Below, piece by piece: positions 1 to 64,000 of a stretch of DNA of 64,000 bases; the first letter of the stretch is position 1, and each line of letters begins with the position of its first letter. This DNA comes from Rubrivivax sp. GTDB taxonomy: Bacteria > Pseudomonadota > Gammaproteobacteria > Burkholderiales > Burkholderiaceae_C. The notes below the pieces were generated by a model. The model was not told the DNA's origin, searched no databases, and worked only from the letters and a program-made list of their open reading frames with translations. The stretch lies in NCBI GenBank assembly GCA_030681795.1, contig JAUXRG010000067.1, positions 1 through 64,000 on the forward strand. The letters are read 5' to 3'. Both the position numbers and the translations under genes were made by a program.

Positions 1-492
1 CTTGCTACCCGTTTTGTCGGTCATGTCGGTCATGTCGGTCTTGTCGGTCTTTTCGGCCTTTTCGGCCATTTCGGCCTTGTCCGTCAGCTTGCTGATCGGC
101 AGCTGCGCTTCGCGCCAGGCGGCCGTGCCGCCGGACACCGCCACGGCCTGTTCGAAGCCCGCCTTGCGCAACAAGCCGGCCGCGCGGCCGGCACGTGCGC
201 CGGTGGGGCACATCAGCAGCAGCGGCAAGGTCTTGTTGGTGGGCAGGTCCCTGGATCCTTCGAGCTTGCCCAGCGGCACGTTGCGTGCGCCCGAGGCATG
301 GCCTTCGGCGTATTCCGCCGGCTCGCTGACGTCGATCAGCACGCCCTTTTCGCGGTTGATCTGCCGCACGGCTTCGTTGGGGCCGACCGAACCTGCGCCG
401 CCCCCGCCCTTGCGCAGCACCGGCCACAGCAGCAGGCCGCCGGAAACCACGGCCACCAGGAAGAGATGCCAGTTGTCGATGAAAAAGTTCAA
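1..492 (-). CDS. Rhodanese-like (sulfurtransferase) domain protein with N-terminal TM segment; 3' end truncated by window edge; TTG start
   Basis: Minus-strand translation from TTG at 492: (M)[23 protein letters not shown]...[37 protein letters not shown]...[36 protein letters not shown]. Not in the supplied ORF track because it lacks ATG. Confidence 0.8.
9..80 (-). repeat. Degenerate 9-bp coding minisatellite (GCCGAAAAG/ACCGACAAG units)
   Basis: Minus strand GACAAGGCCGAAATGGCCGAAAAGGCCGAAAAGACCGACAAGACCGACATGACCGACATGACCGACAAA = [23 protein letters not shown]. Confidence 0.88.
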
Positions 493-540
493 GGGGTGCC
501 GCCGCAGATGTGCAAAACCGCGAATTATAGAATCCGGGCC

Positions 541-1293
541 ATGTACAAACTTGTCCTCATCCGCCACGGTGAATCGACGTGGAACCTGGAGAACCGCTTC
601 ACCGGCTGGACCGACGTGCCGCTCACGGCCACCGGCGTGGCACAGGCGCGGCAGGCCGGCAAGCTGCTGCGCGAAGCCGGCTTCGAATTCGACGTGGCCT
701 ACACCTCGGTGCTGAAGCGCGCGGTGTGGACGCTGTGGCATGCGCTGGACGAGATGGACCGCACCTGGCTGCCGGTGCAAAACGACTGGCGCCTGAACGA
801 ACGCCACTACGGCGGGCTGCAGGGGCTGAACAAGGCCGACATGGCCCGGCAATACGGTGCCGAGCAGGTGCTGGTCTGGCGCCGCAGCTACGACACGCCG
901 CCGCCGGCGCTGGCGCCGGATGACCCGCGCAGCGAGCGTGGCGACCGCCGCTACGCCACGCTCGACCCCGACCAGGTGCCGCTGACCGAGTGCCTGAAGG
1001 ACACCGTGGCGCGCGTCATGCCCTGCTGGACCGAGCGCCTGGCCCCGGCCATCCGCAGCGGCCAGCGCATCGTCGTCGCCGCGCACGGCAACAGCATCCG
1101 CGCGCTGGTGAAGTACCTCGACCACATCGGCGACGACGACATCGTCGGCGTCAACATCCCCAACGGCATCCCGCTCGTCTACGAACTCGACGACCAGCTG
1201 AAGCCGCTGCGCAGCTACTACCTCGGCGACCCCGAAGCCGCCGCCCGTGCGGCCGCCGCGGTGGCCGCGCAGGGCACGGCCAAACCGGCGTGA
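541..1293 (+). CDS. gpmA: 2,3-bisphosphoglycerate-dependent phosphoglycerate mutase
   Basis: [29 protein letters not shown]...[12 protein letters not shown]...[18 protein letters not shown] motif and full-length family match. Confidence 0.97.
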
Positions 1294-1297
1294 TCGC

Positions 1298-2470
1298 TCA
1301 GCCTTCCAGCAAGCCGTAGACCTGCTCGGGCAGCACACGCGGCAGGCCGGGGCGCTCGCCCAGCGGGCCGGTGATCGTAAATTCGGCCTGCGCGGTGTCG
1401 CGCCTTGGTGTGCCGGGCACGACCTTGCCGTTGGCGCCGATCAGCGCCACCACCAGCGCCCCGCGGCCGGGCACGGCGCGCTGCACGACGATGCCGGCCT
1501 CGCCACTCTTCAGCCACACCCAATCGCCCGGCGGGTAGACGCCCACGGCGCGGATGAGCGCGGCGGCAAAGGGCCCGCCCTGCTCTTCCTGGAACAGCTG
1601 GCGCGCGGCCATCTGCGGCGACAGCGGCGCGCGCAAGGCCCGCGGGCTGATCTTGGCGGTGAAGACATCGGCGGCACGCAGCAGGTGCGCAACATCGCCG
1701 ACCTCGGCCACGCCGCGCGGATAACCGGCACCGCCACCCCGTTCGTGGTGGTCCTCGACGGCGGCCAGCCAGTCGGCGTCGTCGACACCGCAGTCGCGCA
1801 GCATCTGCGCCGACTGCAGCGGGTGGGCGCGGATCTGCTCCAGCTGCTTCTTGCTCGGCGGCTCGTTCTGCTCGGCCATGCGCGCCTGCAGTTCGACGAT
1901 GGAGGCGTTCATGGTCAGCGCCGCCCGCACCACGCATTGCTGGCGGGCCGTGTCCCAGGCAAGCTGGCGCGCGGTGAGCAGGCACACCGTGGCCGTGTGC
2001 AGCGCGTGCGTCAGGGCGTAAAGCGCGAAGCGGCGGTCCTGCTGGCGCACGACGAGGTAGAGCGCGGCATCGGGGTGGCGCTCGACGAGCGCGATGTACT
2101 CGTCGGCGAAGGCCGTGATGCGCGGCGCCAGCGCGGGCAGGCGCTCGCGGCCCATCACGCGCAGCAGGTCGTCCAAGGCCCACACCTGCTGCTCGACGCG
2201 GTCGAACCAGGTGCGCTGGCGCGTGTCGGGCGGCGACACCGCCCCGCCGGCCGCGGCACGGGCCTGGCGCACCGCCTGCACTTCCGAGGCATCGGCGCAG
2301 GCTTCGCGTTCGAGCAGCGCGGCCATCTGCCGCGGGTCGAGCCCGCGGTGGCCGGCGGCCAGCAGCAGCCGCCCGTGGCTGTCCATCAACTTGAAGGGCA
2401 GCGGCCCGCCTGCCGCCAGCAGGTCGGCCAGTTCGGCCAGCGGCACGCGCGGCGAATCGGTAGCGCTCAT
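1298..2470 (-). CDS. HD-GYP-like (degenerate) domain protein
   Basis: HPLQSAQMLRDCG...AVEDHHERGGGAGYPRG...LLRAADVFTAKIS resembles the HD-GYP C-terminal half; upstream HDIGK not found. Confidence 0.6.
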   Translation of the reverse strand: MSATDSPRVPLAELADLLAAGGPLPFKLMDSHGRLLLAAGHRGLDPRQMAALLEREACADASEVQAVRQARAAAGGAVSPPDTRQRTWFDRVEQQVWALDDLLRVMGRERLPALAPRITAFADEYIALVERHPDAALYLVVRQQDRRFALYALTHALHTATVCLLTARQLAWDTARQQCVVRAALTMNASIVELQARMAEQNEPPSKKQLEQIRAHPLQSAQMLRDCGVDDADWLAAVEDHHERGGGAGYPRGVAEVGDVAHLLRAADVFTAKISPRALRAPLSPQMAARQLFQEEQGGPFAAALIRAVGVYPPGDWVWLKSGEAGIVVQRAVPGRGALVVALIGANGKVVPGTPRRDTAQAEFTITGPLGERPGLPRVLPEQVYGLLEG

Positions 2471-3354
2471 CGGGCCAGCTCCTCGAGGCTCTGCAGCGCC
2501 GCCGCCAGCACCGGCACCACCGACACGGCGTTGCTGGCGTGAGGCACGCAGTCGCTGCTCCAGACCTGGCGCACGCCGGCGGCACGCACCTGCGCCAGCG
2601 CGTCGCCGACAAACAGCGCGTGCGTCACCGCCACGTCGACACTGGCCGCGCCGCCGGCCCGTGCACCGCGCGCCGCGGCCGCCAGCGTGCGGCCGGTACT
2701 GGCCACGTCATCGAGCAGCACCACCGCGCGCCCGGCCACCGAAGTGCCGGGCAACGCGACGTCGACCTCGTGGTCGCCGTGGCGCTGCTTGTGGCAGACG
2801 GCGTAGTCCAGCCCATGGGCCTGCGCCGCGGCACGCACCCACTGGCCGGCCTCTTCGTCGGGCGCCAGCAGCAGCGCGCCGGGCAGGTGCCGTGCCACAT
2901 GGGCGCCGAGCAGCGGTGCGGCCGACAGCGCCAGCCCGCGCCGGCCGGGCAGCACCTCGTCCAGCGTGGCGACGCGGTGCAGGTGGGGGTCGACGGTGAC
3001 CACGGCATCGAAGGCCGCGGCCAGCAGGCGGCCCAGGTGGCGCTGGCTGACAACCTCGCCAGGGCTGAACTCGATGTCCTGGCGCATGTAGGCCAGGTAG
3101 GGGCTGACGAGCGTGAGGTGGCGCGCGCCCAGTTCCCGCGCGCCGGCGGCCGCGAGCAGCAGCTCCGTCAGCTTGGCGTTCGGGTCCTGCAAGCCACGCA
3201 GCAGCACCACACGCGCAGGCAAGGCCGGCGGCAGACGCAGGCGGGTTTCGCCGTCGGGAAAGCGGTGGCGTTGCACCAGCGCCATCGGCCAGCCGAGCGC
3301 GGCCGCCAGGCCTCGCGCCAGCAGCGCTTCGTCGTCGAAGGCCAGCAGCATCAT
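2467..3354 (-). CDS. Ribose-phosphate pyrophosphokinase (PRPP synthetase)-like protein
   Basis: RFPDGETRLRLP, SPYLAYMRQD, TVDPHLHR, PRPP loop VVLLDDVASTGRTL. Start ATG 3354 overlaps the plsC stop (ATGA). Confidence 0.8.
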   Translation of the reverse strand: MMLLAFDDEALLARGLAAALGWPMALVQRHRFPDGETRLRLPPALPARVVLLRGLQDPNAKLTELLLAAAGARELGARHLTLVSPYLAYMRQDIEFSPGEVVSQRHLGRLLAAAFDAVVTVDPHLHRVATLDEVLPGRRGLALSAAPLLGAHVARHLPGALLLAPDEEAGQWVRAAAQAHGLDYAVCHKQRHGDHEVDVALPGTSVAGRAVVLLDDVASTGRTLAAAARGARAGGAASVDVAVTHALFVGDALAQVRAAGVRQVWSSDCVPHASNAVSVVPVLAAALQSLEELAR

Positions 3355-4148
3355 GGGGCCGGCACCGGTTGCTTTGCGCCCGGCTCGCGGGACCGCAGTT
3401 GCTGCGCGATCAGTTCGCGCAGGTGCTCGGCCAGCGCGCGGCGGTCGGCATGTTCGCTGCGCACCGGCGGCATCAACTGCACATGGGCGCACAGGCCCTG
3501 CGCACTGACAACACGCCAGATGCTCTGCAGCAAGGTCGTCTCCCCCAGGAACTGCACCGCGTCGCTGAAGGGCGCGCCGGCGTCGGCAAAACGCAGCACC
3601 AAGGCCTGCACCGGCGTGCCGGTGGCCACTGCGGCCTGCAGCAGGTTGGCGTGGAAGGGCAGCGGCGCTTCGCCCGGGCCGGTAGTGCCTTCAGGGAATA
3701 CCGCCACGGTGTCACCGGCCTGCAGGGCTTCGGCCATCGCATGCACCACACGCACGGCGTCGCGCTTGCGTTCGCGTTCGATGAACAGCGTGCCGGCACT
3801 GCGGATCAACCAACCCAGCAGCGGCCACTCCAGCACGTCGGCCTTGCTGACGAAGCGGGCGTGCGGCGCCGCGGCGTGGATGACCGCGATGTCCAGCCAC
3901 GAGATGTGGTTGGCGACGATCAGCGTGGCGCCCGGCCGCGGCTGCACGCCACTCACCTGCAGCGTCAGGCCGACGGCGCGCAGCAGCCCGGCCGACCACC
4001 AGCGGATGCGCTCGTGGCGCGCGGCGGCGTCCAGCGCCGGGAAGCGTGTCATCAACACCATGCCGTGCAGCACGTGCAGCACGGCGCGGCACAGCCGCCA
4101 TGCGGCCCGAAGGCTGCGCAGCAGCCCGGCCCCCTGCGCTCCCGACAT
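3351..4148 (-). CDS. plsC: 1-acyl-sn-glycerol-3-phosphate acyltransferase
   Basis: NHISWLDIAVIH (NHxxxxD) and FPEGTTG motifs. Confidence 0.9.
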   Translation of the reverse strand: MSGAQGAGLLRSLRAAWRLCRAVLHVLHGMVLMTRFPALDAAARHERIRWWSAGLLRAVGLTLQVSGVQPRPGATLIVANHISWLDIAVIHAAAPHARFVSKADVLEWPLLGWLIRSAGTLFIERERKRDAVRVVHAMAEALQAGDTVAVFPEGTTGPGEAPLPFHANLLQAAVATGTPVQALVLRFADAGAPFSDAVQFLGETTLLQSIWRVVSAQGLCAHVQLMPPVRSEHADRRALAEHLRELIAQQLRSREPGAKQPVPAP

Positions 4149-5482
4149 CAGGCGCTGCCACTTTCGGCTGCCCGCTCGGCGGGCAACTCGTAGGCCAAGG
4201 TGCCGGCGACCAGCGTCGCGCGCACGCGGCCGGGCATGGCCATGCCGGTGGAAGCGTAGGAAAACGGTGTGTGCTTGCCCTGGCTGGCCAGTTGCTGCGG
4301 TGTGACCATCCAGTCGACGGCAGGATCGAAGACGCAGATGTCGGCGACACCACCCTCGACCAGCCGCCCGGCGCTGCTGGCCAGCGAGCCCAGCGCGTCA
4401 CCCAGCACGCGCACCGGGCCCCGCGTCACGCGCGCCAGCGTGGTGGCCAGCGGCAGCCCGCTGTCGCCGCCCCAGCGCAGCGCCAGGCTGAGCAGCAGCT
4501 CCAGCCCGGTGGCGCCGGGCTCGGCCTCACCGAAGGGCAGGTTCTTCATGTCCTCGGCCACCGGATTGTGGTCGGAGACCAGCGCGTCGATGGTGCCGTC
4601 GGCCAGCCCCTGGCGCAGCGCGTCGCGGTCGGGGCCCTGGCGCAGCGGCGGCGTCAGGCGCATGTCGGCGTTGAAGTAGCCGATGTCCAGGTCGGTCAGG
4701 TGCAGCGAATTGATGCTCACATCCGCCGTCACCGGCAGGCCCTCGGCCTTGGCGGCGCGAACCAGTTGCACGCCCGCGGCGCTGGACAGGCGGCACAGGT
4801 GCACCCGCGCGCCGGTGGCCCGCACGAGGTCGAGCAGGGTGAGCAGCGCCACGGTCTCGGCCTGCACGGGCACGCCACTCAGGCCCAGCCGGGTGGCCAC
4901 GGCCCCGCTGGCCGCCACGCCCCCGCCGAGCCAGGCGTCCTGCGGCCGCAGCCACACCGTGTAGCCGAAGGTGGCGGCGTACTGCAGCGCGCGCAGCAGC
5001 ACCAGGGTGTCGCGCACCGGCGCGTCGACCTGCGAGAAACCGACGCAGCCGGCCTCGGTGAGTTCGGCCATTTCGGTGAGCGCCTGGCCCTCGAGCTTGC
5101 GCGTCATGGCGCCGAGCGGGAAGACACGGCAGCGCGAGAGCTTGCGGGCGCGGAACTTGAGCATCTCCACCAGGCCCGGCTCGTCGAGCACGGGGTCGGT
5201 GTCGGGCAGGCAGACCAGGCTGGTGACGCCACCGGCGGCCGCCGCGGCGAGCTCGCTCTCGAGCATGCCTTCGTGCTCCTGCCCGGGTTCGCGCAAGCGC
5301 GCCGCCAGATCCACCAGGCCCGGCGCCACGACCAGGCCGGTGGCATCGATGGTGCGCTCGGGGTTGAAGTCGGCGGCGCTGCCGATGGCCACGATGCGCC
5401 CCGAGGCGATGGCCACGTCGGCCACTTCGTCGCGGCCTGAAGCCGGGTCAATCACACGGCCGTTGCGAATCAGGATCTTCAT
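4148..5482 (-). CDS. Dihydroorotase-like protein, probably non-catalytic (PyrC'/PyrX type)
   Basis: [34 protein letters not shown]...[21 protein letters not shown]; DHOase fold but HxH replaced by AAR; adjacent to pyrB with 4-nt overlap. Confidence 0.88.
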
Positions 5483-6546
5483 GCGCCCACTCCTCGTACC
5501 GCATCAAGCGGACGCCGTGGAACCGGCTCCGCCGGGCCACTGGCGTCGCCCCCTTGAGGGGGAGCGGCGGAGCCGCTTCGGGGGTGGGCCGTGTTACCCG
5601 CGATGGTGCTCATCACCGCCATGCGCACCGCGATGCCGAAAGTGACCTGCGGCAGGATCACGCTGTGCGTGCCGTCGGCCACGGCCGAGTCGATTTCGAC
5701 GCCGCGGTTGATGGGCCCCGGGTGCATCACGATGGCATCGCTCTTGGCCAGCGCCAGCTTCTCCGGCGTCAGTCCGTAGCTCTTGAAATACTCCCCGGCG
5801 CTGGGCAGCATGGCGCCGCTCATGCGCTCGTTCTGCAGGCGCAGCATGATGATCACGTCGGCGCCGCGGATGCCCTCGGCCATGTCGTGACACACCCGCA
5901 CGCCCATGCCCGCCAGGTCGCCCGGCACCAGCGTCTTGGGGCCGACGGCGCGGATCTCGGGCACGCCCAGCGTGGTCAGCGCATGGATGTCGGAGCGCGC
6001 CACGCGCGAATGCACGATGTCGCCGACGATGGCCACCGTGAGCTGCGAGAAGTCGCGCTTGTAGTGACGGATGGTGTACATGTCCAGCAACCCCTGCGTG
6101 GGGTGGGCATGGCGGCCGTCGCCGGCATTCACCACGTGCACATGCGGCGCCACATGCTGGGCAATCAGGAAGGGGGCACCGCTTTCGGCGTGGCGCACGA
6201 TGAACATGTCGGCGTGCATCGCCGAGAGGTTGGCGATGGTGTCGAGCAGGCTCTCGCCCTTGGCCGTGCTGCTGCGCGCGATGTCGAGGTTGATGACGTC
6301 GGCCGAGAGGCGCTTGGCGGCGATCTCGAAGGTCGTGCGGGTGCGCGTGCTGTTCTCGAAAAACAGGTTGAAGACACTTTTGCCGCGCAGCAGCGGCACC
6401 TTCTTCACGTCGCGGTCGTTGACGCTGAGGAAGGTGCCCGCGGTGTCGAGGATCTGCGTCAGCACGGCCTTGGGCAGGCCCTCGATGGTGAGCAGGTGGA
6501 TGAGCTCGCCCTGGGCGTTGAGCTGGGGGTTGCGGCGGGAGAGCAT
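5479..6546 (-). CDS. pyrB: Aspartate carbamoyltransferase catalytic subunit, with unusual C-terminal tail
   Basis: [51 protein letters not shown]. Confidence 0.97.
5517..5589 (-). repeat. Palindromic element class III (within pyrB 3' coding tail)
   Basis: CACCCCCGAAGCGGCTCCGCCGCTCCCCCTCAAGGGGGCGACGCCAGTGGCCCGGCGGAGCCGGTTCCAC; nested stems CGGCTCCGCC/GGCGGAGCCG and CCCCCTCAAGGGGG. Single copy in window. Confidence 0.65.
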
Positions 6547-7124
6547 CAGATGTTCTCCGTGACGACGAAACTGAACCGGCCATCGGCCTCGCGTTCCAGC
6601 GAAAGCTTCTTGGTGGCGGGCAACGCGATGCGTGCCGCCGAGTACGCGGCGGCGATGGGCAGCTCGCGACCGCCGCGGTCCACCAGCACGGCCAGAGTCA
6701 CGCTGGCCGGGCGGCCGAAGTCGAAGAGCTCGTTGACCACCGCGCGAATGGTGCGCCCGGTGTAGAGCACGTCGTCGATGAGCACGATATGCCGGCCGTC
6801 GATGGCGAAGGGCAGTTGCGTCACGTCGGTGCCCGAGGCCAGTCCGCGCTCGGAGAAATCGTCGCGGTGCAAGGTGCTGGAGATCACGCCGTGCGCGCCG
6901 CTCAAACCAAGATCGCGTTGCAGGCGCTCGGCGAGCCAGGCACCGCCGGACCAGATTCCCACCAGCACGGAGTCCTCGTGCAGGAAATCGCCGGGCCGCC
7001 CCAAGATTTCCTGACCCCCACGGGGGGCGGACACCGCTGGCGGTGTCCTGGGGGCAGCAAGCAGGGCGCGCACACCCTGGCGCAGTTCGGCATACAGCGC
7101 TTCGGCATCAAGCTGCAGGTTCAT
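6546..7124 (-). CDS. pyrR: Bifunctional pyr operon regulator / uracil phosphoribosyltransferase PyrR, with unusual internal insertion
   Basis: [22 protein letters not shown]...[20 protein letters not shown]...[45 protein letters not shown]. Confidence 0.95.
6981..7055 (-). repeat. Palindromic element class II, copy 1 (inside pyrR CDS)
   Basis: GCCCCCAGGACACCGCCAGCGGTGTCCGCCCCCCGTGGGGGTCAGGAAATCTTGGGGCGGCCCGGCGATTTCCTG; shares core with 35479-35557 and contains GGACACCGC-CA-GCGGTGTCC. Confidence 0.88.
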
Positions 7125-7581
7125 CGGAGTCTTCGGGTAGGTTGCGGAGGTATTGCTCGAGGATGATCGCCGCGGCGGCCGCATCGGCATCGGCCGCGCC
7201 CCTGCGGCCAGAGGCCGCGTTCGCGGCCTGTGCAAGCGCCTCGGTGGTGGTGTAACGCTCGTCCACCTCGTGAACCGGCAGCCGGTAGCGGCCATGCAAC
7301 TGGCGGGCGAAGCGCCTGGCGCGCTGGGTATTCTCGTGCTCGGCCCCGTCGGGGTGGAAGGGCACACCCACCACCAGCGCGTCGGGCTGCCATTCCTCGA
7401 TGAGCTGCGCGATGGCCGCAAAGCGCGCATCGCCCTCGGCCGCCACGGTCTTCAGCGGCTGGGCCCGGCGCAGCAGGCTGCCGCCCTGGGCGACGCCGAC
7501 GCGGCGGGTGCCGAAATCGAAGGAAAGAAAGGTCTGCGGGCGGGACATGGGCCGGGAGCAAGGCTCATGCCCTTCAAGCAT
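7108..7581 (-). CDS. ruvX: Putative pre-16S rRNA nuclease / Holliday junction resolvase-like YqgF (RuvX); start may be 7548
   Basis: LSFDFGTRRVGVAQG...LVVGVPFHPDG...VHEVDERYTTTEA, YqgF motifs. Confidence 0.9.
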   Translation of the reverse strand: MLEGHEPCSRPMSRPQTFLSFDFGTRRVGVAQGGSLLRRAQPLKTVAAEGDARFAAIAQLIEEWQPDALVVGVPFHPDGAEHENTQRARRFARQLHGRYRLPVHEVDERYTTTEALAQAANAASGRRGAADADAAAAAIILEQYLRNLPEDSDEPAA

Positions 7582-8164
7582 GTCCGGCTTCCTGGGAGAG
7601 CATGCGCGGGTCGAAGCCCAGCAGCGACATCGCGCGGTCGTAGCGTTCGTCGACGGGGGTATCGAAGATCACCTTGTGGTCGGCGTCCACGGTGAGCCAG
7701 CCGTTGCGGCCGAGTTCGTCTTCCAGCTGCCCGGCCTGCCAGCCGCTGTAGCCCAGCGTGACCAGCACCTTGGCCGGGCCGGCCCCTTCGGCCAGGGCTT
7801 CCAGGACGTCCTTGCTGGTGGTCATCTCCAGGCCGCCGCGAATCGACAGCGTGGAGTTGTAGGGGCCCTGGCCCTCGCCGAGTTTCTCGTGGAGCACAAA
7901 ACCGCGCTCGGTCTGCACCGGCCCGCCGAAGAACACCGGCTGCTCGGCGAGTTCGGGGCGTTCGAGCTTGAGCTCGATCTTCTCGAACAGGTTGCGCAGC
8001 TTGATATCGATGGGCTTGTTGATGACCAGGCCCAGCGCGCCCTTCTCGTTGTGCTCGCACAGGTAGACCACCGTGCCGCCAAAGGTCTCGTCGGCCATGC
8101 CGGGCATGGCGATCAGGAACTGATTCGTCAGATCGATGCGGGCGCCGCTGGGCATGGAAATCAT
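7574..8164 (-). CDS. YqgE/AlgH (UPF0301) family protein
   Basis: LTNQFLIAMPGMADETFGGTVVYLCEHNEKGALGLVINKP. Confidence 0.95.
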   Translation of the reverse strand: MISMPSGARIDLTNQFLIAMPGMADETFGGTVVYLCEHNEKGALGLVINKPIDIKLRNLFEKIELKLERPELAEQPVFFGGPVQTERGFVLHEKLGEGQGPYNSTLSIRGGLEMTTSKDVLEALAEGAGPAKVLVTLGYSGWQAGQLEDELGRNGWLTVDADHKVIFDTPVDERYDRAMSLLGFDPRMLSQEAGHA

Positions 8165-8190
8165 TCTATGCCGCGGTCACACTCCACACT

Positions 8191-9681
8191 GTGCACAAAC
8201 CCCTGGACAAGGCGCTGGTCTGGCTGCGCCGCGACCTGCGCGTGGAAGACCATGCGGCGCTGTACCACGCGCTGCGCGGCGCGCGGCAGGTCTGGTGTGC
8301 GTTCGTATTCGACCGCAGCATCCTGGACCCCTTGCTGGCCCAGGGGCGGGCCGCCGACCGGCGCGTCGAGTTCATCCGCGACAGCCTGGTCGGCGTCGAT
8401 GCCGAATTGCGTGCGCTGGCCGCCTCGCATGGCATCGAAGGCGTCGGGCTCATCGTGCGGCACGGCTGGGCGCACGAGGAAATCCCGGCACTGGCAGCGG
8501 CACTCGGCGTGCAGAGCGTGCACGCCAGCCACGACGAAGAACCCGCCGCCCTGGCGCGCGACGCCCGCGTGCGCGGCCTGCTGGCCGACCAGGGCGTGGC
8601 CCTGCACACCGCCAAGGACCATGTGGTATTCGAGCGCAGCGAAGTGCTCACGCTGGCCGGCGGGCCGTTCACCGTCTTCACGCCGTACAAGAACGCCTGG
8701 CTGAAGAAGCTCGATGCGTTCTACCTCTCGGCCTACCCGGTGGCGCGCCACGCCTCGGGCCTGGCGCCCAGGCCGGCTGCCGAAGCCGGCGTGCCCGCGC
8801 TGGAGAGCCTGGGCTTCGCGCGCACCAACCTGCACCAGCTGCGCCTGCCCAGCGGCCCGGCGGGAGCTCACGAAATGCTGGAGGACTTCATGGGCCGCAT
8901 CGCCCGCTACCACGAGACGCGCGACTTCCCCGCCGTCAAGGGTCCGAGCTACCTCGGCCCGCACCTGCGCTTCGGCACGGTCTCCATCCGCCGCCTGGCG
9001 CGCGAAGCCCACGCACGCCGCCAGCGGGGTTGCCGCGGCGCCGAGGCGTGGCTCTCGGAGCTGATCTGGCGCGAGTTCTATCAGCAGCTCCTGCACCACC
9101 ACCCGCACGTGGCCGAGCGGGCTTTCAAGCCGGAATTCGAGCGCATCAAGTGGGAGCATGGCAAGCTGGCCGACGGGCTCTTCGCCGCCTGGTGCGAAGG
9201 CCGCACGGGCTACCCGCTGGTCGACGCCGCCATGCACCAGCTCAGCCAGACCGGCTACATGCACAACCGGCTGCGCATGGTGGTGGCGAGCTTCCTGGCC
9301 AAGGACCTGGGCCTGGACTGGCGGCGCGGCGAGGCCTGGTTCGCGCTGCACCTCAACGACTTCGACCTCGCGGCCAACAACGGCGGCTGGCAATGGGCGG
9401 CGTCTTCAGGCTGCGACGCGCCACCCTACTTCCGCATCTTCAATCCGGTCCACCAGAGCGAGAAGTTCGACCCCGAAGGCAAATTCATCCGCCGCTACCT
9501 GCCGGCGCTGGCCCTGCTGCCCGACGGGCTGATCCACGCGCCCTGGCTGGCGCGGCCCGTGGACCTGGCGGCCGCCGGCGTGAAGCTCGGCGTGGACTAC
9601 CCGCAGCCGGTGGTGGACCACGACGCGGCGCGCGAGAAGACGCTGCTGCGCTACGCGGTGGTGAAAGGCGGCTCGGGCTGA
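8191..9681 (+). CDS. phrB: Deoxyribodipyrimidine photo-lyase
   Basis: LVWLRRDLRVEDHAALYHAL, TGYPLVDAAMHQLSQTGYMHNRLRMVVASFLAKDLGLDWRRGEAWF, NNGGWQWAASSGCDAPPYFRIFNP. Confidence 0.97.
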   Translation: MHKPLDKALVWLRRDLRVEDHAALYHALRGARQVWCAFVFDRSILDPLLAQGRAADRRVEFIRDSLVGVDAELRALAASHGIEGVGLIVRHGWAHEEIPALAAALGVQSVHASHDEEPAALARDARVRGLLADQGVALHTAKDHVVFERSEVLTLAGGPFTVFTPYKNAWLKKLDAFYLSAYPVARHASGLAPRPAAEAGVPALESLGFARTNLHQLRLPSGPAGAHEMLEDFMGRIARYHETRDFPAVKGPSYLGPHLRFGTVSIRRLAREAHARRQRGCRGAEAWLSELIWREFYQQLLHHHPHVAERAFKPEFERIKWEHGKLADGLFAAWCEGRTGYPLVDAAMHQLSQTGYMHNRLRMVVASFLAKDLGLDWRRGEAWFALHLNDFDLAANNGGWQWAASSGCDAPPYFRIFNPVHQSEKFDPEGKFIRRYLPALALLPDGLIHAPWLARPVDLAAAGVKLGVDYPQPVVDHDAAREKTLLRYAVVKGGSG

Positions 9682-9715
9682 GGGCGGATGCTCAGGCCTG
9701 CGTTCAACGACCCGC

Positions 9716-10750
9716 TCAGAACAGCTCCACGTCACTGTCGCGCGATTCGTCGGCCAGTTCGCCGGCCGCGACCAGCGTGGCGTGGTGGCGGACCTGGTTG
9801 CGGCCATGCTGCTTGGCGTAGTAGATCGCCTTGTCCGCTCGGTCGAAGGCGCCCGAAGGCGAATCGCCCGCACGCAGCTCGGTGAAGCCCGCGCTGACGG
9901 TGATTCTCCCGACCTGCGGGAATACATAGCGCTCCACGTTGCCGCGCAGGCGCTCGAAGGCGGCGGCGGCATCGATTTCGCTGCCGCATCGCATCAACGC
10001 CACGAATTCCTCACCGCCGAAACGGTAGAGGTGGTCATGGATTCGAAACGTGGTGCGCATCAGCCTGGAGAGCAGCAGCAGCACCTCGTCGCCCATCAGA
10101 TGCCCGAAGTTGTCGTTGACCCGCTTGAAGTGGTCGATATCGATCACGCCCAGCCACCAGGTCGTGGCCTGGACGGCCCGGCGTGCCTCGACGTTGCCGG
10201 GTGACGCGCCGGCCGCGACCGGCTGGTGGGCGATGCGCAGGAAGCTCTCGTCGAAGGTCTTGCGGTTGAGCAGCCCGGTGAGCGTGTCGCGCTCGCTGTA
10301 GTCGAGCAGACCCTGGAAGTTGCGGTAAATGCGCAGGATGTTGGACACCATGCGAACGTCTTCGGTGGACAGCGGCTGCGCGCTGTCGAATTCGAGCACG
10401 CCCACGACCTCGTGTTCGGTGGTCAGGGGGAAGTAGGTCTTGGCCGGCGGGCCCGGCACGCAGAAGGCCTCCTGGCGACTCAGGCAGGTGAAACGGTCGG
10501 GGATGGACTCCACCGCCGGCAGATTCTCGAGGTCGGACCACAGCGGGTCCGCCGTGGCCGTGACATCGCCCGGGCCCAGGCGTGCGCGAGTGATCCAGTG
10601 CTGCGCTTGCGGCATCTCTCCGACACAGCGGTAGATGGCCACCGCCTGCGGTTGCAGCAGGTCTTTCAAGGACTCGACCAAGCTCACGTCGAGCAGATCG
10701 CGATCGCGATAGCCCGTGAGCTCGGCCAGGTGTTCGACGACTCGGGTCAT
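9716..10750 (-). CDS. Diguanylate cyclase (GGDEF) with N-terminal GAF-like region
   Basis: DTLTGLLNRKTF...FGHLMGDEVLL...RIHDHLYRFGGEEF: GGEEF active site plus RxxD I-site. Confidence 0.93.
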   Translation of the reverse strand: MTRVVEHLAELTGYRDRDLLDVSLVESLKDLLQPQAVAIYRCVGEMPQAQHWITRARLGPGDVTATADPLWSDLENLPAVESIPDRFTCLSRQEAFCVPGPPAKTYFPLTTEHEVVGVLEFDSAQPLSTEDVRMVSNILRIYRNFQGLLDYSERDTLTGLLNRKTFDESFLRIAHQPVAAGASPGNVEARRAVQATTWWLGVIDIDHFKRVNDNFGHLMGDEVLLLLSRLMRTTFRIHDHLYRFGGEEFVALMRCGSEIDAAAAFERLRGNVERYVFPQVGRITVSAGFTELRAGDSPSGAFDRADKAIYYAKQHGRNQVRHHATLVAAGELADESRDSDVELF

Positions 10751-10822
10751 GGTTCCTGGACCGGCGCAACGCTTGTGCTGCTCCCTGGGTCGACGCGGAT
10801 TGTCGCCCAGACGGGGCGTGCC

Positions 10823-13800
10823 TCAGGAAGGAATGTCCGCCCCGGCGTAACGCGCCACCAGGGTGAGCAGCTCTTCTTCGGAGTACGGTTTGCCCAGGTA
10901 ATGGTCCACACCCAGCTCGATCGCGTAGTCGCGGTGCTTCTGTGCGATGCGCGAGGTGATCATGACCACCGGCAAGCCCGCCAGCCGCGAATCGGCGCGC
11001 ACGTTGCGCAGCAGGTCGAAGCCGTCCATGCGCGGCATCTCGATGTCCGACAGCAGCACCACGGGCCGCTCCTCGGCCAGGCGCTCCAGGGCCTCCAGGC
11101 CGTCCTTGGCCGTGACGACCCGGTAGCCTTCGCGCACCAGCAGGCGCTGCGTGACCCGGCGCACGGTGAGCGAATCGTCCACCACCAGCACCATCGGCAC
11201 CCGTGTGGGCGCCGGCGGTGGGAGCAGGGGCTGCGCCGCAACCTGGGCCAGGGGCACCGGTCCGCGCGCGCTCTCGCCGTACAGGCTGGCCAGTGCGACG
11301 GGGTTGTAGATCAGGGCCACCGTGCCCGAAGGCAGCAGCGTCACCCCGGCCAGGCCGGGCAGGTGCGACAGCTGTGGCCCGACATTTTTGACCACCACCT
11401 CCTGGTTGCCCACCACTTCGTCGACATGCACCGCCACGCGCTGCGATGCGCTGCGCACGATGACGATGAACTGCGTATTGCCGATCACATCGCCGCGGGT
11501 GCCTGGCTGCAGCAGCGCGGCCAGCCAATGGAAGGGCACGGCCTCGCCGCCGTACTCGAGTTTGCCTTCGCCATAGGCGCGCGTCACCTCGGCGCTGGGC
11601 ACGCGGCGCACGATCTCGATCAGCGGCGAGGGCACGGCCACCTGCAGGTCACCGCATCGCATCATCACCACCTGCGTGACCGCCGTGGTCAAGGGCAGCA
11701 GCAGACGGAACTGCGTGCCCTGGCCGGGCTGGCTGCCGGTCTCGATGCGGCCGCCCATGGCGGCGACCTCGGCCCGGACCACGTCCAGGCCGACGCCCCG
11801 GCCGGCGAGTTCGGTCACCGCGTCGGTGGTGCTGAAGCCCGGCGCGAAGACCAGCTGCGCCAGCTCGGCCTCGCCGATGGGCACATCGGCCTGCAGCAGG
11901 CCGCGCTCCAATCCGCGTTCGCGGATGCGTGGCAGATCCAGGCCGGCGCCGTTGTCGGCGATCTCCACGGCCACTTCGTTGCCCGCCTGCGCCACGGTGA
12001 CCGTGACCAGGCCGGTGGCGTCCTTGCCCGCGCTTTCGCGCTGCGACGGCGTCTCCACGCCATGCACCACGGCGTTGCGCAGAAGGTGTTCGAAGGGGCC
12101 GCCCATGCGCTCGAGCACGCCGCGGTCGATCTCGATGGCGCCCCCCACGATCTCCAGGCGGACCAGCTTGCCGGTCTCCTTGGCCGCCTGGCGGACCGTG
12201 CGGTGCAGACGATCGGCCAGGCTCTCGAACTCGACCATGCGCGTGCGCAGCAGGTCGTCCTGCAGCTCGCGCGTCAACCGGGCCTGCGCCGCCAGTTCGT
12301 CTTCGGCGGACTGCAAGGTGCGCTGCAGGCTGCGCTGCAGCGTGGCCACGTCGTTCACCGACTCGGCCATGAAACGCGTGAGCTCCTGGAAGCGCGTGAA
12401 GCGGTCCATCTCCAGCGGGTCGAAGGCCTCGGCGGCGGCTTTGGCGGCCTCCATGCGCGTGCTGATCTGGGTTTCGGCCTGCAACTCGATGTCGCGCAAC
12501 TGCCGGCGCAGCCGCTCCAGGCTGTCGGTGAGGTCGCCGAGCGACCCCTGCATCTGCTTCACGTCGCTGTCGATGCGGGCGCGGGTGATGCTCACTTCGC
12601 CGGCCTGATTGACCATGCGGTCGAGCAGGCCGGAGCGCACGCGCACGACCGCCCCAGCCGCCGCCGGGCGCTCGACCTCCACGGCCTCGGTGCTCTCGTC
12701 GGCGGTGAAACGCCGCCAATCGATGGCCAGCGGCGGGGTCGGCATGGGCGCGACGGGCGCGGGCTCGGCGGCCACCTCGGTGCCACCCTCGGCCGGCAGC
12801 GCCGCCGCCTCCTCGGGCGCGGCCTCGGCAGAAGGCGCCGCGGCTTGGACAGCGGGCTCCGGCACGGGCTCGGGAGCGGGCTCCGGCACGGGCTCCGGCA
12901 CGGGAACGGGAACGGGAACGGGCTCGACCCACGGCGCCCGCACCCTGCGCTTGCGCAGGGCCTCGAATACCGCGCTCATGGCGTCGGCATGGGCCAGCAG
13001 CGGCTCGACATCGCCCAAGCGCGCCTGGCCACTGGCGGCCAGGCGTTCGATGGTGGTCTCCAGACGGTGGGCCAATTCACCCAGGCGCATCGCGCCGGCC
13101 AGGCGCGCCCCGCCCTTGAGCGTGTGCAGCGTGCGCATGCAGGCCATGGCGGGGTCGTGCGCCGCCGGGTGGTCCAGCCAGTCGCGCAACCGGCTCTGCA
13201 ACTGCGGCAGCAGCTCGTCGGCCTCTTCCTCGAAGATCGGGAAGAGCTCGCCGTCGATGGCATCCTGTGCCTCGATCTCGCCGGCTTCGGCCAGGGCCAG
13301 GGCCGCGTCCTCGAGGCTGGGCACAGGCGAGCCTGCCGTCGCGGGCTGGAGGGGCGCCAGCTCGGAATCGGGCTCCGCCGCGGGCTCCGCCGCAGGCAGC
13401 AGCTCCTGGGGCAGGCGCTCGTGCGCCGCCAGCCGCTCCATCAACTCGGGCACCACGGGGCGCAGGAATCCGGCGGCGAACTGGTGCAACAGGCGGCGAA
13501 TCTCGTCGGCGGCGTCGTTGAACAAGGCCGGCTCGCCGGCGCGGCTGTGACCGGTGGTATGCGAGCGCATCAGCGCGTGCTCGAGCGCGCGGGCCAGCGC
13601 GGAGAGGTCGCCGTAACCCACGGTGGCCGAGCTTCCTGCCAGCGAGTGGGCCAAGGCCACGCTGGCCTCGGGCACCGGGTGGCGTTCGTGCTCCAGCGCC
13701 CATTCGGCGAGTTCGGTGCTGAGCCGCCGCGACAACTCGTCGGCCTCGTTGAGGTAGATATTGAACAGCGGGATGCCGATGCGCAGCGGGCCGATGACCT

Positions 13801-16800
13801 TGACCTGTTCTTCCTCTTGCGCCTCGGGTTCGGGCGCGGGTACAGGTTCTTCCACCGCCGCGGGTGGCACCGCCGGGGGAGTGATCTGCCCCACCACGTG
13901 GGCCACCGCCGCGGCCAGGGCAGCAACTTCGGCCGACACATCGACGGCAGCCGGCGGGGCCGGCATCGGTTCGATCTCGCCCAGGTCGGGCAGGAAGTCG
14001 GGCGCTGGGCCGTCCAGCGGCGCGGCGGCTGCGGCCGGCCACAGCACATCGATTTCAGGGGCCAGGGCGCGATCCAGCTCGTCGAGGTCGATCTCCAGGG
14101 CCTCGCCCTCGGGCAGCGGCACGGCCTCGGGTTCGGTCAGTGGCGCTTCCAGCGGCAGCTCGAAGAGGCTGGGCAGCTCGGCCATCGGCGCCGCCGCGGG
14201 CGGCGGCAGGGGCTCGCCAAAGCTGCTCAGGTCGAGGTCGAATTCGACTTCCTCGTCCTGCGGCGCGCCGGAGGGCGCGGGGGCCAGTTCCGCCAGTTCC
14301 GCCAGTTCCGGCAGGCCGAACTCGAGCTCGGCCGCGCTGGGCAGATCGGGCACCCGGTCGGTCAGCGGCGGCAGCACCAGGGTCGTCGACGGGGTCGTGG
14401 CTTCGGCGGTGAGTGGCGCCTCGGCCGACGGTTCGAAGTCGAAGTCGAAATCGAGCACACCCTCGGGCTCCTGAGCGGGCAACGCGCTCGGCGCGGGCGC
14501 TGCGGGCAGGGGCGCGGGCAGGGGCGGGGAGAGCGGCAGGCGCACGCCGTCCAGGCGCAACGCGTCGGCGGCGCGGGCCACGTCCGCCGAGTGGTGGCCG
14601 CGGGCCTGGCCTTCGGCGATGGCCTCGGTCCAGTCGGCCATATAGGCCAGGGCTTCGGTCGTGAACTGACGCAAGAGGCCGTCCATGCCGGCGGCCTGTG
14701 CCAGACGCGAGTTGTACAGCTGCTCGCAGGCCCAGGCGGCCTCGCCGTATTCCCGCAGCCCGACCATGCGCGAGCTGCCCTTGAGCGTGTGGAAACCTCG
14801 GCGCACCACCGTCATGTCGGTGCTGTCGTCGGGCTCCTCGAGGAGCCGCTCGAGCGCGGCCCGGGTATCGCGGGTGACTTCGCGCGCTTCCTCGATGAAG
14901 ATCTCGCGCATCTCGGCGTCGTCTTCGAGGCCGGTGCCGCCAGGGGCGGCGGGCCGCTCGGGCGGGATCGGCGCGGAAGGCGGCACCTCGGGCGCGCTCG
15001 GCGGCGAGAGCACCGCCACCGCCTGAGCCAGCTCGCTGCGCGCGGCGTGGCGAGCGGCCTCGTCGGCGGCGCCGCGCAAGGTGGACTGGGCGCTCCTGAG
15101 CAGCCGCGCGAGCTCGGGTTGGTCTGCGGCCAGCGCCTGCTGCGCCAGCGGTTCGAGACGGCGGGCAATCTCCGCGTCGGAGGTCTGAGGCCTTGCGGCG
15201 TCGGCGGCCACGGCCTGCAATTGCTCCAGCAGCGATACCGCCTCGGGTGCCGCCTCCAGGGTCTGCGTATCGTCGAAGGCGGCGAAGGCCGAGACGCGTT
15301 CGCTTTGACCCATCACGGCGCTCAGGCTGCCCGTCTCGGGGTCGTAGCGGAACAGCGACTTGGCGAGCTGCGGCTGCACGCTGAGCATGTCGATGAGGAA
15401 GCTCAGCGCACCCAGGTTGTCGGCCAGGCGGTCGAAGGTGCCGGCCTGCACGGCCTGCTGCGGGTCGACTTCGGTCTGCGCCAGTGCATCGACTTCATCG
15501 CGCATGTGCAGCGCCGCCGCCGAGGCCTGGTCCATGCCCAGCACCGAGAGCACACCGCGCATGGACGAAAGCTGCGCCGGCACCGGGATCAGCAGCTGAC
15601 GTTGCGAGGGGTCGCGGAAATACTGGTCGATCTGCTTTTCGATCTCCGACAGCGAGGCACGCAGCTCCTGCACGACGCTGCCCATGGTCTGGCGGTCGGA
15701 GACGCGGCGGTACAGCTCCTCCATCCAGGCGTCCAGCGGCTGCGGCTCGGCGCCGGTGCGCACCTCGTCGATGCGCCTGGCCAGCCGCTGCACGCGCTCG
15801 GCCAGCGCCGGGTGGTCGAGGTCGCCATCCTCGAGGCAGGCATCGAGGTACAGGATGCCGGTGGCGACCTCCATCGCCAGCGCCGCCGGGGGCGGCGCGC
15901 CGGACGCCACGGTCTGCATCGCCGCGGCCTGCAGCGATTGCGCCAGGACCTCGCCGGTGGGGAACAGGCGCTGCAGGGATTCACCCACCAGCGAGAACTG
16001 TTCGGCCAGGCCCGTCATGCGGTGAAGTTCGTCGCCGGCCACCGCCGACCAGGAGTCCTTGGCCGCCGCCACGCGCTTGCGCGCCAGAGCCATCACGGAG
16101 GGGTCGAAGCGCCCCAGGCGCGGTGTCTCGTAGTCGCCCGTGGGCTGCTCGGCCAGGCTCCAGGCCTGGCGCACCGCGGCCAGCCGTGGCGACACCTTGG
16201 CGCCATCGGGTGCCTGGGCGTGGCTGCAGAAGAAGAGCAGGTCCTGCGCGAGGCGGTCGGAGATCTCGTCCTGGCCGCGCACACGCATGCGCAGCTGCGC
16301 CAGCAAGCGAGAAGCAATGCGCTTGGAGTAGAGGTCGGCGCTCAGCAGGCCCTGGGCCTGGGCCTCGAAGACGGCCGCGGCCAGTTGCCAGAAGGTGCCC
16401 AGGTGGGCGCCCCCGGCCTCGCCGCGCGCCCCTGCGGCCAGATCCGCGCAAAGGTCGCTCATGCGCGCCACGGGGCCACGGCCGGGGTCGCGCATCAGGG
16501 CGAGCACCAGCGTTTCCATGTCGCCGCGGGCCTGGTCGTCGGCACGGCGGGGCGTGGCCGAAGCGTCCTGCGGCAACTCGCGCCAGCTCCAGTCGATCTT
16601 CCACAGGTCGGCCGGGTGAATGCGGTCGGCCGCCGCCAGCTGCAGTGCGGCGCGGTACTGCGGGAACAGCATCACCGGCGAAACCGGTTTGCCCGCCAGC
16701 TGGCGGCCGAGGAAGTCGAGCAGCGCAAAGGAGACGCGCTCCACGGTCGCCACCGCCGCGGCGTCGATGATGGCGGGCCGCGCGGCCATGCGCTGCACGG

Positions 16801-17056
16801 CGGCCTCGCTGGCGCGCAGCACATCGGCCACGGCCGGCATGCCCACCAGTTCGAGCGCACCCACCCCCTGGTGCAGCTGCGTGCGCGCGGTGCGCAGCAC
16901 GGCCGGGTCCACCGCGTCGACGTCCGAGCCGCGGGCCGCGTCGGCTTCCTTCAGGTAGCGGCGCAGGGCCTTGTGTGCGGTCTCCAGCGAGCGGCGCAGC
17001 TCGCCGTGGACCCACGCCAGCGGGCTGAGATCGTTGGGAGGAGCCATCTCGTTCAT
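10823..17056 (-). CDS. chpA: ChpA/PilL-type hybrid CheA histidine kinase with multiple Hpt domains and C-terminal receiver
   Basis: Three His-containing Hpt-like motifs (GFHTLKGSSRM, LAHSLAGSSATVG, TLHTLKGGARL), CheA HATPase (HLLRNAVVHGVE, GRGVGLDVVRAEV), CheW-like domain, REC (VLVVDDSLTVRRVTQRLL). Confidence 0.93.
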   Translation of the reverse strand: MNEMAPPNDLSPLAWVHGELRRSLETAHKALRRYLKEADAARGSDVDAVDPAVLRTARTQLHQGVGALELVGMPAVADVLRASEAAVQRMAARPAIIDAAAVATVERVSFALLDFLGRQLAGKPVSPVMLFPQYRAALQLAAADRIHPADLWKIDWSWRELPQDASATPRRADDQARGDMETLVLALMRDPGRGPVARMSDLCADLAAGARGEAGGAHLGTFWQLAAAVFEAQAQGLLSADLYSKRIASRLLAQLRMRVRGQDEISDRLAQDLLFFCSHAQAPDGAKVSPRLAAVRQAWSLAEQPTGDYETPRLGRFDPSVMALARKRVAAAKDSWSAVAGDELHRMTGLAEQFSLVGESLQRLFPTGEVLAQSLQAAAMQTVASGAPPPAALAMEVATGILYLDACLEDGDLDHPALAERVQRLARRIDEVRTGAEPQPLDAWMEELYRRVSDRQTMGSVVQELRASLSEIEKQIDQYFRDPSQRQLLIPVPAQLSSMRGVLSVLGMDQASAAALHMRDEVDALAQTEVDPQQAVQAGTFDRLADNLGALSFLIDMLSVQPQLAKSLFRYDPETGSLSAVMGQSERVSAFAAFDDTQTLEAAPEAVSLLEQLQAVAADAARPQTSDAEIARRLEPLAQQALAADQPELARLLRSAQSTLRGAADEAARHAARSELAQAVAVLSPPSAPEVPPSAPIPPERPAAPGGTGLEDDAEMREIFIEEAREVTRDTRAALERLLEEPDDSTDMTVVRRGFHTLKGSSRMVGLREYGEAAWACEQLYNSRLAQAAGMDGLLRQFTTEALAYMADWTEAIAEGQARGHHSADVARAADALRLDGVRLPLSPPLPAPLPAAPAPSALPAQEPEGVLDFDFDFEPSAEAPLTAEATTPSTTLVLPPLTDRVPDLPSAAELEFGLPELAELAELAPAPSGAPQDEEVEFDLDLSSFGEPLPPPAAAPMAELPSLFELPLEAPLTEPEAVPLPEGEALEIDLDELDRALAPEIDVLWPAAAAAPLDGPAPDFLPDLGEIEPMPAPPAAVDVSAEVAALAAAVAHVVGQITPPAVPPAAVEEPVPAPEPEAQEEEQVKVIGPLRIGIPLFNIYLNEADELSRRLSTELAEWALEHERHPVPEASVALAHSLAGSSATVGYGDLSALARALEHALMRSHTTGHSRAGEPALFNDAADEIRRLLHQFAAGFLRPVVPELMERLAAHERLPQELLPAAEPAAEPDSELAPLQPATAGSPVPSLEDAALALAEAGEIEAQDAIDGELFPIFEEEADELLPQLQSRLRDWLDHPAAHDPAMACMRTLHTLKGGARLAGAMRLGELAHRLETTIERLAASGQARLGDVEPLLAHADAMSAVFEALRKRRVRAPWVEPVPVPVPVPEPVPEPAPEPVPEPAVQAAAPSAEAAPEEAAALPAEGGTEVAAEPAPVAPMPTPPLAIDWRRFTADESTEAVEVERPAAAGAVVRVRSGLLDRMVNQAGEVSITRARIDSDVKQMQGSLGDLTDSLERLRRQLRDIELQAETQISTRMEAAKAAAEAFDPLEMDRFTRFQELTRFMAESVNDVATLQRSLQRTLQSAEDELAAQARLTRELQDDLLRTRMVEFESLADRLHRTVRQAAKETGKLVRLEIVGGAIEIDRGVLERMGGPFEHLLRNAVVHGVETPSQRESAGKDATGLVTVTVAQAGNEVAVEIADNGAGLDLPRIRERGLERGLLQADVPIGEAELAQLVFAPGFSTTDAVTELAGRGVGLDVVRAEVAAMGGRIETGSQPGQGTQFRLLLPLTTAVTQVVMMRCGDLQVAVPSPLIEIVRRVPSAEVTRAYGEGKLEYGGEAVPFHWLAALLQPGTRGDVIGNTQFIVIVRSASQRVAVHVDEVVGNQEVVVKNVGPQLSHLPGLAGVTLLPSGTVALIYNPVALASLYGESARGPVPLAQVAAQPLLPPPAPTRVPMVLVVDDSLTVRRVTQRLLVREGYRVVTAKDGLEALERLAEERPVVLLSDIEMPRMDGFDLLRNVRADSRLAGLPVVMITSRIAQKHRDYAIELGVDHYLGKPYSEEELLTLVARYAGADIPS

Positions 17057-17080
17057 GTCACAGACTCCCGCCAGTCACCG

Positions 17081-17164
17081 ACCAAGGCCTTGCGCGGGGC
17101 CGGCTTTGCCGGACCGCAGCAAGAGCCCCCTCGGGGGGCAGCGACCGAAGGGAGCGTGGGGGCT
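17081..17164 (-). repeat. Palindromic element class I, copy 1 (pilJ-chpA intergenic, abuts pilJ stop)
   Basis: AGCCCCCACGCTCCCTTCGGTCGCTGCCCCCCGAGGGGGCTCTTGCTGCGGTCCGGCAAAGCCGGCCCCGCGCAAGGCCTTGGT; ~89% identical by hand alignment to 53150-53232. Confidence 0.92.
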
Positions 17165-19492
17165 TCATGCAATCTTGAACCGGGCCACCGAGGCCCTTAG
17201 TTCCTCGGCGGTGCGCGACAGTTCGCGCACCATTTGCGCGGTCGAACGCGTGCCTTCGGAGGTCTGCTCGGTCACCGCGAAGATGTGCTGGATGTTGGTC
17301 GCCACGACGTTGGCCGACTGCGCTTCGCGCAGGGCCTCGTCGGAGATGCGGCCGATGAGGTCGCTCAGCTCGCGCGTCACGCGGTCGATGTCGACCAGCG
17401 CGGTGCCCGCGGCGTCGGACAGCCGCGCGCCTTCCACCACGCCCTGCGTCGAGCGCTCCATGGCGCCCACGGCGTCCTGCGTGTCGGTCTGGATCGTGCG
17501 CACGATGGCGGCGATCTGCCGCGTGGCGTCGCCCGAGCGTTCGGCCAGGCGCTGCACTTCCTCGGCCACCACGCTGAACCCGCGGCCGGCCTCGCCGGCG
17601 CTCGCCGCCTGGATGGCGGCGTTCAGCGCCAGCACGTTGGTCTGCTCGGTGATGTCCGAGATGAGCTCGGTGATCTCGCCGATTTCCTGCGAGCTTTCGC
17701 CCAGCCGCTTGATGCGCTTGGAGGTTTCCTGGATCTGGTCGCGGATGGCGTTCATGCCGCCGATGGTGTCCTGCACCGCGGTGAGCCCGGTCTCGGCCGC
17801 GCGCAGCGACTGCCGCGCCACCTGGGCGGTTTCCTGCGCCTGCGCGCTCACGTCGTTGATGCGGCCGGCCATCAGCAGCACCGATTCGCCGGTCTCGCGG
17901 ATCTCGCGCAGCTGCTCGGTGGAGGTCGCCAGCAGCTCGGTGGAGGTCTGCTCCACCTGTTGCGTGGTGTCGGTCACGCGGCCCACCGTGCTCTGCACCT
18001 GGGCGACCAGCGAGCGCAACTCCTCGACCGTGTAGTTCACCGAGTCGGCGATGGCCCCGGTGATGTCTTCGGTCACCGTGGCCTGCTGCGTGAGGTCGCC
18101 TTCGGCCACCGTCTGCAGCTCGTTCATGAGCCGCAGGATCGCCGCCTGATTCGCGTCGTTCACGCGCTTGGCTTCCTGCTCCTGGCGCTCGGCTTCCAGG
18201 CGCTGCGCGTCGGCCACGCGCGACCGGCTCGTCTGGTCGAGCACGAACAGGCGCAGCAGGCCGGCGGCGCCCGCGGCCAGCAACAGCCCCGACAGCACGC
18301 CGGCCAGCAGGCGCAGGCCGCCGAAGCCGCTCTCGCCGGTGAGGCCCGTTTGCAGGCCGTCCAGGCCGCGGCGCAGGGGTTCGGAGTCGGTCACGATGGC
18401 GGTCTGCGCTTCGCGCGCGGCCACCAGGCCCTGCAGATTGCCCAGGATCGCGCCGGCCTCGGTGCGTGTCTGCTCGTACTGCTGCAGCAGTTGCTGCAGC
18501 TTCTCGCGCGCCTGCGGCTCCTTGGTGCCAGGCAGGCGCAGGTCGGCGTTGCCGTTCATCACGCCCAGGCCGATCTCGCGGAACGAGTTCAGGTCCTTGC
18601 CGAGCAGGAACACCGCTTCGGCGCTGACGCCTTCGGTGGTCAGGAACTCGTTGGCGCTCTTGCCGATGCGCTGCGTCAGCATCACCAGCTGGCCCACGGC
18701 CGAGAGCTCGGCGGCCGAGGCGCCGGCCTGCAGCTTGAGCGAGGAGACCGTCTCGGCCGTCTCGAGCAGGTCGGCACTCTGGCGATTGATCGCCCGCAGC
18801 GCCTGGCCCACCTGGGTCAGCGTCTTCTGCTGGCCGAGCACGGCGGCGGCATTCTTCTCGGCGCGGTCCACCAGCGGCAGCAATGCCGTGATCTGGTCCT
18901 GCAGCCCGGCCGGCGCCGCGGCGATGCCCCCTTCGCCGGTCTTCAGGCTGCGCACGTTGCGCGCCAGGATGTCTATGCTTTCCTTGACTTCGGGGAAGGA
19001 TGCCGCGTTGCCGACCAGGGCCTGCGAGACCGATTTGGCCAGCCGCTGCGACTGCGTCGTGGCCTGGCCTGCGGCGGCCACCTGCCCGGCACTGCGGCTG
19101 GCGCTGTTGACCGCCACCGCGGTGGTGAGCAACACGCCGATCAGGCCGGCGGCGAACAGGGCCATCATCGCGCGCTGTTGGCGCAGGATCGGCCAGTCGC
19201 CGATCACGGGCAGGCCGCTGTGGACGGCGTCGCTGTCGGCGGGGGCCCCGGACAGGCGGATTTCGTCATATTCCGCCGCCAGCTCCGAAGGCGCGGCCTC
19301 CGAGATGATCGACGAATCGCCATCGCTGTGGCCGGCCGGCGGGCTGAGCGTGCTCTGACCCAGGCGGATGGTGGCCTCCATCGGGTTGGCCGGCGAGGCC
19401 AGCTCGTCGAAGGGCATCGACGCCGAGGGCTCGTGGGTCGCGGCCCCGAGCTTGGCGCGGCTCGCGCCTTTGATCCTGTCAAGGAAGCTCAT
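17165..19492 (-). CDS. pilJ: PilJ-type methyl-accepting chemotaxis protein
   Basis: MCP signalling hairpin [51 protein letters not shown]; order in Pil-Chp cluster. Confidence 0.93.
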
Positions 19493-19552
19493 GTCGTCCT
19501 CTTGGTGTGTGCTGTCTGTGCGGATCGTTCACGCGGCGCAGGGCCGGCGTGC

Positions 19553-20080
19553 TCATGCCGCAATCGCCAGGAACTGCTCGTTCCGGGACAGGGCTGCGAG
19601 ATCGATTTCCTGCCAAAGCCGCCCTTCGCTGTCGCGCCACTGCGCGCTGGCGAAAGCGGGCCTGGGTTCGCCGGCTGGCGGCGCGAGCGTCAGCTGATCC
19701 GCCCTGCGCAGGCCCGCCAGGCGGTCCACCAGCACCGCGCAATGCGAACCGAGCGCGCCATTGAAGGCCACCAGGCGCGACTGTTCGCGCACCGCCTCGA
19801 GCCCCAGCGGCGCGCGCAGCCCGAGAAAGGCGGCCAGATCGGCCACGCCGTGCAGGCCGCCGCGCAGGTTGGCCACGCCCATGAACCAGGGCTGTGTGTG
19901 CGACACCGGCAGCATGGCGCCGACGGAGAAGATCTCGCCCGCCGTGGTCAGGGGAATCAGGAACCCGTGGCCGGCGCATTCCACCGCCAGCCAAGAGAGC
20001 ATGCGGACCTCGGTGCGGGCCTGCTGCAGCCGCTGGGCCAGCCGGCCCTGGAGTTCGCGCAACGCTTCGCGGTTGCTCAT
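19553..20080 (-). CDS. pilI: PilI-type CheW-like adaptor
   Basis: CheW-like: FLIPLTTAGEIFSVGAMLPVSHTQPWFMGVANLRGGLHGVADLAAFLG; position between pilH and pilJ. Confidence 0.88.
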   Translation of the reverse strand: MSNREALRELQGRLAQRLQQARTEVRMLSWLAVECAGHGFLIPLTTAGEIFSVGAMLPVSHTQPWFMGVANLRGGLHGVADLAAFLGLRAPLGLEAVREQSRLVAFNGALGSHCAVLVDRLAGLRRADQLTLAPPAGEPRPAFASAQWRDSEGRLWQEIDLAALSRNEQFLAIAA

Positions 20081-20086
20081 GCGGGT

Positions 20087-20455
20087 TCAGTCGAAAGCCT
20101 TGATCTTGGCGATCAGGTCGTCGCTGTTCACCGGCTTGACGATGTAGTCGCGCGCGCCCTGGCGCATGCCCCAGACCTTGTCGGTCTCCTGGCTCTTGCT
20201 CGTGCACATGATGACCGGCACATCGGCGAAGCGCGGGTCGCGCGTGATCGACCTCGTGAGCTGGAACCCGTTTTGCCCCGGCATGACCACGTCCATCAGG
20301 ATGAGATCGGGCTTTTCCTCGGCGAGGCGGCGCATGGCCTCTTCGCCGTTCTCGGCGGTGCGCACGACATAGCCGCGCTTGCCCAGCACGTCCGAGAGGT
20401 GGTGCAGTTCGGTCTTCGAGTCGTCGACGACCAGGATCTTGCGGATCGGCATCAC
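20087..20455 (-). CDS. pilH: Twitching motility response regulator PilH-like
   Basis: REC: KILVVDDSKTELHHLSDVLGKRGY...LILMDVVMPGQNGFQLTR...MCTSKSQETDKVWGMRQGARDYIVKP. Confidence 0.9.
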   Translation of the reverse strand: MMPIRKILVVDDSKTELHHLSDVLGKRGYVVRTAENGEEAMRRLAEEKPDLILMDVVMPGQNGFQLTRSITRDPRFADVPVIMCTSKSQETDKVWGMRQGARDYIVKPVNSDDLIAKIKAFD

Positions 20456-20462
20456 TAGTTTC

Positions 20463-20496
20463 CTTGGGACGTCATGCTTGGGACGTCATGCTTGGG
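20463..20496. repeat. 14-bp tandem repeat (2.4 copies) between pilG and pilH
   Basis: cttgggacgtcatg|cttgggacgtcatg|cttggg. Confidence 0.95.
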
Positions 20497-20526
20497 CGGC
20501 TTCGGGCGGGCGCTGCGGGCGCGGCA

Positions 20527-20952
20527 TCAGGCCGCGGCGCGGCGAAAGGTCTGCACCGCACGCAGCAGCTGTTCCTTGGTGAAGGGCTTGGTGAGGTATT
20601 CCTCCGAGCCGACCATGCGGCCGCGGGCCTTGTCGAAGAGCCCGTCCTTGGAGGACAACATGATCACGGGCACATGCGCGAAGCGCGGGTTGCGCTTGAT
20701 GATGGCGCAGGTCTGGTAGCCGTCCAGCCGCGGCATCAGGATGTCGCAGAAGACGAGCTCCGGGTCATGATCGTTGACCTTGGCCAGGGCATCGAAGCCG
20801 TCCTCGGCCAGGATCACTTCGTGGCCGCCCTGGCGCAGAAAGATCTCGGCACTGCGGCGAATCGTGTTGCTGTCGTCGATGACCAGCACCTTGGCGCCGA
20901 CCGGTGCCGCTGCCGCACCCCCTGCGCCCGTTTCAGGACCCTGAATCTCCAA
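20527..20952 (-). CDS. pilG: Twitching motility response regulator PilG-like
   Basis: REC: KVLVIDDSNTIRRSAEIFLRQGGHEV...VFCDILMPRLDGYQTC...MLSSKDGLFDKARGRMVGSEEYLTKPF. Confidence 0.9.
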   Translation of the reverse strand: MEIQGPETGAGGAAAAPVGAKVLVIDDSNTIRRSAEIFLRQGGHEVILAEDGFDALAKVNDHDPELVFCDILMPRLDGYQTCAIIKRNPRFAHVPVIMLSSKDGLFDKARGRMVGSEEYLTKPFTKEQLLRAVQTFRRAAA

Positions 20953-21005
20953 GTGCTGCTCTCCTCAGCGACTCCGGTTCGTGCATTCGGCGCACGACCA
21001 CGGAA

Positions 21006-21158
21006 TCAGATCTGGACCATCTCGAAGTCTTCCTTGCGTGCGCCACACTCGGGGCATGTCCAGTTCATCGAGACATCGGCCCACGCCGTACCCGGCGCGA
21101 TACCGTGCTCGGGGTCGCCGGCGGCTTCGCTGTAAATCCAGCCGCAGATCAGGCACAT
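21006..21158 (-). CDS. Rubredoxin (alternative GTG start at 21179)
   Basis: MCLICGWIYSEAAGDPEHGIAPGTAWADVSMNWTCPECGARKEDFEMVQI: CxxCG...CPxCG rubredoxin motifs. Below the size cutoff of the supplied ORF list. Confidence 0.95.
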   Translation of the reverse strand: MCLICGWIYSEAAGDPEHGIAPGTAWADVSMNWTCPECGARKEDFEMVQI

Positions 21159-21197
21159 CCAAGTACTTGGTTCACTCACAGTCAGGCGGTCACGTCA

Positions 21198-21219
21198 CTA
21201 CAATGGACCGCGATTGTAG
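21198..21219. promoter_or_regulatory. Inverted repeat CTACAAT-N8-ATTGTAG in rubredoxin/thiD divergent intergenic region; TACAAT -10-like hexamer on both strands
   Basis: ctacaatggaccgcgattgtag. Confidence 0.6.
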
Positions 21220-21340
21220 CCAGGCAACTCCGGCGAATTATTAGGAATTGTGAGGACCTACACATCGTTTCTCAGATTTTGCTAGAGGTTCGGCCGACCC
21301 GCCGCACCGCTGCCGCCCCGACCCGCGCCAAGGCCTGCCC

Positions 21341-22306
21341 ATGACTCCCGACCCCACCCCGGCCACGGCCATTGAAGAACCCGGCACCGAGCCGCCCCCG
21401 CCGGCCTGCGTGATGTGCTTCAACGCCAGCGACCCCAGCGGCGCCGGCGGCATGGCCGGTGACGTGGCCACGATCTCGGCGATGGGCGCGCACGCGTTGC
21501 CGGTGGTGACGAGCATCGTCATGCGCGACACCGCCGACACCTTCGACCAGCACGAGATCGATGCCGACGCCGTCGCCGAACAGGCCCGCACCATCCTCGA
21601 AGACGTCACCATTTCGGGCTGGAAGGTGGGCTTCCTGGGCAGCGCCGACAACGTCAGCGCGGTGGCCGAAATCCTGAGCGACTACACCGAGATCCCGCTG
21701 GTGTCCTACCTGCCCAGCCTGTCCTGGCTGGAGGATGACCAGCTCCAGCCCTACCTGGACGCCTTCCGCGAACTCATCCTGCCGGCCACCGAGGTGCTGG
21801 TGGGCAACCACAAGACGCTGCAGGATTTTCTCCTGCCCGATTGGGACAGCGAGCGCCCGCCCTCGGCGCGCGAACTGGCGGTGGCCGCTGGCGAACATGG
21901 CACGCGCTACGTGCTCGTCACCGGCGTGATGCTCGCCGGCAAGGCCTCCACGAAGGGCCCGGAGCAGTACATCGACAACGTGCTCGCCTCGCCGCAGGGG
22001 GCCATCACGGGCGAGAAATTCGAGCGCTTCGATGCCGCGTTCATCGGCGCCGGCGACACGCTGGCGGCGGCGCTGGCCGCGCTGCTGGCCGCCGGCAGCG
22101 AACTCGAGCCCGCCGTGAGCGAGGCGCTGTCGTTCCTGGATCAGAGCCTGGACGCGGGTTTCCGCCCGGGCATGGGCCAGATCGTGCCCGACCGCTTCTT
22201 CTGGGCCCTGCCCCCGCCCGAGGAGGGCGAGGATGCAGACGGCGCGATGCCCGAACCCGAGCCGGCCGACCCGAAGGGCAAGGGCGCCCCCCGACGTGTC
22301 CACTGA
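21341..22306 (+). CDS. thiD: Hydroxymethylpyrimidine/phosphomethylpyrimidine kinase
   Basis: [31 protein letters not shown]...[15 protein letters not shown]. Confidence 0.92.
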
Positions 22307-22316
22307 GCGCCGCGCC

Positions 22317-23606
22317 ATGCAGACCAACGAAGCCCTCTTCGCACGCGCCCAGCGCGTCATCCCTGGCGGCGTGAATTCACCGGTGCGGGCCTTCCGCGCG
22401 GTGGGCGGCACGCCGCGCTTCATCGCCCGCGCCGAAGGCGCCTACCTGTGGGACGCCGAAGGCACGCAGTACATCGATTACATCGGCTCCTGGGGCCCGA
22501 TGATCCTCGGCCATGGCCACCCCGCCGTGCTCGAGGCGGTGCACAAGGCCGCCATCGACGGCCTGAGCTTCGGCGCGCCCACCGAGCGCGAGATCGAGCT
22601 CGCCGAGGCCATCATCGCGCTGGTGCCCAGCGTCGAGCAGGTGCGCCTGGTGAGCAGCGGCACCGAGGCCGGCATGAGCGCCATCCGCCTGGCGCGCGGC
22701 TACACCGGCCGCGCCAAGATCGTCAAGTTCGAGGGCTGCTACCACGGCCACGCCGACGCGCTGCTGGTCAAGGCCGGCTCGGGCCTGGCCACCTTCGGCC
22801 ACCCCACCAGCGCCGGCGTGCCGCCCGAAGTGGTGCAGCACACGCTGGTGCTCGAGTACAACCACCTGGCGCAGATCGAGGAGGCCTTCGCCGCGCAGGG
22901 CCGTGAGATCGCCTGCGTGATCATCGAGCCGATCGCCGGCAACATGAATTTCGTGCGCGCTTCGGTGCCCTTCATGAAACGCCTGCGCGAGCTGTGCACC
23001 GAATACGGTGCGCTGCTGGTCTTCGACGAGGTGATGACGGGTTTTCGCGTCGCCCTGGGCGGGGCGCAGAGCGTTTACGCCCGGGCTATCCCCGGCTTCA
23101 AGCCCGACATGAGCGTATTCGGCAAGGTCATCGGCGGCGGCATGCCGCTGGCGGCCTTCGGCAGCACGCGCGAGGTCATGAGCCAGCTCGCGCCGCTGGG
23201 GCCCGTGTACCAGGCCGGCACGCTGAGCGGCAACCCGGTGGCCACGGCCTGCGGGCTGGCCACGCTCAAGGAGATCGCCAAGCCCGGGTTCTTCGAGGCC
23301 TTGTCCGCCAAGACGCGCTCGCTGGTGCAGGGCCTGCAGGGCGCCGCGCAGGAGGCCGGCGTGGCGCTGGTGGGCGACAGCGAAGGCGGCATGTTCGGCT
23401 TCTTCTTCGCCAGCACGCTGCCGCAGAACTACGGCGTGGTGATGGCCACCGACAAGGAGCGCTTCAACCGCTTCTTCCACGGCATGCTCGACCGCGGCGT
23501 GTACCTGGCGCCCGCGCTGTACGAAGCGGCTTTCGTCAGTGCAGCGCACTCGGCCGACGACATTGCCATGACCGTGCGCGCTGCCCGCGACACCTTGCGC
23601 GCCTGA
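22317..23606 (+). CDS. hemL: Glutamate-1-semialdehyde 2,1-aminomutase
   Basis: [35 protein letters not shown]...[18 protein letters not shown]...[13 protein letters not shown]. Confidence 0.98.
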
Positions 23607-23618
23607 GCCCGCCGCGCC

Positions 23619-25007
23619 ATGCATCTTCACATCCTGGGCATCTGCGGCACCTTCATGGGGGGGTTGGCCGCACTGGCCCGCGAAGCGGGCCACCGGGTCA
23701 CCGGCTGCGACGCCGGCGTCTACCCGCCGATGAGCGACCAGCTGCGCGCACTGGGCATCGACCTCATCGAGGGCTTTGGCGCGGATCAGTTGGCGCTCGC
23801 GCCCGATGTCTTCGTGATCGGCAACGTGGTGGTGCGCGGCAACCCGCTGATGGAGGCCGTTCTCGACGCGGGTGTGCCCTATACCAGCGGCCCGCAGTGG
23901 CTCGCGGAGCATGTGCTGCAGGGCCGCCATGTGCTGGCGGTGGCGGGCACGCACGGCAAGACCACCACCACGGCGATGCTGGCGTGGATCCTGGAGGCGG
24001 CCGGGCTGCAGCCGGGCTTTCTGGTGGGCGGGGTGCCGATGAACTTCGGCGTCTCGGCGCGGCTGGGCTCCCTGAAGGCCACCGTCGCGGGCGGCCCGCG
24101 CAGCGCCTTCGTCATCGAAGCCGACGAGTACGACACCGCGCTCTTCGACAAGCGCAGCAAGTTCGTGCACTACCGGCCGCGCACCGCCATCCTGAACAAC
24201 CTCGAGCACGACCACGCCGACATCTTCCCGGACCTGGCGGCCATCGAGACGCAGTTCCACCACCTCGTGCGCACCGTGCCGTCGCAGGGCCGGCTCGTCG
24301 TGAATGCCCGCGACGAGGCCCTCAAGCGCGTGCTCTCGCGCGGCTGCTGGAGCGAGGTGCAGCGTTTCGGCACCAAGCGCGAGGAACCCGGCGGCCTGTG
24401 CGCGCGCGGCGAGCCGCAGGCCTTCGACGTGCTGCGCGGCAGCCTCAAGCTCGGCCAGGTGCAATGGGACCTGCTGGGCGAACACAACCAGATGAACGCC
24501 CTGGCCGCCATAGCCGCGGCCGAGCATGTGGGCGTGGCGCCCGAGGTGGCCTGTGCGGCATTGGGCAGCTTCCAGAACGTGCGTCGCAGGCTGGAGCTGC
24601 GTGGCGAGGCGGGCGGCGTGAAGGTCTACGACGACTTCGCCCATCACCCGACGGCCATGCGCACCACGCTGGCGGGCCTGCGGCGCAAGCTCGGACATGG
24701 CCAGCGCATCCTGGCCGTCTTCGAGCCGCGTTCGAACACCATGAAGCTGGGCGCCATGAAGGCCCAGTTGCCGTGGGCGCTGGAAGAAGCCGACCTCAGC
24801 TTCTGCCTGCAGGGCCCCTACGGCTGGAGTGCGCTCGAGGCGCTGGCCCCCCTGGGCACACAGGCCGTGGTGCACGACTCGGTGGAGGCCCTGGTCGCGG
24901 CCATCGCCCGGGCCGCGCAGCCCGGTGACCATGTGCTGTGCATGAGCAACGGCGGCTTCGGCGGCATCCACGACAAGCTGCTGGCGGCGCTGGGCGCGCG
25001 CATCTAG
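23619..25007 (+). CDS. mpl: UDP-N-acetylmuramate:L-alanyl-gamma-D-glutamyl-meso-diaminopimelate ligase
   Basis: MHLHILGICGTFMGGLAALAREAGHRVTGCDAGVYPPMSDQL...AGTHGKTTTTAMLAWILE...DDFAHHPTAMRTTLAGLR. Confidence 0.97.
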   Translation: MHLHILGICGTFMGGLAALAREAGHRVTGCDAGVYPPMSDQLRALGIDLIEGFGADQLALAPDVFVIGNVVVRGNPLMEAVLDAGVPYTSGPQWLAEHVLQGRHVLAVAGTHGKTTTTAMLAWILEAAGLQPGFLVGGVPMNFGVSARLGSLKATVAGGPRSAFVIEADEYDTALFDKRSKFVHYRPRTAILNNLEHDHADIFPDLAAIETQFHHLVRTVPSQGRLVVNARDEALKRVLSRGCWSEVQRFGTKREEPGGLCARGEPQAFDVLRGSLKLGQVQWDLLGEHNQMNALAAIAAAEHVGVAPEVACAALGSFQNVRRRLELRGEAGGVKVYDDFAHHPTAMRTTLAGLRRKLGHGQRILAVFEPRSNTMKLGAMKAQLPWALEEADLSFCLQGPYGWSALEALAPLGTQAVVHDSVEALVAAIARAAQPGDHVLCMSNGGFGGIHDKLLAALGARI

Positions 25008-25523
25008 CCGCTTTGCGCGGCGCCTGACCGAGCCGGGGGCAGCGAAAAGCGGGTTTGAATTCCCTCTCCCCCCGCACGGCCTGCGCGTAGAGGTCGAACA
25101 ACGACTGGCGTGGCCAGCGCGAGCAGGCTGTCGGTGTCCCGGGACAAGCTCGGCAGGGTGGTCACGGGCGGGCTCCATCGCGCGTGGACCAACGCGTTTT
25201 CCGGGATGTCGGGTTTGACAAGTCGGCGTTGTGGCAGGCGCACAGCAAGTGGCACAGCCCGCAGGGGCCTGCGCTGCGGCGCGCATGATGCTCATCGGCC
25301 GGGACCCCCCTGGGCCGGGCCCTGGAGTCGATGCGAGGTGGCGCTGAAACTGAATTAGGATCGGCAGGAGCGGATGCGTCGATGCTTGGAACTCGCGCGA
25401 ATTCGCCTGCCTGTTTGAGGCGCATTGCGGCGACGAAGCACCGGAGATTCGGTCTTTCGTCTCCTGGCTGCGGCGCCGCGGGCCTGGGCGCCGGGGGGCG
25501 CGATCAACGACTGAGGTCTATCG

Positions 25524-28500
25524 GTGCAGCAGTCCCGTTGGCAGAGCTTCGAAGGTCCGGCTGAGCGCGATGCGCCGGCCGGGCCCGAGCCTGCCGCACC
25601 GGCCCCATCGCCTGTGATCCAGGCGGCGCGCGCTGCCGCCCTGGCCCTGGCTTATTTCCTGTTGGCACTGCCGGTGCTGTGGTTCTCCGCCGCGCCGGGC
25701 CAGGCCTTGCCGCTGTGGCCGCCGGCCGGCCTGGCGCTGGCGGCGCTCGCGGTGCTGGGCTGGCGGCTGTGGCCGGGCGTGTGGCTGGGCGCCTTCGCCG
25801 CCGCGTCGCTGCACTTCGTGCTGCTCGACCGCAGCGCCACCCTGTCCGGCACACCGGCGCCTGCGGCGCTGCTCAGCTTGCTGGCACCGGCAGCGCTGGC
25901 GGCCAGCGGCATCGCGCTGCAGGCGCTGCTGGGCGCGTGGCTGGTGCGCCGCTGGCTGCTTGCCGACGAACCGCTGGCGCGCCAGCGCGACGCCTTCGCC
26001 TTTCTCGCCCTAGGCGGGCCGGTCGCCTGTCTGGTGGCGGCCACGGTCGGCGTGGCCGCCGGCCACTGGTCCGGACACCTGGGTCGCGACGCGCTGGGCA
26101 GCACCTGGCTGACCTGGTGGGCCGGCGACAGCCTGGGCGTGCTGCTGTTCGCCCCGCTCGCGCTGCTGGCCTTGCCGAAGTCGCGCCGGCACTGGCGCGG
26201 CCAGGCGGCGGCTATCGCGCTGCCGCTGGTCATCGTCGGCGCGCTGCTGGCGGCCGGATTCGTGCTGCTGGTGCGCGCGGAAAACGCACGCGAGGGCGAA
26301 CGCATCGCCACCCGCGCCGGCGACTTGCAGAACCGCCTGGAAAACCTGCTCTACCAGCGCCGCGAGCGCCTGCACGCGATCGAGGGGCTGTTCGAAGCCA
26401 GCGAACATGTCAGCGCGGCCGAGTTCATCGCCTTCAACCGCGTGGCGGCGCAGCGCAGCGGCGTCGAGGTCATCGAATGGGCGCCGCGTGTGGCACACAC
26501 CGAGCGCGCCGGGCTGGCCGCGGCCGCGCGGCGCGACGGCGTGCACGGCTTCGCGCTCACCGAGATCGGCGCCGGCGACACCCTGGTCGCCGCCGGCGAG
26601 CGCAACGAGTACTACCCGCTGTGGTTCGCCACCGGGGCGAACGAAGACCTGCCGCCCGGCTTCGACCTCGGCGCCGGCGCCGGCACCGGCGCCCGCGGCC
26701 GCGCCGCGATGCAGCGCGCAGCCGAAACCACGCGGCCGGCGCTGCTGATCGCCGAGCTGCGTCCCAGCCGGCACCAGCCGAGCGGCGACTGGCGGCTGCT
26801 GGTGCCCATCTACCGCCCCGGCTTCGATGCCCGCAGCGCTACCGAGCGCGCCCGGCACGAGGCCCTGCGCGGATTCGCCATAGCGGTGCTCGACCCGCGG
26901 CGGCTGTGGGCGGCGGAGATCGCGCATGCCGCCGGCGAGAGCCTCACCTTCCGCATCACCGGTCTCGCCGACTGGAATCCGAGTGCGGCCTGGTTCGCCG
27001 GCAGCGTGCCCGCCGCTCGCGAGGCGCGCCCCGACTGGAGCGGGCACATCACCGGCTTCGCCGGCCCAGGCCTGCAGCTCGATCTGTGGTCGCTCAACGC
27101 AGCGCGGCCGGCGCAGTCGCTAGGCGCACGGCTGTACCTGGGCGGCGCGCTGTTGATCACGCTGCTGGCCGGCGGCTTCGCCTTCACCAGCGCCGGCTAC
27201 AACCGGCGCATGGCACGCGAGATCGTCCGCCGCACGGCCGGCGAGGCGCGCCTGTCGGCGCTGATCGACAACGTGCAGGTCGGGGTCATGATCCATGACC
27301 GGCGATCGGCGCTGCTGAGCGCCAATTCCACCGCCCAGCGCCTGCTGCACGCCCCCGCCGCCGAGCTCTTCGGATCGAAGGCCAATGACCCCGGCTGGCG
27401 CTTCCTGCGCGATGACGGCAGCCCGTTGCCGGTGGACGAATACCCGGTCAACCAGGTTCTCGCTGGCGGCAAGGAAGTGAAGAACATCGTCATCGGCGTC
27501 GCGTCACCGCGCTCGCCGCGCACGCTCTGGATCCTGGTCAGTGCCGCACCGATCCGGGACGCACAGCGCGAATTGACTGAGGTCGCCGTGACCTTCATGG
27601 ACATCACCGAGCGCCGCCGCCTCGAACAGCGCGAGCGCGACCGGGTGCGCATCATGGCCGCGCTCGGCGGCGAGGCGCCGCTGGGTGAGGTCCTTTCGAT
27701 GATCGCCCGCGCCGTCGAGGCCGACGATGCGCACTCGCTGTGCTCGATCCTGCTGCTAGACGAGAGCGGCCAGCGTCTGCGGCTGGGCGCCGCGCCCAGC
27801 CTGCCGGACTTCTACAACCAGGCGACCGACAGCCTGGAAATCGGCCCCAGCGTCGGCTCCTGTGGCAGCGCAGCTTTCACCGGGCAGCGGGTGATCACCG
27901 CAGACCTGCAAACCGATCCTTGCTGGCTGCCGTTCCGCGATCTGGCGCGGCAGGCCGGGCTGGGCGCCTGCTGGTCGGAGCCGATCGTCGCTGCCGGCGG
28001 CCGCGTCCTGGGCACCTTCGCCATCTACCACCGCGAGCCCAGCCAACCCGATGCCGAAGACATTGAACGCATCGCCGCGGCCGCCGACCTGGCGCGCCTG
28101 GCGATCGAGCGCAGGGCGGTGCAGGCGGCGCTCGAACTCGCGCGCGCCAAGCTGGAAGCGGCCTTCGACAACGCCAGCATGGGCCTGCTGCTGGCCAACC
28201 CGCAGGGCGGCGAGATCACGATGAACGCCGCCGCGCTGCGCTTCCACGGCTACGCCTCGGCCGACGAAATGCACACGCGGATCGCCGACTACGCTGATGA
28301 GTGGGAACTGCGCCAGGCGGGCGGCGGCCTGATCCCCTTCGAGGACTGGCCGCTGGCGCGTGCGATGCGCGGCGACTTCGTGCGCGACCTCGAAGTCCAC
28401 TACCGGCAGCTGCCGACCGGCCACCGCTGGGTGGGCAGCCTGAGCAGCGTGCCGGTGCGCGACCGCGATGGCCGCACCACCCTCATCGTCTTCACGCTGC

Positions 28501-31343
28501 TCGATATCACCACGCGAGTGCAGGCCGAAGCGCGGGTGCTCGAGCTCAACGCCGATCTCGAGCAGCGCGTCGCCGAGCGCACCGCCGACCTGGCCGCGAC
28601 CGGCGAGCGCCTGGCGGCGATTCTCGACACCGTCGTCGACGGCATCCTCACCATCGACGAACACGGCAGCCTCGAGACCCTCAACCCGGCCGCCGAACGC
28701 CTGTTCGGCTACGCCGCGGCCGAGGTCATTGGCCGCAACGTCAAGCTGCTGATGCCCGAGCCCTACCACAGCGAGCACGACGGCTATCTGGCGAGCTACC
28801 GCGCCACTGGCCGCAAGCGCATCATCGGCATCGGCCGCGAGGTCGAGGGCCGGCGCCGGGACGGCAGCGCCTTCCCGCTGGAGCTGGCGGTCAGCGAGAT
28901 GCGGCTGGGCGCGGTGCGCCGCTTCACCGGCGTCGTGCGCGACATCAGCGAGCGCCGCGCCGGCGAGCGCGCGGCGCGCTACCTGCGTGAGGCGGTGCAG
29001 GCCATTCCCGAGGGCTTCGTGCTCTACGACTCCGACGACCGCCTGCTGCTGTGCAACAGCACTTATCTGGACATCTATGGCCTGGGCGACGTCGTGGGCA
29101 TCGAGGGCCGGACCTTCGAGGACTTGCTGCGCATCGGCCTGGCGCGTGGCAACTTCCCCGCCGCCGTCGGGCGCGAGCCGGAATGGCTGGCCGGGCGGCT
29201 GCACAGCCACCGCAACCCGGGGCCGCCGTTCGAGCAAGTCCTGCCCGGCGGGCGCTGGTTGCGCATTTCGGAGTGCCAGCTGTCGGACGGCTCGATCGCC
29301 GGGCTGCGCACCGACATCACCGAACTCAAGCGCGCCCAGCAAGCCTCGGAAGAGGCACGCCGCGCCGCCGAGGCCGCCACGCGCGCCAAGTCCGATTTCC
29401 TGGCCGCCATGAGCCACGAGATCCGCACGCCGATGAACGGCGTCATCGGCATGGTCGACGTGCTGCACCAGACCAGCCTCAAGGGCTACCAGGTGGAGAT
29501 GGTCGACACCATCCGCGAATCGGCGTTCTCGCTGCTCGCCATCATCGACGACGTGCTCGACTTCTCGAAGATCGAGGCCGGCAAGCTGGAGATCGAAGCC
29601 GCGCCGATGGCGCTGGCCGAGGTGGTCGAGGGTGTCTGCGGCATGCTTGACCTGCTGGCCGCGCGCAAGGGCGTGGAGCTGACGCTGTTCACCGATCCGG
29701 CGCTGCCGGCGCAGCTGCTGGGTGACGCCCCGCGCCTGCGCCAGGTGGTGGTCAACCTGGCCAACAACGCGATCAAGTTCTCCAGCGGCCCCGGCCGGCC
29801 GGCCCGCGTCGCGGTGCGCGCCACGCTGGTCGAACAGGATTCGCAGCGCGCGCTGGTGGAAATCCGCGTCATCGACAACGGCATCGGCATCGACCCCGCG
29901 ACCCAGGCGCGCCTGTTCACCGCCTTCACCCAGGCCGATGTCTCGACCACCCGGCGCTTCGGCGGCACCGGCCTGGGCCTGGCGATCGCGCACAAGCTGG
30001 TGCAGCTGATGGGCGGCGAGATCACGGTGGCCAGCGTGCCCGGCGAAGGCGCGACCTTTGCCGTGCGCCTGCCCTGCCTGCGGCTGCTGCAGCCGCCCGC
30101 GCTGCCCTTGCCGCTGGCGGGCCTGGCGTGCCTGGTCATCGCCGGCGCCCACAGCCAGGGCGACGACTGGGCCGCCTACCTGGCCGCCGCGGGGGCGGCG
30201 GTGGCGCGCGCGCCGGACCTGGAGGCGGCGCGCCACCTGGGCGAGCCCGTCGCTGGCGGAGCGTGGCTGTGGCTGGTCGACGGTGATACGCCGCCGCCCA
30301 CCGCCGAGGCATTGCGGGCCCTGGCCGCGCCATGGCCGGGACGCGAGATCCGATTCATCGTCGTCGGTCGCGGCAAGCGCCGCAGGCTGCGGCGGCTGGA
30401 CGACCACGCGGTGCCCATCTTCACCATCGACGGCAATGCGCTGACGCGGCAAGGTTTTCTCGACGCCGTTGCGGTGGCGGCCGGTCGGGCGCCCGAGCGG
30501 GACAGCGAGGCCGCGCCGCGCGGCGGCGGGGCAGCACCATTCGTCGCGCCCAAGCGCGAGGACGCCCTGCGACAGGGGCGGCTGATCCTGGTGACCGAAG
30601 ACAACGAGACCAACCAGCGGGTGATCGTGCAGCAGCTCGCGCTGCTGGGCTACGCCGCCGACGTCGCCGGCGATGGCCGCGAGGCGCTGGCGCGCTGGCG
30701 CCAGGAGGACTACGCGCTGCTGCTGACCGACCTGCACATGCCCGGCATGGACGGCTACGAACTGGCCGCGGCGATCCGCGCCGGCGAAGGCGGGCACCAC
30801 CGCGCAGCCCCGATCGTCGCGCTGAGCGCCAATGCGCTGCAGGGCGAGGCCCAGCGCTGCCGCGACGCCGGCATGGACGACTACCTGGCCAAGCCCGCGC
30901 CGCTGGCCGATCTGGGAGCCCTGCTCGAGAAGTGGCTGCCGGCGCAGGCCGCAGCACAGGCCGGCCACGCGCCGGCGGTGGCGGCGCCCGCCGGCCAGGG
31001 GCCGGTGGACGTGTCGGTGCTGGCGGCACTGGTCGGCGACGACAAGGCGACGATCCGCCGCCTGCTGCTCAATTTCCGCCGCAGCGCGAACGAGATCGCA
31101 CTCGCGCTCGGCGCGGCCAGCGCGGCGGGCAACGCGGCGCAGGTCGGCGCGCTGGCGCACAAGCTCAGGTCGGCGGCCTATTCGGCCGGCGCGCTGGCCC
31201 TGGGCGACCTCTGCACCGCGCTGGAGGCCGCCGGCAAGGCGGGCGAGGTGGGCACCATCGCCGCACTCCAGGCGCGCTTCGCGACCGAAGTGGAGGCCGT
31301 CGACAAGGCGCTGGCGGGCTTGACGGCGCTGGCGCGGGGGTGA
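25524..31343 (+). CDS. Giant hybrid sensor histidine kinase (MASE1-CHASE-PAS-GAF-PAS-PAS-PAS-HisKA-HATPase-degenerate REC-REC-Hpt)
   Basis: MASE1-like N-terminus; CHASE-like [39 protein letters not shown] (H-box); [35 protein letters not shown]...[15 protein letters not shown]; Hpt [14 protein letters not shown]. Confidence 0.93.
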
Positions 31344-31362
31344 AGCGGGAGAGGACCGCGCA

Positions 31363-31737
31363 GTGAGCCAGGAACACGCAGTCAGGACCATGCTGGTCGA
31401 CGGCGACCCGTTCATGCTCGAGTTGCTCGAACTGGACCTGGCCCAGATCGGCTTCGGCGTGGCGTGCTCGCACACCTGCGGCGGCGCCGCACTGGCCGCG
31501 CTCGATGCCCCGCCAGGGCCGCCGGACCTGATCCTGCTGGACCTCAACATGCCCGGCATGGACGGCCTCGAGTTCGTCCGCCACCTGGTCGAGCAGCACT
31601 ACCGCGGCAGCCTGGTGCTGATCAGCGGCGAGAACGGGCGCATGCTGCAAGCGGCGGCGACGCTGGTGCGGGCGCACCACATCAGCGTGCTCGGCCAGTT
31701 GCGCAAGCCGGTGTCGTCGCAGGGGCTGGCGCACTGA
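31363..31737 (+). CDS. Single-domain (possibly truncated) response regulator
   Basis: REC: RTMLVDGDPFMLELLELDLAQIGFGV...LILLDLNMPGMDGLEFVRHL...VLISGE; ends ISVLGQLRKPVSSQGLAH. Confidence 0.85.
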   Translation: MSQEHAVRTMLVDGDPFMLELLELDLAQIGFGVACSHTCGGAALAALDAPPGPPDLILLDLNMPGMDGLEFVRHLVEQHYRGSLVLISGENGRMLQAAATLVRAHHISVLGQLRKPVSSQGLAH

Positions 31738-31810
31738 TCTCTCGGGGGTAGGTGGCGCAGGTCATCCTGGCGCGGGGGGGGTGTGCGCCATGCCCGCCGG
31801 GCGTTGCCGT

Positions 31811-34549
31811 TCAGCTGCGCTGCAGCGTGGCGCGCAACGCCTCGGTGAGCAGCGCCAGTGCGTCGTCCAGGTGGGCCCGGTTTTCCACCGCCAGGCCGCG
31901 CCGCGCCAAGGCCGTGCGCAATTGCCCCTGCAACTCGACGGCGTGCAGGCGCGCCAGGCTGATGGCGTCGGCGGGCAGCGCCGGCGAGGGCCGGGTGAGC
32001 AGCGCCTGCAAGCGCTTGAGGTGCTCGCGCTGCAGGTTGCGGCGCAGCGGGTCGATGGCCTTGCCGGTCTTGAGCTCGCTCCACACCGCGCCCTGCAAGG
32101 TCGCAAAGACCTCGTTGAGCGAGATCGCGCCATGGCGCTGGCCCTCGGGCAGGTAGTTGGGCAGATCGAGCAGTCGCCGCGCGGTGCCGGCATCGAGCAA
32201 CCTGTCCAGCGCCTGGGTCTGCAATTGCAGCACGGCCTGGCCCACCGATAGCGGCCCGGCGCGGTTGAACTCGATGTAATCGGGTGCCAGGCTGGCCAGG
32301 AACTCGGGCTTGAAACGGAAGCTTTCGATGCCGAATACCGCATCGGTGAGGAAGCGCAGGGCCTGACGCTGGTGCGCCGGATCGACCGGGCGGAACGTCG
32401 GCTTGCCGCTGCCCGGCAGGTCGCGCTCGGTGTACATGCCCCCCACGTATTTGGCGGCCAGCGCCGGCAGGCTGCCGAGCTGGCGGAACCCGGCGAGCAC
32501 GCTGCGGCGGGCCCGCTGCGGGTCGTCGCCGGCCTGCGGCGGGCGCTGCTGCACCCGCGTCCACAGCTCCCTGGACAGGGCCAGGCGGCGCTGGTACCAG
32601 GCCAGCGGGTCGTCGCCGAGGTCGAAGCGGTTGACCAGCGGGTCCAGGCCCTCGTTGCCGCCGAAACCGCCGGCATCCGCATCGTCGCCAAAAGCCAGCG
32701 CCGGATCGCTGCCGCTGCGCGCGGCCATCGCCTGCAGTTCCTGCTCCTGCCGTGCAGGGTCTAGCGGCCTGTAGGCGTACTCGATGGCCCAGTAGTCGTA
32801 AGCACCCAGCGTGACCATGTGGGGTTCGCCCTTGGCTTCGCCTTGCAGTGCCAGGTTGAACGCGTTGTAGTCCATCACCGAGCCCGAGATCCCGCGCGTG
32901 GCGCCCCAGGCCTTGTCCTTGAGCTGTTCACGGTGGACCGTCGTCGAGGCCTTGAAGTTGTGGCGCAGGCCCAGCGTGTGGCCGACTTCGTGGGTGATGG
33001 TGTCCTTGACATAGGCCTGGACGAAGGCCTCGGCCTCGGGGCTGTCGGGGTCGAGCTCGCCGCGCTCGGCCAGCAGGTCGAGCGCGAAGCCTATCTGCTC
33101 GGCGCCTTCGGCGGCATAGCTGCACTGGGCGGCTGCGGCGTCCTGGCCGCCGAGGCTGAAGGGGGCCGCCAGGTCATCGCGCACGGTGCGCCGCGCGCTG
33201 CGGCTGAAGGCGTCGCTCATGCCGATATCGGCATCCAGGATTTCACCGGTCCGCGGGTCGCTGTGGCTGGGCCCGATGGCAAAACCGACATCGGCGCCGA
33301 CGAACCAGCGGATCGATGCGTGGGCAGCGTCCATGTCGTTGAAATCGGCGTCGTCGGCCTGCTGGCGCACGACGATGGCATTCTTGAAGCCGATGCGCTC
33401 GAAAGCCTTGTTCCACTCCAGGACGCCGGCCTCGACACTGGCGCGGTAACGCGCGGGGATATTGCGGTCCAGCCAGTAGGTGATGGGCCGGACCGGCTCG
33501 GATAGCGCCGCCTGCGGATCTGCCTTCTCGAGCCGCCAGCGGCGGACCTGGTGCACGCGCGTGTTGGCGCGCAGGTCGTCCGACAGATCGGTGTAGCTGT
33601 CGGTGAAGTAACCCACGCGCGGGTCGGCACGGCGCGGCGTCATCGGCTGCGCCGGCAGCTCGCGCAGGTTGAAGACATAGCCGACGAACAGGCTGCGTGC
33701 ATCGGGCGTGGTCGACGGCGGCGGGGGCGTCAGCGGCGCCGGGGCGCCGGGTGGCAGCAAGGGCGGCGCGGCGATGCGCGGCACGGCGTAGTGCACCTTG
33801 GCCGCCAGCGTCGTCAATCCGGCCTCGGCGCGCACCTGTTCGAAATAGGAGTTGGCGCGGTCGGGGGTGAACGGCAGGCGATAGGCCTGCTCCAGCGCCG
33901 TGCTGTAGCCGGCGATGTCGCCGAGCAGGAAGCTGGCATCGATGAGCACCGACTTGCGTTCGGGGTGTTCGGCGCTGGCCACCGGCGCCGCGCCGACCAG
34001 GCTGTCGCTGAAGCCTTCGCCCACCGCGCGCTGCGTGGCCTTGTCGCGGTCGCCGCGAAAGGCCAGCTGCTTGGCCACCAGCTGCATCTGGTTGCCGATG
34101 CGGCGAAATTCGACCAACCAGCGTGGCCCCATCTGGCTGGCGTAGAGGCCACGCTCGCCCACCGACGAGGCGATATTGACCGAGAACAGCAAGGGCTTGC
34201 CCAGCCGCTGCGGCCCGATTTCGAGCCAGACCTTTTCGTCCTTGCGCCAGACCGGCACGAAACCGTCCTGCAGGGTGGCGCCCTTGGCCACTTCGGTGAA
34301 GGGCTTGGGCACGCCGGGCTCGGCCGGCCGGGCGACAGCGCCGGGTCCATTGGCCGCCGCCGACGCCGGCGCCGCGGCCGCCGAAGCCTGGGGCGCGGCG
34401 GTCGGAGCCGGTGCGACGGCCGCCTGCGCTGGAGGCGCCGCATGGGGTGGCGTCGCACAGCCGGCACACAGGGCGGCCGCCGCCGCAACGACGGTCAGGC
34501 GGCGCGGCCACCTGCGGCGGGGGTCGAGAAGCGTGGAGCGGGAGGGCAT
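31811..34549 (-). CDS. Zinc-dependent metalloprotease lipoprotein (DUF5117/DUF4953-like)
   Basis: Lipobox-like [16 protein letters not shown]; zincin motif [17 protein letters not shown]; start ATG 34549. Confidence 0.85.
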
Positions 34550-34735
34550 AGGGCACACCGAAACAGGAAGAGATGCGCGATTCTGCCCGGCCAGGCGGGT
34601 GAGCCCGGCGGCGGGTTCGGCGCGCCAAAAAGTGCCGGCCCCATGACATCGCGCAAGTCCGTGGGCTCGAAGAGGGCGAACATGTGCGGTCTGGTTTCGA
34701 CGACTCCACTCCACTCTCCTGAAACTCCTCCAGCC

Positions 34736-35446
34736 ATGCGACTGAAAGACAAGATCTGCATCGTCACCGGCGCCGCCCAGGGCATAGGCGCAGCCACGGT
34801 GCTCAAGTTCGCCTCCGAGGGCGCCATCGTCATCGCCTGCGACCGCCGCGCGGCACCTGTGGCGGGCGCTGCCGAGTTCTTCGAGGTCGATGTGACCCAG
34901 CGCCCCCAGGTCGACGCCATGGTGGCGGCGGTGCGCGCCAAGTACGGCCGCATCGACGTGCTCGTCAACAACGCCGGCATCACCCGGGACGCGCGGCTGG
35001 TGAAGATGACGCTGGAGCAGTTCGACGCCGTGATCGACGTCAACCTGCGCGGCGTCTTCCACTGCTCGCAGGCCGTGGCCGACACCATGGTGGCCCAGGG
35101 CGCGGGGGTGATCCTCAACGCCAGCAGCGTGGTCGGCATCTACGGCAATTTCGGCCAGACCAACTACTCCGCCACCAAGTTCGGCGTGATCGGCTTCACC
35201 AAGACCTGGAGCCGCGAGCTCGGGCCCAAGGGCGTGCGCGTGAACGCCGTGGCACCGGGCTTCGTGGACACGCCCATCCTCGCCACCATCCCGGACAAGG
35301 TGCTGGCGCAGATGCGCGAGCAGGTACCGCTGGGTCGGCTGGGGCGGCCCGAGGAGATCGCCAACGTCTACGCCTTCCTGGCCAGCGACGAGGCGAGCTA
35401 CATCAACGGCGCGGTGATCGAGGTGGCCGGGGGCATGACGGTCTGA
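34736..35446 (+). CDS. SDR-family 3-oxoacyl-ACP reductase (FabG-like)
   Basis: [55 protein letters not shown]. Confidence 0.92.
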
Positions 35447-35478
35447 GGCCTGCGCGGGTGGCTGCGCGGCACCACCTC

Positions 35479-35557
35479 TCAAGGAAACGCCGGGCCGCTC
35501 CCAAGTTTCCTTGACCCCCTCGGGGGGCCTGACGCGAAGCGACAGGTCTGGGGGCGC
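35479..35557 (-). repeat. Palindromic element class II, copy 2 (intergenic, abuts stop codon of OM protein gene)
   Basis: GCGCCCCCAGACCTGTCGCTTCGCGTCAGGCCCCCCGAGGGGGTCAAGGAAACTTGGGAGCGGCCCGGCGTTTCCTTGAG. Confidence 0.88.
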
Positions 35558-36838
35558 TCAGAAGTACAGGCGGGCGCGCAGCTCGGCGCGTGTCCGGGAG
35601 GCCCGTTCACCGTATTCGCTGCCAGCGCCCCCGCGGTTCAGCGCCAGGCGCGCCCGAAGCTCGAGGTTCTTGATGCCCGTGTACAGCACCTCGGGAATCA
35701 GCGACCCGCTGCGGTCGCCGGTGTTGGCGATCAGGGTCAGCGACGGCGTGAAGTCGAGGATGTCGAAGGGCTCCTTCTGGCTCACGCGCAGGTAGGCGTA
35801 GCGCTGCGCCGCATTCGGCCGGTTGTAGCCCTGAAGCGCCGCCTGGCTGGCCAGCTGCGCCAGCGCCGGGTTGCCGGCCGATGCGTGCACCAGGTCATAG
35901 AACGCCCCCAGTTCGTCGGTGCGGTAGCCACCGCCGTTGCGGTAGAGCTCGAAGATGAAGGTGGTGTCGCGTTCCGTCAGGTAGCGCAGCCCGACGAGTG
36001 CACTGGTGTAGCTGCGCGTCTGCGTTTGCAGGGTGTTGCCTGCCGTCAGCACGACGCGCGGGGCGTCGGTGATGCGGGCCCATTCGCCGTGCAACTCCCA
36101 CTGGCTGCCGAGATTGCGCGAGAAGTCGATCCCGAAGCGCGGGCCGCGGCTGCCGCGGGTGGCCCAGATGAGATCGATGTCGGTGTCGTAGAGCAGGCCG
36201 TAGAGCTTGAAGGCCGCATTGCTGTGCCCCGCGTTCGTGGCACCGCCGCCGAAGTCGGTGTTGAGACCGTCCCTGGTCGGCACCACGGCGGCCGTCAGCG
36301 CCAGCGTCTGCAGCGGCCCTTCGAAGCTGCGCACGTAGGATCCGGTGGTCATCACGAAACCCTCGCGTGCGAGTTCCGGGTCGGTCGGGTCCTTGGCGCG
36401 CTCCAGGAAGGCCACCGGGCTCCAGGCGTAGCCCTTGCCCCAGCGCAACGCGCGTTTGCCGAGTTCGACGTTGCTGCGCTCATCGATCTGCCAGCCGGCG
36501 TAGGCCTCGTACAGGCGGCTGTCGCTGTCCGACCCACGCGGCTCGTCGATCCAGCTCGCGTGGCCAGTGAAGTTGAAGCTCAGCGACTGGCGGCGCAGCA
36601 CGCCGGAGAGCTCTGCGGCCCCACCCAGACGGTTGGCCGTTCGCCGCGTCTCGCCCGGGTACTGCAGCAGGTAGCCGGCAGAGTCCTGGCGCAGCCACTG
36701 CCGCTCGGGCCGGGCTTCGACGAAGCCGGTCCACTCGAAGGCCTTCTTCTCGTAGGCCGCGGCATCGAAGCTCTCGTCGGCCCATGCGCAGGACGCCGCG
36801 GCCAGCAGCACCAGCCAGGCCGCAGCGGCGCGCGTCAC
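35558..36838 (-). CDS. Outer-membrane beta-barrel-like protein
   Basis: Signal peptide MTRAAAAWLVLLAAASCAWA, alternating beta-barrel pattern, C-terminal RTRAELRARLYF ending in aromatic F. Confidence 0.7.
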   Translation of the reverse strand: MTRAAAAWLVLLAAASCAWADESFDAAAYEKKAFEWTGFVEARPERQWLRQDSAGYLLQYPGETRRTANRLGGAAELSGVLRRQSLSFNFTGHASWIDEPRGSDSDSRLYEAYAGWQIDERSNVELGKRALRWGKGYAWSPVAFLERAKDPTDPELAREGFVMTTGSYVRSFEGPLQTLALTAAVVPTRDGLNTDFGGGATNAGHSNAAFKLYGLLYDTDIDLIWATRGSRGPRFGIDFSRNLGSQWELHGEWARITDAPRVVLTAGNTLQTQTRSYTSALVGLRYLTERDTTFIFELYRNGGGYRTDELGAFYDLVHASAGNPALAQLASQAALQGYNRPNAAQRYAYLRVSQKEPFDILDFTPSLTLIANTGDRSGSLIPEVLYTGIKNLELRARLALNRGGAGSEYGERASRTRAELRARLYF

Positions 36839-37566
36839 CGCAGTTCCTTGAGCCGCGGCAGGTACTCCAGCGTGAAGGCTTCGTCGGGCACCTTGCGCGC
36901 CTTGATGCTGCCGTAGAGCATGAGCGACTTGTAGCCCTTGTGCAGCGGGCTCACCGTCTCCAGCGTCGCCGGGCGCTTGAGGCCACCACCGAAGTCCTTG
37001 ATGTCCTTGTACGCCAGCGTCTTGATCAGTAGCCCGCTGGCGGCGTAGGCCTCGATCACGGTGGGCAGCGTGGTCTTCTTGTCCACCTTCATCGTCAGCC
37101 GGTCGTAGGCCACGTCGTTGGTGCGCGCCTTGAGCGACAGGGTGTAGCCGGCCGCGTCCTCGACCACCTTGTCCACCGCATATTCGACCGAATACTCCAG
37201 GCTCAGGATGTCCGAGTTATTGAAGATGCCTCCCGTGATCGACTGCAGGCTGGTGATGCGCACCGGCTTGCCCACGCTGGGGATGTACAGCCACATGTTC
37301 TCGCCCAGGCGCAGTGTGGCGCGGTCGCGCTCGCTGGCCGGGTCGAGGAACAGCGCGGCGATCTTGTCCTTGCCCTTCTTCACCGAATACAGCACGAACT
37401 CCTTGCGCGTGCCGTCGGGCTCGATATTGACGAGCTTGCGCACCATCTCGTAGGACTCGGGCTCGAGCTTGCGGTCCACCTGCAGCAGCAGCGCGGTGCC
37501 GTCGACGGCGAACGCAGGCGTGGCCAGCAGCCACGTCATCGACAACAGGGTCATCAGTTTCTTCAT
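36835..37566 (-). CDS. Outer membrane lipoprotein-sorting (LolA-like) periplasmic protein
   Basis: MKKLMTLLSMTWLLATPAFAVDGTALLLQVDRKLEPES...RATLRLGENMWLYIPSVGKPVRITSLQSITGG. Confidence 0.75.
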   Translation of the reverse strand: MKKLMTLLSMTWLLATPAFAVDGTALLLQVDRKLEPESYEMVRKLVNIEPDGTRKEFVLYSVKKGKDKIAALFLDPASERDRATLRLGENMWLYIPSVGKPVRITSLQSITGGIFNNSDILSLEYSVEYAVDKVVEDAAGYTLSLKARTNDVAYDRLTMKVDKKTTLPTVIEAYAASGLLIKTLAYKDIKDFGGGLKRPATLETVSPLHKGYKSLMLYGSIKARKVPDEAFTLEYLPRLKELR

Positions 37567-37585
37567 CGTGTTCTCCAGCAGGCGC

Positions 37586-38881
37586 TCAGACATGCCGCAG
37601 GGCATCTATCGGGTCCAGGCGCGACGCTTTCCAGGCCGGCTGCAGGCTGGCCAGCACGGCCACGCCCACCACCAGCAGCGCCACGGTGACCACCTGCAGC
37701 GTGGCGATGGTCGGCGCCATCACCAGGTCCTGCTGCTGGCCGAACGCGAAGTGCGGTTGCCAGAGGTTGAGGGCGTAGATCGCCGCCAGGCTGATCAGCG
37801 TGCCCAGCGCGGTGCCGATGACACCCAGCAGCAGCCCCTCGGCGAGGAACAGCGAGAGGATGCGCGAAGGCCGCGTGCCGATGGCGGCGATGGTGCCGAT
37901 CTCGCGGATGCGCTCATAGACCGCCATCACCATCACGTTCATCACGCTGACCAGCACGATGGATACCAGCACCACCTTGATGAACACCGTCATCAGGTCG
38001 ATCATGCTGGCCAGGCTGGCAAACGGTGACAGGTCGGCCCAGGTGTGCACCTCCAGCGCGGGCTTGCCGTCACCGGCGCCGGCGCCGCCTGGCGTCTTGC
38101 CCGGCGTCGGCTCCGGCGCCTTGCCCGAAGTGGCACCCAGCGCTTCCTTGAGCGCCGCCGTCACGCGCGGGAGCTGCGCCGGGTCCTTCAGGCGGATGGC
38201 GATTTCGCTGACCTCGGCGTCCTTCATGCGCAGCAGCTCGCGCGCGTCGTCGATGTGGATGTAGCCGTCGCGCCCGCCCGGGCCCGAGATGGCCTCGGTG
38301 ATTGCCCGGATGACGAAGGTCTTGCCGTTGACCGAACCGTCGCGGTTGGTGGCCACCACAACCACCGTGTCGCCCAGAGCCACCTTCATGCCACGCGAGA
38401 GCAGCATGGGGATGACGATCTGGCCCTTCTCGACCAGCGGCCCGGTCTTGGGCCCTTCGAGCATGCGGCCGGGCAGCAAGGGCACGGTCGCCGCTTCGCG
38501 CACCGGGTCCACCCCGTTGATGCGGATGCTGGTGGTCTCGCTGAAGTTGCTGAACATGCCACCGAACTTGACGCGCGGCGACCAGGTCTCGACGGCCCTG
38601 TCCTGCTTGAGCACCTCTTCCACCTTGGCCACCGCGCCGGGCTTCACATTCAGGTTCAGCGGCAGCGTGTCGATGGAGGCGACGTAGCCCTTGCGATGCA
38701 CCTGCACATGGCCGAGCACCGAGTCGGTGATCTGCCCGACCATCATGGTCTTGAACGAGCCGGTGACGGCGATGAACAGCAGCACGGCGACCATGCCGAT
38801 GATGATCAGCAGCAGCGTCAGCAGCGTGCGGCGGCGGTAGCGCGAGAGGTTGCGCCCGGCGATCTTGAGCACGTCAAGCAT
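37586..38881 (-). CDS. ABC transporter permease (MacB/FtsX/LolC-like)
   Basis: N-terminal MLDVLKIAGRNLSRYRRRTLLTLLLIIIGMVAVLLF, C-terminal FtsX-like: MVMAVYERIREIGTIAAIGTRPSRILSLFLAEGLLLGVIGTALG. Confidence 0.92.
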   Translation of the reverse strand: MLDVLKIAGRNLSRYRRRTLLTLLLIIIGMVAVLLFIAVTGSFKTMMVGQITDSVLGHVQVHRKGYVASIDTLPLNLNVKPGAVAKVEEVLKQDRAVETWSPRVKFGGMFSNFSETTSIRINGVDPVREAATVPLLPGRMLEGPKTGPLVEKGQIVIPMLLSRGMKVALGDTVVVVATNRDGSVNGKTFVIRAITEAISGPGGRDGYIHIDDARELLRMKDAEVSEIAIRLKDPAQLPRVTAALKEALGATSGKAPEPTPGKTPGGAGAGDGKPALEVHTWADLSPFASLASMIDLMTVFIKVVLVSIVLVSVMNVMVMAVYERIREIGTIAAIGTRPSRILSLFLAEGLLLGVIGTALGTLISLAAIYALNLWQPHFAFGQQQDLVMAPTIATLQVVTVALLVVGVAVLASLQPAWKASRLDPIDALRHV

Positions 38882-39575
38882 GAGCGGCCTCCTGGTGGGT
38901 GCGAGACAGCACGCGGCCGTCTTCCAGCGTGTAGGTGGTCTCGGCCTCGGCCATGACCTTGGGGTCGTGCGTCGAGAAGATGAAGGTGGTGCCGAACTCG
39001 TCGCGCATCCTGCGCATCAGTTCGATGATGCGGTAGGCGGTGTCGTGGTCGAGGTTGGCGGTGGGCTCGTCGGCCAGCACCATCTTGGCGTTGCTGACCA
39101 GCGCGCGCGCCACTGCCACACGCTGCTTCTGGCCGCCCGACATCTGGTCGGGGCGCTTGTTCGCCTGGCTCTCCATGTCCACCGCCTTGAGCAGGCGCAT
39201 CACCTGTTCGCGGCGCTTTGCGGCGGGCCACTGCTGCACCATGATGAGCGGGTACTCGATATTCTCGTAGGCGGTGAGCACCGGCACGAGGTTGAAGTCC
39301 TGGAAGATGAAGCCGATGTTCCTGCCACGGAAGTCAGCGGCTGCGCGCCGGTCCAGCGTGGCGATGTCGGTATCCAGCACCGTCAGCTTGCCCGAGCTCG
39401 GGTGGTCCAGGCAGCCGATCAGGTTCAGCAGCGTGCTCTTGCCACTGCCCGAGGGTCCGACGAAGGCGACGAAGGACGCCGGCTCGATGACGAAGTCGGC
39501 ACCCTTGATGGCAGGCACGTCGATGTCGCCGGTGCGGTAGGTCTTGCTCAGACCCTGTGCGATGACAAGACTCAT
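38874..39575 (-). CDS. ABC transporter ATP-binding protein (LolD/MacB-like)
   Basis: Walker A GPSGSGKSTLL, signature QMSGGQKQRVAVARAL, Walker B MVLADEPTANLD. Confidence 0.96.
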   Translation of the reverse strand: MSLVIAQGLSKTYRTGDIDVPAIKGADFVIEPASFVAFVGPSGSGKSTLLNLIGCLDHPSSGKLTVLDTDIATLDRRAAADFRGRNIGFIFQDFNLVPVLTAYENIEYPLIMVQQWPAAKRREQVMRLLKAVDMESQANKRPDQMSGGQKQRVAVARALVSNAKMVLADEPTANLDHDTAYRIIELMRRMRDEFGTTFIFSTHDPKVMAEAETTYTLEDGRVLSRTHQEAAHA

Positions 39576-39598
39576 GAATTCTCCTTGGGGTGTTCGAT

Positions 39599-41452
39599 TC
39601 ACGCCAGCCGGTTGCGCGTGCGGCGGTGGAAGAAGTGCGCTGCGGCCATGAAGACCCCGCTGAAACCCGCCAGCGCCAGCACGTCGGTCGTCACCGAGAA
39701 GTACGCGGTGCCTCCGAAGCCGATGCGGATCAGGTCGGCGCAGTACGACAGCGGTGACAAGGGCGACAACCACTGGCCCCAGACGGGCATTTGCGCATGC
39801 GGCACGAAAACGCCGCTGATGAAGACCAAAGGCAGCCGCACCAGGTTGGACAGCATCATCACTTGCGAGGGCCCTTCGGTGGCCGGCGCGGCCATCAACA
39901 CGCCCAGCGCCGAGAACGCCGTGGCACCCAGCAGCCAGCCCGCCAGCAGCGGCCACGTCGCGCTGACCTGCGCGCTGGTCAGCAGCAAGGCCGCGGCCAG
40001 CGGCAGCAGGGCCAGCAGCGCACCAAACGCGGCGCCCGCGCTCATATCGCCGGCCAGGATGGCCGACAGCGAAGCCGGCGAGGTGACCAGCCGCTCGAAG
40101 GTGCGGGCCTGGCGCTCCCACGGCGTGATCAGCGGGCCGACGGCCGAGGCGGTGAAGAACAGCGCCATCGCCGCGATGCCCGGCACCATCACCGACACCG
40201 GCGCGTCGTGCCCGGCCGCGAACGAGAGGTAGAAGAACAGCGGGAAGACGATGCCGAAGGTGACCACCGGCCCCTTCAGGTAATAGACGCGGGCGTTCTT
40301 CTTCGCGATCACCCAGGCGCAGCGCAACTGGCGCAGCAACTCGGCCATGCCGCCGTCCTCAGGCGTGCTCACTGGACTATCCTGCGCACTGCGCGCTCCG
40401 GGATGAGCGCTTTGGAGCGGCCATGCGCGCTGCACTGGACTACCCTGCGCACTGCGCGCTCCGGGATGAGCGCTTTGGAGCGGCCATGCGCGCTCATGGG
40501 CATCTCCGGTGATCGACACGAACACCTCTTCGAGCGTCGGCGCCAGCGTGTTCAGGCTCTCCAGGCGCAGGCCCAACTCAGTGCTGCGCGCAGCGATGTG
40601 CTGGGCCAGCGGCCCCGGCTCGGGGCTGAAGACGCGCCAGCCATCGACCAGCGTCTCCACCTCCATGCCCGTCCGCGGCAGCAGTTCGTCGGGCTTGGCA
40701 GCACGGCCGGCGAACTTCACGACCACCGAACGCCGGGACTCGACCCGGCCCCGAAGTGCCGCGGGGGTGTCGATGGCCGCCATGCAGCCGCGGTCGATGA
40801 TGGCCACGCGGTGGCACAACTGGTCGGCCTCGTCCATGTTGTGCGTGGTGATGAAGACCGTCATGCCCCGCTCGCGGTTCAGGCGCGCGATCACGTCCCG
40901 GATCATGTGGGCGCTGGCCACGTCCAGCCCCGAGGTCGGCTCGTCCAGGAACAGGATCTGCGGTGCGCTGACCAGCGCCATGCACAGCATCAGCCGCTGG
41001 CGCAGGCCCTTGGACAACTGACGGCCCTTCTGCGTGGCGCGTGCGGTGAGGTCGAAGGTCTGCAGCAACTCAGTGCAGCGCCGCTCGCGCTCAGCGCGGC
41101 CCACGCCATGCAGCTCGGCCATCAGCAGCACGTTCTGCTGCACCGTCAGGTCGGCATAGACGTTGGCCTCTTCCGGCACCACACCGATATGGCGCCGCGC
41201 GGCGCTGGGGTGTCGGTTGACGTCGATGCCATCCACCCGCGCGCGGCCTTCGGTGGGCGGCAGGAAGCCCGTCAGCATGCGCGCTGTCGTGCTCTTGCCC
41301 GCGCCATTGGGGCCCAGGAAGCCGAAGATCTCTCCGCGGGCCACCGTGAAGCTGACCTTGTCGACGGCGACGCGCTCGCCGAAGCGGCGTGTCAGGCTTT
41401 CGGCAACGAGCGCCGGAGGCACCGTGGGCGCGCCGGCTGCGTCGGCCTTCAC
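39599..41452 (-). CDS. Fused ABC-2 type transporter: N-terminal ATPase + C-terminal permease joined by a tandem-repeat linker
   Basis: GTG start at 41452 overlaps MBL stop (GTGA). ATPase: GPNGAGKSTTARML, QLSKGLRQRLMLCMALV, ILFLDEPTSGLD; permease: ARVYYLKGPVVTFGIVFPLFFYLSF...; one uninterrupted frame. Confidence 0.85.
   Translation of the reverse strand: MKADAAGAPTVPPALVAESLTRRFGERVAVDKVSFTVARGEIFGFLGPNGAGKSTTARMLTGFLPPTEGRARVDGIDVNRHPSAARRHIGVVPEEANVYADLTVQQNVLLMAELHGVGRAERERRCTELLQTFDLTARATQKGRQLSKGLRQRLMLCMALVSAPQILFLDEPTSGLDVASAHMIRDVIARLNRERGMTVFITTHNMDEADQLCHRVAIIDRGCMAAIDTPAALRGRVESRRSVVVKFAGRAAKPDELLPRTGMEVETLVDGWRVFSPEPGPLAQHIAARSTELGLRLESLNTLAPTLEEVFVSITGDAHERAWPLQSAHPGARSAQGSPVQRAWPLQSAHPGARSAQDSPVSTPEDGGMAELLRQLRCAWVIAKKNARVYYLKGPVVTFGIVFPLFFYLSFAAGHDAPVSVMVPGIAAMALFFTASAVGPLITPWERQARTFERLVTSPASLSAILAGDMSAGAAFGALLALLPLAAALLLTSAQVSATWPLLAGWLLGATAFSALGVLMAAPATEGPSQVMMLSNLVRLPLVFISGVFVPHAQMPVWGQWLSPLSPLSYCADLIRIGFGGTAYFSVTTDVLALAGFSGVFMAAAHFFHRRTRNRLA
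40371..40496 (-). repeat. 63-bp tandem duplication (2 copies) inside the fused ABC transporter gene (class IV element)
   Basis: 40371-40433 and 40434-40496: actggacta(t/c)cctgcgcactgcgcgctccgggatgagcgctttggagcggccatgcgcgct(gc/ca); 63 = 21 codons. Confidence 0.97.
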
Positions 41453-42447
41453 TCGCGTTCCAGTTCCAGGTAGACCCGGCTGGCGTTGCCCGGCATCAGC
41501 TCGGCCGCATTGAGCAGCCGCATGAAGGGGCGTGCATCGAAGGACTTGACCGCTGCGCTGATGTCGGTGCCGTCGTCGACGGCCTTCTTCATGTGCGCAC
41601 GCAGGGCTTGCAGGTAGTCGCGTGTATCGGCCCGAGCCGTGGCCAGATCGGTGACCCGGCCATGGCCGGGGACGAGCTTCTGGGGCTGCAGCCGCTCGAT
41701 CTCGGCGAAGGTGGCCAACCAGGGCAAGGTCCGGCTGACCGGCAGCACGCCCAGCAAGCGGTCGACGTAGACCGCGTCTCCGCTGAACAGCACGCGCTGC
41801 TGCGGCAACCACACCAGCAGTTCGCCGGGCGTGTGCGCGCCGCCGCGGTGCTTGAATTCGAACACCACACCGCCGAGCTCCAGGCGCTCGTCAGGCTGCT
41901 TCAGCCAGCGGTCCGGCAGGGTCGGCACGGTGCCGTCGGCCTTGGCGCCCAGCGCGGCACGCAGGGCTTCGACATGGTCGTTGCCGCGGCTGCGCATGTC
42001 GGCCTCGCCGGCGGTGTGGGCGATGAGCTCCGCGCCTTGCGCCCGGAAGTAGCCGTTGCCCAGCCAGCGGTGGTCCTGACCTCCGGTGTTGACGACCCAG
42101 CGCACCGGCTGCGAAGTCACGCGCCTGACCGCCTCGTGAATCTGGCGGGCGCCCTGCAGCGTGGCGCCGCTGTCGATCAGCACCGCCCCGGCTGGCGTGA
42201 CGACGAGGCCGAGGTTGGCGTTCAGACCCTCGTTGACCGCGGTGCGGCCGCCAAGTTCGCCGACGAAGGCGTACACGCCCTCGGCCACCGGTTCGAAGCG
42301 CACTTCCACGGCGTGGGCGGTGGCGGCGAACAGGCCAGCGGCCAGCAAGGCAACAGGGGCCAGGGCGAGTAGCAGCCGCGCCCGCTGTGCGGCAAGGGAT
42401 GGACGAGACACGTCAGCGTACCTTGAGTTGGAGAGAGCCCGCATCAT
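41449..42447 (-). CDS. MBL-fold metallo-hydrolase-like protein with atypical metal motif (start uncertain, possibly GTG 42411)
   Basis: VTPAGAVLIDSG, VRWVVNTGGQDHRWLGNGYF, HRGGAHTPGELLVWLPQQRVLFSGD, LVPGHGRV. Confidence 0.85.
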   Translation of the reverse strand: MMRALSNSRYADVSRPSLAAQRARLLLALAPVALLAAGLFAATAHAVEVRFEPVAEGVYAFVGELGGRTAVNEGLNANLGLVVTPAGAVLIDSGATLQGARQIHEAVRRVTSQPVRWVVNTGGQDHRWLGNGYFRAQGAELIAHTAGEADMRSRGNDHVEALRAALGAKADGTVPTLPDRWLKQPDERLELGGVVFEFKHRGGAHTPGELLVWLPQQRVLFSGDAVYVDRLLGVLPVSRTLPWLATFAEIERLQPQKLVPGHGRVTDLATARADTRDYLQALRAHMKKAVDDGTDISAAVKSFDARPFMRLLNAAELMPGNASRVYLELERE

Positions 42448-42555
42448 CGGGCCGTCAGCCCGAGCGTGGCACCGCGCGCCACAGAATGGGCATCAACGTA
42501 GCCCGAAGCGCTCAGGCCGGCGGCGGTGGAGCGTTGCATGTCATGGTCGATGTTC

Positions 42556-43329
42556 TCACTTGCAGTTGTTGTGGAGCTTCCACTTGTCTTCGTGGCCCAT
42601 GGCCTTGGCGAAGTCGGGCACCTTGCAGCGTTCGGCCTCGGTCGGGTCGATGGGGGCTCGTGCGGTTGCGGCAGTCATCGCGGTGGGTGCCGCCGCAGCG
42701 GGAGCCACGGCCTTGGCATACGGATCATTGGCGACCACGTGGGATGTCCAGGCTGCGATGACCCCGACGAAGGCCAGCACCACCGCAGCATGACCCCAGT
42801 TGCCACCGGCGCTGCGCGCCGGTTCGACCTCGCACACACCGCCCGGGCACAGTTGCGCCTTGTCCTTGTTGAACCCGTTGTAGACCTTGCAGCCGATGCA
42901 GATGCCGAAGGCCGTCTCGAAGAACAGCAGCACCAGGCAGGCGCCGCAGACCAGCAGGTTGATCGGGCCGATGACCTGCTTGATGACCAGCAGGTAGAGC
43001 ATCACCAGCGCCAGCACGAAGCCGATGGCCCAGGCAAAACGCTTCTGCGGCGCGCCGACGTATTCAGGTTGCTGCTTGCGCACCATCCACTGGCCCAGGA
43101 TCATGCTCGGCGCGAAGCGCGGGTTGACGAAGATGCGCAGCGCGAAGTCGATCAGGAAGGCGACCACGAAGACCCGCGTGGGCTGGAAGTTGCCCACCAG
43201 CCAGGCGTTCATGAACGACGCCATGGCGAAGAAGAAAACGATACCGGCGGCGGCGCGCACGGCGCGTTCGTTGAGCACGGGCACGGCATAGCCGTCGATG
43301 CGCTCTCCGAAGGAAAAAACGGTTGACAT
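42556..43329 (-). CDS. DUF4395-like integral membrane protein
   Basis: FGERIDGYAVPVLNERAVRAAAGIVFFFAMASFMNAWLVG..., multiple TM segments; GICIGCKVY motif. Confidence 0.75.
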   Translation of the reverse strand: MSTVFSFGERIDGYAVPVLNERAVRAAAGIVFFFAMASFMNAWLVGNFQPTRVFVVAFLIDFALRIFVNPRFAPSMILGQWMVRKQQPEYVGAPQKRFAWAIGFVLALVMLYLLVIKQVIGPINLLVCGACLVLLFFETAFGICIGCKVYNGFNKDKAQLCPGGVCEVEPARSAGGNWGHAAVVLAFVGVIAAWTSHVVANDPYAKAVAPAAAAPTAMTAATARAPIDPTEAERCKVPDFAKAMGHEDKWKLHNNCK

Positions 43330-43500
43330 GGTGTGCAGGCCCGAAGCTTGTGATGCGATGGGCGCATTGAAACTGCAACGCCCGGCGCGTGCATGGCGGA
43401 CCTGCCCCGATTTGCATCGCCAGCTTGCACCCTGCGACCATGCAACACTGCGATACAAAACTCCACGCAACCCGGCACGACGCCCGGCGACGCTCGCTCC

Positions 43501-44232
43501 ATGGACACGAAAGACAGCATCCTCATCGTCGATGACGACCCCGAGATCCGCCAGTTGCTGGTGGACTACCTGGCCCGCAACGGCTTTGACGCGGTGCCTG
43601 CCGCCAGCGGCCGCCAGATGTGGCAGGTGCTGGACAAGCACGCCATCGACCTGGTGGTGCTGGACCTGATGCTGCCCGACACCGACGGCCTGGTGCTGTG
43701 CCGCGACCTGCGCGCCAAGTCGAATCTGCCGGTGCTGATGCTCACGGCACGCGGCGAAGAGACCGACCGCATCCTGGGCATCGAGATGGGCGCCGACGAC
43801 TACCTCGTCAAGCCTTTCAGCCCGCGCGAGCTGCTGGCGCGCATCAAGGGCATCCTGCGGCGCACGCGCTCGCTGCCGCCCAACCTCAAGCCCGACACCC
43901 AACGCTGCCTGGCCTTCGCCGGGTGGAAGCTCGACACCGCCACGCGCGTGCTGACCGGACCCGACGGCGTGGCGACGCCGCTGTCGGGGGCCGAATACCG
44001 GCTGCTGCGCATCCTGCTCGACCACCCGAACCGCGTGCTCAACCGGGATCAACTGGTCGAGCTGATCCACGGCCGCGAGGCCGAGCCCTACGACCGCGCC
44101 ATCGATGTGCAGGTGAGTCGCTTGCGTCAGCGCCTGCAGGACGCGGGGCGCGAGTCGGGGTTGATCAAGACGGTGCGCGGCGAAGGCTACGTGCTGGCCG
44201 CGGCGGTGCAGGGGATGCCGTCATGCGATTGA
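43501..44232 (+). CDS. OmpR-family response regulator
   Basis: DSILIVDDDPEIRQLLVDYLARNGF...LVVLDLMLPDTDGL...MLTARGEETDRILGIEMGADDYLVKPFSPRELLARI; winged-helix SGAEYRLLRILLDHPNRVLNRDQLV. Confidence 0.96.
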   Translation: MDTKDSILIVDDDPEIRQLLVDYLARNGFDAVPAASGRQMWQVLDKHAIDLVVLDLMLPDTDGLVLCRDLRAKSNLPVLMLTARGEETDRILGIEMGADDYLVKPFSPRELLARIKGILRRTRSLPPNLKPDTQRCLAFAGWKLDTATRVLTGPDGVATPLSGAEYRLLRILLDHPNRVLNRDQLVELIHGREAEPYDRAIDVQVSRLRQRLQDAGRESGLIKTVRGEGYVLAAAVQGMPSCD

Positions 44233-45278
44233 AGTGGGCCAAGCTGCTGCCACGCTCGCTGTCCGGGCGCATGACGCTGATCCTGGTGCTCGGCCTGCTG
44301 GCGGCGCAGGTAGCGAGCCTGCTGCTCCACCTGCAGGACCGCGCGGCCATGATGGCCGCCGGGCACCTGCCGCCGGGCATGCCGGCGCTCGACGCGCTGC
44401 CGCTGCGCTTCATCTGGCATGTGTCCTTGACGCTGGTCGCGGTCATCGTGGTGTCGCTGGTGGCCGTGCGCTGGGTGACCAAGCCGCTACAGCAGATGGC
44501 GTCGGCGGCGACGGCCTTTGCCCACGATCTGGATGCCGCGCCCTTGAAAGAGGCCGGACCGACCGAGGTGCGCCGCGCGGCCGAGGCCTTCAACTTCATG
44601 CAGACGCGGCTGCGGCGCTTGGTGGTCGAGCGCGGTCGCGCGCTGGCCGCCGTCTCGCACGACCTGCGCACGCCGCTCACGCGCATGCGCCTGCGTGCCG
44701 AGCTGGTCGACGACCCCGTGCTGCAGGACAAACTGAACGCCGACATCGACGCCATGCAGGGCATGGTCAACAGCGTGCTGGCCTACCTGCGCGGGCTGGA
44801 GGATGCTGAACGCATACAGCCGATCAACATGGAGGCGCTGCTGTCGAGCGTCGTCGAAGACGAGCAGGCCCTCGGGCGGCAGGTCAGGCTCACGGAGTCA
44901 GCGCCGGGGCAGGCTGCACCTGTGCCCTACGCCGGCAAGCTGTCGGTCCTGAGTCGCGCCATCACCAACCTGATCGATAACGCGGTGGCACATGGGCAGA
45001 CTGTCTCGGTGCACTTCGAGGATGCGGCGCACGAACTGCGCGTGGTGATAGACGACGACGGCCCCGGCATCCCGGAGGCGGACCTGACCCGGGTCACCGA
45101 GCCCTTCGTCCGTCTGGACGCATCGCGCAATCTGGACACCGGCGGCGTGGGCCTGGGCCTGGCCATCGTGCGCGACGCTGCGGCTTACCACGCCGGGCAT
45201 CTGACCTTGGAGAACCGCCAGGGCGGCGGATTGCGAGCGATCCTGGTGCTCCCGAGGAATCGATCCATCACGGCCTGA
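44223..45278 (+). CDS. Sensor histidine kinase (EnvZ-like, HAMP)
   Basis: HAMP region, AAVSHDLRTPLTRMRLRAELV, DDGPGIPEADLTRVTEPFVRLDASRNLDTGGVGLGLAIVRD. Confidence 0.95.
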   Translation: MRLKWAKLLPRSLSGRMTLILVLGLLAAQVASLLLHLQDRAAMMAAGHLPPGMPALDALPLRFIWHVSLTLVAVIVVSLVAVRWVTKPLQQMASAATAFAHDLDAAPLKEAGPTEVRRAAEAFNFMQTRLRRLVVERGRALAAVSHDLRTPLTRMRLRAELVDDPVLQDKLNADIDAMQGMVNSVLAYLRGLEDAERIQPINMEALLSSVVEDEQALGRQVRLTESAPGQAAPVPYAGKLSVLSRAITNLIDNAVAHGQTVSVHFEDAAHELRVVIDDDGPGIPEADLTRVTEPFVRLDASRNLDTGGVGLGLAIVRDAAAYHAGHLTLENRQGGGLRAILVLPRNRSITA

Positions 45279-45356
45279 CTTCGATCGAGCACCGACGAAA
45301 TCGGGCTGGCCATCGCGTGGCCCGTGCGCGGCACTCCAGCGGCGACAATCCGCCCC

Positions 45357-47450
45357 ATGTACGCATTGTTCGACGACGCCGGCAAATTCCACGCCGGCCG
45401 TGTGATGTCCGAGGCCGAGGCCTCGGTGCAGGTGGAGCTCGATTCGGGCAAGCGCGTCAAGGTCAAGTCGGCCAACGTGATGTTGCGCTTCGACAAGCCC
45501 GCCCCCGCGGAGCTGATGGCGCAGGCGCAGGCGCTGGCTGAAGGGATCGACCTCGACCTGGCCTGGGAATTCGCCCCGCACGGCGATTTCGGTTTTGCCG
45601 AACTGGCGCGCGAGTATTTCGAAGCCCCTTTCGGGCCCGAGAAACAGGCCGCGGCGCTGCTGTGCCTGTTCGACGCACCGCACTACTTCCGCCGCCTGGG
45701 CAAGGGCGTGTTTCGCAAGGCGCCGGAAGAGATCGTCAAGGCGGCGCTGCTGGGCATCGCGCGCAAGAAGCAAGTGGCCGAGCAGATCGAGGCCTGGGCC
45801 GAAGAACTCGCACGGGGTCGTTGTCCGGCGCCCGTGCGCGAGCAGCTCTACCGCATCCTCTTCCGGCCCGACAAGAACGCGCCGGAATACAAGGCCGTGG
45901 TCGAAGCCACGAAGCGCGCGCAGCGCGCCCCGCTGGACCTGCTGACCGCGGCCGGCGCGATCGAGAGCCCCTACCAGTTCCACTGGCAGCGCTTCCTCTT
46001 CGAGCAGTTCCCGAAGGGCTACAAGTTCGGCCCGGCCGCCCCCGCACTCGCCGCGCCGCCCATCCTGGAAGCCTTGCCCACGGCGGCGGTGCAGGCGTTC
46101 TCCATCGACGACTCGGCCACCACCGAGATCGACGACGCGCTCTCGGTGCAGGGCCTGGGCACGGGCACCGTGGTCCTGGGCATCCACATCGCGGCGCCGG
46201 GGCTGGCCATCGCGCCCGACTCGGCGCTGGACAAGGTGGCGCGCGAGCGGCTTTCCACGGTGTATATGCCGGGCTGGAAGATCACCATGCTGCCCGACGA
46301 AGTGGTGAGCGCCTACACGCTGGCCGAAGGCCGCGACTGCCCGGCGGTGAGCCTGTACGTGACGCTGGACGAGGCCTCGCTGGAGTTGCGCGGCAGCGAG
46401 ACGCGCCTGGAACGCGTGCCCATCGCTGCCAACCTGCGCCATGACCAGCTCGACGGCGTCGTCACCGAAGCCGCGCTGACGGGCGCGGCACCGGCCGACT
46501 TCCCCTTCGCCAGCGAACTGGCCTTCGCCTGGCGCCTGGCGCGCGAGCTCAAGCTGCGGCGCGAGGCCGTGCGCGGCAAGCCCGAGACCTTCAACCGGCC
46601 GGACTACAACTTCCGCCTCGAGGGCCACCCGGTGGCGCCCACGGGCGACCCGGCGGCCAAGCTCGCGGGCGAGCCCACCGGCGTGGAGCGCGTGCAGATC
46701 AGCACCCGCCAGCGCGGCGCGCCGCTGGACCTCATCGTCGCCGAGGCCATGATCCTGGCCAACAGCACCTGGGGCGGCTGGCTGGCCGAGCTCGGCGTGC
46801 CCGGCATCTACCGCAGCCAGGCGAGCCTGGCGCCGGGCATCAAGGTGCGCATGGGCACCAAGCCCGCGCCGCACGCCGGCATGGGCGTGCCGCAGTACGC
46901 GTGGTCCACCTCGCCGCTGCGGCGCTATGTGGACCTGGCCAACCAGTGGCAGATCATCGCCTGCGCCCGCCACGGCCGCACCGCCGCACTGGCCGCGCCC
47001 TTCCGGCCCAAGGACGCCGCGCTGTTCTCGGTGATCTCGGGTTTCGATGCCGCGTACAGCGCTTACAACGCCTTCCAGCAAGGCATCGAGCGTTTCTGGG
47101 CACTGCGCTACGTGGAACAGAACGCCCTGGTCGAGCTCGACGCCGCGGTCATGAAGGACGGCCTGGTGCGCGCCGAGGCCTTGCCGCTGGTCTTTCGCCT
47201 GCCCGGCACCGAGAGCCTGCCGCGCGGCAGCCGCGTGCGCGCCCGCGTCACCGGCATCGACCTGCTCACCTTGGACCTGCACGCCACGCTGGCGGCGCGG
47301 CTGGACGTGCCGGCCGTGGCCGTGGAAGACGACAGCGGCGAAGAAGACACCGAGCCCGCCGGCGTGCTGGAGCTCGCCATCGAGCTCGATGACGCAGCCG
47401 CCCCCGCCCCACCCTCGGCCGACGCGGCCGAGGACACCGCCGCCGCCTGA
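45357..47450 (+). CDS. RNB-domain ribonuclease (RNase II-like)
   Basis: FSIDDSATTEIDDALSVQGLG (RNB catalytic), AGMGVPQYAWSTSPLRRYVDLANQWQI. Confidence 0.92.
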   Translation: MYALFDDAGKFHAGRVMSEAEASVQVELDSGKRVKVKSANVMLRFDKPAPAELMAQAQALAEGIDLDLAWEFAPHGDFGFAELAREYFEAPFGPEKQAAALLCLFDAPHYFRRLGKGVFRKAPEEIVKAALLGIARKKQVAEQIEAWAEELARGRCPAPVREQLYRILFRPDKNAPEYKAVVEATKRAQRAPLDLLTAAGAIESPYQFHWQRFLFEQFPKGYKFGPAAPALAAPPILEALPTAAVQAFSIDDSATTEIDDALSVQGLGTGTVVLGIHIAAPGLAIAPDSALDKVARERLSTVYMPGWKITMLPDEVVSAYTLAEGRDCPAVSLYVTLDEASLELRGSETRLERVPIAANLRHDQLDGVVTEAALTGAAPADFPFASELAFAWRLARELKLRREAVRGKPETFNRPDYNFRLEGHPVAPTGDPAAKLAGEPTGVERVQISTRQRGAPLDLIVAEAMILANSTWGGWLAELGVPGIYRSQASLAPGIKVRMGTKPAPHAGMGVPQYAWSTSPLRRYVDLANQWQIIACARHGRTAALAAPFRPKDAALFSVISGFDAAYSAYNAFQQGIERFWALRYVEQNALVELDAAVMKDGLVRAEALPLVFRLPGTESLPRGSRVRARVTGIDLLTLDLHATLAARLDVPAVAVEDDSGEEDTEPAGVLELAIELDDAAAPAPPSADAAEDTAAA

Positions 47451-47459
47451 GCCCGGCCG

Positions 47460-48314
47460 ATGAACTGGCGCGACCTGTCCACGCTGCAATGGGCGCTGGT
47501 GGCCTCGGCCACGCTCCATGGCGGGCTGCTGACCGTGCGTTTTGTCGACCCCGAAGCGCTGAACCGCGTCTTTCGCGACATGCCGCTGGAGGTGATCCTC
47601 GTCAACGCCCGTTCCAACGAGGCGCCCGTGCAGGCCCAGGCCATTGCGCAGGCCCATCTGGCCGGCGGCGGCGAGGCCGCGAAGGGCCGCGCCACTTCGC
47701 CGCTGCCCATGGCGCCGACCATGCAGATCGGCGACGCGGCTGAGGACGCCCACCGCCGCATCGACCAGTTGCAGCAGGAACAGCAGCAGCTGCTGGCGCA
47801 GATCCGGCGCGAGGTCGCGGCCCTGCCACCGCCCGACCCGCGGCGCGAGGGCGGTACGCCACGCGAGAGCGACGCGCAAGACCGCCGCCGGCAGCTCCTG
47901 CGCCTGCTCGCCGAAATCGAGAAACGCGTCAACGACGAGAACGCGCGCCCCAAGAAGCGCTATATCAGCCCGGCCACGCGGGAAGAGGTGTACGCGCTGT
48001 ACTACGACGCCCTGCGCCGCCGCGTGGAAGAGCGGGGCACGCGCGACTTCCCCGAATTCAACGGCAGGAAGCTCTATGGCGAGCTGACGATGAACGTCAC
48101 CGTCGACGCCGCCGGCCGCGTCGTGGAAGCCGAGATCATTCGCCCCTCCAAATCGCGCCGGCTGGACCAGCAGGCGGTGGCCATCGTGCGTGCCGCCGCA
48201 CCCTTCGGCGCCTTCAGCGCGGCCATGCTGGCGGGAGCCGAGCAGATCGTCGTCACCTCGCGCTTTCGCTTCACGCGCGAAGACGGCCTGGAAACTTCAT
48301 TGAGCGCTCGATGA
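47460..48314 (+). CDS. TonB family energy transducer
   Basis: Single N-terminal TM, C-terminal TonB domain: [45 protein letters not shown]. Confidence 0.85.
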
Positions 48315-49150
48315 CCAATCGCTACGCCGTGCTGGGCAACCCGGTCGCGCACAGCCGCAGCCCTTTCATCCATGCCGAGTTCGCGCGGCAGACCGGCGAG
48401 AGCGTGGCCTACGCGCGCGTGCTGTGCCCGCTGGAGGGCTTCGCGGATTGCGCGCACGCGTTCGCGGCCGCCGGTGGGCGCGGCTGCAACGTGACCGTGC
48501 CGTTCAAGTTCGAGGCCCGGCAACTCGCCGCGCGCTGCAGCCCGCGCGCCGCGCTGGCCGGTGCGGCCAATCTGCTGCGTTTCGACCCCGAGGGCTGGTT
48601 CGCCGATAACACCGACGGCATCGGCCTGGTGCGCGACATCGAAGCAGGGGCCCGGGTGCCTCTGGTGGGCCGTCGCGTGCTGCTGGTGGGCGCCGGCGGC
48701 GCCGCGGCCGGCGTGCTCGGGCCGCTGCTGGCCGCGCGGCCCGCCGCGGTGGTGGTGGCCAATCGCACGGTGGCCAAGGCGCAGCAGCTCGTGGCCTCGC
48801 ATGCCGCGTGGGCCCGGGAGCATGGCGCCGAGCTCGCCGCGGCGGGGCTGGGCGCCCCCGGCGAGCGCTTCGATGTCGTGCTCAACGCCAGCGCCAGCAG
48901 CCTGCAAGGCGCGGCCTCGCCGGTGCCGGCCTCGGTGCTCGGGCCCGGCACGTTGGCCGTCGACCTGATGTACGGCCCGGCGGCCGAACCCTTCCTGGCC
49001 TGGGCGCGCGCCGCCGGCGCCGTGCCGCGCGACGGCCTGGGCATGTTGGTGGAACAGGCGGCCGAGGCCTTTTTCGTCTGGCGCGGCGTGCGCCCGCAGC
49101 CCGCACCGGTGCTGCGGGCGCTGCGCGCCCAGCTGGCCGCGGGCGCATGA
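48311..49150 (+). CDS. aroE: Shikimate dehydrogenase
   Basis: [47 protein letters not shown]. Confidence 0.97.
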
Positions 49151-49908
49151 AGGCCACCGCTGCCCTGCGCGGCCATGCGCTGCGCCTGCTGGCCCTGCTG
49201 CTGCTGTGCGCGGTGGCCCTGCAAGTCGTGTTTGCGCTGCGCATCGCGCTGATGGCGGCGGTTGACCCACAGTCCACCACCTTCCAGCGCAGCGAGGCCT
49301 GGCGGCTGCTGGTGGAGAAACACCAGCTCGACTGGAGCCAGCGCTGGGTGGACATGGCCCGCATCTCGCCGAACCTGCAGCGTGCCGTGATCGCCAGCGA
49401 GGACGCCAGCTTTGCCGAGCACGCGGGCGTGGATTGGGACGCCATCGAAGGCGCCTGGCAGAAGAACCTGCGCGCCGAGCAGCGGGCGGAAAAGCGCGCC
49501 GAGCGCCCGCGTGACACCGGGCGCGTCCCCATGGCCAAGGTGATCGGTGGCTCCACCATCACGCAGCAGCTGGCCAAGAACCTCTTCCTCTCCGGCGAAC
49601 GAACCGTGCTGCGCAAGGGCCAGGAGCTGGTGCTGACGCTGCTGCTCGAGACCACGCTATCCAAGCGCCGCATCCTGGAGATTTACCTGAACAACGTGGA
49701 GTGGGGCGAAGGCCTCTTCGGTGCGCAGGCCGCGGCACGCCACTATTTCCAGGCCGACGCGGCCAGGCTGGGCGCCGAGCAGGCCGCCCGGCTGGCGGTG
49801 ATGCTGCCGGCGCCCAAGCGTTTCGAGAAGCGACCGTCCTCGCCCTACGTGGTGGGCCGGGCCGCGACCATCGTCGCGCGCATGGGATCGGTGGAGTTGC
49901 CGAAATGA
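49147..49908 (+). CDS. mtgA: Monofunctional biosynthetic peptidoglycan transglycosylase
   Basis: [77 protein letters not shown]. Confidence 0.97.
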
Positions 49909-50504
49909 GCCGCAGCGAAGAGATCGCCGCCATCGCCGCGCGCCTGGTGGTCGAGGAGGGCATGGAATACGCCGCGGCCAAGCGCAAGGCGGTCAAGTCG
50001 ACGGGCGAGTCGGGGCGGCGCATCGAACTGCCGAGCAACGAAGAGGTGGAAGACGCGGTTCGCGAGCACATCACGCTCTTCTGCGCCGACACGCAACCCG
50101 GCGAGTTGCAGGCGCTGCGCGAGGTGGCGGCGCTGTGGATGCAGCGCCTGGCGGAGTTTCGGCCGCACCTGTCGGGCGCTGCCTGGCGCGGCACGGCCAC
50201 GCGCTGGTCGGCCGTGCACCTGGACTTGTACTGCGACGACCCCAAGGCCGTCGAGATCATGCTCATCAATGCCGGCGTGAACTACGACGCGGGCGCGCTG
50301 GCCCGCCCGGGCCGCGGCGGCGGCGAGCCGCTGAACGTGCTGACCCTGGCTTCACCCAGCCAGGCGCTGGGCGAGCCGGTGACGGTGCACCTGCTGCTGC
50401 ACGACCGCGACGACCAGCGCGGCGCGCTCAAGCCCGATACGCGCGGCCGCAGCTGGCGCGGCGATCTGGCGGCGCTGCAGCGTCTGATGGAGACCCCCGC
50501 ATGA
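49905..50504 (+). CDS. Conserved hypothetical protein (nucleotidyltransferase-like family of unclear function, between mtgA and tlpA)
   Basis: Intact ORF, ATGA overlap with mtgA stop: [31 protein letters not shown]...HLDLYCDDPKAVEIMLINAGVNYD. Confidence 0.75.
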   Translation: MSRSEEIAAIAARLVVEEGMEYAAAKRKAVKSTGESGRRIELPSNEEVEDAVREHITLFCADTQPGELQALREVAALWMQRLAEFRPHLSGAAWRGTATRWSAVHLDLYCDDPKAVEIMLINAGVNYDAGALARPGRGGGEPLNVLTLASPSQALGEPVTVHLLLHDRDDQRGALKPDTRGRSWRGDLAALQRLMETPA

Positions 50505-51034
50505 ACCGCCGTGAATTGAATCTTCTGCTGGTCGGCGCCGGCGCCGTGGCCGCGGGCGCCGGGTTGGGCTGGCAGCTCTGGCGCGGCTCGTCGGGCTTGC
50601 CAGCGGGCACCGAAGAGGGTCAAGCCAGCCTCTGGCAGGCCCGCTTCACGCAGCCCGACGGCGGGGTCCTGGAGATGGCCGCCTTGCGCGGCGTGCCGCT
50701 GGTGCTGAACTTCTGGGCCACCTGGTGCCCACCCTGCGTGCGCGAAATGCCGGAGCTCGATCGCTTCGCGCGGCAGTTCGCTGCCCAAGGTGTGCGGGTG
50801 GTCGGCCTGGCTGTCGACAGCCCCGCCGCCGTCCGCGAGTTCCTGGCGCGCTCGCCCGTGAGCTATACCATCGGCTTGGCCGGTTTCGCCGGCACCGACC
50901 TCAGCCGCAAGCTGGGCAACGAGAGCGGCGCCCTGCCCTTCACCGTGGTGCTCGACCGCGGCGGGCGCGTGGTGCAGCGCAGGTTGGGTGAAACCAGCTT
51001 CGAGCAGCTCTCGCGCTGGGTTGCGCCACTCTGA
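50501..51034 (+). CDS. TlpA-like thiol:disulfide oxidoreductase
   Basis: PLVLNFWATWCPPCVREMPELDRFARQF (WCPPC). Confidence 0.95.
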   Translation: MNRRELNLLLVGAGAVAAGAGLGWQLWRGSSGLPAGTEEGQASLWQARFTQPDGGVLEMAALRGVPLVLNFWATWCPPCVREMPELDRFARQFAAQGVRVVGLAVDSPAAVREFLARSPVSYTIGLAGFAGTDLSRKLGNESGALPFTVVLDRGGRVVQRRLGETSFEQLSRWVAPL

Positions 51035-51330
51035 CCGGGCATGTCCGCCTGAAATCGTAGCGGTCAGGCGTTTTCCTCTTGAATTGAGGCCAGATTCGTT
51101 TATCAGACTGCAAAACGCGTAAAGTCCACCTCCGCAAATCCGTTACTGCTTGCATTCGTTTGCATGACCGCCATGAACGGAGCGAAGCGGACTCCACCTG
51201 GTCTGCACCGGCCCAGCCGCTTCAATCAGGCTGAATTGATGCAGATCGAGGCAAAGTTCGTTCAGATCAACACCGATACCAGCGCTCAGGCCGAGGCCTG
51301 GAAGCATCACCCCTGGAGGGCACTGCCACC

Positions 51331-51789
51331 ATGGACCTACGAAAACTCAAGACGCTGATCGACCTCGTCTCCGAATCCAATATCTCCGAGCTGGAGATCA
51401 CCGAAGCCGAAGGCAAGGTTCGCATCGTGAAGGCCGGTGCGCCCGCCGTGGCTGCTCATGCGCCTTCGCCGGTGGTCTCGGCAGCCGTCGCGGAGTCGGC
51501 GCGCATGGCCGAAGCCACCGCGGCCGCCGCAGCCAGCGAGGCCGCCGGGCCCGTCTGCAGGATCATCAAATCCCCGATGGTGGGCACTTTCTATCGCGCT
51601 TCCGGCCCGTCGGCCAAGCCGTTCGTCGAACTCGGCGATGCCGTCAAGGAAGGCCAGCCGGTGTGCATCATCGAGGCCATGAAGATCATGAACGAGATCG
51701 AGGCCGACTGCGACGGCAAGGTGATCCGCATCCTGTGCGAGAACGGTCAGGCGGTCGAATTCGGGCAACCGCTGTTCAGCGTCGAGTAG
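51331..51789 (+). CDS. accB: Biotin carboxyl carrier protein of acetyl-CoA carboxylase
   Basis: [32 protein letters not shown]...[20 protein letters not shown]. Confidence 0.98.
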
Positions 51790-51799
51790 GCGCCGCGCC

Positions 51800-53149
51800 G
51801 TGTTCAAGAAAATCCTCATCGCCAACCGAGGCGAAATCGCCCTTCGCATACAGCGCGCCTGTCGCGAGATGGGCATCAAGGCGGTCATCGTCTATTCCGA
51901 GGCCGACCGCGAGGCCAAATATGTCAAGCTGGCCGACGAGGCGGTGTGCATAGGCCCGCCGGCGTCCAACCTGAGCTACCTCAACATGCCGGCCATCATC
52001 GCCGCGGCCGAGGTCACCGACGCCGAGGCCATCCACCCCGGCTACGGTTTCCTCAGCGAGAACGCCGACTTCGCCGAGCGCGTCGAGCGAAGCGGCTTCA
52101 CCTTCATCGGGCCCACGCCGGAGTCCATCCGCACGATGGGCGACAAGGTCGCCGCCAAGCAGACCATGATCAAGTCGGGCGTGCCCTGCGTGCCCGGCTC
52201 GGAAGGCGCACTGCCGGACGATTCCAAGGAGATCATCCGCCAGGCCCGCGCCCTGGGCTACCCGGTCATCATCAAGGCCGCCGGCGGCGGCGGCGGGCGC
52301 GGCATGCGCGTGGTGCACACCGAAGCGGCATTGATCAACGCCGTGGCGACCACCCGCACCGAGGCCGGTGCGGCCTTCGGCAACCCGGCCGTGTATATGG
52401 AGAAATTTCTCGAGAACCCGAGGCATATCGAGATCCAGATCCTGGCCGACACCTTCAAGAACGCGGTCTGGCTGGGCGAGCGCGACTGCTCCATGCAGCG
52501 GCGTCACCAGAAGATCATCGAGGAAGCGCCTGCGCCGGGCATCCCGCGGCGGGTGATCGAAAGAATAGGCGAGCGTTGCGCCGCAGCCTGCAAGAAGATG
52601 GGCTACCGCGGCGCCGGCACCTTCGAGTTCCTGTACGAGAACGGCGAGTTCTTCTTCATCGAAATGAATACCCGCGTCCAGGTCGAGCACCCGGTGACGG
52701 AACTGGTGACGGGGATCGACATCGTGCAGATGCAGATCCGCGTGGCGGCCGGCGAAAAGCTGCCCTTCACGCAGCGCAACATCCAGATTCGCGGCCACGC
52801 GCTGGAGTGCCGCATCAACGCCGAAGACCCGTACAAATTCACCCCCTCGCCCGGGCGCATCACCTTGTGGCACGCGCCGGGCGGACCCGGCGTGCGGGTG
52901 GATTCGCACGCCTACACCAACTACTACGTGCCGCCCAACTACGATTCGATGATCGGCAAGATCATCGTCCACGGCGACACCCGGGAGCAGGCCCTGGCGC
53001 GCATGCGCACCGCCCTTTCGGAGACGGTGGTCGAAGGCATCCAGACCAACATCGCGCTGCACCGCGACTTGATGATCGACGCCCAGTTCGTCGCTGGCGG
53101 CACCAGCATCCATTACCTCGAAGGCTGGCTCGCCCAGCGCAGACGATGA
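51800..53149 (+). CDS. accC: Acetyl-CoA carboxylase biotin carboxylase subunit
   Basis: [53 protein letters not shown]. Confidence 0.99.
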
Positions 53150-53232
53150 GCCCCCACGCTCCCTGTGGTCGCTGCCCCCCTAGGGGGCTCATGCTGCGGC
53201 CCGGCAAAGCCGGATCCGCGCATGGCCTTGAT
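53150..53232 (+). repeat. Palindromic element class I, copy 2 (accC-prmA intergenic, abuts accC stop)
   Basis: GCCCCCACGCTCCCTGTGGTCGCTGCCCCCCTAGGGGGCTCATGCTGCGGCCCGGCAAAGCCGGATCCGCGCATGGCCTTGAT. Confidence 0.92.
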
Positions 53233-53246
53233 CGCTGGGCCGTCTC

Positions 53247-54143
53247 GTGATCGAACTTGTCCTGCTCGCCCCCCAGGCTTTGGTGGAGCAGGTGTCGGAC
53301 GCGCTGATGGACGAGCTGGCCGCGCTGTCGGTCTCGGTGGAAGACGCTGACGCGGGCACCGAGGGCGAGCGCGCGCTGTTCGGCGAGCCCGGCCTGCCCG
53401 CGCCCGCGGCGGGCTGGGAGCGCTCGACCCTGGCTGCCCTTTTCGAGACCGCGCCCGCCGCCGAGCGTGCCGCCACCTGGCTGCTGGCGCAGCCCTGGGC
53501 GCAGGAACTGCACGTGCAGGCGCTGCGCGCGGTGGCCGAGCAGGACTGGGTGCGTCTGACGCAGTCGCAGTTCGCCCCCGTGGAGATCACACCGGAGTTC
53601 TGGGTCGTGCCGAGCTGGCACGAACCCCCCGCCGGCGCGCGCCACGTCATCCGGCTGGACCCCGGCCTGGCCTTCGGCACGGGCACCCACCCCACCACGC
53701 GAATGTGCCTGCGCTGGCTGGCCGGCCATGGCGCGGTGCGGGGCCGGGTGCTCGACTACGGCTGCGGCTCGGGCATCCTGGCCATAGGCGCGGCCAAGCT
53801 CGGCGCCACGCAAGTCGACGCCGTGGACATCGACCCGGCGGCCGTTCAGTCCACCCTCGATAACGCCGCGCGCAACGGCGTGGTGCTGTCGCCCGGCCTG
53901 CCCGAGACAGCGCGCGGCGAGTACGAGGTGGTGCTGGCCAACATCCTGGCCACGCCGCTCAAGCTGCTGGCGCCTCTGCTGGCCGCGCATGTGGCGCCCG
54001 GCGGTTGGCTGGTCCTGGCCGGCATCCTGGAACGCCAGGCCGAAGAGCTCACGGCCGCCTACGCCGCGTGGCTGACGTTGACGGTGGCTGACCGCGAGGA
54101 AGGCTGGATCCTGATGTGCGCCCGGCGCCCGCAGGCCTGCTGA
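53247..54143 (+). CDS. prmA: Ribosomal protein L11 methyltransferase
   Basis: GTG start; LDPGLAFGTGTHPTTRMCLRWL, VLDYGCGSGILAIGAAKLGA, VVLANILATPL. Confidence 0.97.
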   Translation: MIELVLLAPQALVEQVSDALMDELAALSVSVEDADAGTEGERALFGEPGLPAPAAGWERSTLAALFETAPAAERAATWLLAQPWAQELHVQALRAVAEQDWVRLTQSQFAPVEITPEFWVVPSWHEPPAGARHVIRLDPGLAFGTGTHPTTRMCLRWLAGHGAVRGRVLDYGCGSGILAIGAAKLGATQVDAVDIDPAAVQSTLDNAARNGVVLSPGLPETARGEYEVVLANILATPLKLLAPLLAAHVAPGGWLVLAGILERQAEELTAAYAAWLTLTVADREEGWILMCARRPQAC

Positions 54144-55120
54144 TGGCCGACGGCCTGGCCACCCGCTGCCCGGCCTGCGGCACCGTTTTTCGCGTCGTGC
54201 CCGATCAGTTGCGGGTCTCCGAGGGCTGGGTGCGCTGCGGGCGCTGCGCCAATGTCTTCAACGCCTCGGAAGCGCTGGTCGACCTGGACACCGGCACGCC
54301 GCGCCGGGCCGCGGACGAGGCGACCGGGCGGATGGTCGCGGCGCCGATTTCCGAGCCGGCGCCGCCCGCAGCCGATGACGATCTGGCGCCCCGGAGCGTA
54401 GCGCCGGGCCCCGTGGCGGCGGCTCAGGCCCCGGAGCGGCAAGCGCGGCAAGAACCCGAAGAACCCCAAGACCGACAAGAGCCCGAGTCGGTGCCCGAGC
54501 CGGCCGAGGATCGGCCTTCGACACAAGAAGAGTCAGGCATCGCAGACCGGGCCGACCCGCCCTTCGGCGACGAGCCTGCCCCGGCCCCCTCGGCCGGTGG
54601 CGAAGCCCTGCCTTCGTTCGTGAGGCGGGCCGACCGTGCGGCGCGCTGGAAGCAGCCGCGCGTGCGCGCCGCCTTGCTGGGTGCCACGGTGCTGGGCGCC
54701 CTGGCGCTGGCCGGCCAGGTGGGCTACGAAACCCGCGACCTGCTGGCGGCCCGTCTGCCGGCCACGCGGTCTGCGCTGGAACAGGCCTGCCGATGGCTGG
54801 GCTGCAGCGTGGGCGCCGCCCGCTCCCTCGAAGGCCTGACCGTCGAAAGCAGCGGCCTGGTGCGTGTGGAGCAGTCCAACATCTACCGGCTGACCGTGGC
54901 GCTGCGCAACCGCAGCGCCCTCGAGCTGGCGTTGCCGGCGCTGGACCTCTCGCTCACCGACAGCCAGGGCCGGCTGCTGGCGCGGCGCGTCATGCACGCG
55001 GCGGAGCTCGGCGTCAACCAGGCCACGCTCGCCGCCGGCCGCGACCTGGCCCTGCAGGCGACACTCCAGACCGGCCCCGACGGGGTCGCCGGCTACACGA
55101 TCGAACTCTTCTACCCCTGA
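54143..55120 (+). CDS. Zinc-ribbon / DUF3426 membrane protein
   Basis: ATRCPACGTVFRVVPDQLRVSEGWVRCGRCANVFNA; C-terminal single-TM and DUF3426-like domain. Confidence 0.88.
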   Translation: MADGLATRCPACGTVFRVVPDQLRVSEGWVRCGRCANVFNASEALVDLDTGTPRRAADEATGRMVAAPISEPAPPAADDDLAPRSVAPGPVAAAQAPERQARQEPEEPQDRQEPESVPEPAEDRPSTQEESGIADRADPPFGDEPAPAPSAGGEALPSFVRRADRAARWKQPRVRAALLGATVLGALALAGQVGYETRDLLAARLPATRSALEQACRWLGCSVGAARSLEGLTVESSGLVRVEQSNIYRLTVALRNRSALELALPALDLSLTDSQGRLLARRVMHAAELGVNQATLAAGRDLALQATLQTGPDGVAGYTIELFYP

Positions 55121-55155
55121 CGGCGCAGCCGCGCCAACGACCCTTTGGAGCTGCC

Positions 55156-56079
55156 ATGCCCGCGCTGATCTGCGGATCCCTCGCCTTCGACACCATCACC
55201 ACCTTCCCCGGCCGCTTTGCCGACCAGATCATGGCCGAGCAGGTGCACATCCTGAACGTGTCGTTCCTGGTGCCCACGCTGCGGCGCGAGTTCGGTGGTT
55301 GCGCCGGCAATATCGCCTACACGCTGCAGCTCCTGGGCGGTGAGCCCGTGGTCATGGCGGCGCTGGGCAACGACGGCGCCGACTACCTGGCGCGGCTGAA
55401 GAAGTGGGGGGTGGACGCCTCGCTGGTGCGCAACGACACCAGCACCTACACCGCGCAGGCCATCATCATCACCGACCGCGACAACAACCAGATCACCGCC
55501 TTCCACCCCGGCGCGATGCAGAACGCTCACCTCATGCCGGTGCCCGCGCGCGGGCAGCGCAGCGACCTGGCCGTCGGCATCATCGCCCCTGACGGGCGCG
55601 AGGCGATGTGGCAGCACGCCAGCCAGATGCACGAGGCCGGCATCCCCTTCGTCTTCGACCCCGGCCAGGGCCTGCCGATGTTCGACGGCACCGAGCTGCA
55701 GCGCTTCGTCGACCTGGCCACCTGGGTGGCGGTGAACGACTATGAGGGCCGCATGCTGTGCGAGCGCACGGGCAAGACGCTGGAGGGCCTATCGCGCTCG
55801 CACCTGAAGGGCGTCGTCGTGACGCTGGGCGCGCAGGGTTGCGACGTCTGGGTGCAGGGCCAGCGCACGCATGTGCCGGGCATGGTGGCCGAAGAAGTGC
55901 TCGACCCCACGGGCTGCGGCGACGCCTTCCGCGGGGGCCTGCTCTACGGGCTGGAGCGCGGCTGGACGCTGGCGCGCAGCGTGGCCCTGGGCAACCGGCT
56001 GGGCGCGCTGAAGATCGCCTGCCGCGGCGGGCAGAACCACCGGCTCGACGAGGTGGTGCTCGCCGAGCTGGAAGACTGA
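55156..56079 (+). CDS. PfkB-family carbohydrate/adenosine kinase
   Basis: GGCAGNIAYTLQLLGGEPVVMAALGNDGADYLARLK...VLDPTGCGDAFRGGLLYGL. Confidence 0.92.
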   Translation: MPALICGSLAFDTITTFPGRFADQIMAEQVHILNVSFLVPTLRREFGGCAGNIAYTLQLLGGEPVVMAALGNDGADYLARLKKWGVDASLVRNDTSTYTAQAIIITDRDNNQITAFHPGAMQNAHLMPVPARGQRSDLAVGIIAPDGREAMWQHASQMHEAGIPFVFDPGQGLPMFDGTELQRFVDLATWVAVNDYEGRMLCERTGKTLEGLSRSHLKGVVVTLGAQGCDVWVQGQRTHVPGMVAEEVLDPTGCGDAFRGGLLYGLERGWTLARSVALGNRLGALKIACRGGQNHRLDEVVLAELED

Positions 56080-56099
56080 CCGGACCCTCCGCGGTCCGG
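56080..56099. terminator. Hairpin between convergent PfkB-kinase and fba genes (possible bidirectional terminator, no T tract)
   Basis: CCGGACC-CTCCGC-GGTCCGG perfect 7-bp stem in a convergent intergenic region. Confidence 0.5.
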
Positions 56100-56114
56100 G
56101 CTGAACGGCCGCGC

Positions 56115-57179
56115 CTACCGCACCATTTGCGCCAGCGTGCCGCCGGCGTAGCGCACCGCCATGTCGATCAGCGTCACGGGCTTGATCTTGGCGGCCTGGC
56201 CTTCGCAGCCGAACTCCAGGTAGCGCTGCTTGCAGATCGCCTTGGCCGCCTCGCGGGCGGGCTTGAGCCACTCGCGGGCGTCGAACTTCTCGGGGTTCTC
56301 GGCCAGGAACTTGCGCACCGCCGCGGTCATGGCCAAGCGGATGTCGGTATCGATATTGATCTTGCGCACGCCGAACTTGATGGCTTCCTGGATCTCGCTC
56401 ACCGGCACGCCGTAGGTCTCGCGCATCTTGCCACCGTACTGGTTGATGATGGCCAGCAGCTCCTGCGGCACCGACGACGAACCGTGCATCACCAGGTGCG
56501 TATTCGGGATGCGGGCGTTGATCTCCTTCACGCGCGAGATGGCCAGGATGTCGCCGGTGGGCTTGCGCGTGAATTTGTACGCGCCGTGGCTGGTGCCGAT
56601 GGCGATGGCCAGGGCGTCGAGCTGCGTCGCCTTGACGAACTGCGCCGCCTCCTCGGGGTCGGTGAGCAGCGACGAATGCTCGAGCTTGCCGACCGCGCCG
56701 TGGCCGTCTTCCTCGCCGGCCTCGCCGGTCTCCAGCGAGCCCAGGCAACCCAGCTCGCCTTCGACGGTGACGCCCACCTTGTGGGCCATCTCGACGACCT
56801 TGCGCGTGACATCGACGTTGTAGTCGAACGAAGCCGGCGTCTTGCCGTCCTCGCGCAGCGAGCCATCCATCATCACCGAGCCGAAACCGAGGTCGATCGC
56901 ACCCTGGCAGATCTCCGGGGTCTGGCCGTGGTCCTGGTGCATCACCAGCGGGATCTGCGGATAGGCCTCGACGGCGGCCTGGATGAGGTGCTTGATGAAG
57001 GCCTCGCCGGCGTACTTGCGCGCGCCGGCACTGGCTTGCAGGATCACCGGCGCGCCGACCTCGGCGGCCGCCGACATGACGGCCTGCACCTGTTCGAGGT
57101 TGTTGACGTTGAAGGCCGGGATGCCATAGGTGTGCTCGGCGGCATGGTCGAGCAGTTGGCGCATCGAAACGAGAGGCAT
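56115..57179 (-). CDS. fba: Class II fructose-bisphosphate aldolase
   Basis: [35 protein letters not shown]...VMHQDHGQ...[14 protein letters not shown]...[24 protein letters not shown]. Confidence 0.97.
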
Positions 57180-57348
57180 GAGAGGCTCCGGAAGTGGCGG
57201 GTGATGGGCGACAGGAGAAGCGGGGACGCTGGCGGCGCACGCACGGCTGTGCACCGAAACCACGCTGATTTTAGGTGCCCGCATGGATGCCGCAGCCGGA
57301 TTGTCGCCCCCACGGGGCACAAGGGGAATCGACGCGGCGAGAGGCCCT

Positions 57349-58800
57349 TCAGGCCCAGCCGCTGTGGTTGGCGCGCACCTCGCACACCTTGAGCATATTG
57401 GTCCCGCCCGGCGTGCCCATGGGCTCGCCGCAGGTGATGGCATAGGTGTCGCCCGGCATCAGCACGCCCATCTCCACCAGCATCGCTTCGGCCTTGGCCA
57501 GCGCCTCCTCGCGCTCGACCAGGGGCAGCATCAACAAGGGCTGCACATTGCGGTACAGCGCCATACGGCGCTGGCTCTGCACCTGCGAGGTCAGGCCGTA
57601 GATCGGCACCTTGATGTTGTGCCGGCTCATCCACAGCGGCGTCGAGCCCGATTCGGTGAGCGCCACGATGGCCTTGCAGCCCAGGTGGTGCGCGGTGAAG
57701 AGCGCGCCCATGGCAATGCTCTGGTCGATGCGGCCAAAGCGCTTGTTGGTGAAGTCGGTCTCGATCGAGACATCTTCGGCCCGCTCGGCCTCCAGCGCGA
57801 TCTGGTGCATCTGCTCCACCGTCTCCACCGGGTACTTGCCGGTGGCGGTCTCGGCGCTCAGCATCACGGCGTCGGTGCCGTCGAGCACGGCATTGGCCAC
57901 GTCGCTGACCTCGGCGCGCGTGGGCACCGGGGCCAGGATCATGCTTTCCATCATCTGCGTGGCGGTGATGACGACCTTGTCCATCTCGCGCGCCATGCGG
58001 ATCATCTTCTTCTGCAGCGCCGGCACGGCGGCGTTGCCGACTTCGACAGCCAGGTCGCCACGCGCGACCATGATGCCGTCGCTGGCCCTGAGGATCTCTG
58101 CCAGGTGCGGGATGGCCTCGCTGCGCTCGATCTTGGCGATCATCGCCGGCCGGTGGCGCGTGGCTTCACCGGCCACATTGGCCAGCTGGCGCGCCATTTC
58201 CATGTCGGTGGCGTTCTTCGGGAAGCTCACCGCCAGGTATTCGCACTGGAAGGCCACCGCGGTCTTGATGTCCTCCATATCCTTGGCGGTCAGCGCCGGC
58301 GCCGTGAGACCACCGCCGGCCTTGTTGATGCCCTTGTTGTTCGAGAGCTCGCCGCCAAGCACCACGCGCGTATGCACCTGTTCGCCACGCACCGCCTCCA
58401 CGGTGAGCTTGATCAGGCCGTCGTTGAGCAGCAAGGTGTCACCGGGGCGCACGTCGCGCGGCAGTTCCTTGTAGTCCAGCCCCACGCCATGGATGTCGCC
58501 GGGCTCGCTGCGTCGCGCGTCGAGGATGAAGTCCGCGCCCGGCTCGAGCATCACCTTGCCCGCGACGAACTTGCCCACCCGGATCTTCGGGCCCTGCAGG
58601 TCGGCCATCAGCGCGACGGTCTTGCCCAACTTCTCGGCCACCGAACGCACGAGCCTGGCCCGGGCGATGTGGTCCTCGGCACTGCCGTGGCTGAAGTTCA
58701 GCCGCACCACGTCGACGCCGGCGCGCAACAGGCGCTCGAGCACGTCGGGGTCGCTCGACGCGGGGCCGAGGGTGGCGACGATCTTGGTGGCACGGGTCAT
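57349..58800 (-). CDS. pyk: Pyruvate kinase
   Basis: [38 protein letters not shown]...[11 protein letters not shown]...[10 protein letters not shown]. Confidence 0.98.
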
Positions 58801-58947
58801 GGGGTCGGGCTTTCGGGGCAACACAGCCGATGATTATGGGCGCCGCGCGAGCGCCGCATTTCCGCCGGCAACCCCCCGGCTACCCCCGGCTGCCCCCGCC
58901 TTGCACCGGCGTCACGGCGCGGCAGGTCGCCCGGCCCCAGCGCGGGA

Positions 58948-61674
58948 TCAGCCGGCCAGGGCCGCCTGCGCCGCCGCCAGCCGCGCGATCGGCACCCGGA
59001 ACGGCGAGCAGCTCACGTAGTCCAGCGCGGCGCGGTGGAAGAAGGCCACCGAGGCCGGGTCGCCGCCGTGCTCGCCGCAGACACCGACCTCGATGTCGGG
59101 CCGCACCGCCCTGCCCTTGGCCACCGCCATCTCGACCAGCGCGCCCACCCCCTTGGCGTCGATGGAGCGGAAGGGGTCCCGCTCGTAGATGCCCTTCTTC
59201 AGGTATTCGGGCAGGAATTTGCCGGCATCGTCGCGCGAGAAGCCCATCGTCATCTGCGTCAGGTCGTTGGTGCCGAACGAGAAGAATTCGGCCTGGCGGG
59301 CGATGCTGTCGGCGATCAGGGCGGCGCGCGGCGTCTCGATCATCGTGCCGAGCAGATAGTCGATTTGCTCGCCGCGCTCGGCGAAGACCTTCGCCGCCGT
59401 CGCGCGGATCACCGTGGCCTGCGCGTTGAACTCGCGCACGGTGCCGACCAGCGGCACCATGATTTCGGCCTTCACCACCGCGCCCTTGGCGCGTGCATCC
59501 AGCGCGGCCTCGAAGATCGCGCGGGCCTGCATCTCGGTGATCTCGGGGTGCACGATGCCCAGCCGGCAGCCGCGCAGGCCCATCATCGGATTGAATTCGT
59601 GCAGCTCCTCCACGCGCATGCGGATCTTGCCCACGGAGACCTTCATCTCGGCCGCCATCACGCGCTGGCCCGCCTCGTCGTGCGGCAGGAACTCGTGCAG
59701 CGGCGGGTCGAGCAGCCGGATCGTCACCGGCAGCCCGCTCATTTCGCGGAACAGGCCTTCGAAGTCGCCTCGCTGCATCGGCAGCAGCTTGGCCAGCGCC
59801 TTGCGGCGCCCGGCCTCGTTGTCGGCGAGGATCATCTCGCGCACGGCATTGATGCGTTCGCCCTCGAAGAACATATGCTCGGTGCGGGCCAGGCCGATGC
59901 CGGTGGCGCCGAACTTGCGCGCCACCGCCGCTTCCTCGGGCGTATCGGCATTGGCGCGCACCTCCAGCCGCCGGTAGCGGTCGGCCAGCGCCATCAGCGT
60001 GCCGAAGTCGCCGCTGAGCTCGGCGTCGCGGGTGGCGATGCGCCCGGCGTAGACCTCGCCGGTGGAGCCATCGAGCGAGATCCAGTCGCCTTCGTCGTAG
60101 CGATGGTCGGCGATCGTCATGACGCGGGCCTTGGGGTCGACATGCACCGCGCCGGCCCCGCTGACGCAGCACTTGCCCATGCCGCGCGCCACCACCGCCG
60201 CGTGCGAGGTCATGCCGCCGCGCGCCGTGAGGATGCCGTGGGCCACGCTCATGCCGCGCAGGTCTTCGGGCGATGTCTCCTGGCGCACCAGGATCACGGC
60301 ACGGCCCTGCCTGGCCCATTCCTCGGCTTCATCGGCGAAGAAGACGATCTGCCCGCTGGCCGCACCCGGTGAAGCCGGCAGGCCACGCGCGATGGCCGTC
60401 GCGTCCTGCAACGCCTGGGCGTCGAAGATCGGGTGCAGCAACTCGTTGAGCCGGTCCGGGCTCACGCGCTGCAGCGCGGTCTTCTCGTCGATCATGCCCT
60501 GCTGCAGCATCTCCATCGCGATGCGCACCATGGCCGCGCCGGTGCGCTTGCCGTTGCGCGTCTGCAGCATCCACAGCTGGCCTTCCTGGATCGTAAATTC
60601 CAGGTCCTGCATGTCCTTGAAATGGTTCTCCAGCGTGGTCTCGGCGTGCAGCAGTTGCTGGTAGATCTGCGGCATCAGCTCTTCCAGCGACGGATATTTC
60701 TCGCGCCGCTCGTCCTCGCCGACGAGCGCCAGCTGCGCCCAGCGCCGCGAGCCCACCAGCGACACCTGCTGCGGCGTGCGGATGCCGGCCACCACGTCCT
60801 CGCCCTGGGCGTTGACGAGGAACTCGCCGTTGAAGAGGTCCTCGCCGGTGCCCGCGTCGCGCGTGAAGGCCACGCCCGTGGCGCTGCTGTCGCCGAGGTT
60901 GCCGAAGACCATGGCCTGCACGTTGACCGCCGTGCCCCAGCTCTGCGGAATGTCGTTGAGCTCGCGGTAGACCCGCGCGCGCTCGTTGTTCCAGCTCTCG
61001 AACACCGCCGCCAGGGCACCCCAGAGCTGTTCCCAGGGGTCGGTGGGGAAGTCGCGCCCGATGCGGGCACGGATCAGCGCCCTGAAGCGCGCCACCAGTT
61101 CCTTCAGGTCGGCGGCGTCGAGCTCGGTATCGAGCTTCACGCCCCGGTGTTCCTTGACCATATCGATGATCACTTCGAACGGGTCGTGGTCTTCCTTGGA
61201 CACCGGCTTCAGGCCCATCACCACGTCGCCGTACATCTGCACGAAGCGGCGGTAGGAGTCCCAGGCGAAACGCTCGTTGCCGGTCTTGGCGGCCAGCCCG
61301 AGCACCGCCTCGTCGTTGAGCCCGAGGTTGAGGATGGTGTCCATCATCCCGGGCATCGAGGCGCGCGCGCCCGAGCGCACCGACAGCAGCAACGGGTCGG
61401 CGGCGTCGCCGAAGCGCCGGCCCATCTGCTGCTCGACGAAGGCCACGCCCTGCAGCACCTCGGCCTTGATGAGCTCGAGCGCGCTCGCCCGGCCCTGCTC
61501 GGTGTAGACCGTGCAGGCCTCGGTGCTGATGGTGAAGCCCGAGGGCACGGTGATGCCCAGGCGGCACATCTCGGCCAGGTTGGCGCCCTTGCCCCCCAGC
61601 AGGTTCTTCATCGAAGCGGCCCCTTCGGTGCGGGTGCCGCCGAACAGATAGATGAACTTGGCCGGGGTGCTCAT
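58948..61674 (-). CDS. ppdK: Pyruvate, phosphate dikinase (in-frame upstream ATG at 61734 would add 20 aa)
   Basis: MSTPAKFIYLFGGTRTEGAASMKNLLGGKGANLAEMCRLGITVPSGFTISTEAC...GGMTSHAAVVARGMGKCCVSGAG. Confidence 0.98.
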   Translation of the reverse strand: MSTPAKFIYLFGGTRTEGAASMKNLLGGKGANLAEMCRLGITVPSGFTISTEACTVYTEQGRASALELIKAEVLQGVAFVEQQMGRRFGDAADPLLLSVRSGARASMPGMMDTILNLGLNDEAVLGLAAKTGNERFAWDSYRRFVQMYGDVVMGLKPVSKEDHDPFEVIIDMVKEHRGVKLDTELDAADLKELVARFRALIRARIGRDFPTDPWEQLWGALAAVFESWNNERARVYRELNDIPQSWGTAVNVQAMVFGNLGDSSATGVAFTRDAGTGEDLFNGEFLVNAQGEDVVAGIRTPQQVSLVGSRRWAQLALVGEDERREKYPSLEELMPQIYQQLLHAETTLENHFKDMQDLEFTIQEGQLWMLQTRNGKRTGAAMVRIAMEMLQQGMIDEKTALQRVSPDRLNELLHPIFDAQALQDATAIARGLPASPGAASGQIVFFADEAEEWARQGRAVILVRQETSPEDLRGMSVAHGILTARGGMTSHAAVVARGMGKCCVSGAGAVHVDPKARVMTIADHRYDEGDWISLDGSTGEVYAGRIATRDAELSGDFGTLMALADRYRRLEVRANADTPEEAAVARKFGATGIGLARTEHMFFEGERINAVREMILADNEAGRRKALAKLLPMQRGDFEGLFREMSGLPVTIRLLDPPLHEFLPHDEAGQRVMAAEMKVSVGKIRMRVEELHEFNPMMGLRGCRLGIVHPEITEMQARAIFEAALDARAKGAVVKAEIMVPLVGTVREFNAQATVIRATAAKVFAERGEQIDYLLGTMIETPRAALIADSIARQAEFFSFGTNDLTQMTMGFSRDDAGKFLPEYLKKGIYERDPFRSIDAKGVGALVEMAVAKGRAVRPDIEVGVCGEHGGDPASVAFFHRAALDYVSCSPFRVPIARLAAAQAALAG

Positions 61675-61684
61675 CAGGGCTCCT

Positions 61685-61734
61685 TCGTGCTGCGCACTCC
61701 GGTATTCGCCCTTGGGGCGGCCGGGCGCGCTCAT
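61685..61734 (-). repeat. Diverged class IV element upstream of ppdK
   Basis: Minus strand ATGAGCGCGCCCGGCCGCCCCAAGGGCGAATACCGGAGTGCGCAGC versus ATGAGCGCGCATGGCCGCTCCAAAGCGCTCATCCCGGAGCGCGCAGT at 40450-40496. Confidence 0.65.
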
Positions 61735-61819
61735 GCGCCACTCCCGCCGGCGCCGCGTCGGGCGCCGGGGGTTCACCGGGCTAGCGTATGCCGGCCCTGC
61801 AGCCGCGCTTTGTCGAAGG

Positions 61820-64000
61820 TCAAGTCCGCGTTGCAGCGGCGCCCGAGACCTCGGCCGCATCGGCCACCGCCAGCGCCGTCATATTGACGATGCGCCGCAC
61901 CGTCGCCGAAGGCGTGAGGATGTGCACCGGCTGCGCCGCGCCGAGCAGGATCGGGCCCACCGTGACGCCATGCCCACCCGTGGCCTTGAGCACGTTGAAC
62001 AGGATATTGGCGGCGTCCAGGTTGGGCAGCACCAGCAAATTGGCCTCCCCGCTGAGCGTGGTCTCGGGCAGGTAGCCGCGGCGCACGCTTTCCGAGAGCG
62101 CGGCGTCGCCATGCATCTCGCCGTCGCATTCGATCTCGGGCGCCTGCGCGCGGAACAGCGCGTTCGCGGCGCGCATGCGCTGCGCCGAGGGCCGCGACGA
62201 CGAGCCGAAGATCGAGTGCGAGAGGAAGGCCACCTTGGGCGGCAGGCCGAAGCGCTGCACTTCCGCCGCCGCCATCTTCGCGATATCGGCCAGCTCCTGT
62301 GCGCTGGGCTCTTCGTTGACGAAGGTGTCGGCGATGAACAGCGTGTGCTGGTCGAGCATCAGCGCGTTCATCGCGGCCATGGTGCGCTCGCCCGGCTTGG
62401 CGCCGATGACCTGGCGCACGTGGTCGAGGTGCGCATCGAAGCGGCCGACCAGGCCGCAGATCAGCGCGTCGGCCTCGCCGCGGCGCAGCATCAGCGCGGA
62501 GATCAGCGTATTGGAACGCCGCACCGCGGCCTTGGCCACATCGGGCGTGACGCCCTCGCGCGCCATCAGGCTGCGGTAGAGCTCCCAATACTCGCGGAAG
62601 CGCGGGTCGTTCTCCGGGTCACAGATCTCGAAATCGCGCCCGACCTCCAGGCGCAGCCCGGCGCGCGCGATGCGCATCTTCACCACCTCGGGCCGTCCGA
62701 CCAGGATGGGCTTGGCCAGGCCTTCGTCGAGCACCACCTGCACGGCGCGCAGCACGCGCTCGTCTTCACCTTCGGCGTAGACCACGCGCGCCGGCCGCGC
62801 CTTGGCCGCGGCGAACACCGGGCGCATGAACATGCCCGTCTGGTAGACGAAACGGGTCAGGCTCTGGCGGTAGGCCTCGAGGTCGGCGATCGGCCTTGTC
62901 GCCACGCCGGACTCGGCCGCGGCCTTGGCCACGGCGGGGGCGATGCGCAGGATCAGCCGCACATCGAAGGGCGTAGGGATGATGTACTCGGGCCCGAAGG
63001 TGAGCTCCTTGCCCTGGTAGGCGGCGGCCACTTCGTCGCTGGCCTCGGCCTTGGCCAGGTCGGCGATCTCGCGCACGCAGGCCAGCTTCATGGCTTCGGT
63101 GATCTTGGTGGCGCCGCAATCCAGCGCGCCACGGAAGATATACGGGAAGCACAGGACGTTGTTGACCTGGTTGGGGTAGTCGCTGCGCCCGGTGGCGATG
63201 ATGCAATCGGGCCGCGCGGCCTTGGCCAGCTCGGGCCGGATCTCGGGCTCGGGGTTGGCCAGCGCCAGGATGATGGGCCGCACGGCCATGGTGGTGACCA
63301 TCTCGGCGCTCATCACCCCGGCGGTGGAGCAGCCGAGGAAAACGTCGGCGCCCTTGACCACGTCGGCCAGGTTGCGCGCGTCGGTGCGCTGGCAGTAGCG
63401 CTGCTTGGATTCGTCGAGCTTGCCGGGGCGGCCTTCGTAGATCACGCCCTTGCTGTCGCAGACGAAGACGTTCTCGCGCTTGACGCCCAGGCCCACCATC
63501 ACATCCAGGCAGGCGATGGCCGCCGCACCGGCACCGGAGACGGCCACCTTGACGTCGCCGATCTTCTTGCCCACCAGTTCCAGCCCGTTGAGCAGCGCCG
63601 CCGAACTGATGATGGCGGTGCCATGCTGGTCGTCGTGGAAGACCGGGATATTCATGCGCTCGCTGAGCTTCTTCTCGATATAGAAGCACTCGGGCGCCTT
63701 GATGTCCTCGAGGTTCACGCCGCCCAGCGTGGGCTCCAGCGCGGCGATGATCTCGATGAGCTTGTCGGGGTCATGCTCGGCCAGCTCGATGTCGAAGACG
63801 TCGACACCGGCGAATTTCTTGAACAGGCAGCCCTTGCCTTCCATCACCGGCTTGCCGGCCAGCGGGCCGATGTCGCCCAGGCCCAGGACGGCCGTGCCGT
63901 TGGTGACCACGCCCACCAGGTTGCCGCGGCTGGTGTATTCGGCCGCCAGCGTCGGGTCTTGCTGGATGGCCAGGCAGGCATAGGCCACACCGGGCGAGTA
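61820..64000 (-). CDS. maeB: NADP-dependent malic enzyme with C-terminal phosphotransacetylase-like domain; N-terminus lies beyond the window
   Basis: [46 protein letters not shown]...[22 protein letters not shown]-terminal PTA-like region. Confidence 0.95.

Follow-up and report, generated by a model that had tools for sequence, protein, structure and literature searches.

The window, i.e. the whole 64,000-nt stretch of Rubrivivax sp. DNA that was analysed, contains a single stop-free frame of 617 aa on the - strand, running from a GTG at 41452 through a tandem repeat to a permease stop at 39599. Pfam placed ABC_tran at aa 31-174 and ABC2_membrane at aa 397-578 of this frame. The ABC transporter ATPase part (40497..41452, - strand) begins with GTG and ends where its orthologues end as separate genes, while the ABC-2 type permease part (39599..40372, - strand) is a separate gene in the related genome G017. 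Between them lie two 63-bp copies of a repeat (40371-40496, - strand), which are 98% identical. TRF reported a period of 63 with 2.1 copies (score 245 at 40363-40496), a repeat search found two 62-nt copies with 98% identity, and a 44-nt core occurred exactly twice in the window and in none of 100 shuffles. The description in the sequence-only reading, in which two near-identical copies separate ATPase and permease with no in-frame stop from one to the other, was borne out by these results, and the translation it gave for the linker is correct.

The short ORF that it proposed in another frame of the repeat also exists, reading M-SAHGRSKALIPERAVRRVVQ-C-SAHGRSKALIPERAVRRIVQ with a terminal TGA that overlaps the GTGAGC of the permease. 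This ORF starts at an ATGA (40494..40497, - strand), which would be the native target, consisting of the original permease start codon and the following A, and it stops in a GTGA (40369..40372, - strand) that overlaps the present permease GTG start. The two-unit array at the junction comprises 125 nt (40373..40497, - strand) and reads ATGAGCGCGC...CCA, then GTGA; it was delimited by the tandem repeat, by homology to dispersed 62-nt units and by the junctions of G017 and G573, which have no array.

When the locus was compared in relatives, as had been suggested, both G017 and G573 were found to carry two separate genes whose junction lacks the element. The G017 orthologues of the two halves are close (89% and 91% identical) and overlap by 14 nt, the ATPase TGA lying 11 nt beyond the permease GTG. 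In G573, the ATPase orthologue (80%) ends ...GGAHGHA* ahead of its permease, with an ATGA at the ATPase stop and an overlap of 4 nt. The flanks of the window's insert aligned with G017 without gaps on either side, and G017 has GTGG at the position of the window's target ATGA, so the ATGA is assigned as target by inference. In the window, the target ATGA would have been the permease start and the ATPase would originally have stopped 11 nt further on (a 14-nt overlap). As the insert of 125 nt is 2 modulo 3, the ATPase frame was shifted into the permease frame, which would have fused the two proteins.

The fusion depends on the inner unit junction, where comparison of the frame with two standard 62-nt units showed an extra base at 40432 (+ numbering), giving GTGCAGC, not GTGAGC. 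With this base the first unit is 63 nt and the fused frame stays open; had both units been of the standard 62 nt, the frame of the ATPase would stop, as ...SAHGRSKALIPERAVRRIVQ*, precisely at the GTGA of the permease. It is thus on a single base, in a single assembly, that the fusion rests. The element, unlike the fusion, does not hinge on base 40432 or on a possible sequencing error there. Compared with relatives in which the genes are separate and the junction is free of the element, the fusion would seem to be a side effect of insertion, and a fusion protein would presumably be produced from it. Lengths of 125 nt for an array and 63 nt for a unit were also found elsewhere (L031, L033, L102 and L107). 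In L102, a gene that was named amidohydrolase-like by eye contains a 63-nt unit in frame (around 4148), which adds about 21 aa.

The repeat occurs well beyond this transporter. A second copy in the same genome (contig C34, L002) is located exactly between two genes that were assigned by eye as peptide-ABC-type ATPases. The window's subtype was matched at E<=0.001 in 65 of 81 genomes of the same genus, and the core pattern without ends was present in 60 GTDB contigs in Burkholderiales, with carriers including Rubrivivax, Ideonella, Leptothrix, Aquincola, Piscinibacter and Xenophilus. In an order-wide sample, 3/399 genomes carried the window's subtype with two mismatches or fewer. The flanking genes are diverse and, by eye, share no common pathway. 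Judged from these matches, the repeat is a member of a dispersed Burkholderiales element family with units of about 59-63 nt and not a private linker.

It had been suggested that a local tandem duplication supplies a protein linker, and one could argue that such a linker was selected in the fused transporter, as the 617-aa frame is open and the 63-nt first unit preserves it. However, this explanation fails on origin, since the sequence is that of a dispersed element which normally lies between genes; relatives have separate genes, and the linker translation is a by-product frame of the element. We consider selection as a linker very improbable. The object of interest is the element family, which occupies and rebuilds stop/start overlaps, more than the fusion frame.

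A standard unit is 62 nt long, ATGAGCGCGCCGGGCCGCTCCCAAGCGCTCATCCCGGAGCGCGCAGCGCGGAGGGTAGTCCA, followed by RTGA, and its 21-codon ORF was intact in 86/87 units. Among 77 independent arrays (the window's included) scored with a rough coding model, 63 have the TGA of their 5' RTGA as the stop of the upstream coding frame, and in 59 the 3' RTGA opens the downstream coding frame. The two rules are obeyed together in 48 arrays, about a fifth fail the upstream rule under this rough model, and the window shows the downstream side only. The 5' RTGA itself was present in 72/77. The upstream end is ATGA in 67/77 and the downstream end GTGA in 56/77, a bias that would follow from a native first end and a second end supplied by the element. 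Array lengths are mostly 62, 124 or 186 nt. The same arrangement was seen in arrays found by core patterns without ends, in which the upstream rule held in 43/55 and the downstream rule in 42/55, and 37 of 39 single units were exactly 62 nt. The earlier idea of a short coupling ORF therefore comes close to the family pattern, in which an intact ORF overlaps the genes on both sides in most arrays, but it does not apply as such in the window, where the ATPase runs past the first ATGA, so that the ORF is not coupled to the ATPase. In the same operon as the fused ORF, a metallo-beta-lactamase-fold gene upstream overlaps the ATPase start by a GTGA (41449-41452, - strand), a comparable target that holds no element.

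Empty and filled versions of the same site were available at two junctions in addition to the window's own. At glyQ-glyS, the empty site in G044 reads ...TTGGC-ATGA-CCGCCCGCAACCTG, and the filled site in G017 reads ...CGGCGC-ATGA, then a two-unit 124-nt insert ending CCCAATGA, then CCGCCCGCAACCTG; GlyQ is 97% identical between the two genomes. At hslV-hslU, GGCGC-ATGA is followed directly by gene sequence in G046 and G055, and by the insert in G069. From these pairs, the unit enters directly 3' of the native ATGA, the upstream stop is kept and a new RTGA is supplied. Arrays of mixed subtype (L197, L204 and L218) suggest that arrays grew not by tandem copying alone but also by further units entering at the regenerated RTGA. 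At the glyQ-glyS junction of G018 (L114), an apparent remnant of the 3' half of the element was observed before an intact ATGA.

We therefore read the repeat in the window, with a probability of roughly 0.8, as a two-unit array of an apparently mobile short interspersed element that inserts after RTGA and whose insertion fused two genes. A unit of ~62 nt, with two short hairpins, an AGGG resembling a Shine-Dalgarno motif and a fresh 3' RTGA, would enter directly 3' of an RTGA, typically a TGA stop/ATG start overlap. After insertion, the upstream gene would still stop at its native ATGA, and the unit would be read as a 21-codon ORF ending at the new RTGA, which is the start of the downstream gene. 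As the form of the junction would be preserved, it could serve as a target again, allowing arrays to grow. Elements of this kind would offer a direct route by which two genes become one fused gene or proteins acquire new termini.

The units appear to be conserved for their hairpins rather than for a peptide. In an all-against-all covariation scan, pairs 12/22, 41/47 and 40/48 were in the top five, and the remaining two of the five involve column 11, beside pair 12/22. Standard pairing is kept at these three pairs in 95-99% of units, and both partners are seen to change, although the copies are related and the counts hence not independent. When 178 copies from all subtypes were pooled, the second hairpin had CG in 108 and TA in 46 as its outer pair, and GC in 150, AT in 8 and CG in 7 as its middle pair. 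An alternative stem, 25-30/37-42, was rejected as it is broken by changes at 37, 40 and 41. Single-unit RNA was not predicted to fold more stably than shuffles, and a search of Rfam returned only sub-threshold matches to unrelated families and no known RNA family.

If the element had instead been spread as a small gene for a functional microprotein, MSAxGRSxALIPERAxRRxVQ, the intact ORF in nearly all units would be accounted for. However, the three codon positions vary to a similar degree (0.05, 0.08 and 0.08), a pattern already in the direction of equally common nonsynonymous and synonymous changes, and the paired changes alter amino acids yet keep the base pairs. In sister subtypes, moreover, the related sequence is read in a different register or forms an N-terminal extension. 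It is therefore hard to believe that the peptide is what has been spread.

The 3' end of the unit resembles a ribosome-binding region, with an AGG at unit positions 52-54 (conserved 98-99%) ahead of the RTG at 63, so that a Shine-Dalgarno-like AGGG precedes the new RTGA start. Predicted pairing with the anti-Shine-Dalgarno sequence had a median of -9.9 kcal/mol at element 3' ends and -5.9 at native junction sequence (Wilcoxon p=0.014; stronger at the element in 30/48 junctions), and element 3' ends were also stronger than random genomic sequence (mean -2.7). The window's own element pairs weakly (-4.1). Termination-reinitiation at ATGA pairs, with a role for the Shine-Dalgarno motif, is established (PMC6728339), and we infer that the element could act through coupled reinitiation of this kind.

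One possibility is that copies are kept since the hairpins, Shine-Dalgarno motif and short ORF tune reinitiation of the downstream gene. The RTGA geometry and Shine-Dalgarno logic fit the known process (PMC6728339), pairing at element 3' ends is somewhat better than at native junctions, and the structure is conserved. However, the gain in pairing is modest, and the in-frame 60-nt forms serve as N-terminal extensions instead, so we regard selection for such tuning as possible but rather doubtful. A somewhat better supported possibility, which we place a little short of even odds, is that the element is a neutral passenger with no role in expression, whose mover targets RTGA or the exposed overlap, with selection tolerating the copies that remain readable. 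This would agree with presence that differs between close relatives at the same junction, with the diversity of the flanking genes and with native junctions that already show Shine-Dalgarno pairing of a similar order. However, rough gene calls in the element loci and the window gave 530 intergenic RTGA sites (both strands) against 81 at overlaps, the latter inflated as the loci were chosen for carrying the element. Tolerance alone would predict more intergenic copies and therefore does not easily explain the copies at overlaps; the hairpins and AGGG also remain conserved. Either the mover picks overlaps or copies are retained there.

Taking the family as a whole, the chances seem about even that a mobile unit of ~60 nt targets the stop/start overlap, keeps the stop, adds a ribosome-binding site and an RTGA and can be inserted again, forming a portable coupling cassette that rewrites operon junctions across a bacterial family, in which copy number and unit length (62 vs 63) set whether neighbouring proteins are separate, tailed or fused. 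Short bacterial repeats usually lie in non-coding gaps and, in Rickettsia, also inside genes, whereas this family occupies the tightest operon junctions and rebuilds them. Junctions that differ naturally by the presence of the element form matched pairs, on which the effects of overlap, Shine-Dalgarno sequence and local structure on translational coupling could be tested.

The closest known kinds of element are Rickettsia palindromic elements (RPEs), REPs and MITEs, each of which fails at least one defining feature that was tested. RPEs are likewise short hairpin repeats, and those within coding sequence can be translated in frame (PMC10969869). However, they are about 150 bp, occur in Rickettsia and lie within or between genes, whereas the present element is 59-63 nt, occurs in Burkholderiales and is mostly at stop/start overlaps, which it rebuilds; L102 was the one in-frame intragenic case. 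MITEs are also small non-autonomous repeats able to fuse with host ORFs (PMC10969869), but the ends of the element, TGAGCGCG... and ...GTCCARTGA, are by inspection not inverted repeats, its hairpins are internal and nothing but the shared RTGA is a candidate for a duplication. Coupled ATGA gene pairs have the identical overlap geometry and Shine-Dalgarno logic (PMC6728339), and the RTGA stop/start overlap is found on both sides in 48/77 arrays; in those pairs, however, the signals are native, whereas here an inserted unit carries them together with a short ORF between the genes.

A resemblance to REP/RAYT and IS200/IS605-derived repeats can also be seen. Such repeats are short, structured and dispersed and have no coding capacity for their mover. 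The units share these properties, and their entry 3' of a fixed short target is reminiscent of IS200/IS605. However, REPs are extragenic, while the element is at stop/start overlaps in 63/77 arrays. A Y1 transposase (PF01797) was not found in the window's own genome, and across the genus PF01797 was present in 26/65 carriers and 7/16 non-carriers, showing no association with the element. IS200-RAYT-type Y1 transposases were therefore rejected as the mover. No description of the family was found in the open-access literature on repeats, coupling, RPEs and Burkholderiales, a scope that makes this absence weak.

Related forms of 59 and 60 nt, such as ATGAGCCCGCCGGGCCGCCCCAAGGGCGAACTCCGGAGTGCGCAGCACGAAGGTACTCCA-GTGA in L213, are placed by the same rule, with an upstream stop at RTGA in 21/27 scorable cases. 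In a sample of the family, this sister subtype was found in 42/301 genomes and 24/141 genera, and a reversed control pattern gave no match among the genomes listed; it is wider within the family than the window's subtype was in the order-wide search. The window's own genome has 12 sister-subtype copies. The 60-nt form continues the reading frame of the downstream protein, which it lengthens by about 20 aa. A copy of this form, ATGA...ATGA (61675..61734, - strand), gives the in-frame N-terminal extension MSAPGRPKGEYRSAQHEGAL to a gene named by eye from its translation as pyruvate phosphate dikinase-like, which sits downstream of a malic-enzyme-like gene. N-termini like MSAPGRPKGEYRSAQHEG are, we assume, frequent in annotated Burkholderiales proteins. 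For annotation, such extensions and the window's linker would be element sequence and not ancestral protein.

The starts of contigs C96 and C56 of the same assembly (L177 and L178) share a ~140-bp sequence ending in a sister-subtype copy, and such repeats probably break the assembly there. Other GC-rich inverted repeats (CCCCCGAGGGGGC and CCCCCTCGGGGGG) were observed at gene junctions in the same genus (L115, L167, L186 and L187), and these look like a separate dispersed repeat.
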